A stretch of 64,000 nt of DNA from Halodesulfovibrio sp. (lineage in GTDB: Bacteria; Desulfobacterota; Desulfovibrionia; Desulfovibrionales; Desulfovibrionaceae). The position numbers and the translations under genes are program-made. Positions within the stretch are counted from its first letter, which is position 1, and each line of letters starts with the position of its first letter. Shown piece by piece: positions 1 through 64,000 of the stretch. Under the pieces are notes generated by a model. It searched no databases. It had not been told where the DNA came from and saw only the letters and a list, made by a program, of their open reading frames with translations. The stretch lies in contig NZ_JADMLB010000059.1 of assembly GCF_015482765.1 (NCBI RefSeq), positions 62,001-126,000 on the forward strand, written 5' to 3'.

Positions 1-2
1 CT

Positions 3-128
3 CAAAGAGCTTTCGCTGTTTCGTTGGAAACATTTGAGCGGAGCGTTTTGCAATGCATTAATTCGGAATGTCTTCCTGTTCGTGATGGAGCGAGAGCCTT
101 GGTGAAGCGTACAAGCTTTACAAGTTAA
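3..128 (+). CDS. Possible 3' end of an unidentified gene
   Basis: An open frame enters from the left edge and ends at TAA 126-128, giving 41 residues ending in ...VKRTSFTS. Codon choice resembles the neighbouring genes and the other two forward frames are less protein-like, although frame 1 is also open to position 102. No family is recognised from this tail. It could be chance; the rest of the gene, if real, lies outside the window. Confidence 0.35.
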   Translation, partial: QRAFAVSLETFERSVLQCINSECLPVRDGARALVKRTSFTS

Positions 129-177
129 CATAATCACAATGCGCTTTTTTTGCCCTTTTTAATTAAGTTAGTAAAAA

Positions 178-196
178 AAATAACGGAACGTTATTT
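178..196 (+). other. Short inverted repeat after the partial frame
   Basis: AAATAACG and CGTTATTT form an 8-bp stem with a GAA loop about 50 bases after the partial reading frame. It is preceded by A residues but not followed by a clear T run, so it is at best a weak terminator. The 9-mer CGTACATCA also occurs twice just downstream, at 222 and 241, 19 bases apart; its role is unknown. Confidence 0.25.
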
Positions 197-270
197 CAAT
201 AAATGGAGCAACGTAAGAAATCGTACATCATAAAGGTGGGCGTACATCAGAGGCGAGTAGAGGTAACAAA

Positions 271-300
271 AAAGCCCGTATGAAACTTCATACGGGCTTT
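271..300 (-). terminator. Intrinsic terminator of the M23 peptidase gene
   Basis: A 13-bp perfect stem (271-283 with 288-300) with a 4-base loop is bordered by A residues on the left and T residues on the right. It lies 22 bases beyond the stop of the leftward peptidase gene and could also stop rightward transcription. Confidence 0.85.
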
Positions 301-322
301 TGCTATATTGGATAGAGTCGGT

Positions 323-1639
323 TTATTTAAAATTAAGTCTATCTGTAATGTTGTATTGGATCCAGCGAGGGTCAAACCACTCTACTGGTGTTACTGGAAT
401 GCCTGATACGATGACGCCAAAGTGCAGATGATCACCGCCGGACATGCCGGTGGAACCGGAAATGCCGATAACATCTCCTTGGTTAACGACAGAACCGACG
501 GATGTACGTATTTCTGTCATATGTGCATACAACGTTTGTAAACCTAACCCATGATCTACAATCACAACATTTCCGTAAATACCGAGGTTACCCGTGTATA
601 CTACAGTGCCTTTATTCGCGGCTGGAATCGGCGATTGCTTACGGGACGCGAGATCAAGTCCTAAATGTGTTTGCTGGTCAATAACTTCGCCATTATACAT
701 GTAACTTCTTCGGTCTCCGAAGCCTGCTCGTGTAGCGGAGTTAGGGAAACGCAAAAACTTGCTTTTCCATAAGATTGACGAAGAGGTTTGACGTCCTATT
801 TTGATAAGTGCAGCTCGGTTTTCTTTACGAATTTGCTTGTTTACAACAAGAAAACGTTCCAGATTTGTTTTTGCGTTAGGAGTGTCTTTTGCAAAAGCAG
901 GCATCTTAGTGTTCAAAAAACGATCGCTTAGACGAATTTTGTCGTGCCTGAATTTGCGGGAAAGAGGGTTAATTGAAAAAGGCTGATTGTACACGTTGCC
1001 AGCAATATCCATTGCGTATGCAGTCGGGTTGTACTCTTTTTTATCTATGTCATGTGGGAAGGCAAACAAGCAAATGTAGGTCCCATCAGCTTGTTTGTAA
1101 CCTGGGAAGAACAAGTCATTTACCTTGACGCCGGATGTATCTACAGGCTCGGATACTGTATAAGCAATTACGCCGGTCCCGCCTTGCCATATGTTTGGAG
1201 GCAGAGACTTAATAGCAATACTTGGTGGAGTATTGTCCATCCGCATGCTTATTACTTTCCGTGTAGTGTTTCCTTTTCCGAATGCGGCAAGGGATGTGTC
1301 AGTAGCAGTCACAATCATCTCAAACGCGCCATCGGATACGTCTGCGTTTGCAAGGGGAACATTCAGAGTGATAGACTTTTTACCTAACTCAAAATCTGTT
1401 GAGTATAATGGTATGGTTTTAGAGTTTTTACGAACTGCGATGGAAAGGTTTTTTAATTCTGAAGTAACATCATGCAACGATATAGTGACCGTGCTGTTTT
1501 TATTTACTCGAGCATTTTCTTTATCAACAGCAACAATCGGACCTTGCTGGTCTTTAAACAAAAGCCAGCCAGCAATTGCACCGCCGCAGATGAGAGATAA
1601 GAATACAATGAAGAAAAAGGTTTTTTTAAGGCTCGCCAT
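323..1639 (-). CDS. Membrane-anchored M23 (LytM-type) metallopeptidase
   Basis: The predicted 438-residue protein is a peptidoglycan endopeptidase of family M23, held in the inner membrane by an N-terminal helix at about residues 5-28 and acting in the periplasm. The C-terminal LytM domain keeps the zinc ligands: His325 and Asp329 in THLGLD, and His404/His406 in DHLHFG. It is therefore probably active rather than a degenerate EnvC/NlpD-like activator. The central 250 residues look like beta-rich, Ig-like periplasmic modules. The start at MASLKK is preferred over an ATG six codons upstream because AGGGAC sits just ahead of it. The gene stands alone with its own terminator. The physiological substrate cannot be told from sequence. 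Confidence 0.9.
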   Translation of the reverse strand: MASLKKTFFFIVFLSLICGGAIAGWLLFKDQQGPIVAVDKENARVNKNSTVTISLHDVTSELKNLSIAVRKNSKTIPLYSTDFELGKKSITLNVPLANADVSDGAFEMIVTATDTSLAAFGKGNTTRKVISMRMDNTPPSIAIKSLPPNIWQGGTGVIAYTVSEPVDTSGVKVNDLFFPGYKQADGTYICLFAFPHDIDKKEYNPTAYAMDIAGNVYNQPFSINPLSRKFRHDKIRLSDRFLNTKMPAFAKDTPNAKTNLERFLVVNKQIRKENRAALIKIGRQTSSSILWKSKFLRFPNSATRAGFGDRRSYMYNGEVIDQQTHLGLDLASRKQSPIPAANKGTVVYTGNLGIYGNVVIVDHGLGLQTLYAHMTEIRTSVGSVVNQGDVIGISGSTGMSGGDHLHFGVIVSGIPVTPVEWFDPRWIQYNITDRLNFK

Positions 1640-1950
1640 GGGCAGTCCCTTGTACAACGTTAATGTGATGGAACGGGGTAATAATTAATATTACCTAGGA
1701 CAGGAGTTTATATTGGTGCAGTTGCAGCTTTATAGGTAAAAAAGCGTGCGCCGACACGATGGTTATAGATAACCATAACCCAAAAAATCGATTATTTCAT
1801 GATATTTGTGAATATGTCGGAGAATGCGGATTGATGATAGTTCCAGCATCCTGATAGAGCTATATGCACAGCAGCCGGACAGAGTCTACCTAGATACATG
1901 GAATCTAACAAGTCAAAGTATCAGCTGCTATGCATATTATAGTCTTGGCG
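1640..1950. promoter_or_regulatory. Intergenic region with a perfect 18-bp palindrome
   Basis: No gene is seen in these 311 bases between the M23 peptidase and the CBS-protein gene, both of which run leftward. The marked structure is the palindrome at 1759-1776, ATGGTTAT-AG-ATAACCAT, typical in size for a dimeric regulator site. It lies about 120 bases upstream of the M23 start, so it may control that gene; the regulator is unknown. Confidence 0.4.
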
Positions 1951-2376
1951 TTACGTGTCTAAAGCATCCATTAGATCTATTGTAAGGCGTAAAAAGTCTG
2001 CCTCTGTAATAATTCCAACAAGAATGTCTTTTTCAACTACAGGTAGACAGCCATATTTATGGTTGAGTAGAAGTTCAGCAGCATCGCGAAGACTCGCTTG
2101 TGGAGCAACCGCGAATACATCGCTGCGCATTATTTCAGAGACTGGAATAGAGGCTTCTATTTCGTCTTGAACTTCTCGGTCTATGTCGGCAAGTTTTGAG
2201 AGTGTTGAAGAAAGAATGTCTCTATGGGTAATAATTCCCACAAAAATATTTCCATTTTCGACGACAGGAATATGCCTGATTCTCGCTAGCTCCATGAGAG
2301 ATTTGGCAGCCATTAGTGAATCAGATTTTTTAAGTGTGAACAGATTCGTGGACATCAGGTCTTGTACATGCAGCAT
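1951..2376 (-). CDS. Stand-alone CBS-domain pair protein
   Basis: This 141-residue protein is made of two CBS motifs (about residues 5-60 and 75-135) and nothing else, so it is expected to be a Bateman module binding an adenine nucleotide. Conserved GIITHRD and GIITEADF segments mark the end of each CBS repeat. The start at MLHVQDLMS is chosen over an ATG four codons upstream because GGAG lies six bases before it. There is no transmembrane segment. Such free-standing CBS proteins act as energy sensors for partner enzymes or transporters; no partner is evident here, since the neighbours (M23 peptidase, pcm) are not typical ones. Confidence 0.88.
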   Translation of the reverse strand: MLHVQDLMSTNLFTLKKSDSLMAAKSLMELARIRHIPVVENGNIFVGIITHRDILSSTLSKLADIDREVQDEIEASIPVSEIMRSDVFAVAPQASLRDAAELLLNHKYGCLPVVEKDILVGIITEADFLRLTIDLMDALDT

Positions 2377-2555
2377 AATTGTCTCCATTGATTTCTAATT
2401 TACACAATGTTCATATGATGTTGCAGAGCTTCAAGTCGTTGTGACGGTTGACTTGTGTTAAAAAATCTGCTTCTCAATCCCGACAGGTATGATGTCCAGT
2501 GTAACGTTTGGCTGTTTTTCTGACTATGACTATTTCACGTTAAAGGAATGTTATT

Positions 2556-3200
2556 TTGCCGTATGATTTGAAGCGTAACAGAGAAAGAATGGTTCGCGAA
2601 CAACTTGAAAAGCGACATATCTCTGATCCGAAGGTGCTCCAGGCGATGCGAACTGTTCCACGGCATAAATTTGTGCAGGATGCAATGCGGCTGAGCGCTT
2701 ACGAAGATAATGCGCTACCAATCGGATATGGGCAGACAATATCTCAGCCGTATATTGTTGGACGGATGTCAGAAGCTCTTGAGGCAGAATCTCAAATGAG
2801 TGTGCTTGAAATTGGTACTGGTTCCGGCTATCAAGCAGCAGTACTCGAGGTTATGGGGCTTACGGTTTATTCCGTAGAAAGAATTCCTGAGTTGCATTAC
2901 GCTGCGACACGCCTTTTTGCTGAACTCGGTTATACCTCTGCACAATTTAAACTTGATGACGGTACACTGGGCTGGCCAGAACATGCTCCATTTGATCGAA
3001 TTTTAGTGACTGCTGGTGGCCCTGAAATACCAAAGCCTCTTGTTGACCAATTAGCTGATCCCGGTGTCCTGGTTTTGCCTGTTGGGCGAGCAAAACGTAC
3101 TCAACAACTCGTGCGAATACGAAAAAATAACGGTGACATCACACTGGAAAAGCTGGGCAGCGTTGCTTTTGTTGATCTGGTAGGTGCACACGGATGGTAA
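2556..3200 (+). CDS. pcm: Protein-L-isoaspartate O-methyltransferase
   Basis: The 214-residue cytosolic enzyme transfers a methyl group from S-adenosylmethionine to isoaspartyl residues, starting repair of aged proteins. The SAM-binding motif [10 protein letters not shown] is near residue 85, and the YGQTISQPY segment near residue 58 is the typical substrate-binding stretch. The start is a TTG preceded by AAAGGA eight bases upstream; the nearest ATG is in another frame. The length is normal for the family. The next gene, yqaA, begins four bases after the stop, so the two are probably one transcript. Confidence 0.94.
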
Positions 3201-3204
3201 CTTA

Positions 3205-3789
3205 ATGAAGTTTATGTCACGGATGATGGACTGGGTTTCCCGATCTGCCCGTTCTACAAAGGCTAAATGGATTCTCGCTGTTATAGCATTTACTGAATCG
3301 ATAATCGTTCCGCTTCCGCCTGATTTATTACTTATCCCAATGGCATTGACCAATCGGCAGAAGGCCTTTCATTTTGCAGCCATTTGTAGCGTTGCATCGG
3401 TTTTCGGTGGTGCAATTGGTTATTATATTGGATATAATTTTATGGACTATTTAGGGATGCCTATTGTTCGTTTTTACAATTTGTCCACTGAATATATTGC
3501 AATTAAAGATTGGTACGACACGTATAACGCTTGGGCTGTGGCCGTAGCAGGCTTAACAACTATTCCATATAAACTGTGTACGTTGTCGGCGGGTGCATTT
3601 AAAGTCAATTTCGGTATTTTTATTATCGCTTCCGTTCTTAGCCGCAGTCTGCGTTTCTTTGCGATCGCTGGAATTATCTACGTTTTTGGCGAACGAGCAC
3701 GTTATTTTTTAGAGAAACGTTTTGATTTGGTTCTGATTGTGGCTCTTATTCTCGGAATTGCCGGTTTTGTTGCATTGAAATTTCTCTAA
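3205..3789 (+). CDS. YqaA-family inner-membrane protein (DedA/SNARE-associated superfamily)
   Basis: A 194-residue polytopic membrane protein with about five hydrophobic segments. The ESIIVPLPPDLLLIP stretch near residue 27 corresponds to the E-x(n)-P-P-D/E signature of the DedA/VTT superfamily, and the family's central glycine-rich helix is present (FGGAIGYYIGY). Members are thought to act in lipid or proton-coupled transport, but the role of YqaA proteins is unsettled. The ATG at 3205 is preferred to an in-frame GTG at 3184 that would overlap pcm and has no ribosome site. It follows pcm directly and is probably co-transcribed. Confidence 0.8.
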   Translation: MKFMSRMMDWVSRSARSTKAKWILAVIAFTESIIVPLPPDLLLIPMALTNRQKAFHFAAICSVASVFGGAIGYYIGYNFMDYLGMPIVRFYNLSTEYIAIKDWYDTYNAWAVAVAGLTTIPYKLCTLSAGAFKVNFGIFIIASVLSRSLRFFAIAGIIYVFGERARYFLEKRFDLVLIVALILGIAGFVALKFL

Positions 3790-3801
3790 TGGCTAATTTG
3801 T

Positions 3802-3842
3802 CTACATAGTTACTTGACTGTGTGGATAAACTGCTTATGTAG
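3802..3842 (+). promoter_or_regulatory. Probable mrp promoter within an inverted repeat
   Basis: TTGACT at 3814 and TATGTA at 3836 are separated by 16 bases and match a sigma-70 promoter reasonably. CTACATA (3802-3808) and TATGTAG (3836-3842) form an inverted repeat that brackets the -35 and covers the -10, so a bound regulator would block transcription. This is a motif reading only. Confidence 0.45.
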
Positions 3843-3867
3843 CCATTAAATATAAGGAGTTGCAAAC

Positions 3868-4770
3868 ATGTCTTCTTGCAGCGGTTGCTCCTCTTCCAAG
3901 GAAATTACTCCTGGGAAAGAGATTAAAGCGAGCCCAAAAAAGAATATTCAGGATGAGATGATTAACTGTACGCTGGATAAGATCCGCCACAAGTTATTCA
4001 TTATGAGCGGTAAAGGTGGCGTGGGCAAAAGCTCTGTTACCGTAAATACTGCAGCAGCACTTGCTGCTAAAGGGTTTAAAGTAGGAATTTTGGATGTTGA
4101 TATCCATGGTCCAAGTATTCCTGGCTTGCTTGGCGTTAAAGATTCAGGCCTTGAAGCTGATAGAGGCGGGTTGCTTAACCCTGCGCAGGTGAATGAGAAT
4201 TTGTATGTCGTTTCTATGGATTCTTTGCTGAAAGATAAGGATACTGCAGTGCTTTGGCGTGGTCCAAAGAAAACAGCTGCTATCAGGCAGTTTGTATCTG
4301 ACGTGAATTGGGGAGAATTAGATTTTCTGTTAATCGATTCCCCTCCGGGCACAGGTGATGAACATATGACTGTTCTGAAAACAATTCCTGATGCTACATC
4401 TGTCGTTGTGACTACTCCGCAGGAGGTTTCTCTTGCTGATGTGCGTAAGGCTGTTAACTTCCTTCAGTATGCCAAAGCAAATGTTCTTGGTGTTGTTGAA
4501 AATATGAGTGGCCTTGCTTGTCCTCATTGTGGTGAAGAGATCGAGCTGTTTAAAAAAGGCGGCGGTAAAAAGCTTGCTGAAAAATACGGTCTTGAATTCC
4601 TTGGTGGAATTCCGCTCGATCCTGCAACCGTAGTGGCTGCAGACAGAGGTGTGCCTGTTGTCATGCTCGATGAGAATACCGCTGCCAAAAGTGGTTTCCT
4701 TAATCTTGCCGATAATATTGTGAAAGCATTGGACTGTAGTCTTGAATCTGTTTCTTCAGATCATTCCTAG
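3868..4770 (+). CDS. mrp: Mrp/NBP35-type P-loop ATPase, Fe-S cluster carrier
   Basis: This 300-residue cytosolic ATPase belongs to the Mrp/ApbC/Nbp35 family that holds and delivers iron-sulfur clusters. The deviant Walker A MSGKGGVGKSS is at residues 46-56. A C-terminal CPHC motif near residue 217 is the expected cluster-bridging pair at the dimer interface. The N-terminus also has Cys4 and Cys7 in CSGC, reminiscent of Nbp35-type proteins, which carry an extra N-terminal cluster. AAGGAG precedes the ATG. The gene stands alone between its own promoter and a strong terminator. Fe-S carriers are in high demand in sulfate reducers rich in ferredoxins and hydrogenases. Confidence 0.92.
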   Translation: MSSCSGCSSSKEITPGKEIKASPKKNIQDEMINCTLDKIRHKLFIMSGKGGVGKSSVTVNTAAALAAKGFKVGILDVDIHGPSIPGLLGVKDSGLEADRGGLLNPAQVNENLYVVSMDSLLKDKDTAVLWRGPKKTAAIRQFVSDVNWGELDFLLIDSPPGTGDEHMTVLKTIPDATSVVVTTPQEVSLADVRKAVNFLQYAKANVLGVVENMSGLACPHCGEEIELFKKGGGKKLAEKYGLEFLGGIPLDPATVVAADRGVPVVMLDENTAAKSGFLNLADNIVKALDCSLESVSSDHS

Positions 4771-4817
4771 GTTTTACTGTAAAGAATCCGATGCAGGGTG
4801 ATCCTTGCAAGGTATTT

Positions 4818-4852
4818 GAAAAACCATGACGGGTTGCGTCATGGTTTTTTTA
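4818..4852 (+). terminator. Intrinsic terminator of mrp
   Basis: A 10-bp perfect stem (4821-4830 with 4838-4847) closed by a 7-base loop is followed by a T-rich run. It lies about 50 bases past the mrp stop and ahead of the pgsA unit. Confidence 0.85.
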
Positions 4853-4992
4853 TATAAAATTAAAAAAAATACTTTAAATAACCTTAGATCATATCAATAT
4901 ATTATAATTTGGTGTCCTAGCAGTCTTTGCACCTCGTATGAACTGTGGTACACAGCGTTATCTTGAATAAACCAGCTAGAGGTAGAGCACAC

Positions 4993-5544
4993 ATGTTTAA
5001 TTTGGCGAACAAGATTACCATGTTCAGAGTATTGTTGGTTCCATTTGTTGTTGTACTATTGTACTTCCCGAATAAGACCACATGCTTACTTGCATTTTTT
5101 CTTTTTTCACTTGCGTCTTTTTCAGATCTGGTTGACGGCTTTATTGCCCGTCGCGAAGGCATGGTGACAAGTTTTGGCAAATTTCTTGACCCGCTTGCAG
5201 ACAAGCTTTTGATCTGTTCCGTACTTATTATGCTTGTGGAATTAGGTTGGGCTCCAGCCTGGGTTGTGATTACGATTATTTGCCGAGAGCTTATCGTAAC
5301 CGGTTTGCGTGCTATGGCAGCAGATGAAGGGATTGTTATTGCAGCTGATAAATATGGGAAGATGAAAACTGTTTTACAAATGCTTGCACTTTCCCCAATG
5401 ATTATCCATTATCCACTGTTTGGGTATGATGTTGCCATTATTGGTGAAATACTTCTTTACATTGCGTTGATCCTAACTGTATTTTCTGGCGGCAATTATC
5501 TGTTCGGTTTTTACAAAAACTGGTTAACACAGGATGAGCAATAA
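4993..5544 (+). CDS. pgsA: CDP-diacylglycerol-glycerol-3-phosphate 3-phosphatidyltransferase
   Basis: The 183-residue integral membrane enzyme makes phosphatidylglycerophosphate, the committed step to phosphatidylglycerol and cardiolipin. It carries the complete CDP-alcohol phosphotransferase signature near residue 55-80: D-L-V-D-G-F-x-A-R, then G and D-P-L-A-D-K. The hydrophobic profile fits about five to six membrane helices. The start at MFNLANKIT follows GAGG by about ten bases and aligns with family N-termini; an in-frame start 16 codons upstream adds nothing typical. TATAAT at 4903 may be its -10. It heads a rightward run of five genes ending at 7916. Confidence 0.94.
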   Translation: MFNLANKITMFRVLLVPFVVVLLYFPNKTTCLLAFFLFSLASFSDLVDGFIARREGMVTSFGKFLDPLADKLLICSVLIMLVELGWAPAWVVITIICRELIVTGLRAMAADEGIVIAADKYGKMKTVLQMLALSPMIIHYPLFGYDVAIIGEILLYIALILTVFSGGNYLFGFYKNWLTQDEQ

Positions 5545-5613
5545 CTAAATTTTTGCTGAGGCATACGAAAGAAGGTACTTTCCCCTTTTATGTTAGACTC
5601 GCAAGGAAAATAC

Positions 5614-5886
5614 ATGAAAGAACTTGAAGAATTGAAAAGTAGGTTGCGAAATTGCCTGCATACAATTCTAGAGCTGGAACCTGATCTTGATGACATTGAA
5701 TTGAGTCACGATTTGCGTGATGAATTCGGAATGTTGAAGATGCTGATTGAGCGAATCAATGAGATGGAACTGGTTGAAGATGATGTTGCGCGTATTGAAA
5801 CAGCAACAGCTAACTTCTTGGAAGAGCTACAACTCCCTATTTCACATGTAAAGGTTACTGCTGAAAAGCGTCGTTTTTTACAATAA
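5614..5886 (+). CDS. Small conserved-looking acidic helical protein, function unknown
   Basis: A 90-residue, charged, largely helical cytosolic protein (start MKELEELKSRL, end KRRFLQ) without cysteines in a metal motif or membrane segments. AAGGA six bases before ATG 5614 selects this start over one eight codons upstream. It lies 70 bases after pgsA and two bases before ftsB, so it is co-transcribed and perhaps translationally coupled with a divisome gene. I do not recognise a family; the heptad-like spacing of Leu, Ile and Met suggests a coiled coil. Confidence 0.75.
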   Translation: MKELEELKSRLRNCLHTILELEPDLDDIELSHDLRDEFGMLKMLIERINEMELVEDDVARIETATANFLEELQLPISHVKVTAEKRRFLQ

Positions 5887-5888
5887 CT

Positions 5889-6200
5889 ATGTTAGTAAAA
5901 AAAATTTTGCTGGCTTTCTCGATTTTGCTTAATCTGACGCTTGTTGCTTATTTGTTAATGAGTGATAATGGCCTGAGTAACTATCAGACCCTTAAAGCTG
6001 ACACGTATACATTTACTCAACAGCAGGATATGCTTGATGAAAAGGCATACCAGCTGAGTCATGAAATACGACTTTTGCAAAATGATTCAGAATATGTGGA
6101 AAAAATTATAAGGGCCCGTCTAGGGTTTGTTAAGAGCTGTGAAATATTATATATATTTCCCGATAGTAAAATAAAGATTCCTGCTGGAGTACATGAATGA
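5889..6200 (+). CDS. FtsB/DivIC-like septum formation protein
   Basis: The 103-residue protein has one N-terminal membrane helix (about residues 4-24) followed by a periplasmic coiled-coil region and a conserved end, YVEKIIRARLGFVKSCEI, which matches the typical E-x-I-A-R-E-x-L-G-x-V-x-x-G-E-x motif of the FtsB/DivIC family. In bacteria FtsB joins FtsL and FtsQ in the divisome. The ATG is two bases after the preceding stop and has no good ribosome site of its own, suggesting translational coupling. Its last codons overlap the start of the next gene in an ATGA. The assignment is by domain form, not by high identity. Confidence 0.85.
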   Translation: MLVKKILLAFSILLNLTLVAYLLMSDNGLSNYQTLKADTYTFTQQQDMLDEKAYQLSHEIRLLQNDSEYVEKIIRARLGFVKSCEILYIFPDSKIKIPAGVHE

Positions 6201-7108
6201 TTCAAGCAAAGATCAAGTGGTACAAGGAAGTTCTGGAACTCGATCCTGGTTCTAAAGTATTCTTTCCGCTTGCGCGCCTTCTAGTAAAAGAGAAGGATCT
6301 TATTGAAGCTGTTTCTGTCCTTAAAGCGGGACTAGAGAGGCATCCTGAGCATTTTGAAGCTCGTTTGCTTTTATTGAACTGCCTTGAACGGGTAGAGGAT
6401 TTCGATCAGATAAATACAGAATTAGGTGCCCTTGGAGAGATCCTCAAACGGTATCCTAAGTTTTGGAAGATTTGGGCCGGATTGCTTTCCGCTGAGCCGG
6501 GGTCGCAGGATGCTGCTTTAGCTATGACTTTTCTTGCTGCTGCATTTGAAGAGACTCCAATTACTTGGCGTGATGTAATTGATAGAGGATTACAGGCATG
6601 CTTAGAAGAGAATGCTGAGAATATTCTTCTCCCGCCACCAGACCTCACACGGCAGACTGCTCCTGCTTTTGAGCCTATTCAATCCAATGAAGCCGTATCG
6701 TTGGAGCATGAGGTTGCAGAAACGTGTGTGCCGTTAACTTCACCTAACGATGTTTCACAACTGAAAAGTTTAGCAGAATTAGAGGGTGAAATTCCGCTTA
6801 TACGCAAGCAAGATGCCGTATTTAATGGCATGATGGAAGGGGGGGAGTCCATTTCAGAGCGTACATTGTCCATGGCGCAAATCCTTGCTGACCAAGGTGA
6901 TCTGAAAGGTGCTCTCGAGATCTGTGACGAACTCACAGAACAAGTAACAAGCAGGGAAGAGCTTGAGAATATTACTGAGCTTCGAACAGCGATTCTGGCA
7001 GACAGAAACAATTCTGTGCCGGAAAAAGTAGAAACGGTCACGAGTAAGGACAGAATAGTTCATACTCTTGAAGCGTTAGCTGAACGTTTAGAAGCCAGAG
7101 CTTCGTAA
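6197..7108 (+). CDS. TPR-like repeat protein, function unknown
   Basis: A 303-residue protein starting in ATGA overlap with the FtsB-like gene. The N-terminal half (residues 1-110) has TPR-type helical hairpins (for example ARLLVKEKDLIEAVSVLKAG). Another such hairpin sits near residues 225-245 (MAQILADQGDLKGALEICDE), with an acidic, low-complexity linker between. There is no signal peptide or membrane helix. It is likely a cytosolic scaffold. The overlap implies coupled translation with the divisome gene, but a role in division is inference only. Confidence 0.75.
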   Translation: MIQAKIKWYKEVLELDPGSKVFFPLARLLVKEKDLIEAVSVLKAGLERHPEHFEARLLLLNCLERVEDFDQINTELGALGEILKRYPKFWKIWAGLLSAEPGSQDAALAMTFLAAAFEETPITWRDVIDRGLQACLEENAENILLPPPDLTRQTAPAFEPIQSNEAVSLEHEVAETCVPLTSPNDVSQLKSLAELEGEIPLIRKQDAVFNGMMEGGESISERTLSMAQILADQGDLKGALEICDELTEQVTSREELENITELRTAILADRNNSVPEKVETVTSKDRIVHTLEALAERLEARAS

Positions 7109-7139
7109 GCCTTTCCATTTATAGTTTCAGGAGATTGCA

Positions 7140-7916
7140 TTGCATTATTCATTGAGATGTGGTGTTGCTTTATGCGCGCTTATAGTCTTATTAACTGGTT
7201 GTAAACAGAGCGTTAATAATACATGGCGCGAAACAAAAGGGTACTACAACACATATTTGAATACCCCTGCTAAACTTGAATTTGCTGAAGTTGATGCCGA
7301 TACAGCAGAAGAAAAGCTTGCTGTGATGTATACCCCGATTGGGGAAGAGTTAGAGAAATTTATTCGTGTAATTGATGCAAAAGACGTTTTTCCTGATCTA
7401 AAGTGGGTAGAGGCGACCATGGAACGTTTCCCATGGCTGTCTGGAGTTGCTGTGGTCAATCTTGAGGGGAAAGTGCTTATGCAGCGTCCAGCTGTGAGCA
7501 TGAAACCTTTGAATTTTGCCCCGCTTCTTGATGAAAATAAAGACTTTGGATTCCGAAAATTACGTGGCTATGTTGACGAGACGCCTCTTGGTAATGAAGC
7601 ATATGTTGCTATGCCGTTTTTTGCAGATAATGAAATGAAAGGGCTTGTTGTAGCTCACTTCGATGCAAGAAGTTTAGTTGAACTCTCTCCGCATTCAGAA
7701 GAGCTGATTGTACTTACTGGAAAACACGTGCTTTGGAGTGGAAAGTATCAATTTGAAAATACACCGTTTGCTCAAATTGATTGGAAGCAAATGCTTGGGA
7801 ATGAAAGCTATGGTGTGTTTAATGAAAGTGGTCAATCATTCACATGGCTTGTAAAATACGTTGGGGAGATCCCAATTGTATTTGGTACAGCAGCAGGGGA
7901 AGAGTCTGCAAGCTAG
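7140..7916 (+). CDS. Lipoprotein with a Cache-like sensor fold, function unknown
   Basis: A 258-residue predicted lipoprotein: a hydrophobic signal is followed by the lipobox LLTGC with Cys21. The start is a TTG six bases after AGGAG. The mature part looks like a single Cache/PAS-type extracytoplasmic domain: a long helix, then strands around SGVAVVNLEGKVLMQR and GLVVAHFDARSLVEL, as in chemoreceptor ligand domains. It has no enzymatic or signalling output domain, so it may deliver a ligand state to a partner. It closes the pgsA-ftsB run and is followed by a strong terminator. Confidence 0.72.
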   Translation: MHYSLRCGVALCALIVLLTGCKQSVNNTWRETKGYYNTYLNTPAKLEFAEVDADTAEEKLAVMYTPIGEELEKFIRVIDAKDVFPDLKWVEATMERFPWLSGVAVVNLEGKVLMQRPAVSMKPLNFAPLLDENKDFGFRKLRGYVDETPLGNEAYVAMPFFADNEMKGLVVAHFDARSLVELSPHSEELIVLTGKHVLWSGKYQFENTPFAQIDWKQMLGNESYGVFNESGQSFTWLVKYVGEIPIVFGTAAGEESAS

Positions 7917-8008
7917 TCTGCATCATTATTGATGATAGTGAACAAACTGTTTGACTCTATAAAGTATTGTGCATAGAGCAAGCTTTCATCCTGCATAATA
8001 AAATTAAA

Positions 8009-8045
8009 GGGTACCTGTGTAGTTAAAGAACACAGGTACCCGTTT
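8009..8045 (+). terminator. Intrinsic terminator of the pgsA-ftsB-lipoprotein run
   Basis: A 12-bp perfect stem (8009-8020 with 8030-8041) with a 9-base loop is followed by GTTTTG. It lies about 90 bases after the lipoprotein gene. Confidence 0.85.
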
Positions 8046-8112
8046 TGTGTCAGGAGATTACTAGCTAAACAACTTCGTGCTTGTTACGGGTCGTATTATA
8101 TTTTTCGGGTAA

Positions 8113-8140
8113 TTGACAAATCCCAGTTCCATTGTAGTAT
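8113..8140 (+). promoter_or_regulatory. Probable fbp promoter
   Basis: TTGACA (8113-8118) is followed after 16 bases by TAGTAT (8135-8140), about 43 bases before the fbp start. The -35 is a perfect consensus; the -10 is moderate. Confidence 0.5.
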
Positions 8141-8182
8141 GAGTGAATTAATTTTTATTCATAGATAGTTAGGAGTAATTCC

Positions 8183-9205
8183 ATGCGCCAGGTAACCGTT
8201 ACTGAACATCTCTTATTGCATCAAACAAAGACTCCTGATGCTTCCGGTAAGTTTACTGCACTTTTTTATGATTTAATTTTGGCTGCGAAAACCATTTCTA
8301 AGACAATGAACAAAGCTGGTTTGCTCGATATTTTGGGGGCAACTGGTGAAATTAATGTTCAAGGTGAACAAGTTCAGAAGTTAGATGCGTACGCCAACCG
8401 TGTGCTTATTCACCGTATGGAGCGAACTGGTGTTCTTTGTGCTATAGCCTCCGAAGAAAATGCAGATTTTATCCGTATTCCAGAGCAGTTTAAAAAGGGT
8501 GAATATATCCTCATCTTTGACCCGCTCGATGGTTCATCTAATGTCGATGTTAACGTTAACGTTGGAACTATTTTTTCTATCCTGAGAAGAAAATCTCCTT
8601 CGAATAATGATGTAACATTATGTGATGTTTTGCAGAGTGGTGTCGAGCAAGTTGCTGCTGGCTATTTCCTTTATGGCCCATCGACAATGCTTGTGTATTC
8701 TACTGGTGATGGCGTGCATGGATTTACCCTTGATCCAAGCGTCGGGGAGTTTTTATTGTCGCATCCTGACCTACGTATTCCTGAGCAAGGTAAAGTTTAC
8801 TCTGTAAATGAAGGCTACTATAAGTACTGGGATGATGCGACCCGTGAAGCTATTGAGTACTTTAAGGGTGAGAATAACCCATTAGGCAAGCCTTACTCCG
8901 CTCGTTATATCGGGTCACTGGTAGCAGATTTTCACAGGGGGCTTTTGAACGGCGGTATCTATATGTACCCTGCGGATTATCGCAATCCAGGTAAACCTAA
9001 GGGCAAGCTTCGTTATTTATGTGAAGCCTCTCCTTTGGCGTACCTTGCGGAACAGGCTGGTGGTGCTGCAACAGATGGTATAACTCGAATTTTAGAATTA
9101 CAGCCTGAAGAACTTCATGAAAGAGTTCCGTTATTTATTGGTTCTAAGCATGATGTTGAAGCAGTTACTGATATTTACAAAAAGAGCCGTAAGGCATCTA
9201 AATAG
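8183..9205 (+). CDS. fbp: Class I fructose-1,6-bisphosphatase
   Basis: The 340-residue cytosolic enzyme removes the 1-phosphate of fructose 1,6-bisphosphate in gluconeogenesis. Diagnostic segments are the metal-binding [13 protein letters not shown] near residue 115 and the active-site [21 protein letters not shown] near residue 280. The EEN motif (SEENADF) that supplies metal ligands is also present. The length is usual for the class. TAGGAG precedes the ATG. It fits with the PEP synthase and pyruvate carboxylase in this window, giving a route from C3 acids to hexose. It is followed 28 bases later by tsaD. Confidence 0.96.
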
Positions 9206-9233
9206 TAGTGGTTATTAGGCCACGGATATATGT

Positions 9234-10319
9234 ATGCTTACGTTAGGTATTGAATCTTCATGCGATGAGACCGCATTTGCACTTGTTCATGATGGAAAAC
9301 TTGTAGATAGTGTCATTTCTACTCAGATAGATATTCATGCTCTTTTTGGCGGTGTTGTTCCGGAAATTGCTTCCCGTGAACACTATCGTCTGATCGGGCA
9401 TCTGTATGACTCTTTGTTAGAGAAAACAGGAATTAATTTTGAGCAGATAGATAATGTCGCTGTTTCCCGTGGTCCCGGCTTGTTAGGGAGTCTTTTAGTT
9501 GGTGTCGGATTTGCGAAAGGCCTTGTTGCCGGAACAGATAAAAAGCTCATTGGTGTGAATCATCTTCATGCACACCTATTAGCTGCTGGCTTGGAACAAG
9601 ATATTCAATTCCCTGCACTTGGTTTGCTGGTTTCCGGTGGGCATACACAGATTTTCTTAATTAACTCCGCTGATGATTTTGTGGAGCTTGGTAAAACGTT
9701 GGATGACGCTGCGGGTGAGGCCTTTGATAAGGTCGCTAAAATGTTGAATATGCCATATCCAGGCGGTAAATATATTGACCAGCTTGGCAAATTGGCAACT
9801 CCAGATAAGAAGCGTTTTACACGGCCATACCTTGACAATACAAATCTAAACTTTAGTTTCAGTGGGTTGAAGACGGCTTTAAGCTTGTACATTGATGCTC
9901 ATTCCCATTTAAAATTACCTAGTCTTAATGATGTTGATGACCTTTTTAATGGGAAAAGGGATGTTGCAGAGCTTGCAGAGTTATGTGCCTCTTTTAATTT
10001 TACTGTTGCTGACACGTTGCGAGTGAAAATGCAGCGTGCCATTGATCAACGTAAGGAGCAGGGCGGTTCCGTTAACAGTATAATTGTTGCTGGCGGTGTT
10101 GCTGCGAACAGTGTAATTCGTAACACTATGTTAGACTTGGCTGCTAAGAATAGTATTGGATTAACACTGCCTTCATTTAGTCTGTGTACAGACAATGCTT
10201 CTATGGTTGCTTATATGGGTGAACAATTAATACTTAAGGGCTATTCACATGGTTTGGATTTAGATGCCATTCCGCGTGGTAGAAAGATTCCGCAGGACTA
10301 TCTGCGTAGTTTGTGTTAA
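9234..10319 (+). CDS. tsaD: tRNA N6-threonylcarbamoyladenosine transferase subunit
   Basis: The 361-residue ASKHA-fold enzyme transfers the threonylcarbamoyl group to A37 of ANN-decoding tRNAs together with TsaB and TsaE. It begins with the classic LGIESSCDETAFALV. The metal-binding HLHAHLLA is near residue 107, and the nucleotide-site VSGGHTQ and VAGGVAANS motifs are present. A loop around residues 225-245 (LPSLNDVDDLFNGKRD) is somewhat longer than in E. coli. The ribosome site (GGATAT) is weak. Its partners are not in the window. Confidence 0.96.
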   Translation: MLTLGIESSCDETAFALVHDGKLVDSVISTQIDIHALFGGVVPEIASREHYRLIGHLYDSLLEKTGINFEQIDNVAVSRGPGLLGSLLVGVGFAKGLVAGTDKKLIGVNHLHAHLLAAGLEQDIQFPALGLLVSGGHTQIFLINSADDFVELGKTLDDAAGEAFDKVAKMLNMPYPGGKYIDQLGKLATPDKKRFTRPYLDNTNLNFSFSGLKTALSLYIDAHSHLKLPSLNDVDDLFNGKRDVAELAELCASFNFTVADTLRVKMQRAIDQRKEQGGSVNSIIVAGGVAANSVIRNTMLDLAAKNSIGLTLPSFSLCTDNASMVAYMGEQLILKGYSHGLDLDAIPRGRKIPQDYLRSLC

Positions 10320-10354
10320 AAATTAAAGGGTGAGCCGGAAAACTCTGCTCACGC

Positions 10355-10383
10355 TTGACACTGTCTAATAGGCTTACTATTTG
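10355..10383 (+). promoter_or_regulatory. Promoter of the trxA-trxB-bamD unit
   Basis: TTGACA (10355-10360) and TATTTG (10378-10383) are 17 bases apart. The predicted start of transcription falls at about 10390, exactly at the first base of the following hairpin. A 6-bp repeat GTGAGC/GCTCAC lies just upstream (10330-10352). Confidence 0.6.
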
Positions 10384-10389
10384 TAGTTT

Positions 10390-10423
10390 TCAGCAAATAT
10401 AACCTCCTGTAGATATTTGCTGA
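10390..10423 (+). promoter_or_regulatory. 5' leader hairpin of trxA with anti-Shine-Dalgarno loop
   Basis: Bases 10390-10400 (TCAGCAAATAT) pair perfectly with 10413-10423, an 11-bp stem. The 12-base loop holds CCTCCT (10403-10408), complementary to the trxA ribosome site AGGAG at 10473-10477. There is no T run, so it is not a terminator. At the 5' end of the message it may stabilise the RNA or mask translation of trxA by loop pairing. This is a sequence reading without experimental support. Confidence 0.5.
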
Positions 10424-10483
10424 GTTCTGAACGTAATGGTCACATGACCAAGTTTTTAATGTTTAGTAAAAAAGGAGCGAACA

Positions 10484-10807
10484 ATGGCTGCTCAAGTAAC
10501 AGATAGCAATTTTGAAGCTGAAATTCTCGAATCTAAAATCCCTGCGTTGGTGGATTTTTGGGCTCCTTGGTGTGGCCCATGCCGTGCAATGGGACCTGTA
10601 ATCGACGAGCTTGCTGCTGAGTATGAAGGCCAGGTTCGTATCGTAAAAATGAATGTTGATGAAAACCCAGGTACTCCGAGCAAGTACGGTATCCGTGCTA
10701 TTCCTACCATTATCCTTTTTAAAGATGGTGAAGTGCTTGAGCAGGTTACTGGCGCAGTTTCTAAAAGCAGCATTCAGGATATGATTACCAAGAAGGCTCT
10801 TGGCTAA
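10484..10807 (+). CDS. trxA: Thioredoxin
   Basis: The 107-residue cytosolic disulfide reductant has the active site WCGPC with Cys30 and Cys33, the cis-proline segment (AIPTI) near residue 74 and normal length. It reduces ribonucleotide reductase, and in sulfate reducers probably other thiol enzymes as well. AAGGAG lies six bases before the ATG. The stop TAA shares its last A with the ATG of trxB, so reductase and substrate are translationally coupled. The leader upstream carries a notable hairpin. Confidence 0.97.
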   Translation: MAAQVTDSNFEAEILESKIPALVDFWAPWCGPCRAMGPVIDELAAEYEGQVRIVKMNVDENPGTPSKYGIRAIPTIILFKDGEVLEQVTGAVSKSSIQDMITKKALG

Positions 10808-11730
10808 TGAAAAAGTACGATTGCTTTGTAATCGGGGGCGGTCCGGCTGGAATGACGGCCGCCCTTTATCTTCTTAGGTCGGGGGTGACAGTGGCGATGG
10901 CTGAAAAGCTGACGCCTGGCGGACAAGTTCTGCAGACCGAGGAAGTAGAGAACTACCCGGGCTTTCCAAAAGGGGTTAAAGGGTACGAACTCGCGGATGT
11001 TTTTGCAGAGCATCTCGAGGGGTACGAACTGGATCGTTATAGTGAGCCAGTTACCTCTCTTCAACATGCGCATGGTGCGAATAAACTTAAAGTGGGTGAT
11101 CAAGAGATTATTGCCCGTTCTGTCATTATTTGTACTGGCGCTCGTTACAAAAAGCTTGGTCTCCCTAATGAAGAGTTTTTGACAGGCAAAGGCGTATCTT
11201 ATTGCGCTTTGTGTGACGGTAACTTTTTTAGAAATCAAACAGTCGCTGTAGTTGGTGGTGGTAATTCTGCTTTAGAAGAGTCCCTCTATCTGGCGAAGTT
11301 GGTAAAAAAACTGTATCTCATCCATCGTCGGGAAGGCTTTCGTGCTGCAAAGTACTATCAAGATAAGATCAAAGCCTCTCCAATTATTGAAGTTGTAAAA
11401 AACACCATTGTCAAAGAGTTGCATGGTGAGAACGGCTTGACCGGGGTACTCGTTAAGAACTTGAAAACTGAAGAAGAGCAAGTGCTGCCAGTAGATGGCC
11501 TGTTTGTTTTTGTTGGTTATGAGCCAAACAAGGAGCTGTTGCCTGACGGCTTGCAGACCGACGAAACAGGTTTCATTTTAACAGATATTGAAATGCGTAC
11601 AAACCTTCCGGGAATCTTTGCTTCCGGTGATTGTAGGGCAAAGCAATGTCGTCAGGTTACTACTGCGGTTGGTGATGGTGCAACTGCAGCAAACTCTGCC
11701 TTCCTTTACTTGGAACAACTCAATGCGTAG
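10807..11730 (+). CDS. trxB: Thioredoxin reductase
   Basis: The 307-residue flavoprotein passes electrons from NAD(P)H through FAD to thioredoxin. The FAD-binding GGGPAGMTAA starts at residue 10 and the redox pair is CALC (Cys133, Cys136). The second nucleotide motif is GGGNSALEE, followed by HRREGFRA, the basic stretch expected of NADPH-preferring forms. The C-terminal FAD motif is GIFASGDCR. CALC differs slightly from the common CATC/CAVC but keeps both cysteines. It overlaps trxA by one base and bamD by eight, so all three are one operon. Confidence 0.96.
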   Translation: MKKYDCFVIGGGPAGMTAALYLLRSGVTVAMAEKLTPGGQVLQTEEVENYPGFPKGVKGYELADVFAEHLEGYELDRYSEPVTSLQHAHGANKLKVGDQEIIARSVIICTGARYKKLGLPNEEFLTGKGVSYCALCDGNFFRNQTVAVVGGGNSALEESLYLAKLVKKLYLIHRREGFRAAKYYQDKIKASPIIEVVKNTIVKELHGENGLTGVLVKNLKTEEEQVLPVDGLFVFVGYEPNKELLPDGLQTDETGFILTDIEMRTNLPGIFASGDCRAKQCRQVTTAVGDGATAANSAFLYLEQLNA

Positions 11731-12454
11731 AACGCTGCTTCGCTTTTTAGCTATTCTCCCTCTGTTAAGTGTTTTATCTGGTTGCGGTATCATTGACTAT
11801 TTTTACCTGCCGCCCCCTGAGGATACAGCTCAGGAAATTTTTGAAGCTGGTAACGATGCTATGCGTGACAAAAACTACGCGCAGGCAAAAGAGTACTTTA
11901 ATACTCTTAAAGACAAATATCCGTTCAGTCCGTATGCAATTGAGTCTGAACTTTCCTTGGCTGATGCGTACTTCCTCGATGGTGACTATTTGTTAGCCGT
12001 TGATTCATACAAGGAATTTGAGTCGTTACATCCACGTCACAAGGCAATTCCATATGTATTGTTCCAAATTGGTAATGCAAACTTGGAAAGCTTTGTTTCA
12101 ATTGACCGCCCTCAGGATAACGTTGCTGAAGGGTATGAATATTTGACCCGCCTAAAGGAATCTTATCCTGGAAGCGAGTATGCAGAAAAAGCCACAGAGT
12201 TAATGCAACGTGCTCGCAAGCTTATGGCTGCTCATGAAGTCTATGTTGCAGACTTCTACTGGAGACGCGAGAGCTATGGTTCTGCTTATGAGCGTTACAA
12301 ATATGTGATGCAGAATTTTAAAGACGTTCCAGATTATCAGGAGTACGTTAAAGAGCGTGCTCGACTTTCCTACCTTAAAAAGACTGAGCAAGAAGCGGAA
12401 ATTCTTCGCGAACAGGATCAAGGATCATGGAAAGATTATTTTGACTGGTTGTAA
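11723..12454 (+). CDS. bamD: BamD/ComL-like outer membrane assembly lipoprotein
   Basis: The 243-residue lipoprotein has an N-terminal signal and lipobox LSGC with Cys21, then five TPR-like hairpins (for example AKEYFNTLKDKYPFSPYAIES), the layout of BamD, the essential lipoprotein that works with BamA in inserting outer-membrane barrels. The true start is the ATG at 11723, eight bases inside trxB; a longer frame without a signal peptide exists but is not credible. The link to thioredoxin genes is unusual and may reflect only shared transcription. A bidirectional terminator follows. Confidence 0.9.
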   Translation: MRRTLLRFLAILPLLSVLSGCGIIDYFYLPPPEDTAQEIFEAGNDAMRDKNYAQAKEYFNTLKDKYPFSPYAIESELSLADAYFLDGDYLLAVDSYKEFESLHPRHKAIPYVLFQIGNANLESFVSIDRPQDNVAEGYEYLTRLKESYPGSEYAEKATELMQRARKLMAAHEVYVADFYWRRESYGSAYERYKYVMQNFKDVPDYQEYVKERARLSYLKKTEQEAEILREQDQGSWKDYFDWL

Positions 12455-12473
12455 TATACTTATTCAACTGAAT

Positions 12474-12515
12474 TAAAAAAAGCCTGTGTAACTATCGTTA
12501 CACAGGCTTTTTTTG
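12474..12515. terminator. Bidirectional intrinsic terminator
   Basis: A 12-bp perfect stem (12481-12492 with 12497-12508) has a 4-base loop, seven A before and seven T after. It separates the converging bamD and Crp/Fnr regulator genes. Confidence 0.92.
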
Positions 12516-12519
12516 TGCG

Positions 12520-13212
12520 TTATGAGGAAAGTCCTAGCTCAGCACATTGTTCCAAGAGGCTTCTGTCAAGGATGTGAACATGGCGTCCGTCAGTAGATAT
12601 TATGCCTTGTTCATTCATTCGTTTTAGTGTTCTTGAAAGTGCTTCTGGGGTTGCCCCTATGACCTTTGCGAGTTCTTTGTGGGACATTGGTAGGTAAATG
12701 GTAGATTGATCGGAAGATATAGTTTGTGGATCGAGCTTTGCTATAAATGTTGCTATACGCTGAGGGACTTCTTGAAGGGAGAGTGTGCCCGCCAATTCCA
12801 TTGCATCTCGTAGGCGTTCAGAGACCTTTTGAAGCATAGAGAAAAGAAAAGCGGTGTCTTTATCAGCCGCTGCAAAAAAGCTTTGTTTTGAAATTGAAAC
12901 AACACGGCAAGGAGTTAAAGCTGCAGCTGTGACAGGAAAAGGTTTTTTCCTGAATGTAGAGCACAGGCAAAATGGCTCCCCGTCAGTCAGAACAAAAAGT
13001 GTTTGCTCTTTTCCTTCTGGCGAACTTTTGTACAATTTGGCAGTTCCATTTAGCAGGATATATAATCCAGAAGGAGATTCGCCTTCTCCAATAATGATCT
13101 CTTTGGCTTTGTAGGTCATTTCAACAGCGCCGTTTAAAAGGATGGGAAAGATCGTTGTAGGAACATCAGCAAAAAGTGGGAGTTCCTGAAAAGCTTGCTC
13201 TAATGTTTTCAT
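12520..13212 (-). CDS. Crp/Fnr-family transcriptional regulator
   Basis: The 230-residue protein has an N-terminal cyclic-nucleotide-type effector domain (residues 20-135) and a C-terminal winged helix with recognition segment GATPEALSRTLKRM near residue 190. The effector domain has Cys82 and Cys84 in FCLCS and a few other cysteines, but no N-terminal Fnr-type cluster motif, so the signal (heme, cAMP or redox) is uncertain. It is divergent from the octaheme cytochrome pair, and a TTGAT-N4-GTCAA box lies 12 bases before its start. That position suggests autoregulation and control of the cytochrome operon; this is inference. Confidence 0.88.
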   Translation of the reverse strand: MKTLEQAFQELPLFADVPTTIFPILLNGAVEMTYKAKEIIIGEGESPSGLYILLNGTAKLYKSSPEGKEQTLFVLTDGEPFCLCSTFRKKPFPVTAAALTPCRVVSISKQSFFAAADKDTAFLFSMLQKVSERLRDAMELAGTLSLQEVPQRIATFIAKLDPQTISSDQSTIYLPMSHKELAKVIGATPEALSRTLKRMNEQGIISTDGRHVHILDRSLLEQCAELGLSS

Positions 13213-13223
13213 TTTATGCCCTG

Positions 13224-13237
13224 TTGATATATGTCAA
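13224..13237. promoter_or_regulatory. Fnr/Crp-type box between the regulator and the cytochrome operon
   Basis: TTGATATATGTCAA is symmetrical except for one central pair and differs from the Fnr consensus TTGAT-N4-ATCAA at one base. It abuts the regulator gene, so binding would probably repress it. A second perfect palindrome, ATACCA-T-TGGTAT, lies at 13261-13273. Nearer the cytochrome start, an imperfect hairpin (AGCCCCGTT with AACGGGCT, about 13315-13353) is in the leader. Confidence 0.5.
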
Positions 13238-13418
13238 TGCGCAATAATATCTTTTGGTTAATACCATTGGTATGTTCTAGAGGTATTTCTACAAGTTACG
13301 CGATGGTAGCTAAAAAGCCCCGTTAGCTCAATCCCTTTTGAAAACGGGCTGGTTTAGTATTGTTTTTAATACTATCGCAAAAAATCCGCTTTTTTTAGAG
13401 CAAGAACGGAGGTTAGTT

Positions 13419-15074
13419 ATGCTGACTAGGTTAAACACGAGCCTTTCGCGATTTGTCCTAGTGTTGGCAGCGTGTGTCGCAGTAAGTTTTTTGGAAGTTT
13501 CATTAGCTATTGCAAATCAATTAACCTTTGAGCCTGAAAAGACATATGGGGCCGAACAGGCTCGTAAGGTGTCACGTCCTACAACACGCTGGGTGACTAC
13601 TGATCACAGTCGTCATCCTGTTTTACAGCAAGAGTTTTCATCACCTGAAGAGGTTACTAGGGCATGTTTGACCTGCCATAATGAAGCATCGAATCAAATT
13701 CATCAAACAATCCATTGGACGTGGATTGATCCAGCTGACAGTGAACGTCTAATGGGGAAGAATGGCTTAACGTTGAATAATTTTTGTATTTCAATTCATT
13801 CCAATGAGCCGCGATGTACTTCTTGCCATGCGGGGTACGGCTGGAAAGATGGCCAGTTTGATTTCAATAAAGAAGAAGCAGTGGATTGTCTTATTTGTCA
13901 CGATACAACCGGCACGTATGAGAAATTTCCAACAAAAGCCGGTTATCCCGTAGAAGCTCCTACTAAGTTTGGGAAAAAAACGTTTCAACCTCCGAACTAT
14001 ACAGTAATCGCTGCATCTGTTGGTCGGCCTACACGTGCCAACTGTGGTGCCTGTCACTTTTATGGGGGAGGGGGCGATGGCGTTAAGCATGGAGATTTGG
14101 ATTCTTCATTGTATAATCCAAGCCGGCAACTTGACGTTCATATGAATTCAGAAGGGGCTAATTTTACTTGTCAGCGCTGTCATTCTACAGATGCTCATTT
14201 TATTTCAGGAAGGACTTACAAGCAGCCAGCCTTTACCGATCGTAGAAGTCTCATTGAGGACGATTTGGTAAAACGAATTTCTTGTGAATCATGCCATACG
14301 GCAACTCCACATGCTGTTGGACACAAAGCAAACGATCATACGGATAAAGTGGCCTGTCAAAGCTGTCATATTCCAGCTTTTGCAAGGGTAAAACCTACTA
14401 AAATGTACTGGGATTGGTCTACAGCAGGTAAAATGAAGGATGGTAAACCATACAAGGTTAAAGGTGCATTTGGAAAAGCTTCGTATATGACGAAGAAAGG
14501 TCACTTTGTGTGGGAGAAAAATGTTCAGCCTGAATACTTCTGGTACAACGGAAAAATGGATTATCTTTTGGTAACGGATAAAATTGATCCAACAAAGGTT
14601 GTAAAGGTTAATTTTGTTGAAGGTGATAAGGATGATCCAGATTCTCGAATTACTCCGTTCAAAGTGCATAGAGGAAAACAGCCGTATGATTCAGTGAACA
14701 TGACCATGGCTATTCCTCATCTTTTTGGCAAAGACTCTTCTGCATTTTGGAAGGGCTTTGACTGGAATGCCTCACTGACAGCAGGAATGGCTGCGGCTGA
14801 TGTTCCGTATAGCGGTGAGTATGGCTTTGTTGAAACAGAGTATCATTACCCCATTACGCACATGGTTGCTCCTAAGGAAAAGACACTGTCATGCAATGCT
14901 TGTCACGTAAAAGATGGGCGGCTGGCAACTTTGTCGGGGTTCTACATGCCGGGTCGTGATGGGAGTCGGACTGTGGATATTCTTGGGTGGGTTGCAGTCC
15001 TAGCTGCATTGATCGGTGTTATTGTTCACGGTGTGATGCGTGTAATCAGTAAGTCAAAGAGTGAACAGGAGTAA
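13419..15074 (+). CDS. Octaheme c-type cytochrome, tetrathionate reductase (OTR) family, membrane-anchored
   Basis: The 551-residue exported protein has a signal sequence (residues 9-33), eight CxxCH heme motifs (CLTCH, CTSCH, CLICH, CGACH, CQRCH, CESCH, CQSCH, CNACH) and one C-terminal membrane helix near residues 520-542. Number and spacing of hemes fit the octaheme OTR family known from Shewanella, whose members reduce tetrathionate, nitrite or hydroxylamine in vitro; the natural substrate here cannot be decided. The C-terminal anchor and the cytochrome b gene two bases downstream suggest a quinone-linked complex on the outer face of the inner membrane. ACGGAGG six bases before ATG 13419 fixes the start; an upstream in-frame start 27 codons earlier would spoil the signal peptide. 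Confidence 0.9.
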   Translation: MLTRLNTSLSRFVLVLAACVAVSFLEVSLAIANQLTFEPEKTYGAEQARKVSRPTTRWVTTDHSRHPVLQQEFSSPEEVTRACLTCHNEASNQIHQTIHWTWIDPADSERLMGKNGLTLNNFCISIHSNEPRCTSCHAGYGWKDGQFDFNKEEAVDCLICHDTTGTYEKFPTKAGYPVEAPTKFGKKTFQPPNYTVIAASVGRPTRANCGACHFYGGGGDGVKHGDLDSSLYNPSRQLDVHMNSEGANFTCQRCHSTDAHFISGRTYKQPAFTDRRSLIEDDLVKRISCESCHTATPHAVGHKANDHTDKVACQSCHIPAFARVKPTKMYWDWSTAGKMKDGKPYKVKGAFGKASYMTKKGHFVWEKNVQPEYFWYNGKMDYLLVTDKIDPTKVVKVNFVEGDKDDPDSRITPFKVHRGKQPYDSVNMTMAIPHLFGKDSSAFWKGFDWNASLTAGMAAADVPYSGEYGFVETEYHYPITHMVAPKEKTLSCNACHVKDGRLATLSGFYMPGRDGSRTVDILGWVAVLAALIGVIVHGVMRVISKSKSEQE

Positions 15075-15076
15075 TT

Positions 15077-15688
15077 ATGTCTTCCAGAAAGTTATATCTC
15101 TACACTCGTTTTGAAAGGTTTTGGCATTGGGCGCAAGCCTTGTTGATCATTATCTTACTAGTTACTGGCTTTGAGGTTCACGGTACTTTTCGACTTTTAG
15201 GATTCGGTGTGGCCGTATCAATACATAATTTTTGTGCATGGACATGGTTAGTTCTGTATGCGTTCATTGTTTTTTGGATGCTCACAACCGGAGAGTGGCG
15301 GCACTATGTTCCGACATTTGTAAAAATGTTTGAGGTGCTTCAGTACTATATTTCAGGAATCTTTAAAGGAGAACCACACCCCGTACCCAAATCAGAACGC
15401 ATAAAACATAATCCGCTTCAACGGATTACCTATTTGGGAATTGTGTCTGTTTTAGTGCCTTTTCAAATTGTCACTGGTTTCTTGTACTATTTGTATAATG
15501 ATTGGCCTGTGTTTGGGTGGGAGCTGAGTCTTTCTGTGGTGGCAATCTTACATACAGTCGGAGCGTTTGCCATGTTGGTGTTTTTTGTAATCCATGTGTA
15601 CATGACAACGACTGGGCACCATCCTTTCTCACATATTAAAGCAATGTTTACTGGCTATGAGGAATTGGATGAGGACAACGTTGCTTGA
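15077..15688 (+). CDS. Cytochrome b561-type membrane subunit
   Basis: A 203-residue protein with four membrane helices and a DUF4405/PhsC/HyaC-like cytochrome b profile. Histidines at the right places for two hemes include RFWHWAQ near residue 16, VSIHNFCAW, ILHTVGAF and VIHVYMTT. It begins two bases after the octaheme cytochrome gene with AGGAG before its ATG. It probably exchanges electrons between menaquinone and the octaheme subunit. The family also serves hydrogenases and thiosulfate reductases, so the partner assignment rests on gene adjacency. Confidence 0.88.
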   Translation: MSSRKLYLYTRFERFWHWAQALLIIILLVTGFEVHGTFRLLGFGVAVSIHNFCAWTWLVLYAFIVFWMLTTGEWRHYVPTFVKMFEVLQYYISGIFKGEPHPVPKSERIKHNPLQRITYLGIVSVLVPFQIVTGFLYYLYNDWPVFGWELSLSVVAILHTVGAFAMLVFFVIHVYMTTTGHHPFSHIKAMFTGYEELDEDNVA

Positions 15689-15728
15689 TAGGAAATAGGT
15701 AAGGAGTGATTTTTCCTAAAAAATAAAC

Positions 15729-15762
15729 AAAAAAGCCGCTGAAGATTTCAGCGGCTTTTTTG
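15729..15762 (+). terminator. Intrinsic terminator of the octaheme cytochrome operon
   Basis: A 13-bp perfect stem (15731-15743 with 15747-15759) is followed by T residues. It also faces the tRNA-Gln gene on the other strand and could act on both. Confidence 0.88.
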
Positions 15763-15789
15763 TCTTGAATGATCAAGAAAATTGTTGTT

Positions 15790-15865
15790 TGGCTGGGACG
15801 GCAGGACTCGAACCCGCGGATGTCGGGACCAAAACCCGATGCCTTACCAACTTGGCTACGTCCCA
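15790..15865 (-). tRNA. tRNA-Gln (anticodon TTG)
   Basis: On the minus strand the sequence begins TGGGACG and ends CGTCCCA-G-CCA, giving a 7-bp acceptor stem with the U1-A72 pair typical of bacterial tRNA-Gln and an encoded CCA. The anticodon arm TCGGG-TTTTGGT-CCCGA presents TTG. The T arm GCGGG-TTCGAGT-CCTGC is normal. It reads away from the accessory-looking stretch at 16.1-17.2 kb. Confidence 0.97.
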
Positions 15866-16112
15866 GCAGCAGCAACAAGAGCGTGTATAGTGGGGAGTGC
15901 TCTTCTCGTCAAGCAGAAAATATATTTTTTTTATATTTATTGCACGTTAGATTACCTTTTTACGCTCAAGAGAAAGAAGTAAAGACTGTTTGAGCTTTTA
16001 ACTTCTTGAAAATACTTTGTTTTTATATGAGGTGTGAAGTAGGGGCTACACAGAACTCAACTTTTATTTTTTTATTTAAATTTCAAAGCATTTCGAGTCT
16101 CTGCTCATAATA
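15866..16112. other. AT-rich intergenic stretch
   Basis: No gene or clear structure is seen in these 247 bases between tRNA-Gln and the small zinc-ribbon gene. No obvious partial copy of the tRNA 3' end was noticed, which would have marked an integrated element. Confidence 0.4.
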
Positions 16113-16271
16113 TTATCGTAACGCATCAATGTGGAGTGGTCTATGACAATGAGGGCAAACAATGTATGGGCAATGTTTGGTTGTATCTAATAAAGTGTAT
16201 GTCCAGTTTCCTGAGTGCTTCACATAATCAACTAACAGGGCAAAACCACAACTGCAGAATCTTTTTTGCAT
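16113..16271 (-). CDS. Small zinc-ribbon protein, Com-like
   Basis: A 52-residue reading frame with a strong ribosome site (GAGGT just before ATG). The protein starts MQKRFCSCGFALL and has cysteines at 6, 8, 34, 39 and 42 (CSCG and CPHC), the layout of a short treble-clef or rubredoxin-like zinc ribbon. The general form recalls phage Com proteins, which control translation by binding mRNA, but no specific motif proves that. It lies downstream of a CI-like repressor and of a structured element with a terminator-like hairpin, so its expression may be conditional. Confidence 0.65.
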   Translation of the reverse strand: MQKRFCSCGFALLVDYVKHSGNWTYTLLDTTKHCPYIVCPHCHRPLHIDALR

Positions 16272-16307
16272 AATTACCTCGTTGTTTATAAAAGTTAACA
16301 GGTGGTG

Positions 16308-16333
16308 GCTAATAAAAGCCAGTGAACTGGCTT
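16308..16333 (-). terminator. Terminator-like hairpin ahead of the zinc-ribbon gene
   Basis: AAGCCAGT and ACTGGCTT (16316-16333) form an 8-bp stem; on the minus strand it is followed by TTATT, making TTTTATT after the GGC. It sits between the structured element and the zinc-ribbon start, 45 bases before the ATG, where it could act as an attenuator. On the plus strand it lacks a T run. Confidence 0.5.
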
Positions 16334-16341
16334 AAAGGGGG

Positions 16342-16477
16342 GTAACATGCCTGTATAGCGAGCGTGCTGGAAAAGCATACGTTGTAGAGGCGCTTTTTTT
16401 GCGTGGTAGCACTGTTACTAATTCCTACGGTTGATGGTGTTCATAGGAATAATTTGTACACCATACAGGCATGTTAC
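16342..16477 (-). ncRNA. Structured element: 15-bp inverted repeats enclosing two further hairpins
   Basis: GTAACATGCCTGTAT (16342-16356) and its exact reverse complement (16463-16477) close a 136-bp unit. Inside are a 7-bp hairpin (16421-16427 with 16444-16450) and a second arm (16364-16368 with 16408-16412, then 16371-16376 with 16392-16397), making a three-way junction. Read as minus-strand RNA, the closing helix extends to 19 bp with two G-U pairs, which the other strand cannot form. The second arm mildly favours the plus strand, so the strand is not settled. It may be a riboswitch-like leader, a small RNA, or a tiny MITE-like element; I see no target-site duplication. Confidence 0.5.
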
Positions 16478-16522
16478 TGTCTAAACAAAATATATCTAAG
16501 TGTCATTAATCGGTCATGGCTA

Positions 16523-17170
16523 CTAATAGTCGCGTGCTGACCAGACAATTTTTCCAATCATTCGGAAAGAGAGAAGTTCATCTCCTTGAATGGTGATTGG
16601 TGAATAACTTGGGTTATCACTAAGTAAAGTTATTTTTCCATGTTCCGCCGCAACTCTTTTTACCATGATAGAATCTTCAATTCCGACGGCATAAATACAA
16701 TTTGAACGTAATGTTGTTTGAGATTGGTCAACCAACACGGTGTCACCTTGCAAAATGAAAGGCTCCATGCTGTCACCAATAACATCCATAAGAACCATGG
16801 TTGAAGGAGTGCCTTTTTGTGCTAGCCAAGATTCTTTGAAAACATGTTCTTCTATTGGAGTGGCTTCAACTTCATATGAGCCATCACCAGCACATAATCT
16901 AGCAAAAACCTTCGGTACAAAAAATGTGTCAGAATTGTTTTCAGCGTTGTTGACCGGAGCCTGTGGTTCGCCCTTTCCAAATTCAAGCCAATCGGCTGAC
17001 AGTTTGAAAGAGCGGGATAATGCAAGAACCCATTTTTGAGGAATAGAATTTCTGCGTTTAGCCTGAGTGATAGCGGAACGGTTGACTCCTAGCGCTTTTG
17101 CAAGGTCGTGTTGCGAAGCAATAGGAGTGTTTTCTTTTACCCGCGTGAAAAATGTGTTGAAATCTATCAT
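16523..17170 (-). CDS. CI/LexA-like repressor with S24 peptidase domain
   Basis: The 215-residue protein has an N-terminal phage-type helix-turn-helix (residues 17-40, SQHDLAKALGVNRSAITQAK). The C-terminal S24 domain carries the catalytic Ser in GDSMEPF and Lys in IMVKRV, expected to self-cleave with RecA or to act as a dimerisation module. Such proteins control prophages or SOS-like responses. Palindromic AT-rich DNA upstream (about 17215-17250) could be its operator. No other phage genes flank it, except perhaps the small zinc-ribbon gene, so this may be a remnant or a domesticated regulator. Confidence 0.88.
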   Translation of the reverse strand: MIDFNTFFTRVKENTPIASQHDLAKALGVNRSAITQAKRRNSIPQKWVLALSRSFKLSADWLEFGKGEPQAPVNNAENNSDTFFVPKVFARLCAGDGSYEVEATPIEEHVFKESWLAQKGTPSTMVLMDVIGDSMEPFILQGDTVLVDQSQTTLRSNCIYAVGIEDSIMVKRVAAEHGKITLLSDNPSYSPITIQGDELLSFRMIGKIVWSARDY

Positions 17171-17281
17171 AAGTTACTCATAGGTTCTGGGCATAGTTAG
17201 AGCACCATTTGATGCGTGTTGATATATATAAACATAGCGAAAACTTTTTTCAATCATAAAAAGTACAACGTATAAAAATGA

Positions 17282-17319
17282 CAAAAAGCCTCCTCACAAT
17301 TGTGAGAAGGCTTTTTGTT
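17282..17319 (-). terminator. Intrinsic terminator of the mutS unit
   Basis: AAAAAGCCT pairs with AGGCTTTTT and the inner CTCACAATTGTGAG is itself palindromic, giving a long stem with one mismatch. Flanking A and T runs make it work in both directions. Confidence 0.88.
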
Positions 17320-17344
17320 TCAATTGAGGCAATCAGCTGATTGA

Positions 17345-17788
17345 CTACGGCATCTGGACAAAGATTTCTCCACTGCTGGAGTCAGGCATGCCGAAGTATC
17401 TGCTTTTTGCAGTAACTTTAAGACGATACAGAGTGGATATCTGGGTAGGGCAGATTACAGTATTAAATACACCACCGCTGCTGATCAGTCCAAGTTCATT
17501 AGGTGTGAAGGTAAATTCTTCATCGCTCTGGAAAGGACAGCCTGGACAATCTGCTTGATCACCTGCTTTCTGAATCTCAATCAAGAGTTCATCAACGTTT
17601 CGAACATTACCGGATATTTTCCCAGATACATTAATACAAGGGCTTTTTACCGAGGTTTTGATGTCTTCAAGTTCAAAAAGATCGGCTGAGCTTGCTGGTG
17701 TTGGATCGCTTTTAAATCCACAGCCTGCTGCGGTGAGTAAAAGGATACAGCCTGCCATCAGGCATACAAGGCGTTTAGTTGGCGTCAT
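17345..17788 (-). CDS. Predicted lipoprotein following mutS
   Basis: A 147-residue protein with an N-terminal signal and lipobox LTAAGC (Cys23). The mature part holds four more cysteines (one in KSPCINV, two in DCPGCPF, one in VICPTQ), which could form disulfides in the periplasm, and looks mostly beta. No known family is recognised. The first 14 bases overlap the end of mutS, so it is transcribed and probably translationally coupled with it, though no functional link to mismatch repair is apparent. Confidence 0.75.
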
Positions 17789-20492
17789 TTTGTTCTCCCC
17801 ACAAGAGCTTCCACTCTGTAAGTTGTTTTAATGCATCCATAGGAGTCATGTTGTTAGTATCTAAATCTTTCAATGCAGTTACAAGAGGATGATCTATCGG
17901 TTCCGTGTTCGCAGGTGGAGTTTTGGCCGTCTTACTTTTTACAGGTGTTTCCGGCATACCGGGAAGCAGGCCTGCCATAGTGGCGGCAACTTTGACCTGA
18001 TTTGAATTTTGTGAATTACTTTCGAGAGATGCGAGAACTTCTTTTGCTCTTTTTACAACATTAGCAGGTACTCCTGCAAGGTTCGCAACTTCAATGCCGT
18101 AACTTCTATCAGAAGGTCCCGGAACCAATCTTCTGAGGAAAACGATTTCGCCTCCCCATTCTTTAATGGCAATGTTCATATTGTGAACACCGGCGATTTT
18201 TCCTTCGAGTGCGGTGAGTTCATGGTAGTGGGTTGCGAATAGAGTCCGAATTCCTTCAGACTTTCTACAAAGTTCTTCAACTACAGCCCAAGCAAGTGAT
18301 AAGCCGTCAAAGGTTGAAGTGCCACGTCCAATCTCATCGAGAATAATGAGGCTGCGCTTAGTCGCTTGTCGTAAAATACGAGCAGTTTCCATCATTTCTA
18401 CCATAAACGTGGACTGCCCTTGTGCAAGGTTGTCTGAAGCGCCCACTCGAGAGAAGATTCTATCAGCTATTCCAATACTTGCTTCTCGTGCAGGGACAAA
18501 AGACCCCATTTGAGCCAAAATGCAGATAATTGCCATTTGGCGCAATACGGTAGATTTACCTGCCATGTTTGGACCGGTTATGAGTAGAAGTTTACGCTTG
18601 TTGTCGACACGCAAGTCGTTTGGGATGAAGTTCGAACTTCCTTGAACAGCTTCGACTACTGGATGGCGACCGTCCTTAATAGAAATATCTGTTTCATTAT
18701 GTAAAGACGGTTTTGTCCAGTTCCACTTCCGTGCTGCTTCGGCAAGGCTTTGCCAATAATCAAGTCCGGCCAGAACATCAGCCATAAAAAGTAGACGTGA
18801 ACGAGCATCGGCAATGGTTTCGCGCATTTTTTGGAATAACTTATACTCAAGGCTTTTTCGTTTATCCGTAGCTGCAAGGAGTTTTTCTTCCAGCTCTTTT
18901 AGCTTAGGTGTTGAGTACCTTTCGGAGTTCGCGAGTGTTTGCCTGCGTACAAAATATTCTGGGACATCTGCAACTGAGCCTTTGGGGACATCAAAAAAGT
19001 AGCCGAAGACTCGGTTGTACTTCAGTTTCATTTTTTGAATGCCTGTCGCACTTTGTTCTTCCTGAAGGAGTTCTTCCAGTTTGGATTCACCGTGTTCACT
19101 TAACTCAATGAGTTCGTTCAGATCTTCATGGAACCCGTGTTTAAATAGCCCACCTTCTGTAATAAGGTGCGGTGGGTTATCCACAAACGCTTTTTCAAGT
19201 AGTTCATGATAATCTGATAGGTTGTCCCAGTGTTTGAGCAATTTGGTAAGCCAAGGAGGAAGCGTAAGTTGTTGCTCGTCATCCATAGTAGAGTATTGCT
19301 CGGATGCACCCGGAACAGTTTCAAGAATTTTACGAACGGTCGGAAGCGTGCTGATACTTTGACGTAAAGCGACAAAATCTTTTGGTGCTGCTCGGTTAAG
19401 TTGTATGCGTGTGCTGAGTCGTTCTAAATCGTACACAAGGTCGAGGGCAGAGCGGATATCTTTGCGCAATGCATCGTGCGTAAAGAAGTACTCAACTGCA
19501 TCTTGTGTTTCTATGATTGGAGTTGTGTCTCTCCAAGGATGACGCATTCGTTCAGCAAGGAGGCGTCCCCCCATAGGAGTGAGAGTGTGATCCAAGACTT
19601 GCCAAAGTGTTCCAAGACCTTTTCTTCCATCAAGGGTTTTAAATAACTCGAGATTCTTTTCAGTAATGTCATCAAGTATCAGATGTTTTGAAAGGTTCAG
19701 CGGTTTAAATCTGGAGAGATGGGTTAGTTCACTTTTTTGTGTCAATTTCAGGTAGGTAAGGAGGGCTCCACACGAACGAACCAGCTCATTACTTTTTTCA
19801 AGACCCAGTGCTCCAAGTTCGACGATGTTTTGTGATTCTAAAATTTTTTCTGTGCTGCGTTTCAGATCAAAAAAAGCTTTAGCTGGCTTTTTAAGAATAA
19901 TAGTATTTGTCAACGCAAATGAAGGAGGTGGAGTTAAATCTTCAGGGATAATCAGTTCCCTAGGACTCATTTTTTGTGCCCATTGCCAGAGGTCCGGCTG
20001 TTTTTTCAACTGCATTCCAGACCAGTCGCCAGTAGAGTAGTCAACCCAGGCAAGTCCACCGCTGTTTGTTTTAGAGTCCCAGCAAAGTGCGCCTAAAAAG
20101 TTGTGCCCTTTAGCAACTAAGTTGACATCTTCAACAACAGTACCAGGAGTTAAAATTCGTTTAACTTCACGTTTAACAAGCCCTTTTGCCTCACGTGGAT
20201 CTTCGACTTGTTCGCAGATAGCGACATTGTGTCCTTTTGCGAGAAGCTTAGGCAAGTACGTTTCCACTGCGTGGTAAGGGACACCGCACATTGGGATTCT
20301 AAACTCAGAGTTTGAGCTGCTTCTGCTTGTAAGCGTAATCTGAAGGTCGCGAGCTGCAACTTCAGCGTCTTCAAAGAATAGTTCGTAAAAATCTCCCATG
20401 CGGTAAAAGAGGAGACAATGTGGATACTGGTCCTTGATTTGAAGGTACTGCTCCATCATGGGAGTCAGTTTAGTAGGGCGATTTGCAGTCAT
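17775..20492 (-). CDS. mutS: DNA mismatch repair protein MutS
   Basis: The 905-residue protein recognises base mismatches and small loops and recruits MutL. The N-terminal mismatch-binding domain has [11 protein letters not shown], containing the Phe-x-Glu wedge, near residue 33. The core and lever domains follow, and the ABC ATPase has Walker [10 protein letters not shown], Walker [13 protein letters not shown] and the ATHYHEL switch. A helix-turn-helix follows, and the C-terminal tail (about residue 850 on) carries a short dimer/tetramer motif. The length is slightly above E. coli. The start lacks a good ribosome site but aligns well ([16 protein letters not shown]). Confidence 0.97.
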
Positions 20493-20564
20493 TATAATAA
20501 TCGGATGTCAAAATGTTTGCGTTGCAGCATGGGAGCCATGCCAGCGTGTTCCCTGTATATATAG

Positions 20565-20602
20565 GTGAAAAATGGCGTTGCCCAGAGACAACGCCATTTT
20601 CT
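20565..20602 (-). terminator. Intrinsic terminator of the HIT-lapA-lapB unit
   Basis: AAAATGGCGTTG (20569-20580) pairs with CAACGCCATTTT (20589-20600), a 12-bp stem with an 8-base loop; on the minus strand it is followed by TTTTTC. Confidence 0.85.
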
Positions 20603-20630
20603 GAAACAAAGTATGGTTAAGCGTTTAAAA

Positions 20631-21728
20631 TTAATCCTGAAGATGGATTCTAAACGCCGCTGTATGCCAGTTTCTACACTTAGGACAGCTGTAAAAAGTT
20701 TCGAGTCGCCTGATGCCACAATGGCTGCATACAAAACGTTTTACATTGCCAATTTGATTTACAAAGAAACTGAGTTGATTTTTAAAAACCGGTGAAAGCG
20801 GTTGTTCATTCATGGCAAGGCCTAATAACTCCATACGGGCAGCCCAAAAGTTTGGGTTTAGCACCATGGTTTTAGCAAGCCATGCATTGGCCTCTTCAAT
20901 GTTTCCATCATAAATGTGAAAACGTGCGCAGTAGTACTGGACAATGATATCCGGTTCCTGCGTGTCGAGAACTTCAACAACAATTTTACAAAGGTTGGTT
21001 GCAAAGTCATCTCCGCAAGTGTCTGCGTACGTATCGAGAGACGTATAAATGTGTTCGAGCATTAAAAAGCGCATGCTTGGTGTAATATTAGCCAGACCGT
21101 CTTTTAGAATGGAATGGCATTTGCGAACTTCGCACTTCTGTGCAGCGAGTGTGAATTTCGCAATCCAAGCTTCAACAGAGCCTTTGTAAATACGCAAAGC
21201 TTTATTGAACGATTTTTTAGCTTCGCTTTCATTACCAAGAGACAGAAGGTCTTCACCGTGGAGTACCATATAGTGGGATTGCCCTATACGGTGTCCTAAC
21301 TTTCCATATAGTCTGGAAGCATCGAGGAAGTTTCCGACTTCAGCATAAAGTACAGCCAGTGATTGAAGGATTTCTTCAGTATCACCCGCGAGCTTTTGTG
21401 CACGCTCAAAAGATTGAAGTGCTCTGTCCATGAAACCACCGCGTCGGTAGTCATGCCCAAGTTCAAGAAAAGCTCGAACTCTAAACTCTTCGTCAAGGCC
21501 GGGGCGAGCAATCAAATTGTTTCGCAGTTGAACTGCGCGTTCAATATCACCTTGAGCGCGATAGAGGTTTCCGAGAGCAATATAGATCTCGACAGCGTCA
21601 GGATCGTTGCGAACCGCTCGGGACAGTTCTGCAATAGTTTCCTTGGTATCGCGTTCGCCGTGGGGTGTTTCAAGCGTTGCAGGAACAGTTTTCTTTTTAC
21701 CAGGAATCAATCGACTCAGCATGGACAT
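20631..21728 (-). CDS. lapB: LapB/YciM-like TPR protein with rubredoxin-type metal site
   Basis: A 365-residue protein of tandem TPR hairpins (about residues 30-310) ending in a rubredoxin-like zinc or iron site, FVCSHCGIRR...YSCPKCRNW, the hallmark of LapB/YciM. In enterobacteria LapB works with FtsH to tune LpxC turnover and so LPS level. The usual N-terminal membrane helix is missing: residues 1-30 are basic and polar, so anchoring probably depends on LapA, encoded 23 bases upstream. GGAGGG precedes the start at MSMLSRL. The absence of an own anchor is a difference from E. coli worth noting. Confidence 0.88.
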   Translation of the reverse strand: MSMLSRLIPGKKKTVPATLETPHGERDTKETIAELSRAVRNDPDAVEIYIALGNLYRAQGDIERAVQLRNNLIARPGLDEEFRVRAFLELGHDYRRGGFMDRALQSFERAQKLAGDTEEILQSLAVLYAEVGNFLDASRLYGKLGHRIGQSHYMVLHGEDLLSLGNESEAKKSFNKALRIYKGSVEAWIAKFTLAAQKCEVRKCHSILKDGLANITPSMRFLMLEHIYTSLDTYADTCGDDFATNLCKIVVEVLDTQEPDIIVQYYCARFHIYDGNIEEANAWLAKTMVLNPNFWAARMELLGLAMNEQPLSPVFKNQLSFFVNQIGNVKRFVCSHCGIRRLETFYSCPKCRNWHTAAFRIHLQD

Positions 21729-21751
21729 TGGCTGCCCTCCGTAAGTTGCGC

Positions 21752-22126
21752 TTACGCCTCAGTGTCTTTTTCTGGAGTACCTTCAGATTCAGGCTCAATC
21801 TCAGGCAGATTTGCTTTTTCATCAAGAGGGTTAGTACGAAGAGCGTTTACTTCTTTTTCAAGTTTTTTAATCTGCTTGCGTGCTTTTCGGATAGCAGAAC
21901 CGAGGCGTACGCGTTCGAGCAGGAAGAAGAAAGTAACTGCAAAGGCGCCAAAAACAAAAGCACCAAGAATGAGAAAGTAAATTGGAAGTGGAATAGTTTC
22001 CCAAGATTGGTAGAGCAGGTCAACTTTCAGAGTAATAGCCTGAGAAAGTTCAGCTGTGTTCTGCTGGAAGAAAACCATACAGAGGAAAAATACCACAACA
22101 AGCAAAAGCACCTTAATAAAACGCAT
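21752..22126 (-). CDS. lapA: LapA-domain inner membrane protein
   Basis: The 124-residue protein has two membrane helices (about residues 3-22 and 43-66) and a cytosolic coiled coil (RKARKQIKKLEKEVNAL) with an acidic end, the form of LapA (DUF1049). It is thought to hold LapB at the membrane. AAGGAG seven bases before the ATG at 22126 selects this start over one 13 codons upstream that would overlap the HIT gene. It sits between the HIT gene and lapB in one transcript. Confidence 0.88.
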   Translation of the reverse strand: MRFIKVLLLVVVFFLCMVFFQQNTAELSQAITLKVDLLYQSWETIPLPIYFLILGAFVFGAFAVTFFFLLERVRLGSAIRKARKQIKKLEKEVNALRTNPLDEKANLPEIEPESEGTPEKDTEA

Positions 22127-22148
22127 AGACAACTCCTTATTACACGCC

Positions 22149-22634
22149 CTACGGCAGGTCATCAAATTTTGGTTTCAGTTTAGCATAGGTACTCTGAAGA
22201 TGCTCAGAGATAAGCCGTACATCGGCACATGTTGCCATAAAGGAAGAGTCGCCTTCCCATCGTGGAACAATGTGGTAGTGAAGATGCTCTCGGATGCCGG
22301 CACCAGCGGAAGTACCAAGGTTGAGACCGATGTTGACCCCAGAAGGGTTAAATGTTTCTCGAATAATAGTGGTGGATACTTGTAACAAATCCATTAACTC
22401 ATGCGTCACATCAGCAGCAAGTTTGGTTATACAATCCGTATGCTTATACGGCATAACCATGATGTGCCCAGTGTTGTATGGATATTTATTCATGATGATG
22501 AAGTTTTTTTTGCCTCGATATAAAATCAGGCGTTCTTCATCTTCGTCAGTATGGTCAGGAATGCAAAATACGCATGTATCAGGTTTGGGGCCTAGAATGT
22601 AGTCAATGCGCCACGGCGCCCACATATGTTGCAT
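22149..22634 (-). CDS. HIT-family nucleotide hydrolase/phosphorylase
   Basis: The 161-residue cytosolic protein has the histidine triad HLHYHIVPRW near residue 117 and the Zn-type CVFC pair near residue 22, as in the Ap4A phosphorylase-like/FHIT branch. It probably cleaves dinucleoside polyphosphates or nucleotide conjugates. It is the first gene of the unit with lapA and lapB; the link to LPS control is positional only. Confidence 0.92.
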   Translation of the reverse strand: MQHMWAPWRIDYILGPKPDTCVFCIPDHTDEDEERLILYRGKKNFIIMNKYPYNTGHIMVMPYKHTDCITKLAADVTHELMDLLQVSTTIIRETFNPSGVNIGLNLGTSAGAGIREHLHYHIVPRWEGDSSFMATCADVRLISEHLQSTYAKLKPKFDDLP

Positions 22635-22849
22635 GATAAGTCCTAATGTCTTTCTGAATGAGTCGGGGAAAATTGTTCGGTTTTTATGAATCGTGGTGAG
22701 TCATCGCATATGCCGTACAATCCTATCATTATTATCCCTTGCCGATTTACACGGGAAGCGCCGGAAGAGCAAGATTAAGGTTGCAAAAAAGAGGTTGCCG
22801 ATTCTCGTATTCATCACGCAGCATCATAGTTTTTCTGGGTAACTGTCTA
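22635..22849. other. Intergenic region with a 22-codon open frame
   Basis: The only notable content is a plus-strand frame at 22710-22778 starting MPYNPIIIIPCRF, which resembles the first strand of a nucleotidyltransferase such as KdsB (IIPARY) but stops after 22 residues and lacks the following GKPL motif. The ribosome site is weak. It may be chance or a very short remnant. Confidence 0.2.
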
Positions 22850-25522
22850 TTATTGCCTAGCTTTTAGCATGCGGTAGGCAAAGTCAAGTTGTTCCTGTCT
22901 TGTCTTTACTCTTTCATCGAGCTTCGCAAACAGCGTTTTTCGCAACACTTCTCCGAAGACCGGACCTGGGGTAAAACCAAGGAGCTGCAGGTCTGACCCT
23001 GTTATGTCGAGTGTAGTGTTTCGTAAGTAGGCAAGGAAATGAGAAATATGTTTTTTTACCATTTCCGACTTTGTTCGAGCCATAATGTAGAGCACTCCCT
23101 CAAGTGGAATTGGTGCAAGTGTTTTATATAACTCGCTATATGCTCCTTCAGGAATTCTGCTGACGTGGTTAGTTACGGAGTTAACAGTTTCGCGCAGTTC
23201 CATAAAGTCAGCATGCTGTTTGGGTGCTAAGTTTAGTCGCTCCAAAACTTCTTCGACAACGTCAGCCTTAGAGGCGGAGGTTAGCCCAAGGAGGTATATA
23301 ATCCAAGGGGCCGGTGAAGGCTCTGTATACAGCATGCGATACCATTCTACGACTTTTTCAATCTCTTTAAGGACAATGTTTTTATTAGGAGCAAGCTTTA
23401 GTGCTGGATGTATGGCTTCTAATACTGAAAAGTCCTGCATTCTGACGAGAGACTGGTAGGGGCTGACCTCGTTAAATATCGATTGTAGTTCGTGGAAAAT
23501 TCGAGAGCCGCTTAATTTAGTAATTAACTTAAGTTGTAGCGCATTTTTTATAAGTTTTGTTGTTTGAGGCCCAATAGCAAATTCAAATCGTGTTTCAAAT
23601 CTGATTGCACGTAAGATTCGGGTAGGATCTTCAACAAAACTTAGAGAATGTAACACACGGATTAATTTGTCACGAATGTCTTTCTGAGCTCCGAAGAAAT
23701 CGATTAATTTACCGAACTTATCGTGGCTGAGTTGAATAGCTAAAGCGTTTATTGTGAAATCTCTGCGATATAAGTCCATTTTTATTGAAGATAGTTCAAC
23801 AGTAGGAAGGGACGCCGGCTGTTCGTAATATTCAAGACGTGCTGTCGCTACATCAAGACGTTCTTCTTCTCCTGCAGCATTCGTATATATAATGATAGCA
23901 GTTTTAAATTTTGTATGCTGCCTGACTCGTCCACCAAGTCGGTGAGCGAATTTTTTAGCAAAGGCTATGCCGTCTCCCTCTACAACCAAATCTAAATCAA
24001 GATTTTTTCTTCCTAAAAGTAAGTCACGGACAAAGCCACCCACGACATAAACTGCAACGTTAAGACGGTTACCAAGTTCACCCGCCATGGTAAGTAATTC
24101 AAAGTGATGTTCTGGTAATCGCTCTTTTAGCAGATGGAGTACATTTCGCTCTTTGGTTTTGTCAGCAAATAACTTGTCTGGGACGCGTGAAGGCTCTTCT
24201 ACAAGGGTATTGATCAAGTCAGTTCGGGTGATAACACCCATCAGTCTTGTATCAATAACTACAGGGACAAGGCGCTGCCGCTTGCCAACAATAATTTCCA
24301 TAACAGGGTATAGGTCATCATCAGGTTTTACGGTTTGGAATTTTCTGTTCATATACGTGCTGGCTGGCGCGCTGCCTAACCCGTGAGAACAGGCTCTAAC
24401 TGCTGTCTGATATTCAAGATATCCTGTAACGATCGGATTGGCAGTGCTTTCAAGAAGCGGAATCGCTTTTAACCCATAGCGATTCATGATTGATTCCGCC
24501 TTGCACATAGGTACTGTTTCGTATTCAAAAATTGCCGGAGCCGTCATATGCTCGCGAACGGTTTTTTCATGATGTATTGACGAATACAGCAGACCAAAAA
24601 GCTCATCCTTTACTTCAGATAATGGTTTGCTTTTTACAGAAGCAGAGGCTGCAAAGTTATGACCGCCGCCTCCCAGAGATTGGCAAATTTGTCCTACATT
24701 AACTGAGTGGATTTTACTTCTTGCTACAACTTGGACTCTGTCACTCATGCGGCATATGGCAAACAGTACTTTTATTTCCTGCATATCAATCATTTTATGA
24801 GCAAGCAGGGCAAAGTCACGGACATAATGCGGCACAGATGTTTCTGCAATAACAACAGGAATGCCGTTGATATCATGGGTTGTTGCAGATTCTAACAGAC
24901 TGTTAAGAATGGAAACTTGTTCAACCGTTAGTTCTCTCGTGGTTAGCTCGGAGATGGTATTAATATCCATCCCTTTTATTTTAAGCCAGCCGGCAGCTGC
25001 GAAGTCGTGTTCAGTTGTAGAGTTGAAAGAGAAAGAGCCCGTGTCTTCATAAATACCAAGGCCAAGCATTGTGGCTTCTTCTGGAGTTACGGTCAGCCCT
25101 TTTTCTTTAATTAAGAGAGTGATTATTGACGTAGCAGAGCCCCAAGGCTTTACAACAGATAAAGCAGCCGGAAGATCATCGTCGGAATCCGGATGATGAT
25201 CGTAAAGGTGTATTTCGATATCAGGGTTCTCAAGTGCTGGGGCTACATGAGTAATGCGTCCGCGTTGTCGGGTGTCAACGATCACTAATGTTTTGACAGT
25301 GGTGAAATCAATTTCTTTTGCATCTTTAAAGTTAAATAGGTAGGTCGCGCTTTCAATAAAAAAGTTTCGTAAGTTTGCTTCCTGAGAACCAGGAAACACC
25401 AACACTGCGTTGTCATAAAGTTTACTGGCAGCAACAATAGCAGCAAGGCAGTCGAAATCGGCATTAGCATGACCAGTGATAAGAACTGGAGCGGGGATGA
25501 GAGCTTTTGGGTTGGAACTCAC
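22850..25522 (-). CDS. tRNA nucleotidyltransferase fused to DHH and CBS domains
   Basis: An 890-residue cytosolic protein with four parts. First is an N-terminal DHH/DHHA1 phosphoesterase-like region (residues 10-310; GHANADFDCLAA, then DHHPDSDDD near 112, GGGGHNFAAS near 290). Two CBS domains follow (about 320-450). A class II nucleotidyltransferase head comes next (VVGGFVRDLLLG, then LDLDLVV, near 500-520; RRDFTINALA near 600), with a helical neck and body at the end. This architecture is known from A-adding enzymes and related proteins in deep-branching bacteria and delta-proteobacteria. A second nucleotidyltransferase (cca) is at 52.2 kb, so CCA addition may be split. The DHH part keeps most metal ligands and may still hydrolyse nucleotides. 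Confidence 0.9.
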   Translation of the reverse strand: MSSNPKALIPAPVLITGHANADFDCLAAIVAASKLYDNAVLVFPGSQEANLRNFFIESATYLFNFKDAKEIDFTTVKTLVIVDTRQRGRITHVAPALENPDIEIHLYDHHPDSDDDLPAALSVVKPWGSATSIITLLIKEKGLTVTPEEATMLGLGIYEDTGSFSFNSTTEHDFAAAGWLKIKGMDINTISELTTRELTVEQVSILNSLLESATTHDINGIPVVIAETSVPHYVRDFALLAHKMIDMQEIKVLFAICRMSDRVQVVARSKIHSVNVGQICQSLGGGGHNFAASASVKSKPLSEVKDELFGLLYSSIHHEKTVREHMTAPAIFEYETVPMCKAESIMNRYGLKAIPLLESTANPIVTGYLEYQTAVRACSHGLGSAPASTYMNRKFQTVKPDDDLYPVMEIIVGKRQRLVPVVIDTRLMGVITRTDLINTLVEEPSRVPDKLFADKTKERNVLHLLKERLPEHHFELLTMAGELGNRLNVAVYVVGGFVRDLLLGRKNLDLDLVVEGDGIAFAKKFAHRLGGRVRQHTKFKTAIIIYTNAAGEEERLDVATARLEYYEQPASLPTVELSSIKMDLYRRDFTINALAIQLSHDKFGKLIDFFGAQKDIRDKLIRVLHSLSFVEDPTRILRAIRFETRFEFAIGPQTTKLIKNALQLKLITKLSGSRIFHELQSIFNEVSPYQSLVRMQDFSVLEAIHPALKLAPNKNIVLKEIEKVVEWYRMLYTEPSPAPWIIYLLGLTSASKADVVEEVLERLNLAPKQHADFMELRETVNSVTNHVSRIPEGAYSELYKTLAPIPLEGVLYIMARTKSEMVKKHISHFLAYLRNTTLDITGSDLQLLGFTPGPVFGEVLRKTLFAKLDERVKTRQEQLDFAYRMLKARQ

Positions 25523-25524
25523 GG

Positions 25525-26442
25525 TTACATCCTTGAACGCGGGTGAAATTGCTTGTGAATTTGTCTTAGCCTGTCTGCCTGTACATGGGTGTATATCTCG
25601 GTTGCAGAAATATCGGTATGTCCAAGAAGAAGTTGTACTGTCCTTAGATCAGCTCCGCCATCTAGCAAATGTGTAGCAAAAGAATGTCTGAATGTGTGCG
25701 GTGAAACACTTTTATGCACCTCAGCTTTAAGGACATATCGTTGGACAAGTTTCCAGATAGCTTGTCGTGTTAGTCCTTTCCCGGAGCGATTTAAAAATAC
25801 GAAGTCTTCAATAGGAGCAAAGTGCGGACGCCAGTCTCTCATATAAAGTTGTAAAACCTGCATGGCTGCATTGTGCATTGGGACAATGCGATCCTTAGAG
25901 CCTTTACCATGAACTCGTAAAAGGCCGCTTTGAAGATCGAGATCTACCGGCTTTAATGTTACGCATTCTGTAACGCGTAATCCGGATGCATAAAGCAATT
26001 CAAGAATCGCACGATCACGAAATCCTAGTTTTTTCTTCATATCAGGTTGTTCAAGTATTGCTTGAACTTCTTCTACAGATAATACGTCTGGGAGTGTTTT
26101 AGGTAGCTTAGGATTTTCTAAGTATTGAACAGGATTAGCATTTAAGTAGCTTTCATCAAAACAATATCTGAAAAACCCTCTAAGCGCCGACAGATGTCGA
26201 GCGAGACTTCTACTGTTTAGACCTCCTCGGCGTAGATGCATAATGTAGAGGAAGATCGACTGATCGGTAACATCTTCGATGTTGTAGTTCTTATCTTCCA
26301 GAAAGAGCAGGAAACTGCGTAAGTCAGTTTCATATGAGGTTAACGTATTTTCTGAAAGACCTCGAGTCACAAGAAGGAATTGTAGGTAGCTGTCAACAAA
26401 TGGGTGACTGACAGGTGTTGGTTCGTGTGGAGTTGTGCTCAT
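25525..26442 (-). CDS. xerD: Tyrosine recombinase XerD
   Basis: A 305-residue site-specific recombinase with the SAM-like N-terminal domain and the catalytic residues Arg (ASGLRVTE), Lys, HTFRHSFATHLL, LLGHTDISAT and the nucleophile Tyr in TEIYTHVQ. It should resolve chromosome dimers at dif with XerC and FtsK; FtsK is also in this window. It is placed as XerD rather than XerC on overall form, without a tree. It lies two bases upstream of the DHH-CBS nucleotidyltransferase gene and is probably co-transcribed with it. Confidence 0.9.
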   Translation of the reverse strand: MSTTPHEPTPVSHPFVDSYLQFLLVTRGLSENTLTSYETDLRSFLLFLEDKNYNIEDVTDQSIFLYIMHLRRGGLNSRSLARHLSALRGFFRYCFDESYLNANPVQYLENPKLPKTLPDVLSVEEVQAILEQPDMKKKLGFRDRAILELLYASGLRVTECVTLKPVDLDLQSGLLRVHGKGSKDRIVPMHNAAMQVLQLYMRDWRPHFAPIEDFVFLNRSGKGLTRQAIWKLVQRYVLKAEVHKSVSPHTFRHSFATHLLDGGADLRTVQLLLGHTDISATEIYTHVQADRLRQIHKQFHPRSRM

Positions 26443-26460
26443 GATAACGTTTGCCTGCTG

Positions 26461-27348
26461 TTAAAGAAAGTATTCGAGGATATATTTACCTGCTGTGAAC
26501 AGAATGAAAAATGTCAGGATTAGTTTTAGCGTGTTTGCTGGAACAAATTTTTGGCATAGAGCCCCAAGGTACATTCCAGCAATACCGCCAAGGCCGAATA
26601 ATATGCCTAAAAGGTAGTCCGGCGCAATTACTTGTGCAGGGTAAATGTATGCCAAGATCTGATATATGCCGACACCGGCAATAGAGGTGACGAATGTTCC
26701 CATAAGGCATGCGCCGGCAACTGTATAAATTGGTAAACCAAAAAATGTAATAAAAAATGGGGCAATGATGGCGCCCCCGCCAATTCCGTATATTCCTCCG
26801 ATGATACCGACCAGTAGGGTTAGGGCGAAAATACCGATTGTCGGAGCAGAATAGGTATCTCCTTGAAACGAATAGGATATTCGTTTGAAAGAAAATTCTA
26901 TAGTTTTGGTGTGCCCTAGCTTTTGAATTTTTATAGGCTCTGATTCAGAAGATCTGAAGTGGACTGATCGGAACAAGCGATACCCGATGTAAAGAAGTAC
27001 GCTGCCAACGAAAAGCTTGAATTCAGCAGCATCCGGAAGAAATTTTATACGGATAATAGCGCCGATGACAACGCCCGGAAGTGTGCCGGCTATGACGGCC
27101 CAAGTTAATGGCCAAACCATTCTTCCTTCACGCATATAGCGAAAAACGCCGCTGGGAATGGCAACTATGTTAAAGAGTTGGTTTGTCGCACTGACTGAGG
27201 GAGTTGTGTATCCGAGGACAGACATTTGGAAAGGAAGAAGCAGAAAGGCACCTGAAAGCCCGCTCATTGAAGCAAAGAAAGACAGAATAAATGAGATTGC
27301 AGGCGGGATTAGTGGATGAACTTCGATGCCGGCAACAGGGAATAGCAT
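26461..27348 (-). CDS. TauE/SafE-family sulfite/sulfonate exporter-like permease
   Basis: A 295-residue protein with about eight membrane helices in two halves. The first half has SGLSGAFLLLPFQM and the second the family's glycine-rich GIIGGIYGIGGGAIIAPFF. A cytosolic loop of about 45 residues (around 130-175) separates them. TauE/SafE proteins export sulfite, sulfoacetate or other organosulfur anions; the substrate here cannot be known. It is preceded by GGAGAG and starts the leftward run to xerD. Confidence 0.88.
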   Translation of the reverse strand: MLFPVAGIEVHPLIPPAISFILSFFASMSGLSGAFLLLPFQMSVLGYTTPSVSATNQLFNIVAIPSGVFRYMREGRMVWPLTWAVIAGTLPGVVIGAIIRIKFLPDAAEFKLFVGSVLLYIGYRLFRSVHFRSSESEPIKIQKLGHTKTIEFSFKRISYSFQGDTYSAPTIGIFALTLLVGIIGGIYGIGGGAIIAPFFITFFGLPIYTVAGACLMGTFVTSIAGVGIYQILAYIYPAQVIAPDYLLGILFGLGGIAGMYLGALCQKFVPANTLKLILTFFILFTAGKYILEYFL

Positions 27349-27607
27349 GGGCTCTCCATTGTAAGTGTCAAAAGGGGATAACTTTTGGCAAGGTTAGTAA
27401 AGAATTTCCATTATTCTCCGATAAGAGCGCAATATGCAGCCCGCGATAGCGTCGCTCCTGCATGGGGTTGAGGTTTCCATGTTGACATATAACGCGTGGT
27501 TTTTGTGTTTTCTAATCTAGCGATGGCACTAAGGAGTCTTAGTCTGCCGTGCATTTGTTGCACTACAGAATAGCCTTCGCTTTGTTTTTTAGTAAGGAAG
27601 AAATTGT

Positions 27608-29164
27608 ATGTGGAATTCAAAAAAGATTCAATATCTTGCAATGGGTGGACTTTTTATCCAAGCAGTAGCCGGCATTGCCGTGTGCAGCATCAGTAGTTTA
27701 AGTCAATCATATTGGCTGGTTTCAATCTTGTTGACTGCTGTTGTCTTTTTAGCTTTGTACACCGCAGCCTCCTACGTTGAAGCGGATGCCCGTAAGCTTG
27801 AGAAATACATTGCTGAAATTTTGAATGATAATTTTGATGCATCTCCTCCTTTGCTGAATTCAGAAAGTACAACATCAACGTTGGTAAAAAAACTGATTGA
27901 AGAGCTTAAGCATGAGAAAGGTGTTTTGTTAGGAGTCATAAAAGGTCTTCCTGTTCCGTATCTTTTCGTAGATACAGATGAAAGAGCACTTTTTACGAAT
28001 CAGGAATGTTTGGACATGCTTGAAATTGATGGGGCTCCTGAGTCCCAGATTGGAAACACTCTTGGTGAGATATTTTATAACGATTCGACTCGTGAAACGG
28101 CTGTCGGTCAATCAATAAAAAACGGAAAAGTATTTAAAAACCTTGAAGTAACAATCAATGGTCATAAAGGCGGGCAGTGTCATGTGCTTGCCAATGTTTA
28201 TCCTTTATATAATCTCGATGGCGGCTGTGTTGGTGGGTTGTGTTTATATTTGGATATGACAAAGTTGAAGCAACATGAAGAAGAACTTGTTGCGCAGCAC
28301 GGACTCATTGCGGCATCAGCAGAGAAAGTTTCTGTGATTACTGAGCGGTTATCTGCATCGTGTGCTGAAATTTCTTCACAGGTAGACGAGTCATTAAAGC
28401 TTTCAGTTACTCAGCAAAATGGAACAACAGATGTTGCAGCTGCAATGGAGCAGATGAATACTTCAGTTGTGGATGTTGCTCGAAGTGCTAATGACGCATC
28501 TGATCTCGCAGAGTCAACTCGATCAAGCGCAACAAAGGGCGTGGAAGTTGTTCAGCAAGCTCGAAGTGTTATTACAAAAGTTCATGAACATGCAACTGAA
28601 TTGAAAAGCGATATGCATGAGCTTGGCGGACATGCGGAATCTATTGGTGATATTATCAGTGTTATTAATGATATTGCGGATCAAACGAACTTATTGGCTT
28701 TGAACGCAGCGATTGAAGCAGCTCGAGCTGGTGAAGCGGGAAGGGGCTTTGCAGTTGTTGCAGATGAAGTGCGTAAGCTAGCAGAAAAAACTATGCAGGC
28801 TACTACGGAAGTTGGTAGCGCGGTTGACGCAATTCAAGTTAGTGCAGAAAAATCCATTGTCTCTACGGACTCAGTATCAGACGCGATTGATGAAAACACA
28901 CGACTATCAGCTGATTCTGCTGAAGTTTTAGATACGATTGTTAGCATGGCTAACGCAACTGCTGATCGGGTTCGTGAAATTGCTGCAGCAGCAGGGGAGC
29001 AATCAGCCGCAAGTGATCAGATATCTGCTGCCGCAACACACATCAATGAATTGGCAAACGATAATACAACAGCAATGAATGAGTCTTCCCTTGCTGTTAG
29101 CGAAGTTGCCCGTCTTGCTTCTGAGCTTGCAGTTTTGGTCGCCGAGCTGCGTGATATTAAATAA
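27608..29164 (+). CDS. Methyl-accepting chemotaxis protein with cytosolic PAS domain
   Basis: A 518-residue chemoreceptor. Two adjacent helices (residues 9-30 and 36-56) leave almost no periplasmic loop, so the signal is probably sensed inside. A PAS-like domain follows (about 100-220, [20 protein letters not shown]). The C-terminal signalling module has the conserved tip [20 protein letters not shown]. There is no clear HAMP. AAGGAAG precedes the ATG. The terminator is at 29316. Confidence 0.92.
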
Positions 29165-29315
29165 TTTTAGGAAACTGTCCTTGAGAAAAAAGAAAAGGTG
29201 CTTGGTAAATCAAAGCTTCAGAGAATTCTTACATACTGGTTTGTTGACCGATAATCATTCTCAAGGTATACACACAAACAGTGTAAAAACTTTTTTATAC
29301 GACTAAGTAAGGAAC

Positions 29316-29340
29316 AGAGCTTATGGCAGAGCTCTTTTTT
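29316..29340 (+). terminator. Hairpin with T run between the chemoreceptor gene and dapL
   Basis: AGAGCT (29316-29321) pairs with AGCTCT (29330-29335) and is followed by six T. It can end the chemoreceptor transcript or attenuate dapL. Its 8-base loop contains the ATG of a short frame that copies the dapL start. Confidence 0.6.
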
Positions 29341-29352
29341 CCCGACCGGTAA
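29323..29352 (+). CDS. Possible 9-residue leader peptide mimicking the DapL N-terminus
   Basis: ATG at 29323, with AAGGAA upstream, opens MAELFFPDR followed by TAA. DapL, 62 bases downstream, starts MAEFKLADR behind AAGGAG. The two initiation regions align over roughly 45 bases. It could be a leader cistron, a decoy ribosome site or the scar of a small tandem duplication. A tiny frame can arise by chance, but the aligned ribosome site and codons make that less likely. Confidence 0.35.
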   Translation: MAELFFPDR

Positions 29353-29384
29353 CGGGATATATACCCTAAGGAGAATGCAAAGCT

Positions 29385-30551
29385 ATGGCAGAGTTCAAGC
29401 TTGCTGACCGTTTGGCCGCAGTGCCACCGTATCTGTTTGCACAGATCGATAAAGTTAAGGCTGAAGTAGCCGCTCGTGGTGTTGATATTATTAGTCTCGG
29501 AATTGGCGATCCGGATACACCAACACCTCAATTTGTTATTGATACCATGCGCTCTGCGCTGGATGATGCGGTAAATCACCAGTATCCTTCATATGTTGGC
29601 ATGAAAGAGTACCGTACTGCAGTTTCTGACTGGTACAAAACTCGTTTTGATGTTGACCTTGATCCTGATAATGAAGTGGTAAGCCTTATTGGCTCAAAAG
29701 AAGGTATTGCACATTTCCCGCTTGCTTTCGTGAACCCGGGCGACCTCGTTCTTGTATGTACTCCGAACTACCCAGTTTATGGTATTGCAACTGAGTTTGC
29801 CGGTGGGCAGGTTCAGTATGTTCCGCTTCTGGAAGATAATTCCTTCCTTCCGGATCTTGATGCAATTGATGAAGCTACATGGGAAAAAGCTAAAGCAATT
29901 TTCATTAACTACCCGAACAACCCGACTGCAGCGACAGCAGATGAAGCGTTCTATAGAAAGTTGATTGATCTTGCGAAAGCTTACAATGTAATTATTGTTG
30001 CAGATGCTGCATACACTGAGATTTACTACGATGATGCCAAAAAGCCTCTTTCCATTCTTGAAGTTGAAGGTGGTAAAGACGTAGCGATTGAGTTTAACTC
30101 ACTATCCAAGCCTTACAACATGACCGGTTGGCGTGTAGGTATGGCTTGCGGTAACGAGCAGCTTGTTCGCGGTCTTGGTAAAATTAAAGAGAACGTAGAC
30201 TCTGGTATTTTCCAGGCTGTCCAGCTTGCTGGTATCACAGCGTTGCGTGAGGGCGAGCCGTTTGTTGCAGGTCTTCGCGATATGTACAAAGGACGTCGTG
30301 ATATTGTTGTTAATGCTCTTCATAAAGCAGGCATTAAGTGCAACATTCCAGATGCAACATTCTATGTTTGGTCTCATGTACCAGACGGTTACACCTCCTC
30401 TGAGTTTGTAACAAAAGTTCTGGAAGAAACAGGCGTAGTTCTTACTCCTGGTAACGGCTTTGGTGCACCTGGTGAAGGGTACTTCCGTATCTCTCTTACA
30501 GTAAATGATGAGCGTCTCGAGGAGGCGGTATCTCGTATTCAGAAACTGTAG
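29385..30551 (+). CDS. dapL: LL-diaminopimelate aminotransferase
   Basis: The 388-residue PLP enzyme converts tetrahydrodipicolinate directly to LL-diaminopimelate, a short route to lysine and peptidoglycan. The fold-type I motifs are SLGIGDPDTPTP, NYPNNPTAA, ADAAYTEIYYD and the PLP lysine in SLSKPYNMTGWR, all of the class seen in DapL of delta-proteobacteria. The length is normal. AAGGAG precedes the ATG by 11 bases. It overlaps the folK frame at its 3' end. No dapC/D/E genes are seen, consistent with the aminotransferase path. Confidence 0.94.
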   Translation: MAEFKLADRLAAVPPYLFAQIDKVKAEVAARGVDIISLGIGDPDTPTPQFVIDTMRSALDDAVNHQYPSYVGMKEYRTAVSDWYKTRFDVDLDPDNEVVSLIGSKEGIAHFPLAFVNPGDLVLVCTPNYPVYGIATEFAGGQVQYVPLLEDNSFLPDLDAIDEATWEKAKAIFINYPNNPTAATADEAFYRKLIDLAKAYNVIIVADAAYTEIYYDDAKKPLSILEVEGGKDVAIEFNSLSKPYNMTGWRVGMACGNEQLVRGLGKIKENVDSGIFQAVQLAGITALREGEPFVAGLRDMYKGRRDIVVNALHKAGIKCNIPDATFYVWSHVPDGYTSSEFVTKVLEETGVVLTPGNGFGAPGEGYFRISLTVNDERLEEAVSRIQKL

Positions 30552-31036
30552 TTGCATTTATTTGCCTTGGCTCGAACATGGGCGATACAGATGCGAATTT
30601 GACCGCAGCCATTAATGAGATAGATTCTCTTGATGGGGTGTCTGTTCAGAACAGTTCTCCAATTTTTCGAACAGAGCCACAGGACAAGAAGGATCAATCA
30701 TGGTTTGCAAATCAGGTTGTCTCTGTTACATGTTCAGAAAGTGTAACTGCGCATGACCTACTGAACAACCTTCTACAGATTGAAAACACGTTGGGAAGGG
30801 TGCGTGAAGAGCGCTACGGCCCTCGGGTGATTGATCTGGATGTATTGTTGTTCGGTAATGACGTTATTGAATCGGAAGACCTTATTGTACCGCATCCGCG
30901 TATGACGGAAAGGGCTTTTGTGCTTGTTCCGTTACTTGAGATTGCACCGCAGTTGCAGCTTCCAGATGGCAGGGGGCTTTCAGAAGTTCTCAGCACTCTG
31001 GAGTTCAAGGTAGAAGCTGATCAGATCTGGCAATAA
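30530..31036 (+). CDS. folK: 2-amino-4-hydroxy-6-hydroxymethyldihydropteridine diphosphokinase
   Basis: This enzyme transfers diphosphate from ATP to the pterin in folate synthesis. Visible motifs are ICLGSNMGD at the N-terminus, the RTEPQDKKDQSWFANQV loop and the metal-site GPRVIDLDVLLFG. The first ATG (30578) falls after the GSN motif and would cut off the first beta strand. The family frame continues upstream without ATG, GTG or TTG to a stop in dapL. A strong GAGGAGG (30519-30525) stands four bases before an ATC at 30530, which I take as a possible rare start (about 168 residues). The alternative is a -1 frameshift fusion from dapL, or a truncated protein. Confidence 0.85.
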   Translation: MSYSETVVAFICLGSNMGDTDANLTAAINEIDSLDGVSVQNSSPIFRTEPQDKKDQSWFANQVVSVTCSESVTAHDLLNNLLQIENTLGRVREERYGPRVIDLDVLLFGNDVIESEDLIVPHPRMTERAFVLVPLLEIAPQLQLPDGRGLSEVLSTLEFKVEADQIWQ

Positions 31037-31057
31037 TTTATCGCAGGGAGAGCTCGC

Positions 31058-31357
31058 GTGATTAAATGGGTTGTTCTTTTAGTTTGTGGCTGGCTGCTTT
31101 TTAAACTTGTTACAAATGATAACAAGAAAAAAACAGAGAAAAAGCAAAAAGATATGGAAAAGAAAGTTGCTACTGGAGATATGGTAAAAGATCCAGTCTG
31201 TGGAGCTTTTGTTTCTCTTGATCAGAATATTCGCATTCGTGATGGAGAAACCGTTCATCGTTTTTGCAGCTATGAATGTAGAGACAAGTTTTTAGCACGC
31301 CTTGAGGAATCAGGTCGAGCAATCACCAAAGAAGATAAAGAAGAGTCAGCTGAGTAG
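31058..31357 (+). CDS. Small membrane protein with TRASH/YHS metal-binding domain
   Basis: A 99-residue protein with one N-terminal membrane helix (residues 3-20), a lysine-rich linker and a YHS/TRASH domain (residues 42-85: DPVCGAFV...HRFCSYECRDKF). Three cysteines form the typical C-x(n)-C-x3-C metal site. The start is GTG, with GGGAG upstream. Such proteins may hold copper, zinc or iron near a membrane partner; none is evident. It follows folK by 21 bases and ends with a terminator. Confidence 0.82.
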   Translation: MIKWVVLLVCGWLLFKLVTNDNKKKTEKKQKDMEKKVATGDMVKDPVCGAFVSLDQNIRIRDGETVHRFCSYECRDKFLARLEESGRAITKEDKEESAE

Positions 31358-31375
31358 TTAGCTATGAAAAATTGA

Positions 31376-31406
31376 ACCGGAAGTCCACATGGACTTCCGG
31401 TTTTTG
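31376..31406 (+). terminator. Intrinsic terminator of the dapL-folK-YHS unit
   Basis: An 11-bp perfect stem, ACCGGAAGTCC with GGACTTCCGGT, loop ACAT, then a T run. Confidence 0.92.
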
Positions 31407-31775
31407 TTTTGTCTATTTTTTGAGTGTGTGAGGCCAGTTTGTAAGTTTTTTGTGCTGGACAGCTTAAGGTTATATCTTATCCGACAAGTCTGAAAGAAAG
31501 CCCAAGGATTGATATTGAGTCGTAACTTTATTTGACTGAATCAAGTTTGAGATTTGAAAAAAGCTCTCGCAATGGATGGGACATTTTTAGAAGTGGTTGT
31601 TTGAGGTTTGGTTGGGGAAAAACAAACGAGTAAAATGGTGCATTCTGAAATGAAGAGCTTTGAGTTGATGTCAGCTGAATTTTAGACAGGGTATTGAAAC
31701 GGAAAAATAGAAGCTTAGAGAGCAACAAATAAGTTCTGAAAAAAAGAGAAAGACCGAAAACGTATGCAGAGCAGA
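31407..31775. other. Gene-poor AT-rich stretch, possible small-RNA locus
   Basis: No convincing gene is seen in these 370 bases. The minus-strand open frame here has phenylalanine- and serine-rich, non-protein-like composition. A clean rightward terminator at 31776 closes the stretch although no coding gene feeds it, so an unannotated short transcript may start within it. Confidence 0.35.
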
Positions 31776-31800
31776 AGGTGTAGTTTTACACCTCTTTTTT
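31776..31800 (+). terminator. Orphan intrinsic terminator
   Basis: AGGTGTA (31776-31782) pairs with TACACCT (31787-31793), loop GTTT, then C and six T. The preceding coding unit already has a strong terminator 370 bases upstream, so this one implies another transcript. Confidence 0.7.
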
Positions 31801-31944
31801 ATGTCTCATAATGTATATTATGTTAACTTTTATAAAAATAAGTTCTTTTATTACAGGATCTTGCTCTTTTGTGGATAATTGTGAAACAATCGATAAATGT
31901 CTGTATATTTAATTGTTCCATATTCTCTTTCTAAGGCGTTTTTT

Positions 31945-32019
31945 ATGAAAAATAAGGCTGGGCTATGGATAAGAAAAAAAGATGTGTCTGAGGGGTTCTC
32001 TGTACTGTCTTATGAATAG
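31945..32019 (+). CDS. Possible 24-residue micro-ORF
   Basis: ATG 31945, preceded by AAGGCG at eight bases, opens a 24-codon frame (MKNKAGLWIRKK...VLSYE) ending at TAG 32017-32019, three bases before a strong bidirectional terminator. A dyad ATTGTGAAACAAT (about 31888) and TATATT lie upstream. The peptide is basic and amphipathic at its start. Whether it is made is unknown; it could also be part of a small RNA. Confidence 0.3.
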   Translation: MKNKAGLWIRKKDVSEGFSVLSYE

Positions 32020-32021
32020 AA

Positions 32022-32065
32022 AAAAGGAAATCCTTAAAACTTACTTTTAAGGATTTCCTTTTTGT
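32022..32065. terminator. Strong bidirectional terminator
   Basis: An 18-bp perfect stem (32022-32039 with 32045-32062), loop of five, A run before and T run after. It ends the leftward LPS acyltransferase unit and whatever is read rightward through the micro-ORF. Confidence 0.92.
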
Positions 32066-32094
32066 GGTTGATCGTATTTTTTCTAAGTTTACTG

Positions 32095-33033
32095 CTACAA
32101 TTGCGACTTAGGAGTGATCTTTTCATAGAGGTCTCTTGGAAGTACTTCATCATTGGCTCTTGGTTGAGTTTTCCAACGATTGTGCATCCAGAACCACTGA
32201 TCAGGGTACTGCTTAACGACTCGTTCAACGGCATCAGTGTAGAAACGGGTTATCTGCTGGATGTTTTCTTCACGTGTTCCTTTAAGAGTTGTTGTATCCA
32301 GCGGCGGCTCAATAATAAACTTGTAGCCCCCCTTCTCGTCTCTGACTAAAAAAGTCGGCAATACAAGAGCTTTTCCTCTGAGAGCCAAAAAAGCTGGCCC
32401 TGAATTCACTGCAGCCGTTTCACCTAAGAAGTCTGTGAATATTGCTTCTTTACGTTTCGTATTATGGTCAACCAGGAATGCTGCAATTCCATTCTTTTTT
32501 AAGGAGCGCAAAACGCTGAACACCGCGTTTCTATGGGAAAGTACTTTAGCTCCCCTTCCTTCTCGAAGGCGAAAAATCAACTCATTAATGTCTTCATTTT
32601 TGTTGGTTCGAACCACAACCAGAGGCTGTGCTCTGTGGGATGCCGATCCAATTTCTCCTAAAAGACCTGCAAGAACTTCCCATGCACCCATATGGGCTGT
32701 AGTTGCAACAATAGGCCTATTGTTGGCAACAATGCGTGAAAAAGCATCTTCAGGATACTGGATTACCAGTTCATTAATGAATTTTTCGTTGATTTTGGGT
32801 ACTAGAAATATTTCTAAAAAGGAGCGGCAATTGTGCATGAAGCTTTTTTTCGCAATGACAGTCGCTTCTTCATGATTTACGTTAAGATGCTGTTGGACAG
32901 CGTTGACCGCAAGCTTGCGTCGTTTAGGAAGGCTATTCCACATGACAGTGCCTAATGCGCTTCCTAATACCTTTGAACTGTGCACAGTCATTTTCGTGCC
33001 CAGTGTGTAAATGGCTGAATATAATAACTTCAC
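32095..33033 (-). CDS. Lauroyl/myristoyl acyltransferase family protein (LpxL/HtrB-like)
   Basis: A 312-residue inner-membrane-associated enzyme with the acyltransferase H-x4-E motif in TAHMGAWEVL near residue 115 and the NRWKTQP segment near its end. The family adds secondary acyl chains to KDO-lipid A from acyl-ACP. The N-terminal helix is weak. It is the last gene of the msbA-acyltransferase-acyltransferase unit, which fits late lipid A modification. Chain choice cannot be told. Confidence 0.9.
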   Translation of the reverse strand: MKLLYSAIYTLGTKMTVHSSKVLGSALGTVMWNSLPKRRKLAVNAVQQHLNVNHEEATVIAKKSFMHNCRSFLEIFLVPKINEKFINELVIQYPEDAFSRIVANNRPIVATTAHMGAWEVLAGLLGEIGSASHRAQPLVVVRTNKNEDINELIFRLREGRGAKVLSHRNAVFSVLRSLKKNGIAAFLVDHNTKRKEAIFTDFLGETAAVNSGPAFLALRGKALVLPTFLVRDEKGGYKFIIEPPLDTTTLKGTREENIQQITRFYTDAVERVVKQYPDQWFWMHNRWKTQPRANDEVLPRDLYEKITPKSQL

Positions 33034-33042
33034 GTCTATCCC

Positions 33043-33675
33043 TTAAAGTAGTTCTTTAAGTTTGTTTTCAAGTCTAAGGCGTTCTTTTTCCAGATAAACA
33101 TCATCAAGATCCCCCTCTTCCAACGAGTAAGGTTCACCGAAAATAATTTTTACTTTGGAGAAGGGTAAAGGAATTTGAAATTTATCCCACGCTTTTTGGA
33201 ATGAGTATGATTTGGACATTCCAATGCGAATTGGAACCAGTTTTGCTTTACTTCTGTGAGCAAGGAACACTGCGCCCTCTTTTGCTTGATGTCTTGGGCC
33301 GCGAGGACCGTCAACAGTAATACATCCGAGATAGTGAGAGTTTTTCATTGTTCTTGCTACTCTCAAAAGTGCTTTTACACCTCCTCGGGAGCTGGAACCG
33401 CGGCTAGTAAGCAATCCAAGTTTTTCTAATACTTGTGCCAATAATTCACCATCGCTACTTTGGCTGACTACTGCGATAATTTGCAGTTGGCGACGCACAT
33501 GCATAAGTGGAAATAGCTCATCATGCCATAGACATGTGACCATCGGTGTTCCATTATCCCACTGTTCGTCAAGCTTTTCTCGCCCTACTTCTTCGAAACG
33601 TAATGTTTTGCACCATACTTTGTAGACATAGTAAATAGCTGAAGAAATTAAGGGAATGGGTAATGGGATCTTCAC
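33043..33675 (-). CDS. DUF374-type lysophospholipid acyltransferase-like protein
   Basis: A 210-residue LPLAT-superfamily protein with an N-terminal hydrophobic segment, WHDELFPL (the H-x4-D/E-like site near residue 50), SRGGVKALLR and VDGPRGPRHQAK. These mark the DUF374 group, often found beside KDO and lipid A genes and suspected of adding an acyl chain or remodelling lipid A. The start is a GTG whose G is the last base of the msbA stop, with GAGGAG upstream. The exact substrate is unknown. Confidence 0.85.
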   Translation of the reverse strand: MKIPLPIPLISSAIYYVYKVWCKTLRFEEVGREKLDEQWDNGTPMVTCLWHDELFPLMHVRRQLQIIAVVSQSSDGELLAQVLEKLGLLTSRGSSSRGGVKALLRVARTMKNSHYLGCITVDGPRGPRHQAKEGAVFLAHRSKAKLVPIRIGMSKSYSFQKAWDKFQIPLPFSKVKIIFGEPYSLEEGDLDDVYLEKERLRLENKLKELL

Positions 33676-35441
33676 TAAGCAAGCTCCTCGTGACTTTCAA
33701 ACTGTAAGGTGTAAAGTCTTTGATATAGCGGGCTGTTTGCCAGCAGGGATTCGTGTGTTCCTTCATCAACGACTTCACCGTTTTTCATAACAAGAATTCT
33801 ATCAGCCGAGATAATAGTTGAAAGACGGTGAGCAATAACAAGGCTTGTTCGATCTTTCATGAGGTTTTCAAGGGCCTTTTGAACAACTTTTTCTGATTCA
33901 GAATCAAGCGCACTGGTTGCTTCATCAAGAATCAATAGTGGAGCGTCTTTTAACAGTGCACGGGCAATTGTCAGGCGTTGTTTTTGACCTCCGGAAAGGC
34001 GAACGCCTCGTTCTCCAACAATTGTGTCATACCCGTTAGGGAATTCTGTAATGAAGTCATGAGCATAGGCAGCTTTTGCTGCTCTTTCAACTGCTTCTTT
34101 AGAGCTGTCTTCTGAAGAGTATGCGATGTTGTCGGCGATTGAAGTATCGAACAGGAAGGCATCCTGTGAAACGATAGCAACATTTTTGCGTAAGGATTTT
34201 AAAGTAAGACTTCGTGAGTCTATTCCGTTGATAAGAATTTGGCCTTCTTGTTGTTCGTAGAAACGAGGTACAAGGTTTACAAAGGTAGTTTTTCCTGCGC
34301 CACTTGGCCCAACAATAGCCACCTTTTCGCCTTCTTTAATTGTAATATTAATATCTTTTAAAGCTGGCTGGCTTGTAGAGTCGTATCCGAAAGTAACATC
34401 TTTGAAGGAAACTTCATGTATCCCTTCAAGTTGTTGAGAGCCATCAAGTTCAACGTTGATATCTGGTGAATCTAAAATTTCAAAGACACGCTCTGCCCCT
34501 GCAAGTGCTTTTTGTAGGGAGTTGTTAGCTGAAGTAAGTTCTTTTACTGGGTCATAAAGCATTACCAGTGCAGCAACAAAGGAGAAGAATGTGCCTGCAG
34601 TTTGCTGGCCTGCGATAACTTGTGAACCGCCGTACCAGATAACGAGGCCGATACCCAATGCGCCAATGAGCTCCATAATAGGTGAAGACATTTGGCCGAC
34701 GATTGTTTGTTTAAGAGCTAATTTGGCAATTCGGCTGTTTTCGACACGGAATCCGGCTTTTTCACCTTCTTCGTTTGCGAAGGCTTTAACTACTCTGATT
34801 CCACTGAATTTTTCTTGCAGGAAAGTAGTCATGGCAGAGATAAGAACCTGATTCTTTTTACCAAGCTTGCGAAGTCTCCGTCCGAAATGGATAAAAGGGA
34901 AAAGTGCGAGAGGTAAAACCAGTACTGCCCATGTCGCTAAGTATGAATCTTGGTAGAATACTACAAAAAGTAAGCCAATCATCGTTAATAATTGCCGTAC
35001 CCCTTTAATTACAGAAGGAAGGCTGCCTCGGATTTCAGCAACATCGTTAACAACGCGAGACATAAGCATGCCTACCTGCTGCTCTTCGTAGAATTTCAAC
35101 GGTAGACAGATAATTTTGTCAAAAAGTTCGTTGCGTAACCGTTCAAGTACTTTCAAGCCACAGTAGGTCATGAAGTAGTTTTGAGCATAACGCCCTGCTC
35201 CTTTGGCCAATACTAAAATAAAGTAGGCAAAAGGAATAAGCATCAGGTATTCACTGTTTTTATTAATGAAGATGTCATCTAGCGCAGGTTTAATCAGGTA
35301 TGCCGAGGCGCCTGTCGTGGCTGCAACTACTGCCATTGCGATTATAGAAACCACAATAGATGCTTTGTAGGGAAGAAAGTATTTAAGAGTTCGTTTTAAG
35401 AGTTTACCGCTGTTTTTAGGCAGTTTCTTTAGTTTTGCCAT
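33675..35441 (-). CDS. msbA: Lipid A/LPS-core export ABC transporter
   Basis: The 588-residue half transporter has six membrane helices (residues 20-320) and a C-terminal ATPase with Walker A GPSGAGKTT, signature LSGGQKQR, Walker B LLILDEATSALD and the H-loop IAHRLST. It flips lipid A-core from the inner to the outer leaflet. The two following acyltransferase genes support MsbA rather than a drug exporter. It is first in a three-gene unit and divergent from yedF. Confidence 0.92.
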   Translation of the reverse strand: MAKLKKLPKNSGKLLKRTLKYFLPYKASIVVSIIAMAVVAATTGASAYLIKPALDDIFINKNSEYLMLIPFAYFILVLAKGAGRYAQNYFMTYCGLKVLERLRNELFDKIICLPLKFYEEQQVGMLMSRVVNDVAEIRGSLPSVIKGVRQLLTMIGLLFVVFYQDSYLATWAVLVLPLALFPFIHFGRRLRKLGKKNQVLISAMTTFLQEKFSGIRVVKAFANEEGEKAGFRVENSRIAKLALKQTIVGQMSSPIMELIGALGIGLVIWYGGSQVIAGQQTAGTFFSFVAALVMLYDPVKELTSANNSLQKALAGAERVFEILDSPDINVELDGSQQLEGIHEVSFKDVTFGYDSTSQPALKDINITIKEGEKVAIVGPSGAGKTTFVNLVPRFYEQQEGQILINGIDSRSLTLKSLRKNVAIVSQDAFLFDTSIADNIAYSSEDSSKEAVERAAKAAYAHDFITEFPNGYDTIVGERGVRLSGGQKQRLTIARALLKDAPLLILDEATSALDSESEKVVQKALENLMKDRTSLVIAHRLSTIISADRILVMKNGEVVDEGTHESLLANSPLYQRLYTLQFESHEELA

Positions 35442-35564
35442 GAGTTAGTTGTCTCCACAGATGACTTTGTATTTAGATATTCAATAGTTTTTGCAAAACT
35501 ATATTGCTTTTTTCGATTTGACGACTTGCGGGTCTGCGTATCTATTAGTAAGAGGAGGCTCGCA

Positions 35565-36167
35565 ATGAGTAATACTGAATTAAATTGTCTTTCCCTGTCC
35601 TGTCCTCAGCCTGTTATCCAGTGCAAAAAATTAATCGAACAAGAAGCTCCGTCAGCCTTTACAGTATTAGTAGATAATGATGCAGCAAAAGATAATGTTG
35701 TACGGTTCCTTGCATCCAAAGGTTATTCTGCAAAATCAGACCGAATTGAAGGTGGTTGGAGCATTTTAGCCACTGCATCCAATGCAGATGCATGCGAGGT
35801 TCTTACTGACGACGAGTTGGAATCAGTAGACAGTAGTATATGCGTTTTTATCTCTTCTGCCACTATTGGCATTGGTGACGATGAACTTGGTGCTAAGTTG
35901 ATGAAGAACTTCTTAGCTACGTTGCCAGAACTTGGCAAGTCTTTGTGGCGTATTGTAATGGTTAATGGTGCCGTTACTCTCGCAACAGAAGATAGTCATG
36001 TTTTGGAAGAATTAAAAGCCCTTGAAGCAACTGGAATTGATATTTTGGTTTGTGGAACATGTTTGGACCACTTCTCCATGCTGGAAAAAAAGGCTGTGGG
36101 CGAAACTACAAATATGCTGGATATCGTAACCAGTATGCAGGTAGCTGCAAAAATAATACGACCATAA
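35565..36167 (+). CDS. yedF: YedF-type sulfurtransferase-like selenium metabolism protein
   Basis: The 200-residue protein has an N-terminal TusA-like domain with the CPQP motif (Cys11 in LSCPQPV) and a C-terminal DsrE-like domain (about residues 80-200) with CGTCLDHF. Proteins of this form (TIGR-type selenium metabolism YedF) accompany selenophosphate synthetase genes in many delta-proteobacteria. GGAGG eight bases before ATG 35565 sets the start; an earlier in-frame ATG has no ribosome site. RluB starts four bases after the stop. The exact selenium or sulfur reaction is not known. Confidence 0.88.
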   Translation: MSNTELNCLSLSCPQPVIQCKKLIEQEAPSAFTVLVDNDAAKDNVVRFLASKGYSAKSDRIEGGWSILATASNADACEVLTDDELESVDSSICVFISSATIGIGDDELGAKLMKNFLATLPELGKSLWRIVMVNGAVTLATEDSHVLEELKALEATGIDILVCGTCLDHFSMLEKKAVGETTNMLDIVTSMQVAAKIIRP

Positions 36168-36171
36168 ATAT

Positions 36172-38055
36172 ATGTCAGAACAAAATAAAAAGTTTTCTCA
36201 AGACCGACGCGGACGTCGGACTGGCTTTGATGATCGTGATGAACGGTCTCAATCAGGTAAAGATTCTGCTCATCGTGATGGTGAGCGTAGCGCAAAGCGT
36301 AATGATCGTTCTTATTTCGACAGTAATGGGAAATATAAGGGACGTCCAATTGCTGAAGGTGAAGGACGACGCAATACATATAATGATTTGCCGGAACGAC
36401 GTTCCGGTCGCCGTAATGATCGCCCTAACACTGATCGCCCTTCCAGTGGTGGATATAAAGGGCGGCCTGTAGAAGGTAGAGAAGACCGCCGTGATGGTTT
36501 TGATCGCTCTGATTCTCGTCAGACTGATCGAGAATTTCGTCGTGATGACCGTCCACGTGGCGGGCGTAGTGAATCTTCTCGTGATCGCCATGATTCTAGA
36601 GGACGTGATGAAAGCCGCTCCCGTAATTCTTCATGGAGCCGGAGTGAACGTTCTGACTCAGAACGTCGTTCCTCCCGAGGTGGATATCAGGGGCGCCCTG
36701 TAGAGCGGAAAGAAAAAAGCCGTGGTGATTTTGATCGTGGCGATTCTCGCCGTCGTTCAGCGCAGGAATTTCGTAATGATGATCGTCCACGTAACAGTCG
36801 TAACGAATTTTCTCGTGATCGCCATGATTCTAGAGGACGCGATGAAAGTCGTTCCCGTAATGCTTCTTGGAATCGGAGTGAACGTTCTGACTCAGAACGT
36901 CGTCCATCCCGAGGTGGATATCAGGGACGTCCTGTAGAACGAAAAGAAAAAAGCCATGGTGATTTTGATCGTGGCGATTCTCGCCGTCGTTCAACTCAGG
37001 GAAGTCGCAGCGACGATCGATCATACAATAACCGTAACGATTCTTCTCGTGGTCGTTCCGATTCTAGAGGGCGTGATGAAAATCGTTCTCGTAATTCTTC
37101 ATGGAATCGGAGTGAGCGTTCTGACTCAGGACGTTCGCAGCACAGTAGACGTGATGGTAATGAAGCTTTTTGCAAACGCCCAGAGCGCGGTAAGAGTGAT
37201 GCTTCCCGTAATGATTCAAATTACCGAAATCCTAAAAAGGATACTCGCCCTCCTCGTCCAGAAAAAAAACCGTTTGTTCCGGCTAAGCCTAGTGTGCCAA
37301 ACCTGAACGAGCCATTACGAATCAACAAAGCGCTCGCTTTTGCAGGTATCTGTTCTCGTCGCGCAGCTGATGACTTGATCGCTCAAGGTGTTGTTTTTGT
37401 TAATGGTGAAAAGGTTGCAGAACCGGGAGTAAAAATTATTCCAACCTCAGATACGTTGGAAGTAAATGGCGAGCGTGTAGTTTTTGATACTGAAAAAGTT
37501 GAACCACTGTACGTATTGCTACATAAACCTGTTCAAACGGTTTGTACTGCAAATGATCCTGAAGGACGTCCAACAGTATTGGATATTCTTCCTGAGCAGT
37601 TTAAGGGTAAAAGGATTTTTCCTGTAGGTCGACTCGACTTCTTCTCTACCGGATTATTACTACTGACCAACGATGGGGATTTGACGTATCGTTTGACTCA
37701 TCCTAAATGGCACCAGAATAAAGTGTACCGAGTTCGTGTCAGAGGCGATGTTTCTGAACAGATTCTTGATAAATTCCGTAAGGGAATGACACTTGAAGAA
37801 GGTGATAAGTTAGCTCCGGTTGAATGTAAAATTATTGCTACGGATGAAGGTAATACTCGAGTTGAAATGGTATTAACTCAGGGGATTAACCGTCAGATCC
37901 GTCGTATGTTCCGAGATGTCGGGCTGACGATTCTTAATTTACACCGTATTAAAATTGGCCCAATTCAACTTGGCGAATTAGATAAAGGTGAAAGTCGAGA
38001 GCTGACGCAAGAAGAACTTGCTGAGCTTTATGAAGCAACCGGCTTATCGAAGTAA
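36172..38055 (+). CDS. rluB: RluB-family 23S rRNA pseudouridine synthase with long RS/RGG-like N-terminal extension
   Basis: A 627-residue protein in two parts. Residues 1-380 are low-complexity and extremely rich in Arg, Ser, Asp and Gly, built partly from three tandem units of 77-78 residues. Residues 380-627 are the enzyme: an S4 RNA-binding domain (LRINKALAFAGICSRRAADD), catalytic Asp in FPVGRLDFFSTGLLLLTNDG and the RQIRRMF segment. The catalytic half is the right size for RluB/RsuA (about 250 residues). The tail resembles RNA-binding or condensate-forming disordered regions. The start is four bases after yedF with no ribosome site. Confidence 0.9.
   Translation: MSEQNKKFSQDRRGRRTGFDDRDERSQSGKDSAHRDGERSAKRNDRSYFDSNGKYKGRPIAEGEGRRNTYNDLPERRSGRRNDRPNTDRPSSGGYKGRPVEGREDRRDGFDRSDSRQTDREFRRDDRPRGGRSESSRDRHDSRGRDESRSRNSSWSRSERSDSERRSSRGGYQGRPVERKEKSRGDFDRGDSRRRSAQEFRNDDRPRNSRNEFSRDRHDSRGRDESRSRNASWNRSERSDSERRPSRGGYQGRPVERKEKSHGDFDRGDSRRRSTQGSRSDDRSYNNRNDSSRGRSDSRGRDENRSRNSSWNRSERSDSGRSQHSRRDGNEAFCKRPERGKSDASRNDSNYRNPKKDTRPPRPEKKPFVPAKPSVPNLNEPLRINKALAFAGICSRRAADDLIAQGVVFVNGEKVAEPGVKIIPTSDTLEVNGERVVFDTEKVEPLYVLLHKPVQTVCTANDPEGRPTVLDILPEQFKGKRIFPVGRLDFFSTGLLLLTNDGDLTYRLTHPKWHQNKVYRVRVRGDVSEQILDKFRKGMTLEEGDKLAPVECKIIATDEGNTRVEMVLTQGINRQIRRMFRDVGLTILNLHRIKIGPIQLGELDKGESRELTQEELAELYEATGLSK
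36448..37146 (+). repeat. Tandem in-frame repeats (231, 234, 234 bp) in rluB
   Basis: Three units start at 36448, 36679 and 36913, each opening with GGY(K/Q)GRPVE and ending with SRNSSW(S/N)RSERSDS. They are whole-codon duplications (77, 78, 78 codons), and units 2 and 3 are most alike. The copy number is likely to vary by recombination. Confidence 0.9.
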
Positions 38056-38058
38056 AAT

Positions 38059-38095
38059 AAAAAAGCGAGTGGGATTCCACTCGCTTTTTTATTTT
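38059..38095. terminator. Bidirectional terminator between rluB and lolA
   Basis: GCGAGTGG (38065-38072) and CCACTCGC (38077-38084) with loop GATT, six A before and six T after. The lolA stop codon lies at its edge (38089). Confidence 0.9.
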
Positions 38096-38721
38096 TTAGT
38101 ATTGTCTTCGATGTCTACACCTTCGGGAGGTGTAAAGTTGAAGATGAGGTTACTAACAGACTTATTAAACAGTACATTGTTAAAACGTATGTCGTTTATG
38201 TTGCCATAAAAGTCAGTTATCTTGAGACGAGAGATGATACCACTTGATTCATCTACCCAAATTTCAGCTTCGGTCAGGTTTGCTGTGGGTTCTTTAGGAA
38301 ATAAAAGGTAGTTTCCTTTTTCTTTTCCGTCTTCAATGTAGAAATCGTTATCAACATTGGCATCTCCAAGCAGGAATCTCAAAGCATTCTGACTTTCGTT
38401 TGCAAGATCTCGTGGGTATTTATATACGACTTCTTCATCTTCAAGGTAGTTCCAAACAGCATCTTTATTTACGATAAGCAACTCGTTGAACGGCTTATTC
38501 GTAACCCATCGAACAAGTTCAGGACGTTTGATAACAAAATTTCCTGTGCGTACTTCTTTGCTTCCACTATCTTTATGAATGAGAGTTTGAGAAAAATCTG
38601 CAGTTATTGTCTCAGCTTTTCCGTATGATTGCGTGAGGACTTCGAGCCCTGCATTCGCAATTCCTGAAAAAAATAAGAAAAGTGTACAAGTCAGAATAGC
38701 TACAGTTTTACTATTTTTCAT
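38089..38721 (-). CDS. lolA: LolA-like outer membrane lipoprotein carrier protein
   Basis: The 210-residue periplasmic protein has a signal peptide (about residues 1-24, ending ANA-G) and the LolA beta-barrel pattern: ITADFSQTLIHKDSGSKEVRTGNFVIKRP begins the domain in segments typical of the family, with PELVRW and FYGNINDIRF later. It ferries mature lipoproteins from LolCDE to the outer membrane. BamD and the other lipoproteins in this window would be among its cargo. It lies three bases after ftsK and is probably co-transcribed. Confidence 0.9.
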   Translation of the reverse strand: MKNSKTVAILTCTLFLFFSGIANAGLEVLTQSYGKAETITADFSQTLIHKDSGSKEVRTGNFVIKRPELVRWVTNKPFNELLIVNKDAVWNYLEDEEVVYKYPRDLANESQNALRFLLGDANVDNDFYIEDGKEKGNYLLFPKEPTANLTEAEIWVDESSGIISRLKITDFYGNINDIRFNNVLFNKSVSNLIFNFTPPEGVDIEDNTKK

Positions 38722-38724
38722 ATA

Positions 38725-41088
38725 TTATCCTGTTGGTTGTTCTTTTTTGGCAAGTACAGTACGTGGCTTGCTTCCATCAGCTGGCCCAACAATTCCATCC
38801 TGCTCCATTTGTTCAACAAAGCGTGCTGCTTTATTGAATCCGATTCTGAATCGACGTTGAATAAGTGAGATAGATGCTTTTCCATTTTCGATAACAAAAG
38901 CGACGCACTCTGCATAAAGAGGGTCGTCAGCTGTTCCGCTGTTGCCTCCACCGTTCATAGAGCCAGAAACATTGCCGGTTCCTTCTGTTGCCCATTCCAC
39001 AAAATCAACTTTGTAGGATGGCGGAAGTTGTTTTTTCCAGTGGGATACCACAGAAATTACATCTTCATCACTAACGAAGGCACCATGCATACGCGTTAAG
39101 CGACCACCACCCGGTTTGAAAAGCATATCACCTTTACCGAGTAAGTGCTCTGCCCCGACTGTGTCAAGAATTGTACGTGAATCGTGTTTGCCAGTAACTT
39201 GAAATGATATACGGCATGGGAAGTTCGCTTTAATTAAGCCGGTTACAACATCAACACTCGGACGTTGAGTCGCAAGAATCAAATGGATACCTGCAGCTCG
39301 AGCAAGCTGTGCGAGACGCACAATGCTAGTTTCGACTTCTTTTGCAGCTGTCAACATAAGATCAGCAAGTTCATCAATGATGATGACCATGTACGGAATC
39401 GGTTGTAAATCTACAAGATTTTCAGGTTTGTCATCACCCATTTGCTTTAATTTAGCATTGTAACTTAGTACGTTACGTACACCCATGCGGGACATTGCTT
39501 CATACCGCTTGTCCATTTCATGCACAGCCCAGTCTAGCGCATTTTTAGCTTGGGACATATCTGTAACAACAGGATGTACCAAGTGAGGAAGGTCTGCATA
39601 TACAGCAAGTTCAATACGTTTTGGGTCGATTAGCAGTAGTTGTAAAGAGTCTGGAGTTGTTTTGAACAGTAAACTCATAAGCACTGAGTTAATAAATACA
39701 CTCTTGCCCTGTCCTGTTGCGCCAGCAACAAGAAGGTGTGGCATTTTTGCCAGATCAGAAGTGAACGGAATACCCGAAATATCTTTGCCGATAGCAAGGG
39801 TAAGTGGGTCTTTAGATGCAGTAAAAGTTTCGGAGGCAAATAATTCTCTCAATGATACTAGTTCTCTAATTTCATTAGGAATCTCAATGCCAACAGTATC
39901 TTTTCCTGGTATAGGCGCCTGAATGCGGACAGAAACGGCACTTAATGCCATTGCTATATCGTTTGATAAGTTTGCTATTTTACTTACTTTAACGCCTGGG
40001 GCTGGTTTTACCTCAAACATTGTGACAACTGGTCCAGGGGTGATACGCTGCAGCTCGCCGTGAACATTGAAATCTTCAAGGCATTCCATTACCAAACGCC
40101 CTTTTGTTTCCAATACTTCGCGCGGAGTTGATTCAACTTCATCGTCACTACTAGAGAATAAATCCAAAACTGGTAATGAGATTTTTTTACTTTTTTTAGC
40201 CGCAGTACGTTTAACTTCTGGGAAATCCAGTTCGGCTTCGAAAGGATTGCCTTCACCGATGAGTGATGCTTCTTCACCAGTTGCTTTAATAGGATCGTCA
40301 ATAATTACTGAACTGAATTCAGCAGTTGGCACCTCTTCTGGAGAAGCTATCTCATCCCATATCTCAGGTTCAGCATCAGGTAAATCAAGTGATGAAGGTT
40401 CACTTGAAAGGTCTTCAGCTTTTTTACTAAATAGAGAACGTCTTGCTTTTTTTTCTTTGCTAACTTCTTTTGATTTCTTCGCCTTTGGCTTCTTCTTTGT
40501 AGTAATAGGCTTTTTAAGGAGTGGCTTTTTAACTTCACCAATATATTTTTTTAGCCATGTGAATAGCCCTGCCCATGTGCCGCCCATAATAAGTTGAATT
40601 GAGCAGATAGTGACAAAGGTCCAAAGAAGTGTACTACCTATAGGTCGTAAATAGTACCAGTTGACAGAAAAGAGCACGTCTCCAAGTAGTCCACCACCTT
40701 GGATTTCTCCAACGGTCAGTGGCACTGCAGAACTGAGCGAGCAGATACTGATGCCGAAGAGAACAATTCCGGTCCATCGCCACCATTCAATACAAATTTT
40801 CGAAAAAAAGCAGCGAACACCGGATGCAAGAAATCCAAGAGCAAGAAGGTACGAAGACAGGCCAAACAAGTCTACAAGAAGACCTGAAAGGTAGGCTCCA
40901 AATAATCCAGCAGCATTATGAATAGATTTAGGCGAACTTACGATATGGTTGAGGCTTGGATCGGCCTGACTAAAAGTAGCAAGGCTGATAGTAAGCAAGA
41001 TGCCCCAGAACGTGATGAATAAAGAAAAAAGTTCGCGAGTTATACGTTGCGTATTCGTAATACCATCCTCCAGTAGGAGTATTTCCAA
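38725..41088 (-). CDS. ftsK: DNA translocase FtsK
   Basis: A 787-residue protein with four or five N-terminal membrane helices (residues 20-170), a charged linker (about 190-320; short compared with E. coli) and the RecA-like motor with Walker A GATGQGKSVF and DEL(A)DL Walker B. It ends in the winged gamma domain (RRFRIGFNKAARFVEQME near 745-765), which reads chromosome polarity sequences. It works with XerC/D, and xerD is in this window. It is followed by lolA. Confidence 0.95.
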   Translation of the reverse strand: MEILLLEDGITNTQRITRELFSLFITFWGILLTISLATFSQADPSLNHIVSSPKSIHNAAGLFGAYLSGLLVDLFGLSSYLLALGFLASGVRCFFSKICIEWWRWTGIVLFGISICSLSSAVPLTVGEIQGGGLLGDVLFSVNWYYLRPIGSTLLWTFVTICSIQLIMGGTWAGLFTWLKKYIGEVKKPLLKKPITTKKKPKAKKSKEVSKEKKARRSLFSKKAEDLSSEPSSLDLPDAEPEIWDEIASPEEVPTAEFSSVIIDDPIKATGEEASLIGEGNPFEAELDFPEVKRTAAKKSKKISLPVLDLFSSSDDEVESTPREVLETKGRLVMECLEDFNVHGELQRITPGPVVTMFEVKPAPGVKVSKIANLSNDIAMALSAVSVRIQAPIPGKDTVGIEIPNEIRELVSLRELFASETFTASKDPLTLAIGKDISGIPFTSDLAKMPHLLVAGATGQGKSVFINSVLMSLLFKTTPDSLQLLLIDPKRIELAVYADLPHLVHPVVTDMSQAKNALDWAVHEMDKRYEAMSRMGVRNVLSYNAKLKQMGDDKPENLVDLQPIPYMVIIIDELADLMLTAAKEVETSIVRLAQLARAAGIHLILATQRPSVDVVTGLIKANFPCRISFQVTGKHDSRTILDTVGAEHLLGKGDMLFKPGGGRLTRMHGAFVSDEDVISVVSHWKKQLPPSYKVDFVEWATEGTGNVSGSMNGGGNSGTADDPLYAECVAFVIENGKASISLIQRRFRIGFNKAARFVEQMEQDGIVGPADGSKPRTVLAKKEQPTG

Positions 41089-41263
41089 TTTTATGACAGA
41101 ATATAATATTATATCAGAGTCCAGAGAGACAGGCTAACCACTTAGTTTGTCAGGAATCTGATAACCTCGGTTTACTGTAGTCATAATATGGGCTGCAATC
41201 AACAGCAGATTTTTCAATGTGTTGAAATGAACAACTTTTTTCACTTGTAAAATAGCATAAAAA

Positions 41264-41294
41264 AAACGCGCTTAAAATAAAGCGCGTTTTTTTA
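41264..41294 (-). terminator. Intrinsic terminator of the aroQ-efp unit
   Basis: AAACGCGCTT (41264-41273) pairs with AAGCGCGTTT (41280-41289) with flanking A and T runs, 20 bases past the efp stop. Confidence 0.9.
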
Positions 41295-41313
41295 TACAGT
41301 TGGGAGCGAAGCC

Positions 41314-41877
41314 TTAAGAGTTTTCGCGACCAAGGTACTCACGGGTGCGAGTATCAATTTTGATTTTGTCACCGATATTGATGAATAATGGTACGTTCAC
41401 TTCAAGGCCAGTTTCAATTGTAGCTGGCTTCGTAACGTTAGATACGGTGTCGCCTTTTGCACCCGGCTCTGTGTGGGTAACTTCAAATACAAGAGCTGCT
41501 GGTAATTCAAGAGAAAGTGGATCACCATTGTAGAGCATTACTTTTACTTCCTGACCATCTTTAAGGAAGTTTTCAGCGCCACCGGATTTTTCGGTGCTCA
41601 TGTAATGCTGCTCGTAAGAGCCAAGGTCCATTAATACAAGGTTGTCGCCTTCCATGTAGAGGTACTGCATTGCAGAATGTTCGATATCTGGACGACCAAC
41701 TTTTTCACCGGAACGGAAGGTGTTGTCAACAACGCGACCAGTAAGCAGGTTGCGAAGTTTTGTGCGGATCATAGCGCCGCCCTTACCCGGTTTGAAATGC
41801 TGAAATTCTACGATTTCGTATGGTGTGCCGTCCAAAAGGATTTTAAGACCACGTTTGAAATCAGTGGTTGAGAACAT
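41314..41877 (-). CDS. efp: Elongation factor P
   Basis: The 187-residue factor rescues ribosomes stalled on proline runs. The N-terminal loop [13 protein letters not shown] carries the tip Lys (K in PGKG) that other bacteria modify with lysine or rhamnosyl groups; no modification enzyme is in the window. The OB domains have normal length and the C-terminal [13 protein letters not shown] is typical. GGAGG precedes ATG 41877, four codons inside a longer frame. It follows aroQ by 43 bases. Confidence 0.95.
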
Positions 41878-41920
41878 GTATTCCTCCAAGTCGTTCCGAT
41901 TGGTATCGGAAAATTAAATT

Positions 41921-42376
41921 CTAATCTTCAAGGTGCTGAAATAATGCTTGCACGGCTAGTGCGTAACTCATCATGCCGAAACCAGCAATAACACCGATGA
42001 CATGTCGACCAATAAAACTTTTTTGTCGCAGTGGTTCGGAGCGGGCAAGTACATTACTCAAATGCACCTCGACCACTGGAAGCTCAATCCAAGCAAGACA
42101 ATCTGCTAAGGCAAGGCTTGTGTGAGTATATGCGCCGGCATTTAAAACAATGCCATCAACACCCTCTTCTCTAGCCTGCTCAATACGATCAATCAGTTTG
42201 CCTTCTGAATTATTTTGATAAAATTCAAGAGAAACGCGTTGAGTATTTTCACCCAGAACTTTTTCGAGAAGCTCGGGTACGATATCCATAGTACTATTGC
42301 CATAGATTTCCGGCTGACGTTTTCCTAATGCTCCAAGATTAGGACCATTAAGAATCAATATATTGTAACCGGCCAT
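41921..42376 (-). CDS. aroQ: Type II 3-dehydroquinate dehydratase
   Basis: The 151-residue enzyme dehydrates 3-dehydroquinate to 3-dehydroshikimate. It has [19 protein letters not shown] at the start, the [12 protein letters not shown] segment and EVHLSNV, all in type II order. The dodecameric family is small and cytosolic. It is linked to efp, a pairing common in many bacteria, and divergent from engB. Confidence 0.94.
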
Positions 42377-42509
42377 GCGTACTCCCTTTGTCTTTACACA
42401 TTGCTTTTATACCATTAGGAATGGTGGAAACAAACGGGTAATATTTTCCGAAGCGCTGCTTGTTGTCAAGCTCGGCGTTGCCTTTACTAACTATTACCAA
42501 AGGCCTCTC

Positions 42510-43241
42510 ATGCAACCAAATCTTATTTTAGAAGACACTATATATACTCTCGAACAACTTCAAGAAGTTGACGTGCCTCAAATTGCACTTGCCGGTCGTT
42601 CAAACGTTGGCAAGTCCTCGCTTATTAATGCATTAGCTGGACGCAAAAATCTGGCTCGAATCAGCTCCACTCCTGGTAAAACTCAGTCTATCAACTTTTA
42701 TAGAGTTGATCCTTGGAAATATTACCTTGTTGATCTTCCAGGCTATGGGTATGCAAAAGTGTCCAAAGCTGATCGTCAAAAGTGGGCAGAGTTGATTAAC
42801 CAGTACCTTATTTCAACTCCCGGCTTGAAAGCACTTGCCGTGTTAATAGACAGCCGCGTGCCACCACAACAGATAGATATTGAGCTGACAAGCTATGCCC
42901 GCCAAATTGATCTGCCTCTTATACCAATTCTTACAAAAGGTGATAAGTGCAAACAACGAGAGCGAGACGCTAAACAAAGTGAGTGGGCAAAACTCCTTGG
43001 TGGAATTAAGCCTATTATTTCATCTGCATCGTCAGGGCTTGGTCTTGACAGAATCTGGCATGCCTTTGCTGAACATGCCATGGATCCAGAAGAGTTTGCC
43101 CGTATTGATGAAGAGGTGAAAAAAGCAAAAGCTGAGAAAAAAGCACTTCGAGCTGCCCGTGCAGAAAAACGAGCAACTGAAAAACCAAAAACTAAATCTA
43201 AAAAAGCTACTCCTTCTAAAAAGAAAAAGAAGAAAAAGTAG
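42510..43241 (+). CDS. engB: Ribosome biogenesis GTPase YsxC/EngB with basic tail
   Basis: The 243-residue GTPase has G1 GRSNVGKSS (near residue 29), G3 DLPGYG and G4 TKGDK, as in YsxC/EngB, which assists late large-subunit assembly. The start at ATG 42510 is used because it aligns with family N-termini; a longer in-frame extension of 45 codons lacks similarity. After about residue 200 an extension of over 40 residues is almost only Lys, Ala, Arg, Glu and Thr, ending in eight lysines in a row but one. Such a tail could bind rRNA. Confidence 0.92.
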
Positions 43242-43305
43242 CATTGGATAAGGCGTTGCACAAAAAGGTGCTACGTTGCTTTTTTGCTGAATGCAAGAAT
43301 TAATC

Positions 43306-43341
43306 AGGTGAGTTCACATGTGATGAGCTCACCTTTTTTTA
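43306..43341 (+). terminator. Intrinsic terminator of engB
   Basis: AGGTGAG (43306-43312) and CTCACCT (43328-43334) with an inner palindromic TCACATGTGA, followed by seven T. Confidence 0.85.
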
Positions 43342-43345
43342 TTTG

Positions 43346-43612
43346 AAGTTTCTTCTTATGAAGAAGGAAAAACGACAGAAAAAAAGTTTTGAATAACTGA
43401 AAAATAAAGAGCTAAAAAAAATAATTAGTATAAAACATCGTGAAGGATGTGTGTTCGCTTATAATGAATATTTGTGCGAAATAAGCTTTATCAAGTCTTT
43501 TTTTTGCTTTTTTCAGTAAAATTATGGTGTAAATTGCAAATAAAATGATTTTATTGTGATGCAAATAAGGATTTTTATAGCAAAAATCTGGAAAATTACC
43601 CTTAATTATAAA
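43346..43612. other. Very AT-rich intergenic region between two terminators
   Basis: No gene is supported. The stretch is strongly AT-rich with long A and T runs, a typical gap between converging units. Only a 12-codon lysine-rich frame is seen (43356), which I do not call. Confidence 0.4.
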
Positions 43613-43644
43613 AAAAGGGACACACTTTGAGTGCGTCCCTTTTG
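43613..43644 (-). terminator. Intrinsic terminator of the PEP synthase gene
   Basis: AAAGGGAC and GTCCCTTT flank CACT/AGTG with one mismatch; A-rich on the left so that the minus strand ends in T. Confidence 0.85.
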
Positions 43645-43672
43645 TCGTCCTAGTAAGCAATACTTTTACATA

Positions 43673-46600
43673 CTACCACTTTTTCTTACGCTGAGCTTCG
43701 AGAGCAACAGCTTGCTCTTCAAAGTTTGCGAAACCAGCCTGATGGAGAGCATCAAGAACGGTTTCTTTCCAATCCCAACCTGCATAGATTACAGGTTTAT
43801 GGAATTTTGCTCGGAACTGTTCAAGTTCCTGACGGTAGAACTTCTCTTTTGGAGTTTCAATTGACTCACGAAGCTGTTCATGAAGACGAGCGATTTCACC
43901 TTCGTACCAGTCAAGAATGTCCTGAGCATTTTTGTATTTTTTGAGAATATGTCCGTATCCATTTTCATTTAAAAGAACACGAATTTTCTCAAGGTATTTA
44001 TCACCAAGCCACTGGCCGAGCTGCTCAGTTTTAATGTTCTCCTGTTCTACTTCAGCCATATCGTTTTTGGTCTGGAAGTAAGTGTCAGGTACTACTGATG
44101 CAGAAACAATACCGGCAATTGCAACAAGGCCACGAAGGATGGTGCTGTTAGAAACACCCTGTCCGCAAAAGCCGACTTTTTTACCGTATTTTTGACCGGT
44201 AAAGATAGTGCAAAGAATTGCCCAAATTACTGCAGGGTCTTCTTCATCGTAGATATGAGAAAGACTTGCATTGTCTCGGTCAGTAGCAAGAACCATCTGA
44301 GTCATGTCGTTGGAACCAATGGAGAATCCATCAAATTCCTGAATGAACTGCTTGGCAAGAATTGCGTTACTTGGGATTTCAGACATGAGGATGATTTTCA
44401 AACCATCTTCACCACGCTTAAGTTTGTGAACCTGTTCGAGGTAGCGGCGCATTGCTCTACCCTCTTCAAGAGTACGAACAAACGGAAGCATGATCTGAAG
44501 GTTAGTACCACCGTATACACCACGAGCAAGTTTGAATGCTTCGATTTCCCAGTCATGAAGGTTACGGGATACGCCGCGGTAACCGAGCATTGGGTTATCT
44601 TCGAAGTGTTCGAACAAAGAGCCGCCAAGAAGGTTGCGGTACTCGTTGGATTTAAAGTCGGTGGTTCTGTAGATGATGTCTTTTCCGTAAAAAGCCATGG
44701 CAAACAGAGCAAGACCCTGAGCCAAAGTTTGTACGTAGTGCTCTTTACCGGAACGGTATCCGCGGGACTTAATGATGGTGCGGATTTTTTCTGGAATTCC
44801 ACGCATGTCACGGATTTCTTTCTCAAGACCGGAGGTCAGAGCAACTTCAACACGAACCTGTTTAACTTTATGGATTACATCCATTACTACAGGGTCATTT
44901 GCAGCTTTTGCTGTGAGTGCTTTTACAGAAGCATCAATTTCAGCCTTGCGTCGGGTGCTTTCAGGATCAGTGCCGGAGAGTTTGAGCAATTCATCAGAGA
45001 AGCCCATAACAGCGGAAACATGATCTTCAAGATTTTCAGAAGTTTTGAGTACATCGAATCTGCGGGTAGCAGTTTCCATGTACGCGTCGAGTTTGTGATC
45101 AAGCTCGCGCATACGTCGATGAACAGCAAGTACTTCATCAGTACCGCGAGGCTGTTCATTTTCAGTCAGTTTCTCAATTTCTTCAGAAAGACCTGTGAGG
45201 TGCCCTACGTACTCACGGAGGTTAAAGTCAACACCAACGATACCAAGAGCAAGCTGCTCACGAAGTACTTTGGTGAGCTTGCTTTCCAACTCATGAACTT
45301 TACCAGCTACTACACGGTCAAGTTCACCGGAATCGTAAGCTTCAAGAGCTTTTGGATGGATGGAAATGTTACCAAGCATAAATTCTGCACGGAGCAGACC
45401 AACTTCGAAATCGGTTACATTTCTGAGTCTGGAAAGGAAGAGTGACTGGCCAACGTCTGCGAGAATGAGGCCGACTTTGGTTTTGGTTTCTGGAAGTTTT
45501 GCAAGATTCATTTCGCCGCCAACTTCTTTGAGAGGAAGAAGACCGCGGTAAACCTTGCCACGAGTACCGTCAACAGTGATTTCTTCACCGTCAAGGTTTC
45601 GGAGAACTTCAAGACGCTGAATACCGATGATTGCTGGAATACCAAGTTCGCGGGAGGTAATAGCTGCGTGACTTGTGTCACCGCCAACGTCTGCGAGAAT
45701 GGATGAAGCAATACGCATGCCCGGTACCATGTCAGGGTCGGTACGTTCAGCAGCGAGGATGTCGCCTTTGTTAATTTTGTTCAACTCAAGAGCTGATCGG
45801 AGATATTTTACACGTCCCTGACCTGCGCCACGGGATGCACCGTTACCTTCGAGGATAACTTCTGCATTAGCAGCAGCTTTTTCATCCACCTCAAGACGGC
45901 GCATGAAAATAGTATCAGGATGAAGTTCAAACTCTTCATTCCAACGGGTTTCAGGACGAGCCTGCACAAACCAAAGGCGATCTGCATCATCAATACAGAA
46001 TTCTGTATCCATGATCATTCCGCCGTAAGCTTTGGAAATACCACGCACGCCACGTGCAACTTCTTCAGCCTGTGCAAGAGAAAGTGACCAGCGGAAAGCT
46101 TCGAGGTCAGGTACGTCCACCATTTTGGTGCCGCCCTTTTCTTCGTAGACAATTTTTTTGTCTTTGCAGCCCATCTGACGAATAACAACTTCCTGCATAT
46201 CGTCACGCTGGAACACATAGAATTTATCAGGGGTAACCATGCCGCCTACTACTGCCTCACCGAGACCATAGCTAGCATCAATGGAAACTAAGTCTTTTCT
46301 GTCTGTACCACGACAACCTGTAGCAGTATCTGCGGAGAATGCAGTACCGGAAATTACAGGGTTAATCATACGCATGATGCAAACAGAAAGAGAGGTGTTT
46401 TCAATGGCCCATTCTTCTTTTGCTTTAATAGCAATAGTTTCGTCACCGGTTGCTTCTGCACGAGCCATAGCGTCCAGAATAGCTTCACGACGGTAGGTCA
46501 TTGAGCGAAGGTTGTATGCAGATGCGCAGTCCCAATGGTATGCTTCAACACATCTGTTTTCACCAACGATGTTCAGGTAAGTATCCTGAAGTCCAGCGAA

Positions 46601-47248
46601 TGCTTTTTTACGGGAATCTTCACCGGCTGCGGATGAGCGAACCGCTACTGGAACGTCTTCAAGACCTGCTTCTTTGCAAATTGCGTTGTACGCGTCGCGT
46701 ACGCAACCGGTTACACTCTCAGGCAGCTCGACAGAAAGAATGCCTGCTTGAACCAGTACTGAACGCTTACGGAGTTGGTCAATGCCTTCTGGAGAAGTTG
46801 CAAAACCTTCAACAACGTTGTTTACAAATGTTCTTGTCTTAAGAGTAGTCTGAGCACCCTCAGCTTCAGCTTCAGCACGAATTTCTTTAGCAATATTACG
46901 TACGAATTTCTGAAGGAATTCAGGGTCCTTGTTGATCTCTGGGTCATTCCAGTCAATTCGGTTGTACTCTTTGTCAACCATGGAGCGAACAAGTGAGGCG
47001 TTCACTTTCGTTTCATCCATGAGCTGGTGGAAGGCTATGGAAGAGATTGCACGAAATTGCGGAGCCCGAATACCGTCAACCTGACTAATAATAGCGGTGT
47101 TGTAGTTTTTACCACCGACAAGAAGCTCTGCCTCTTCACCAATGGCTACAATGTCTGCGCCTGTAAGAACCATTTTTTTCTGAAGTTCTTTGATCTTAGT
47201 CGCTTGTGCTTTAACACTCTTGGAATCGTCAGCCTTTTTCTTGGCCAT
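43673..47248 (-). CDS. Phosphoenolpyruvate synthase-like protein, unusually long
   Basis: A 1191-residue enzyme of the PEP synthase/PPDK superfamily (typical PpsA about 790). The N-terminal ATP-grasp has VAVRSSAAGEDS near residue 203 and TGCRG near 310. The phospho-His domain has GGDTSHAAI with His527, and the C-terminal PEP barrel has SIGSNDMTQ and GFCGQGVS. Between about 600 and 870 is a helical insertion, and about 130 extra residues lie at the end, including WYEGEIARLHEQLRESIETP. Expected reaction: pyruvate + ATP to PEP + AMP + Pi. Its neighbour, pyruvate carboxylase, shares strand and substrate. AGGAGG precedes the ATG. Confidence 0.85.
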   Translation of the reverse strand: MAKKKADDSKSVKAQATKIKELQKKMVLTGADIVAIGEEAELLVGGKNYNTAIISQVDGIRAPQFRAISSIAFHQLMDETKVNASLVRSMVDKEYNRIDWNDPEINKDPEFLQKFVRNIAKEIRAEAEAEGAQTTLKTRTFVNNVVEGFATSPEGIDQLRKRSVLVQAGILSVELPESVTGCVRDAYNAICKEAGLEDVPVAVRSSAAGEDSRKKAFAGLQDTYLNIVGENRCVEAYHWDCASAYNLRSMTYRREAILDAMARAEATGDETIAIKAKEEWAIENTSLSVCIMRMINPVISGTAFSADTATGCRGTDRKDLVSIDASYGLGEAVVGGMVTPDKFYVFQRDDMQEVVIRQMGCKDKKIVYEEKGGTKMVDVPDLEAFRWSLSLAQAEEVARGVRGISKAYGGMIMDTEFCIDDADRLWFVQARPETRWNEEFELHPDTIFMRRLEVDEKAAANAEVILEGNGASRGAGQGRVKYLRSALELNKINKGDILAAERTDPDMVPGMRIASSILADVGGDTSHAAITSRELGIPAIIGIQRLEVLRNLDGEEITVDGTRGKVYRGLLPLKEVGGEMNLAKLPETKTKVGLILADVGQSLFLSRLRNVTDFEVGLLRAEFMLGNISIHPKALEAYDSGELDRVVAGKVHELESKLTKVLREQLALGIVGVDFNLREYVGHLTGLSEEIEKLTENEQPRGTDEVLAVHRRMRELDHKLDAYMETATRRFDVLKTSENLEDHVSAVMGFSDELLKLSGTDPESTRRKAEIDASVKALTAKAANDPVVMDVIHKVKQVRVEVALTSGLEKEIRDMRGIPEKIRTIIKSRGYRSGKEHYVQTLAQGLALFAMAFYGKDIIYRTTDFKSNEYRNLLGGSLFEHFEDNPMLGYRGVSRNLHDWEIEAFKLARGVYGGTNLQIMLPFVRTLEEGRAMRRYLEQVHKLKRGEDGLKIILMSEIPSNAILAKQFIQEFDGFSIGSNDMTQMVLATDRDNASLSHIYDEEDPAVIWAILCTIFTGQKYGKKVGFCGQGVSNSTILRGLVAIAGIVSASVVPDTYFQTKNDMAEVEQENIKTEQLGQWLGDKYLEKIRVLLNENGYGHILKKYKNAQDILDWYEGEIARLHEQLRESIETPKEKFYRQELEQFRAKFHKPVIYAGWDWKETVLDALHQAGFANFEEQAVALEAQRKKKW

Positions 47249-47389
47249 CAGTCTTTCCTCCTGGAAGGACTTATCACTTTAAAAAACCGGAAACTATAAC
47301 TTATAGAGTAAAACTCTACGCCCATCGTTAGAATTAGAATTTAGTAAACAACTTTTTTTATAGGCAATACCTACACGGTGGTTATTTAA

Positions 47390-47415
47390 TGGAGAGTCCT
47401 GTCAGGGACTCTCCA
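47390..47415 (-). terminator. Hairpin after pyruvate carboxylase
   Basis: TGGAGAGTCC (47390-47399) pairs with GGACTCTCCA (47406-47415), a perfect 10-bp stem. The minus-strand tail TTAAATAA is not a strong U tract, so read-through into the PEP synthase gene is possible and the two may be co-transcribed. Confidence 0.5.
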
Positions 47416-47454
47416 TACTCTCTAATCCTTACTCATGCACTGCATGAGACCCAT

Positions 47455-50400
47455 CTACGCTTCCAGTTTTTCACCACAGAAGGGGCAGAATGCCATGCCT
47501 TCCATGGAGAGAGGCTTCTGGCAAGCCTCATTGCTGCAGCGGCGAGGAATTGGACCAAGCTCAATAAGCAGGTCGCCTTCTTTTACCGGAACCATCACTT
47601 TGGTTTCTTTGTAGTCAGCAGTTTTCAGTACGCGTTTAACCATAGCGTCAACTGGACTGATAACAGCTTTTTCCTGTTTCATGATCGAAACGTTGAAGAG
47701 TTCTTCACCCTTTTTAACTACATCACCCGGGTTAACATACATAACCCAAAGGTCACCGTTAGATGGTGCTGCTATATGAAGTGGATTGTTTGGATCCGCT
47801 TTTTCGGTTCCAGAATTATCCTCTTCCTGTGGTGTTTCCACCTGAACATCATAACTCATTATATCAGAGTCGAGAACATAACGCACAACACATTTGCCAT
47901 TTTTTGCAGGTTCTGAAACGTGCAAAATAGTCATGGAGTGTGGTTTTGCATTATCATCTACAAAGTGTAGTTCTCTACCTGTCTCAAGACCTTCAAACCA
48001 GACATCTAATGGAATATTGTTCGGGTTACCAAAGTCACGTCTGAAGCGAACAGTCTTAAGTGCGTCTGCCGGATGGTTGAGGAACATTACAAATTCCTCA
48101 TCTGTCGGCTTGCGGCGTACCTGATTAATGAAATCAACTTCTTCTGCCGCAAGGTTGGCATCTTCCAATGTAACCAGTGGAGATACTTCGGTGCGGCTTT
48201 CAATGGCGTGTTTCCATTCAGTACCGAATGCGCTCTGGTATACCCAATCCGCAGGGAAGCCAAGCGGAAGTTTACCAAATTTGCCAAGAAGTAGGTCACG
48301 GAAAGCATCGTTGCTATCTTGATAGATAGCAAGGCGTGCTTCTTTCATTTCTTCGCTCAGCTCATGTTCTGAGAATTTGGTAACGTATTCGAGCACTTCC
48401 AACAAGTAGCGAACTTCTTCTTTGCCGCCACGTTTGTAAGCATTTGTTACCGCAAGAAACGCAGTATTCCAAGTGATCTGAGAGCCAGGTGTTACGTCGT
48501 GGTAACGAACAACTTTCCGGGTTCCAGCAAGGAATTTGAGCATGTATGGAAGAAGGTGAATGTACCCTTGCTTCAGTGCGCCTTCCTGAGAAGAAGAAGT
48601 TGCTCCGCCAGGCATTGCGTGATGTACAACATCGTGATCAATTCCCTGGAAGAACGGTGCAGTATATTTATCGTAGTAAGGCATGATTTGCTTAAGTGCA
48701 AAGTTGCATTCGCGAATCATATCCTTATTGAGGTTAGTTTTTAAACCAAGCTCATCTTCCATATAGGCCGCAGTAGAAAGAACTTCACCCTGCCCGTACC
48801 AGCGAACAGCAGAACCGAGTCCGGTGTCAACAATGTGTGCACCAGCTTTTGCAGCAGCACCAACTGTCGGTACAAAAAGACCGTCTGTGTAGTGTCTATG
48901 GTAGTGGGTAACAAGTGAAGGCCACTGTTTACGGATTGCGGTGATCAGTTCTGTCATAAAGCGTGGAGGGCAAACGCCAGCCATGTCTTTAAGGCCGAGA
49001 ATGATCATTTCAGAAGCTTGACGAGTACTTACGCCAGCCACATCAGCAACCATTGAAAGGATCGCTTCTGTTACCTGTAAGTAGTGTTTAACATCAAAGC
49101 CTTTTGCCCATGAAAGAGAGATTGCCGGCTCAAAAACAACTTCTTTACGGTTAAGAGCTACTTCAGCAAACGGACGCATGTTCTCGACATGGTTCAAGAA
49201 GTCGAAGCATCTGATAACATCGTAATGGTCACAGATCATTTCACCTGTTGCTCTCATTAAGTTCTGCGGCTGCGGTTTGTAGCCAAGAACGTTTGTTGAG
49301 CGGATGAGGATCTGTTTAAGTGTTTTTGGAGCGAATTGATTCCACTCTTTTGCTTCGGAGAACGGGTATGTCATGTTCGCAAGCATAGCTACATGGAAAT
49401 GTGCCCCGCCGCCATTTTCAATAGAGAAGAATCCGCAGTTATCAAGGTACGGACCGATAATTTTGTCTTCAGCAAGACGGAATCGGTTGCCACTGTTAGA
49501 TTGTGTAAGGTCACGCGGTGTTGTGTCACAGAAATGTACGTAGTCTGTGTCGCGTACAAAGTCTAACAGAGCCTTGCGGTCTCCTTGCGGATATGCAGGC
49601 GCAGCCTTTAATACTGGCAGATCGATAGAAGGTAATACCGGTTTGAACTCACCGATGCGTGGAGTATCTTTTGAACGGTACTCACCGAGTTGAACATGAG
49701 GGTTAAAGCCCTTTGCAGAAACTTCTGCAATCAACTTGGAAAGGCGTTCCGCTTCAGGAGCAAGATCTGTGTAGCACAGCAGTTCAGGGGTATTGCCAAT
49801 AAAGTTAGTAGTAAAGTCGCCCTGTCTGAATTTAGGGTGACGGATAACCTGTTTGAAGAACGGAATCGTGGTTTTTACGCCGCCAATGGAATATTCGTTA
49901 AGAGCACGTTCCATTGTTCCCAGAACTTTTTTCCAACCACGACCATATGAGATGAGCAGCGCACCAGCAGAGTCGTAGTTTGAAGGGAAGTCATATCCTG
50001 CAGACAGGTTGGAGTCGATACGGATACCAGGACCACCAGGAGAGATGTATCGAGATACTACACCGCAGTTTGGTGCAAAATCATCCTGAGGGTCTTCACA
50101 GTTGATGCGCAGCTGCATAGCCATTTGTGATGGTGGAAACTCTTCCTCTTTGAGGCGAAGCTCTGCACCAAAGGCAACAGCAATTTGTTCTTCAACAAGA
50201 TCAATACCGTAACGAACTTCAGTAATACCGTGTTCAACCTGTAACCTAGTGTTAACCTCAATAAGGTAAGGTTCCCCATCAGGTGTTACAAGGAATTCAA
50301 CAGTAGCAAGTGAATCGTATCCTACAGCCTTAACAAGGCTACGTGAGTATCCTTTAAGGCGTTCGCGCAGTTCAGGCGTAATGAGTTCAGAAGGTGATGG

Positions 50401-51159
50401 AGTGATTTCCACGAGCTTCTGGTGGTTACGCTGGATACTGCAATCACGCTCGTCAAATGCGAATACGTTCCCGTGTTTGTCGCTGATTACCTGAATTTCG
50501 ATGTGGCGTGCGGATGCAAGGAATTTCTCAATGTAGAGTCTAGGGTTACCGAAAGAAGCCTGCGCCATAGTGGACGCTTTGATAAAGGCGCTTTCAAGCT
50601 CTTCCTGATTCTGGATTAAGAAAATACCGCGACCACCACCACCGCCTTCTGCTTTGAGCATAATCGGGAAGCCGATTTCATCGCAGAATTTGCGTGCGGT
50701 AGGAATATCTACAGAGCCCTCGGAGCCTGGTACAACAGGGACGTTAAGTTTTTGTGCAAGAGCACGAACTTGAACCTTGTTACCAAGTAAGTTCATTGAT
50801 TCTGCTGTAGAACCAATGAAGATGATACCTTCTTCGGCACATCGTGTAGGGAATCTGTGATCTTCTGAGGCAAAGCCCCAACCCGGGTGAATAGCAACTA
50901 CGCCGCGTTTTTTTGCCAGACTAATAATTCTGTCAATATCAAGGTACGCTCGAGGGTCAGAACCAAGTAAAAGAAGTTCTTGAGCGGCTGATGCGGCAGG
51001 AGACGTTTTATCGATATCTGTAGCCGTCATTACAGCTACAGCATCAAAACGCTCGCGAATTGAGCGACAAATACGACGGGCAGGAATGCCCCTGTTGGCA
51101 ACCAAAATTGGTTTGCCTTTCACTTCTTCCATAATTTCTTTAAACGTCTTAATCGCCAT
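47455..51159 (-). CDS. pyc: Pyruvate carboxylase with C-terminal zinc ribbon
   Basis: A 1234-residue single-chain enzyme that carboxylates pyruvate to oxaloacetate. Parts in order are biotin carboxylase (residues 15-450; EGGGGRGIF, ERDCSIQRNHQK), carboxyltransferase (about 530-850; FCDTTPRDLTQS, LKDMAGVCPP with the carbamate-site Lys), PYC/OADA region and biotin carrier. The biotinyl lysine is in SIMKQEK (about Lys1161), not the usual AMKM. After the carrier comes a CxxxxC...CPFC zinc ribbon (Cys1208, 1213, 1225, 1228), which standard enzymes lack. The CT start is DTTPRD, not DTTFRD. birA lies 62 bases upstream in the same direction. Confidence 0.92.
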   Translation of the reverse strand: MAIKTFKEIMEEVKGKPILVANRGIPARRICRSIRERFDAVAVMTATDIDKTSPAASAAQELLLLGSDPRAYLDIDRIISLAKKRGVVAIHPGWGFASEDHRFPTRCAEEGIIFIGSTAESMNLLGNKVQVRALAQKLNVPVVPGSEGSVDIPTARKFCDEIGFPIMLKAEGGGGGRGIFLIQNQEELESAFIKASTMAQASFGNPRLYIEKFLASARHIEIQVISDKHGNVFAFDERDCSIQRNHQKLVEITPSPSELITPELRERLKGYSRSLVKAVGYDSLATVEFLVTPDGEPYLIEVNTRLQVEHGITEVRYGIDLVEEQIAVAFGAELRLKEEEFPPSQMAMQLRINCEDPQDDFAPNCGVVSRYISPGGPGIRIDSNLSAGYDFPSNYDSAGALLISYGRGWKKVLGTMERALNEYSIGGVKTTIPFFKQVIRHPKFRQGDFTTNFIGNTPELLCYTDLAPEAERLSKLIAEVSAKGFNPHVQLGEYRSKDTPRIGEFKPVLPSIDLPVLKAAPAYPQGDRKALLDFVRDTDYVHFCDTTPRDLTQSNSGNRFRLAEDKIIGPYLDNCGFFSIENGGGAHFHVAMLANMTYPFSEAKEWNQFAPKTLKQILIRSTNVLGYKPQPQNLMRATGEMICDHYDVIRCFDFLNHVENMRPFAEVALNRKEVVFEPAISLSWAKGFDVKHYLQVTEAILSMVADVAGVSTRQASEMIILGLKDMAGVCPPRFMTELITAIRKQWPSLVTHYHRHYTDGLFVPTVGAAAKAGAHIVDTGLGSAVRWYGQGEVLSTAAYMEDELGLKTNLNKDMIRECNFALKQIMPYYDKYTAPFFQGIDHDVVHHAMPGGATSSSQEGALKQGYIHLLPYMLKFLAGTRKVVRYHDVTPGSQITWNTAFLAVTNAYKRGGKEEVRYLLEVLEYVTKFSEHELSEEMKEARLAIYQDSNDAFRDLLLGKFGKLPLGFPADWVYQSAFGTEWKHAIESRTEVSPLVTLEDANLAAEEVDFINQVRRKPTDEEFVMFLNHPADALKTVRFRRDFGNPNNIPLDVWFEGLETGRELHFVDDNAKPHSMTILHVSEPAKNGKCVVRYVLDSDIMSYDVQVETPQEEDNSGTEKADPNNPLHIAAPSNGDLWVMYVNPGDVVKKGEELFNVSIMKQEKAVISPVDAMVKRVLKTADYKETKVMVPVKEGDLLIELGPIPRRCSNEACQKPLSMEGMAFCPFCGEKLEA

Positions 51160-51221
51160 TCAATCCTCGTTATGCAGCGTCGGTGACATTTTGCAAATAA
51201 ATAACCCATCGGGTGAAATAA

Positions 51222-52112
51222 TCACGGGTGGAGGGAAATACTACCGTTATGAATAATCTTCTCTTCGTCTTTTTGTCGAAGCTTAAGACCACCATCTTCA
51301 GAAATACCCATTATCCTGCCCGACCGATTGATTAGATCACTTCCGTGGATCCATACTTCTCGCCCCAGCCAAGCAAGTTGTTTTTCAACACTCGAAATTA
51401 ATTTCGCGGTAGTATACTGAACAACCTGTGCGTTGTAGCAAAAATGCATGTAGTCTACAAGTGTCTGCCACACCTGTAATATCGGCAGTGTTTGTTCTTT
51501 TTTGCACAAACACCCGGCAGGAACTGCCCATTCATTGCGTAACTGCTCTGCTGGCGGGTGAGAATGCACATTTATTCCAATACCTGCCATTAATTTTCCG
51601 GCTCGTTCTTCAAGTAATATTCCGCCAACTTTTCTATCGTCTACTAAAATATCGTTCGGCCATTTTATTCGAGCATTATAGCCGAGCTCTTGAAGTGCCT
51701 TTGCTAGTAAGAAGCCAATTACTAGTGAGCCGAGTTCGTTAGCAAAGAATCCGGTGGATGGTAGTCGCAACGCTGCATAAATATTTCCTTCTGGAGAATC
51801 CCATCCCCTTCGTAACTGCCCTCTTCCACTTTGCTGACGTGTTCCTAAAATTGAATCCCATTCATCTAATAGTTCTTGTTCATTGAAAATGCGGGCTACA
51901 TCCAATGTGGAACTACATACTCCACTGATGAAAATATTTGCCGGAAAATGTGGCAAATCGTCTGCTAAAAAAGAAAATTTGTGTTGTTGCGTTGGTAACC
52001 ATCTTCGGTCGAGTAAGGAGTTCCAACCAGTATGCGAGTTGGCAATTTTTGCAGGTGTTGTGTCAGAGCAGATCTCTGGTATTGCTTGATTGATAATAAA
52101 ACAAGTAGACAT
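51222..52112 (-). CDS. birA: Biotin-[acetyl-CoA-carboxylase] ligase, divergent N-terminus
   Basis: The 296-residue ligase activates biotin with ATP and attaches it to carrier lysines. The catalytic loop is QQSGRGQLRRGW near residue 93; the adenylate-site Lys is in RIKWPNDILV, followed by GGILLEER. The first 70 residues have no clear winged helix, so it is probably not a biotin repressor. It lies directly upstream of pyc and may be matched to its unusual MKQ target site. The C-terminal SH3-like domain is short but present (GISEDGGLKL). Confidence 0.9.
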   Translation of the reverse strand: MSTCFIINQAIPEICSDTTPAKIANSHTGWNSLLDRRWLPTQQHKFSFLADDLPHFPANIFISGVCSSTLDVARIFNEQELLDEWDSILGTRQQSGRGQLRRGWDSPEGNIYAALRLPSTGFFANELGSLVIGFLLAKALQELGYNARIKWPNDILVDDRKVGGILLEERAGKLMAGIGINVHSHPPAEQLRNEWAVPAGCLCKKEQTLPILQVWQTLVDYMHFCYNAQVVQYTTAKLISSVEKQLAWLGREVWIHGSDLINRSGRIMGISEDGGLKLRQKDEEKIIHNGSISLHP

Positions 52113-52182
52113 AAATGCTGTCCATGAGCGTATCTATGAGGTTTTTCTTGGAAACTATCTTTGCATGCAGTATGACTAAGAG

Positions 52183-53295
52183 ATGAAATTTTATTTAGTC
52201 GGCGGCGCAGTACGCGATATGTTACTTGGTATTTCTCCAAAAGAATACGATTTCGTATTTGATGGAACAGTTGATGAATTTATAAGCCGCAATCCTAGAG
52301 CACGCAAGGCTGGAAATGATTTCAATATTTGTATTCTTAACGGTATAGAATATGCTCCGATAAGAGGGACTTCTATACAGCAAGATTTACAATTTAGGGA
52401 TGTTACAATTAATGCTCTTGCCCTTGATGAATGTGGACAACTTTATTCTTTGCCTCGTACATTAAGCGATTTAGAAAGAAAAATTTTACGACCCGCTTCG
52501 GATACAGCTTTTATAAAAGATCCACTACGCGTTTTTAGGGTTGCACGTTTTGCTGCGGAGTATTCAGATTTTACAGTACACCCTGATGCCATTCGTCAAA
52601 TGCGGATAGTTTCTGAGAGTGGATTACTGCAGTCGTTAACTGCAGAGCGAGTTGCACTTGAACTAATGAAAGCTTTGCACGCGGCACAGCCTGGACGTTT
52701 TTTAGAGGTCTTGAATGATGCTGATTGCTTGGAGCCATGGTTTTTAGAGTTGAGTAGGATGTCTACAATTCCTGCCGGTCCCGTAGAGTATCATTTATCT
52801 GATTGCCTTGCACACACTGTAAACGCTGTTAATAAGTGTGTCCCAGATAGCGTTGCCTGCTATATGGCTCTTTGTCATGATCTTGGAAAGCAAGAGACAC
52901 CAGAAGGCTTGCTTCCTCGCCATATTGGGCATGAAAAACGTGGTGAAGCGCTTGCACGGCAGCTAGGCGAAAGATTAAAGCTTCCAAAGCGATTAATTAA
53001 GGCTGGCGCACTAGCGGCTCGCCAGCATATGAAAGGGGGTGACTACCCTTCCCTGCGAGCTGGGACAAAAGTTGATCTATTATTGTCCCTTCATAAATTG
53101 GAGTTGATGGAACCTTTTTTTGAAATGGTTAAAGCTGATTCAGGGAAAGATCATTTTTTGAGCGCAAAGCAGGATTTGGACGTTGTTCTCTCGGTTTCTT
53201 TGCCTTTAGAAAAGCAAAACCTGGGAGAGGAGTCTGGTATTTTTTTGCGCCAGCTCCGATGCATGAAATTAGCGTCTTCTTTTTCCAGAGAATAA
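52183..53295 (+). CDS. cca: tRNA nucleotidyltransferase with HD domain
   Basis: The 370-residue enzyme repairs the CCA end of tRNAs. The head has GGAVRDMLLG, then KEYDFVF where most enzymes have DxD (the first metal Asp appears as Glu), FRDVTINALAL, DPLRVFRVARFAAEY and the ERVALELMKAL motif. An HD phosphohydrolase-like part follows (about 215-310: AHTVNAV, CHDLGK), as in E. coli CCA. With a second, larger nucleotidyltransferase at 22.9-25.5 kb the cell may use separate CC- and A-adding steps. It is divergent from birA and convergent with ppaC, with a shared terminator. Confidence 0.9.
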   Translation: MKFYLVGGAVRDMLLGISPKEYDFVFDGTVDEFISRNPRARKAGNDFNICILNGIEYAPIRGTSIQQDLQFRDVTINALALDECGQLYSLPRTLSDLERKILRPASDTAFIKDPLRVFRVARFAAEYSDFTVHPDAIRQMRIVSESGLLQSLTAERVALELMKALHAAQPGRFLEVLNDADCLEPWFLELSRMSTIPAGPVEYHLSDCLAHTVNAVNKCVPDSVACYMALCHDLGKQETPEGLLPRHIGHEKRGEALARQLGERLKLPKRLIKAGALAARQHMKGGDYPSLRAGTKVDLLLSLHKLELMEPFFEMVKADSGKDHFLSAKQDLDVVLSVSLPLEKQNLGEESGIFLRQLRCMKLASSFSRE

Positions 53296-53297
53296 AA

Positions 53298-53330
53298 AAG
53301 CCCCGAAGAAAAAATCTTCGGGGCTTAATT
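53298..53330. terminator. Bidirectional terminator between cca and ppaC
   Basis: AAGCCCCGAAGA (53298-53309) pairs with TCTTCGGGGCTT (53315-53326); A run on the left, T-rich on the right. It serves both convergent genes. Confidence 0.9.
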
Positions 53331-53347
53331 TTAGAGAGAGTTACCTA

Positions 53348-54262
53348 CTATTTGAAAGCTTTTTCAAAGTTAGGAACAACCTGTTTTTTACGGCTCATTA
53401 CGCCGTCAAGCCATACGGAGTCGCTACCTGCAACGCCGAATGCTTTTTCAACAACTGATGCGTCGTCAGAGCAGATGAGCATTTCAGAGCCTTCTTTCAT
53501 AATGTCTGTGAGAAGAAGGAATACGGAATGACGACCGTCTGCTTTTACTTTAGCAATTTCTTCTTTAAGGCCGGACTTAACAGCGTCGAGAAGAGAAAGA
53601 TCAACTACTTCAAGCTGGCCGATACCAACTTTGTTGCCGTTCATGTCAAAGTCTTTGTAGTCACGGAAAACAAGTTCTTCCATGGTTGCGCCATCAACAG
53701 CGGATTTAACTTTGAACATGTCCATACCGAGAGCGGTAGTGTCAGAAACGTTAGCGAGTTTAGCGAGAGCTTCTACTGCCACTTTGTCAGCATCGGTGCA
53801 AGTTACAGACTTGAACATTACGGTATCTGAAAGGATAGCGCAAAGCATGCCGCCTGCAATACCAGCAGGGATTTCAAGACCGTAGTGGTCGTAGAAGCCT
53901 TTGATTGCTGTACAGCTACAACCAACAGGCCATACCCACATTTCGAGTGGGTTAGATGTAGTGATATCGCCCAGTTTGTGGTGGTCGATTACGCCACAGA
54001 TTTCAGCATCGTCAATATCAGCAGGAAGCTGTGTTTTATCAGAAGTATCGACGAGCCATACTTTCTGTCCTGCAACAGAAGTGACAACTTCTGGAGCTTC
54101 AAGGCCGAATTTTTCAAGAACGAATGCAGATTCAGGGGTAACTTCACCCTGTGCTACAGCTTTTGCTTCGATGCCACGTTTATTGAGTGCATCCGCAACA
54201 GCGATTGCAGAAATGATAGAGTCAGTGTCCGGGTTCATATGTCCCAATACGAGTACTGCCAT
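53348..54262 (-). CDS. ppaC: Manganese-dependent inorganic pyrophosphatase (DHH family II)
   Basis: The 304-residue cytosolic enzyme splits pyrophosphate, pulling sulfate activation (ATP sulfurylase) and biosynthesis forward. It has GHMNPDTDSI, VDTSD and the DHH-type VIDHHKLGD, with the C-terminal SRKKQVVP. GGAGG lies before ATG 54262; a longer frame starting 31 codons upstream has no sense. Many sulfate reducers use this soluble Mn type. It is isolated on the minus strand. Confidence 0.95.
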   Translation of the reverse strand: MAVLVLGHMNPDTDSIISAIAVADALNKRGIEAKAVAQGEVTPESAFVLEKFGLEAPEVVTSVAGQKVWLVDTSDKTQLPADIDDAEICGVIDHHKLGDITTSNPLEMWVWPVGCSCTAIKGFYDHYGLEIPAGIAGGMLCAILSDTVMFKSVTCTDADKVAVEALAKLANVSDTTALGMDMFKVKSAVDGATMEELVFRDYKDFDMNGNKVGIGQLEVVDLSLLDAVKSGLKEEIAKVKADGRHSVFLLLTDIMKEGSEMLICSDDASVVEKAFGVAGSDSVWLDGVMSRKKQVVPNFEKAFK

Positions 54263-54399
54263 GGTAATTTCCTCCAGAAATTGTTGTAACGCGTTGTTCA
54301 CGCCTATTTCCAAACTGAGTTTGTGACAGATAGCACAAACTAAATCGGCTGCCAAGTGCTACCGCGTTACTAAATGCATTTTTTTTATCATGCAGAGAC

Positions 54400-55115
54400 T
54401 TATAAATTGGTAATAACTACCACGGCAAAGAGGAAAAAGAAGAAGGAATAGTAGGCATGACGGACTCTAAGGGAAAGAACTCCGCCCAGAGCGGCGAAGA
54501 ACCATAAATAACTCCAAGAAAGGCCAGAACATTCAATAATAGAGCCATAAACGTCATATGAAATGGAGATCGTGCTAATTAGCACAAGCAGGTACATAAA
54601 GAAGAAAACAAAGTTCACACCGAAGGTTTGAAGCAAGGCTTTGTTAATAATTTTATGTAAAAAAAGTTGCTCATCTACTACGTTTTCAGGATGTGCCAAG
54701 GCAAGTAGTTCATTGTGATGGCTATTATGGCGCTGGCGAAGTGTTTGTTCAAGGTAAGGACTGATTAACGCCGCAGGCATTGCCAATACCATTGGTATTA
54801 CTAATTGGGATGGAAATTGTAATGAAAAAAAGCTGGCTGCGGCTAACGTTGCAACCAGCGATGCAGTTCCATTTGGGGGGATGTAGGTGCCGACTGGAAA
54901 GAGGTCAAGCCAGAACAATTCAAAAAAGATAGCAGCTGGAAGCGCGAGCTCCCACTCTCCTGTTATTATTGCCCAGAAAAAGCCAATGGCTAGCGGGCGC
55001 TCAACAAAACCTAAATTAATGTTAGTTCGCAGCAGCGCTAGGATGGCAAAAAAAAAGCGTATCCACTAATCCAAGGAATTGAAGAAAGTTGAATAACAGG
55101 AAAAACAGCATCCAT
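54400..55115 (-). pseudogene. Mannose-type PTS EIIC, frameshifted at an A9/T9 run
   Basis: The intact-looking gene begins at ATG 55115 (MDAVFPVIQLSSIPWISGY), two bases after the EIIB stop with AAGGGG upstream. At a run of nine A (plus strand 55048-55056) the frame is lost and ends 26 codons in. Adding one T to the message restores a continuous EIIC of about 239 residues (through FWAIITGEWELALPAAIFF, then PPNGTAS) with several membrane helices. The downstream in-frame piece alone starts at 54918. It could be a real mutation, phase variation, transcriptional slippage or a sequencing error; the homopolymer cannot decide. Confidence 0.85.
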
Positions 55116-55117
55116 TA

Positions 55118-55573
55118 CTATAACCCCTTAATTTGTAATGGTTGGTTTGGGACACAACGAAAATCTAAAACGATTTCATGGTTGGCAAAAAACTTGAGAC
55201 ACTCTTCATCGTGATCTGAAATAGCAATGTGATCACATAATTGTTTTTTGCCCGGTGCATAATGCAAATTACCGATGTTTATGGATTCGAAAGAAAAACC
55301 TTCATCATGAATTCGTTTAGCATCATCACAGTCGGCAACAATAATTAGTGTTTCTTGCAGGTTGTTGCTCTGAGCATATCCCATAATGTCTGAGATATGG
55401 ATGAAGTCTACAGAAATGCGTCCTGGAATTGCTAGCGTTGCAATTTGTTGACGTAAAACGTCATCTGCAAAGTCATCATTTACTACAAGCAAATGCTTAG
55501 CGTTGGTATAGGGGATCCAAGTTTCGATGACTTGTCCATGAATGAGGCGATTGTCAATGCGTATCCAAGCCAT
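55118..55573 (-). CDS. Mannose-family PTS EIIB component
   Basis: The 151-residue cytosolic protein has the phosphorylation site His in RIDNRLIHGQV (about residue 13) and the fold of mannose/sorbose EIIB. It passes phosphate from EIIA to sugar via EIIC/EIID. It starts three bases after EIIA and ends two bases before EIIC. No EIID gene follows in the cluster, so sugar uptake is doubtful and the set may be regulatory. Confidence 0.92.
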   Translation of the reverse strand: MAWIRIDNRLIHGQVIETWIPYTNAKHLLVVNDDFADDVLRQQIATLAIPGRISVDFIHISDIMGYAQSNNLQETLIIVADCDDAKRIHDEGFSFESINIGNLHYAPGKKQLCDHIAISDHDEECLKFFANHEIVLDFRCVPNQPLQIKGL

Positions 55574-55576
55574 AAC

Positions 55577-56011
55577 TTACTCGTTTACCTTACTTCGTAG
55601 GATTTCACCGGCCATAACGATTCCCTTCCCACCCGCATCTTTTGCTTCAATGGCAAGTCGATCAAGTGTCATGGTGCGACAGCCGAAAACTTTAAGAAGC
55701 ATTGGCAGGTTTACTCCGGTTAATACTTCTAAATGACGTGTGCCCAGCAAAGAGAGGCTTAAGTTTGTCGGGGTTCCTCCGAACATATCGGTAAGAATAA
55801 GAACTCCTCGACCTTCATCAACATTTTCAACCATATCTTTTATGGCAGCGACTGTTTCAGAAACATCTTTTTCGCTATCAACACTAACAGTTTCACAAGA
55901 AGATTGTTTCCCCATAATTACTTCAGCAGCACTCAAAAGAGCTGCGCCATAGTTTGTATGGGTAACAATAACTACACCAATATTTTTTTCTTCGGGAAAT
56001 GTAGTAGACAT
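55577..56011 (-). CDS. Mannose-family PTS EIIA component
   Basis: The 144-residue cytosolic protein carries the His phosphorylation site in VVIVTHTNYG (near residue 18) and the ILTDMFGGTPTN segment, as in ManX-type EIIA. It belongs with EIIB and EIIC directly downstream and follows rapZ by 33 bases. Confidence 0.92.
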   Translation of the reverse strand: MSTTFPEEKNIGVVIVTHTNYGAALLSAAEVIMGKQSSCETVSVDSEKDVSETVAAIKDMVENVDEGRGVLILTDMFGGTPTNLSLSLLGTRHLEVLTGVNLPMLLKVFGCRTMTLDRLAIEAKDAGGKGIVMAGEILRSKVNE

Positions 56012-56044
56012 GAGATTATCGTATTATTGTTGTTAGCTTAGGCG

Positions 56045-56935
56045 TTACGCCAAGGTAATATGACGATGCTCTTTTGAAACAGCAAAGTCTGATTTTTTTA
56101 AGAATTTGTAGATGGCCTCAGTTACTGCGACAGAACGATGGCGTCCACCAGTGCAACCAAATGCTATTGTGATTCGGTAACGCCCTTCTTTCTCCATTTG
56201 TAACAATGTAAAATGCAGTAAGTCTTCAAGTTTTTTTAAATAGGTCTGCCCCATGCTGTTTTCAAGAACGTACTCAACAACAGGGGTATCCTGACCGCTA
56301 TACTGACGCAACGTGTGATCATGATACGGATTCGGCAAGAAGCGTAGATCAAATATCATGTCAGCTTCTGAAGGCGTGCTATGTTTAAAGCCAAAGCTCA
56401 TTATATGAACTTTAAGCCCTTTTGCATCGTTTTCTTCAGATTGCCATCTGCGTTGTAAAACCCGCCGCAGGTCATGAATAGAATACTCAGATGTATCAAA
56501 AACAAAGTCTGCTTCTGCTCTTGCAGCAGTCATAAGCATTCGTTCATTGGTCATGGCCTGTTCAAGGCCGATACCATTCCCCTCAAAGGGGTGCGGACGT
56601 CTAGTTTCTTTGTATCGTCGTAAAATGACATCTGCCCGCGATTCAAGAAAAATCACAGTTGGCGAATATCCGTTGGCAATTAATGTTTGAATGATTTCTG
56701 ACCATTCGCTTTTTAATGTGCACTGACGAACATCCAGACCCAGAACAACCCCCTTATACCCTTCAAGACTGCACCCTGTTAGTACATCCATAATTTGTGG
56801 AGCCATGGATACAGGCAGTCCGTCAATGGTGTAATACACCATATCTTCGAAGACCTTGAGGGCGCTACTTTTGCCAGCGCCAGAGAGGCCGGCAACAATA
56901 ATAACGGGGATTGCGGGTTGAGAAGCAGATGTCAT
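56045..56935 (-). CDS. rapZ: RapZ-like P-loop nucleotide-binding protein
   Basis: The 296-residue protein has Walker A GLSGAGKSSAL (near residue 14), the RRPHPFEG-like segment and the C-terminal GCTGGRHRSVAV, a complete YvcJ/RapZ. In E. coli it directs RNase E to the GlmZ small RNA and so controls GlmS and cell wall precursors. Here it lies between ptsN and EIIA, as in many proteobacteria. Whether a GlmY/GlmZ system exists in this organism is unknown. Confidence 0.92.
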   Translation of the reverse strand: MTSASQPAIPVIIVAGLSGAGKSSALKVFEDMVYYTIDGLPVSMAPQIMDVLTGCSLEGYKGVVLGLDVRQCTLKSEWSEIIQTLIANGYSPTVIFLESRADVILRRYKETRRPHPFEGNGIGLEQAMTNERMLMTAARAEADFVFDTSEYSIHDLRRVLQRRWQSEENDAKGLKVHIMSFGFKHSTPSEADMIFDLRFLPNPYHDHTLRQYSGQDTPVVEYVLENSMGQTYLKKLEDLLHFTLLQMEKEGRYRITIAFGCTGGRHRSVAVTEAIYKFLKKSDFAVSKEHRHITLA

Positions 56936-56947
56936 GACACTCTCATG

Positions 56948-57397
56948 TTAGGCGGCGGATAAAAGGTTCCACAAAGCATCTTGAGAATCAGATTCCATAA
57001 ACAGCTGCTTGAAATCATCATCCTTAAGGAGTCTTGAAATTTGAGCTAAGATGCGCAAATGAGTTCCTGCAACATTTTCAGGAGCCAAAACCATAAAGAA
57101 AATTTTGCATGGTTTTTGGTCTAAGGCATCAAAATCCAATCCTTCGAAACTTCTACCGGCAACAACAACTATTTTATCGAGTGAAGGAAGTTTTCCATGG
57201 GGAATGGCTATACCATTTCCAATTCCTGTTGTGCCGAGTGCTTCGCGCTCCATCAGGACATTAAAAACTTCTTCAGCATCGAGTGCTGGATTTTTTTCTA
57301 CAACAGGAGCCAGAAGCTCCGCCAGCGCCTCTTGTTTGGTGCTGGCGGTAAGCTCCGGCAATACAAGTTCTTTTTCCAGGTATTCACCCAGTTTCAT
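56948..57397 (-). CDS. ptsN: Nitrogen-PTS EIIA (fructose-type)
   Basis: The 149-residue cytosolic protein has the phospho-His site GIAIPHGKLPS near residue 65 and the SRLLKDDDFKQLF helix, typical of PtsN/EIIA-Fru. It is a regulator rather than a transporter part, tuning potassium and nitrogen responses elsewhere. It lies between hpf and rapZ, the standard order after rpoN. Confidence 0.93.
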   Translation of the reverse strand: MKLGEYLEKELVLPELTASTKQEALAELLAPVVEKNPALDAEEVFNVLMEREALGTTGIGNGIAIPHGKLPSLDKIVVVAGRSFEGLDFDALDQKPCKIFFMVLAPENVAGTHLRILAQISRLLKDDDFKQLFMESDSQDALWNLLSAA

Positions 57398-57405
57398 TAC
57401 AGTTC

Positions 57406-57942
57406 CTAGAGGACGGGGTCGATCAGGCCGAAATCATTATCTTTTCGGCGGTAGATGACGTTAACCCGTTCGGTTTCGGCATTAAGAAAAACAAGGAAAT
57501 CATAGTCCAGTGCGTCAAGCTGCATTGCTGCTTCATCGAGATCCATAGGTTTTGGTGTAAAATTATCTACACCAATAATTGTACGTTCTGATTCTGCAGC
57601 TTCTTCTGGAGGCATACTGCCTTCTAGAACAAAGCGTTCTGCACCCTTGCGTTTCGTTTGCAGTTTTTCCGTACGACGGATGATCTGTGCTTTGAGTTTG
57701 TCTCGAACAAGGTCAACCGTTGCATACATGTCTTCAGACTGTTCGGTAGCGGAAAGAGTTAAGTTATCCGATACAAGTGAAATTTCGGCTTTGTGGCGGA
57801 AATTGTCAACAGAAAGTGAGACTTGCATTTCCAAGTGGTCAGGGTTCGGTAAGAATCTGCCAAGCTTACTGAAGCGGCGTTTGGCATATGCTTTCAGGTG
57901 ATTGGAAGGCTCAAAGTTCTTGAAAGTGAATGCGATGTTCAT
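57406..57942 (-). CDS. hpf: Long-form ribosome hibernation promoting factor
   Basis: The 178-residue protein has the N-terminal ribosome-binding domain (FTFKNFEPSNHLKAYAKRRFSKL) and, after a linker, a C-terminal dimerisation domain (about residues 122-178; AMQLDALDYDFLVFLNAETERVNVIYRRKD in family form). Long HPF alone makes 100S ribosomes in resting cells. It begins 54 bases after rpoN. Confidence 0.94.
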   Translation of the reverse strand: MNIAFTFKNFEPSNHLKAYAKRRFSKLGRFLPNPDHLEMQVSLSVDNFRHKAEISLVSDNLTLSATEQSEDMYATVDLVRDKLKAQIIRRTEKLQTKRKGAERFVLEGSMPPEEAAESERTIIGVDNFTPKPMDLDEAAMQLDALDYDFLVFLNAETERVNVIYRRKDNDFGLIDPVL

Positions 57943-57995
57943 AGTGCCTCCTAATTGGATACTTTTGAAACCCTGTGAGTCAGCTGGTTTCGCTT

Positions 57996-59423
57996 CTAGA
58001 ATACCACCTTTCTCTTTGATGATGAAGGGATATTCATTGCGGTACGGTATTTAGCAACAGTTCTTCGTGCAATGTTAACCTGTAGTTTTTCCTTAAGAAT
58101 TTCTCCGATTTTCTCGTCACTTAATGGTTTTTTAGTATTTTCTTCGCTAATAAGTTTTTTAATGAGGGCTTTAACGCTCTCAGATCCGACCTGACTACCA
58201 TCATCAAGGCCAATTGCACTGTTGAAGAAGAACTTCAGTTCGAAGATACCGTGCGGGGTCGAAATATACTTATTTGTAGTGATACGGCTTACAGTTGATT
58301 CGTGCATGCCGATATCATCAGCAATATCTTTAAGAATGAGCGGCTTTAACGATGTCACACCGTTAAGGAAGAATTCTCTCTGATATTTAACAATACTCTC
58401 AACTACCTTATATAAAGTTCGTTGCCGTTGGTACAGACTTTTTATCAGCCAAGAAGCGGAACGCATCTTGTCCTGATAGTAATCTTTTTCTTCCGTATTG
58501 GCAGTTTTTGGTAGTTGCTCTGTTAATTCACTCAGTTGCAACTGAGGCAACCCGTCCTCATTGAGGACGATGACAAAGTCTCCTTCATATTCATAGATGT
58601 ATACGTCTGGGGATACATAATGTGGCTCCCCGCCGCTGAACCGTGCCCCCGGCATAGGGTCAAGGCTTTGAATTACATCAAGATACTCTTTGAGATCTTC
58701 AAGAGAAATTTTGTATTTTCGAGCAAGTGGTTTGTAACGACGCTTTTCCAGATCTTCAAGATGATTAGTAATAATATCTACCAAAATCGGGTCACGGTCG
58801 TAATTTAAAGCTTTTACTTGAACAAGCAGACATTCCTGAGGTGTGCGAGCAGCTACCCCCACAGGATCGAATTGTTGAATATGGCTGATTAGGTATTCAA
58901 CTGTTTCAATGTCGCTATGAGCAATTTGCGCCAGTTCTTCTGCAGATACGTGAAGGTACCCGTTAGAGCTGATGTTACCAATGATGACTTCCCCTACTTT
59001 TATCTGTTCTTCAGTAAGAGGAGAAAGCATCAATTGCCAGTTCAGGTGTCCATCTAACGTCGGGGCTGGAGCAAGACGAGCTTCAAAGGAGCTCATTTCT
59101 TCCAGTGCTTCCGATTCTCGCATTGAAACCTGTTTGGTTGTGCTTGAGAAATCGCCCAGATAGTCTTCCCAGTCAGCGTTATTTGAAAGCTCTTTGTCGT
59201 AAGCTTCCTGTTCATCTTTACGCTGTTCTGCGGCAGACGTTTTATCTGGATTCGCGCTTTCCTCTAAGGACTCTTCCAAAAAAGGATTCTCCAGCAGCTC
59301 TTGCTGAACGGTTTCAGCAAGTTCCACGCGGGATAGTTGCAGCAGTTTGATTGCCTGCTGCAATTGCGGGGTCATAACAAGCTGCTGAGCGAGCTTTAAT
59401 TGTTGGCGAAGTTCAAGAGCCAT
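57996..59423 (-). CDS. rpoN: RNA polymerase sigma-54 factor
   Basis: The 475-residue sigma factor has region I (glutamine-rich LRQQLKLAQQLVMTPQLQQAIKLLQ type), an acidic linker, the core-binding part and the RpoN box ARRTVAKYR near residue 455, preceding the final helices. It needs an AAA+ activator for transcription. It starts the rpoN-hpf-ptsN-rapZ run, separated from lptB by a terminator. Confidence 0.95.
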   Translation of the reverse strand: MALELRQQLKLAQQLVMTPQLQQAIKLLQLSRVELAETVQQELLENPFLEESLEESANPDKTSAAEQRKDEQEAYDKELSNNADWEDYLGDFSSTTKQVSMRESEALEEMSSFEARLAPAPTLDGHLNWQLMLSPLTEEQIKVGEVIIGNISSNGYLHVSAEELAQIAHSDIETVEYLISHIQQFDPVGVAARTPQECLLVQVKALNYDRDPILVDIITNHLEDLEKRRYKPLARKYKISLEDLKEYLDVIQSLDPMPGARFSGGEPHYVSPDVYIYEYEGDFVIVLNEDGLPQLQLSELTEQLPKTANTEEKDYYQDKMRSASWLIKSLYQRQRTLYKVVESIVKYQREFFLNGVTSLKPLILKDIADDIGMHESTVSRITTNKYISTPHGIFELKFFFNSAIGLDDGSQVGSESVKALIKKLISEENTKKPLSDEKIGEILKEKLQVNIARRTVAKYRTAMNIPSSSKRKVVF

Positions 59424-59557
59424 ATATAAGAATGTCCTATGTGGTTCGACTAGCTAAAAAGCTGAAATATAATGTATGAGTACTGCCTATCAAAAAACAT
59501 TCCAAATCAGATAACTGACCTCTTTTTTGCCACATAGGAACGTTATATGCAACCAAG

Positions 59558-59584
59558 AAAAAAGCCCGTTGTACGGGCTTTTTT
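59558..59584 (-). terminator. Intrinsic terminator between lptB and rpoN
   Basis: AAAAAAGCCCGT (59558-59569) pairs with ACGGGCTTTTTT (59573-59584). It separates the LPS-transport unit from rpoN, so rpoN has its own promoter downstream. Confidence 0.88.
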
Positions 59585-59622
59585 CTACTGCGTATGTGCA
59601 GATTATATTTTTTATCAAGATG

Positions 59623-60345
59623 CTAGAGACTAAAACCTTCTCCAAGGTAGACGCTACGCGCCTTAGGGTTATCAACAATTTCCTGCGGTGTGCCGGATAG
59701 AATGATTTGCCCTTCATAAACAAGGTTGGCTCTATCACATATTTTTAATGTTTCTCGAACGTTGTGGTCGGAAATTAAGACCCCCATGCCCTTATCACGC
59801 AATTTTCTGATGATATCTTGAATGTCGTCTACTGCAAGTGGATCGATCCCCGCAAACGGTTCATCAAGAAGAATAAATTTAGGATCGCGAATAAGAGCAC
59901 GTGCAATTTCAAGACGGCGGCGCTCACCACCGGAAATGTGCATTGCATGTGTATCTCTGATGTGTGAGATACCGAATTCATCCATCAATTCTTCTGCGCG
60001 TCGTTTCTGCGCGTCACGGGAAAGTTCAGTCTGTTCAAGGATAAGCTGTAAATTTTGGTAAACAGTGAGTTTTTTGAAAACAGAGCTCTCTTGTGGAAGA
60101 TAGCTTAAGCCAATTCTTGCCCGTTCATGCAGTGGCCAATCAGTGACAACCATGTCATCAACAGTAACAACACCGGCGTTTGGCTTAATAATGCCAATGA
60201 GCATGTAGAATGTCGTTGTTTTACCGGCACCGTTTGGCCCCAGAAGCCCTACGATTTCACCTTGCTCCATTTTCAGATTGATATTGCGGACAACTTCACG
60301 TTTTCCATAAATTTTACAAAGCCCTTCGGCTTGGATAACAGACAT
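59623..60345 (-). CDS. lptB: LPS export ABC transporter ATPase LptB
   Basis: The 240-residue ATPase has Walker A GPNGAGKTT (residue 37 on), Q-loop, signature HISGGERRRLEIARAL, Walker B LLDEPFAGIDP and SDHNVRETL. It powers removal of LPS from the inner membrane with LptFG and LptC. It follows lptA directly. Confidence 0.95.
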   Translation of the reverse strand: MSVIQAEGLCKIYGKREVVRNINLKMEQGEIVGLLGPNGAGKTTTFYMLIGIIKPNAGVVTVDDMVVTDWPLHERARIGLSYLPQESSVFKKLTVYQNLQLILEQTELSRDAQKRRAEELMDEFGISHIRDTHAMHISGGERRRLEIARALIRDPKFILLDEPFAGIDPLAVDDIQDIIRKLRDKGMGVLISDHNVRETLKICDRANLVYEGQIILSGTPQEIVDNPKARSVYLGEGFSL

Positions 60346-60873
60346 CTATTTTTTAACCTTGTTGCTTGGTGCAGAGAAAATAGCTTCAACAGGCTGGTTG
60401 GAAGAACCGAGCACTTCACTTCTATTTTCATTTACCCAAAACTTAATGATGTTACCTGCAATAGTATTTTTGCCTTCACTCAATTTAGGGGAACCGGTCA
60501 TAACAAGCAGTTCATCTTTTAGTGTGTACGTGGCTTTGTCGCAAGTACCATGTCTGTCGTTTTCCATCTTAATGCGAACATTACCCTGGGAGATAATTTT
60601 TTCAATTTTACCAGGGTTAACACCGGTAGCGCTTTCGCTTTTAGGAGCATTTGGATCATTCTGGAGGTATACTGTTACTTTATTTGCCCACATATCAGCC
60701 TGTGGGTGTTTAACGACAACGTTGCCGATGAATACAACAGTTTGTCCATCGGCACTGTATGTCATTTTTTCAGAAGTAACTTTTATGTCATCTTTTGCTG
60801 GTGCTGCAAATGCTGTTGTCGCAACCGCTAACAGACAAAATGATATCATCAGAGTTCGTAAAAGAGCTTTCAT
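60346..60873 (-). CDS. lptA: Periplasmic LPS transport protein LptA
   Basis: The 175-residue exported protein has a signal peptide (cut near residue 23, ATTAFA) and the OstA-like beta-jellyroll with VTSEKMTYSADGQTVVFIGNVVVKHP starting it, as in LptA. It bridges LptC and the outer-membrane LptD. Its start overlaps the lptC stop by one base; lptB follows within one base. Confidence 0.92.
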   Translation of the reverse strand: MKALLRTLMISFCLLAVATTAFAAPAKDDIKVTSEKMTYSADGQTVVFIGNVVVKHPQADMWANKVTVYLQNDPNAPKSESATGVNPGKIEKIISQGNVRIKMENDRHGTCDKATYTLKDELLVMTGSPKLSEGKNTIAGNIIKFWVNENRSEVLGSSNQPVEAIFSAPSNKVKK

Positions 60874-61460
60874 TATTTTTCTCCACCAGTTGCTTCGTCC
60901 AGCTTTTCAGCACGGAAGTTTACAACCACATTTCCGGTTGCTGTAATCATATTTTCATCAAGATTCCAACTTGCGTTGTCGGAAGAACCATTGAAACCTT
61001 CTCCAGTAAAAATAACATTACCTGTCATAACTAGCAGTTTTTTCTTATCTTCAAAAGTCAGTTCACTGCTGGTAATAGTACCTTTCTGGTTGGTTACAGT
61101 CACATCACCCCAAAGTCGGGCAACGCCTTTATTTTGATTGATGGTACCGTTGGGCGCTACAATATGCACCTCGTCACGGTCTGGCTGGACAAAATACATA
61201 ATATCTGGGTTTGCAAGGTCTATTATGCTTTCGTCCTTTTGATACCATCCGTTGGTAGCCTTTAGCGTCCAAAGCTCTTTGCCAGCTTCGCCCTGCTTTA
61301 ACTCTATACCTTTTAAAGAAAGGTCTACGTTAGTCTCGGCACCGTTTCCGATTGCTTCTTTTACTTCATCTGCAATTTCTTTTTCAACAGAGCTATGCAG
61401 ATAGTAGAGACCGCTGCCAAGTAAAGCTAACATTGCTCCCCAAATCAACCACTTTTTCAT
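60873..61460 (-). CDS. lptC: LPS export protein LptC
   Basis: The 195-residue protein has an N-terminal membrane helix (residues 4-21) and a periplasmic OstA-type domain, e.g. LWTLKATNGWYQKDESIIDL and GTITSSELTFEDKKKLLVMTGN. It takes LPS from LptBFG to LptA. It follows kdsC without a gap. Confidence 0.92.
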   Translation of the reverse strand: MKKWLIWGAMLALLGSGLYYLHSSVEKEIADEVKEAIGNGAETNVDLSLKGIELKQGEAGKELWTLKATNGWYQKDESIIDLANPDIMYFVQPDRDEVHIVAPNGTINQNKGVARLWGDVTVTNQKGTITSSELTFEDKKKLLVMTGNVIFTGEGFNGSSDNASWNLDENMITATGNVVVNFRAEKLDEATGGEK

Positions 61461-62961
<1,501 letters not shown>

Positions 62962-63050
62962 TTATTGTGATGTGTTCCGTTGGGAAACTGATCAATATTA
63001 ATACATAACAGGACTCGGGACTGCCTAGCTCGTCGGAGTAATCTCTTAGA

Positions 63051-64000
63051 TTATTTTTTGTTAGCTTTAGAAGCCTTAATGAATTCGCGGAAAAGAGGAT
63101 GCGGATTCATTGGAGTAGATTTAAACTCTGGGTGGAACTGACAAGCAAGGAACCATGGATGGTCTTTTACTTCAACAATTTCAACGAGAGTTTCATCTGG
63201 AGAAACACCTGAGAAACGCATACCTGCTTCTTCAAGACGCTTGTAGTAAGCGTTGTTGAATTCGTAACGATGACGGTGACGTTCTGAGATCATTTCTTCA
63301 CCGTATGCTTCCTGAGCGTTTGTTTTTGGACGAACTTTACATGGGTAAGCGCCAAGACGGAGTGTGCCGCCTTTGTCTGTGTCTTCGTCACGTTTTTCAA
63401 CTGCTTCTTTGCGGAAGTCATACCATTCAGTCATGAGGTAAATGAGCGGCTCTTTCGCGTTTTCATCAAATTCAACAGAAGTTGCGTCTTTAATACCCAC
63501 TACATTGCGTGCATATTCAATAACTGCGAGCTGCATACCAAGGCAGATGCCGAAGAAAGGTACTTTCTTTTCACGTGCGTAGTTGATTGCAAGCATTTTG
63601 CCTTCAACACCGCGATGACCGAAGCCACCCGGAACAAGAATGCCGTCGAGGCCTTTCAGTTTTGATGCAACGTTCTTAGTGGTTACTTCTTCAGAGTTCA
63701 CGTATTCGAACTCAACAGTAACACGGTTTGCAAGACCACCATGAACTAATGCTTCGTGAAGGCTTTTGTAAGCCTCTTTAAGATCAACGTATTTACCGAC
63801 AATGCCGATTTTTACGCTGCCTTTAGGATTATTGAAGTTGTGAAGCAAGTTCTGCCATGGAACGAGATCTGCGTTTTTCGCTGGGAGGCGGAGCATGATC
63901 GCAATTTTCTGGTCAAGGCCTTCGTCGTAGAAAGCAAGAGGTACTTCGTAAATATTTTTTACGTCTGCGCAGGAGAAGACAGCATCGCGGTCGACGTTAC
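63051..64000 (-). CDS. pyrG: CTP synthase, 3' part (start outside window)
   Basis: The visible 315 residues run in from the right edge (NVDRDAVFS, then IYEVPL) through the end of the synthetase domain into a class I glutaminase. The glutaminase nucleophile Cys is in [12 protein letters not shown], its His and Glu in [11 protein letters not shown] synthase makes CTP from UTP, needed here for CMP-KDO. The in-frame methionine at 63896 is not the start, since typical sequence precedes it. The first 230 residues or so are missing. Confidence 0.94.

Follow-up and report, generated by a model that had tools for sequence, protein, structure and literature searches.

Downstream of a gene coding for an S24/CI-like repressor, the window (the whole stretch of 64,000 nucleotides analysed here) contains a structured element of 136 bp which, with a probability of roughly 0.62, is a dispersed miniature element that was retained and domesticated in the 3' untranslated region (UTR) of the repressor gene, where it would act as RNA. 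On the minus strand, the repressor gene is followed, in this order, by the element, a terminator-like hairpin, an operator-like palindrome and a zinc-ribbon ORF. The features referred to below are, from the repressor side onwards:

17217-17234, no strand assigned: further copy of the operator-like palindrome, preceding the repressor gene
16523-17170, minus strand: S24/CI-like repressor gene with HTH (PF07022) and peptidase (PF00717) domains according to Pfam; the element lies in its 3' flank
16342-16477, minus strand: structured element, 136 bp; its conserved 5' boundary sequence extends to about 16485
16459-16477, minus strand: closing helix P1, 5' arm
16421-16450, minus strand: hairpin P2, with arms 16442-16450 and 16421-16429 and loop AACACCAUCAAC
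16364-16412, minus strand: hairpin P3, with outer helix GUGCU/AGCAC (16408-16412 with 16364-16368)
16398-16407, minus strand: conserved loop of P3, ACCACGCAAA
16392-16397 with 16371-16376, minus strand: inner helix of P3, AAAAGC/GCUUUU, with a variable tip
16342-16360, minus strand: closing helix P1, 3' arm
16309-16333, minus strand: intrinsic-terminator-like stem-loop with U-rich tail; a similar one is present in the element-free genome G008
16283-16300, no strand assigned: operator-like palindrome TGTTTATAAAAGTTAACA, between the terminator and the zinc-ribbon ORF
16113-16271, minus strand: zinc-ribbon-like ORF of 52 residues, without a Pfam family above the cut-off

The unit is delimited by exact 15-bp inverted arms at 16342-16356 and 16463-16477. 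Read as minus-strand RNA, its closing helix grows to 19 bp, composed of 17 Watson-Crick and two G-U pairs (arms 16342-16360 and 16459-16477), and encloses the two inner hairpins P2 and P3. The initial annotation had described just such a 136-bp unit with exact 15-bp repeats and two inner hairpins, a 19-bp minus-strand helix with two G-U pairs, and a terminator-like stem-loop and a 52-codon ORF next to it, and all of these were found again at the same sites. Exact 15-bp inverted arms within 200 bp occur at six sites in the window, but it is only at the element that they enclose 106 bases, the other five sites being tight hairpins with loops of two to five bases. Folding of the minus-strand RNA 16250-16520 yields -66.1 kcal/mol as compared to a shuffled mean of -48.6 (z = -4.42), with none of 200 shuffles being equal. 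The form of P3 that is kept in the relatives has two helices, the outer of 5 bp and the inner of 6 bp, separated by an asymmetric loop, and is not the same as the minimum-energy fold of the window's sequence taken singly. Conserved sequence resembling TTCAGATT starts about eight bases ahead of the 5' arm, and the bases preceding this arm read TTTAGA in the window and TTCAGA or TTCAAA in the relatives.

Orthologous elements between the S24/CI-like repressor gene and its terminator are found in four of the ten genomes of the genus, namely in the window's own genome (G000) and in G009, G007 and G004, the copies having diverged from each other. At this locus the element is absent from G008, G001, G002, G003, G005 and G006, and the spacer measures 242-251 bp in the carriers as against 91-182 bp in the element-free genomes of the genus. 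A covariance model built from the four orthologues only (R1) detected strong copies (E about 1e-30) exclusively in the four carriers among 288 genomes of the family, in a search that used stricter filters and scored 11 candidates in each genome. In a phylum sample of 297 genomes a strong copy was found only in G000, and a pattern representing the two loops occurred in the same four genomes alone among 348 genomes of the order. With more distant members of the genus as outgroup, the four carriers form one group in all four trees computed (FastTree support of 0.997 for nucleotides and 0.982 for protein; IQ-TREE bootstrap values of 79 and 68, respectively), and therefore one gain ahead of these four species is likely, loss of the element in G008 and G001 being a possible alternative. 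Alignment revealed no clear relic in the element-free genomes G008 and G001 in eight comparisons against 500 shuffles: in the best of these, G008 with G000, 14 of the 500 shuffles were as good, and in the other seven between 54 and 304.

As judged from the four-fold degenerate sites of mutS, of which 35-49% are identical among the four carriers, these species are near saturation at silent positions. In an alignment of the four sequences, 91.3% of all cells nevertheless pair and two-sided changes are found in 12 of 32 pairs. Sliding the partner by one to three columns lowers pairing to 28-48%, and not one of 500 shuffles comes up to the observed value in any of the five measures of pairing and covariation (n = 4 orthologues). 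RNAalifold likewise yields 12 pairs with two-sided changes among 39. The sister copies in G009, G007 and G004 fold at z-scores of -5.0 to -5.5, in each case with none of 200 shuffles being equal. In P2, the loop has a pairwise identity of 82-100%, yet the stem, at 19-75%, still pairs; in P3, the respective values are 79-95% for the 5' side, 0.82-1.0 for the 3' side and 0.10-0.50 for the tip, and in the arms of P1 they are 0.53-0.72. Both conserved loops are rich in A and C. Taken together, compensated stems and almost constant loops in genomes with mutS silent sites only 35-49% identical provide good support for selection on the structure of the element at the level of RNA. The earlier suggestion of an RNA rather than a DNA symmetry is thus borne out by covariation and conserved loops, and the check proposed along with it, covariation at homologous loci, turned out in its favour in the four orthologues (12 of 32 pairs with two-sided changes, 0 of 500 shuffles). 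Conserved RNA structure with conserved exposed loops is also what would be looked for in a small RNA, be it derived from a 3' UTR or independent.

With respect to the strand, the terminator hairpin has its U-tract on the minus strand only. In the arms read by hand, G-U pairs outnumber A-C pairs by 11 to 3 (one-sided p = 0.029), and by 7 to 1 in P1 alone; the hand-read P2 arms are imperfect in G004 and G007, and the two P1 arms of G009, from which bulges had been removed, as well as one P2 arm of G007 did not pass the arm check. In the model structure the excess is weak (10 to 6). Because a terminator is found only there and because G-U pairs exceed A-C pairs, the element is likely read from the minus strand, from which it would presumably be transcribed. 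The stem of the terminator-like hairpin spans 16316-16333 and is followed by UUAUU; a simple terminator scan of the window found no terminator and left the stem-loop at 16316-16333 unflagged because its U-tract is short. G009, G007 and G004, the three sister carriers, have a similar stem-loop, and so does G008.

Beyond the repressor locus, R1 matched a further copy, G007b, in the dctP-dctQ spacer on contig 5 of G007 with 31.8 bits, the next best non-orthologous matches among the 288 family genomes reaching 21.6 and 20.8 bits. This insert of 230 nt separates the stop codon of dctP from the terminator of that gene. It is absent from G009, G008 and G000, where a terminator hairpin follows within about 30 nt of the dctP stop, so that one filled and three empty sites are available, as for a MITE-like element; the empty spacers are too diverged to define a target duplication, and no dctP match at E 1e-80 was found in G004 and G001. 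The closing helix of the insert is formed by AGATTGAGACAAATCTGTGCA and TGTGCAGGTTTGTCTCTATCT (inverted-repeat identity of 17/21; 26 of 28 pairs in the extended helix), and its 3' arm is located outside the stretch matched by R1, in which the helix seemed to be broken. In addition, the insert has a P2 hairpin with a 10-nt loop, the inner helix of P3 and a further domain at its 3' end. Folded alone it reaches -89.8 kcal/mol compared to -64.5 (sd 4.5) for mononucleotide shuffles, whereas a fold of G007b that included flanks, yet not the whole 5' and 3' context, exceeds shuffles only moderately (z = -2.52, with 3 of 200 being as good). Aligned with the copy of G004 it scores 98 as against 42.3 for shuffled sequence; the blastn comparison of these two copies has an E-value of 7e-6 and that with a four-sequence profile one of 6e-5, both per one 4.2-Mb genome and uncorrected for the 288 genomes searched.

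A second model (R2), comprising the four orthologues plus the G007 insert, was run against 38 genomes with at most 100 candidates scored per genome. Matches with E < 0.01 were obtained only in G007 (five), G004 (two), G000 (one) and G009 (one), and matches with E up to 1 in 20 of the 38 genomes, those outside G007, G004 and G009 being weak (E 0.03-1). All R2 matches with E up to 1 in the latter three genomes, apart from the repressor-site copies and the G007 insert itself, add up to 14 regions, 12 of which resemble the G007 insert with an E-value of 0.01 or lower: four long relatives (three in G007, one in G004) and eight of about 50 nt that consist of the P2 module only (seven in G007, one in G009). 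The regions L237 and L240, which have no match to the insert at E 0.01, were rejected as members, as were the weak R1 matches G278 and G241. The closing helix beats all 200 shuffles in six of the nine long or orthologous copies, and in line with a MITE-like element terminal inverted repeats are thus present; it is weaker in copies c and d (20 and 31 of 200 shuffles) and in the repressor-site copy of G009 (3 of 200). In a broader helix search, two of 11 regions stood out. According to a rough ORF listing the dispersed copies are mostly intergenic and lie in varied places, giving, with G007b and 12 loci in G007, G004 and G009, several copies at unrelated positions. R1 by itself does not recover the dispersed copies other than G007b, and since R2 contains G007b, it is only through this copy that the repressor-site elements are linked to the dispersed ones. 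The window's own genome has a single copy, and dispersal is therefore visible in the relatives only; the MITE alternative raised by the initial annotation is thus partly supported, by the dispersed copies in sister genomes. In a sample of 119 family genomes that left out G007 and G004, the P2-module pattern was found only in G009 and was absent from the other 118. In the G007 copies L231-L235, the P2 module is followed by short palindromes of the types GGGTCTGGGGGAAA.., ..TTTCAGCCCAG and GCCGCCGGAGGC, with which it makes up a composite intergenic repeat.

In their size of about 100-200 bp, their dispersal and transcripts with long stem-loops, the Correia/NEMIS, ERIC, RUP and YPAL elements, as portrayed in PMC2229807, resemble the family described here in these features. 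In contrast to them, there are few copies here, and one copy is kept across species with covariation and near-constant loops. According to the same source, RNase III has been proposed to act on NEMIS RNA, and ERIC to influence the stability of mRNA. That a miniature element can become the source of a small RNA has a precedent in QMITE1 and QMITE2 of Coxiella burnetii, from which small RNAs are derived (PMC5896051); there, expression was measured in one species, while the present element is known from sequence and from covariation between species. Like the 3'-UTR-derived small RNAs treated in PMC9438474, it lies between a stop codon and the terminator of the gene and forms a structured RNA, although here a predicted one. 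For Oleidesulfovibrio alaskensis, PMC11124144 lists 37 noncoding RNAs from 18 Rfam families.

At gathering score, Rfam recognised nothing in the window but a tRNA. Under relaxed conditions, the best Rfam match of the element had an E-value of 0.13 (13.1 bits against a cut-off of 46), and the best of four matches of the G007 insert one of 0.039 (21.0 bits against 111). As no description of this element was found in the open-access literature either, it is new to the databases and open-access literature searched, but of a known kind. It represents a structured RNA without an Rfam match, yet with clear covariation, and a single element is observable in two states, as a repeat scattered through genomes and as a copy that selection has maintained across species nearly saturated at silent sites, so that the step from mobile repeat to host RNA becomes testable in a few relatives.

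The scenario outlined at the beginning would start from a dispersed family of elements of about 130-230 nt, with a closing helix made of terminal inverted repeats and with two hairpins, one of which carries a conserved loop of about 10 nt. One copy would have landed between the stop codon of the repressor gene and its terminator in an ancestor of the four species and then have been kept and domesticated. Read from the minus strand, it would be part of the repressor 3' UTR or of a short RNA ending at the shared terminator, and would form a stable P1-P2-P3 RNA with the two A/C-rich loops as its working parts. Since it lies between stop codon and terminator, the element would be carried on the repressor mRNA, from which it could be released as a 3'-end RNA or where it could set mRNA stability. 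We infer its transcription, the direction of copying and its molecular role in this way; it would most likely act as RNA, either by forming a 3' end that is processed or stabilised or by being released from the repressor transcript as a small RNA, and a promoter of its own is possible. It is an unlikely, more far-reaching variant that a spreading element was fixed in a LexA/CI-like repressor operon as its noncoding arm, that the two loops of the released RNA act in trans, and that the dispersed relatives are either offspring of an RNA gene, comparable to SINEs, or a pool that supplies RNAs of this sort.

Next in order, though with no better than about one chance in four, comes an independent gene for a trans-acting small RNA with its own promoter, sharing the terminator and using the A/C-rich loops as seeds, the dispersed relatives then being later, degraded offshoots. 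The exposed conserved loops, the closed structure and the terminator at the 3' end would all suit such a gene, and the promoter-like sequence ATGACC-17-TATATT has its last base at 16489, roughly twelve bases ahead of the 5' arm. However, five promoter-like sites in 1.3 kb are near the expected 3.8, and inspection of the relatives disclosed no counterpart of this one. Sites complementary to the P2 loop are, moreover, no commoner in the carriers (3-7 per genome, including the own element) than in two element-free genomes (4 and 9), and the best match to the P3 motif in G007, an exact one, is located inside an ORF of 784 codons. A small protein was considered as well: G000 and G004 share a GTG frame of 26 codons starting at the conserved GTGCTA of P3, in a listing that took only frames with a stop inside the spacer. 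It was rejected and the frame is read as noncoding because G007 has a one-base deletion in the conserved block and because the frames diverge after about six codons.

Less probable still is a purely selfish MITE- or REP-like repeat with symmetry at the DNA level and no host function at this site. The dispersal over mostly intergenic places, the inverted ends and the one filled and three empty sites are just what such a repeat would leave behind, but the orthologous copy in four nearly saturated species has kept its loops and compensated its stems, and this reading is disfavoured because a dead repeat would be expected to decay. A virus-borne origin of the element was likewise discarded: the two-loop pattern fits 22 viral contigs, which by eye comprise two unrelated sequence families, and at these sites the model found nothing, with two hairpin-only matches elsewhere (E 5.2); the pattern of the helix ends occurs in 27 viral contigs, with one hairpin-only model match elsewhere (E 0.65), and that of the P2 module in no viral contig.

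Riboswitches with a three-way junction and an intrinsic terminator resemble the locus of the element in fold and gene order, and the initial annotation had taken the arrangement for an aptamer and expression platform of the zinc-ribbon ORF. The corresponding rival explanation is a riboswitch or attenuator controlling the 52-residue gene via the downstream terminator. Aptamer-like fold, terminator and ORF do follow each other in this order on one strand, and the isolated 3' arm of the terminator pairs with the upstream spacer at -7.7 to -9.3 kcal/mol. As the terminator hairpin itself has -8.9 to -10.9 kcal/mol, close to these duplex energies, competition would stay possible on that measure alone. 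In ensemble folds, however, element and terminator form separate structures in the four species, with terminator-upstream pairing near zero in three of them (0.03-0.06); the competing pairs seen in a truncated RNA of G004 are formed with bases that precede the element, and they disappear when the full spacer is folded. Relatives of the zinc-ribbon ORF are present in 32 of 59 genomes searched, the four named ones being Desulfovibrionaceae, Desulfovibrio, Desulfovibrionales and Deltaproteobacteria records, and in all ten of the genus, of which only four have the element. The six ORF-bearing genomes without it deprive the proposed platform of support, all the more as the element-free G008 retains the terminator and the conserved leader. 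Hairpins with a T-tract that differ from this terminator follow the repressor gene in G002, G003, G005 and G006 by inspection, while none is evident in G001. Furthermore, a conserved operator-like palindrome sits between terminator and ORF, the element has no Rfam match, and, in contrast to the three-way-junction riboswitches, no expression platform was found. Given the distribution of the gene, the operator-like leader downstream of the terminator and the lack of competing ensemble pairing, the riboswitch was rejected as very improbable; the element is probably not a switch of the neighbouring zinc-ribbon gene, and the riboswitch-like order of parts in the window is probably coincidental.

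The leader of the zinc-ribbon ORF, GTTAACTTTTATAAACAA, is unchanged across the six closest genomes, and the palindrome pattern has an exact match at this site in eight of the ten genomes of the genus. In the window, TGTTNAN6TNAACA occurs twice (0.16 expected; at least two in 1 of 100 shuffles), once before the zinc-ribbon ORF and once before the repressor gene. This pair of palindromes would fit a control by the S24/CI-like repressor. In the six closest genomes, palindromes of the TGTTTATATATATAAACA type occur at three to five places per genome, compared to zero to three for a backward control pattern, and precede the repressor gene in five of the six. They are also found between a gene for a TrkA-type channel and ligA in G000, G004, G007 and G009 (L124:1501-1518), and in one further spacer of G000 (L116:1501-1518); the distribution of these sites suggests a small regulon of the S24 repressor. 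Between palindrome and ligA there is a strong conserved hairpin with a T-rich stretch of the GAGTGTAGAATA..TATTCTACACTC type (L124:1446-1720; orthologues in L110, L112 and L115), which is either the terminator of the channel gene or the end of a short transcript. Elsewhere in the window, a gene for a multihaem cytochrome c (PF11783, PF14522) adjoins one of the cytochrome b561 type (PF01292) at 13338-15688, and a gene for a Crp-like regulator (12520-13212) lies beside the multihaem cytochrome genes.
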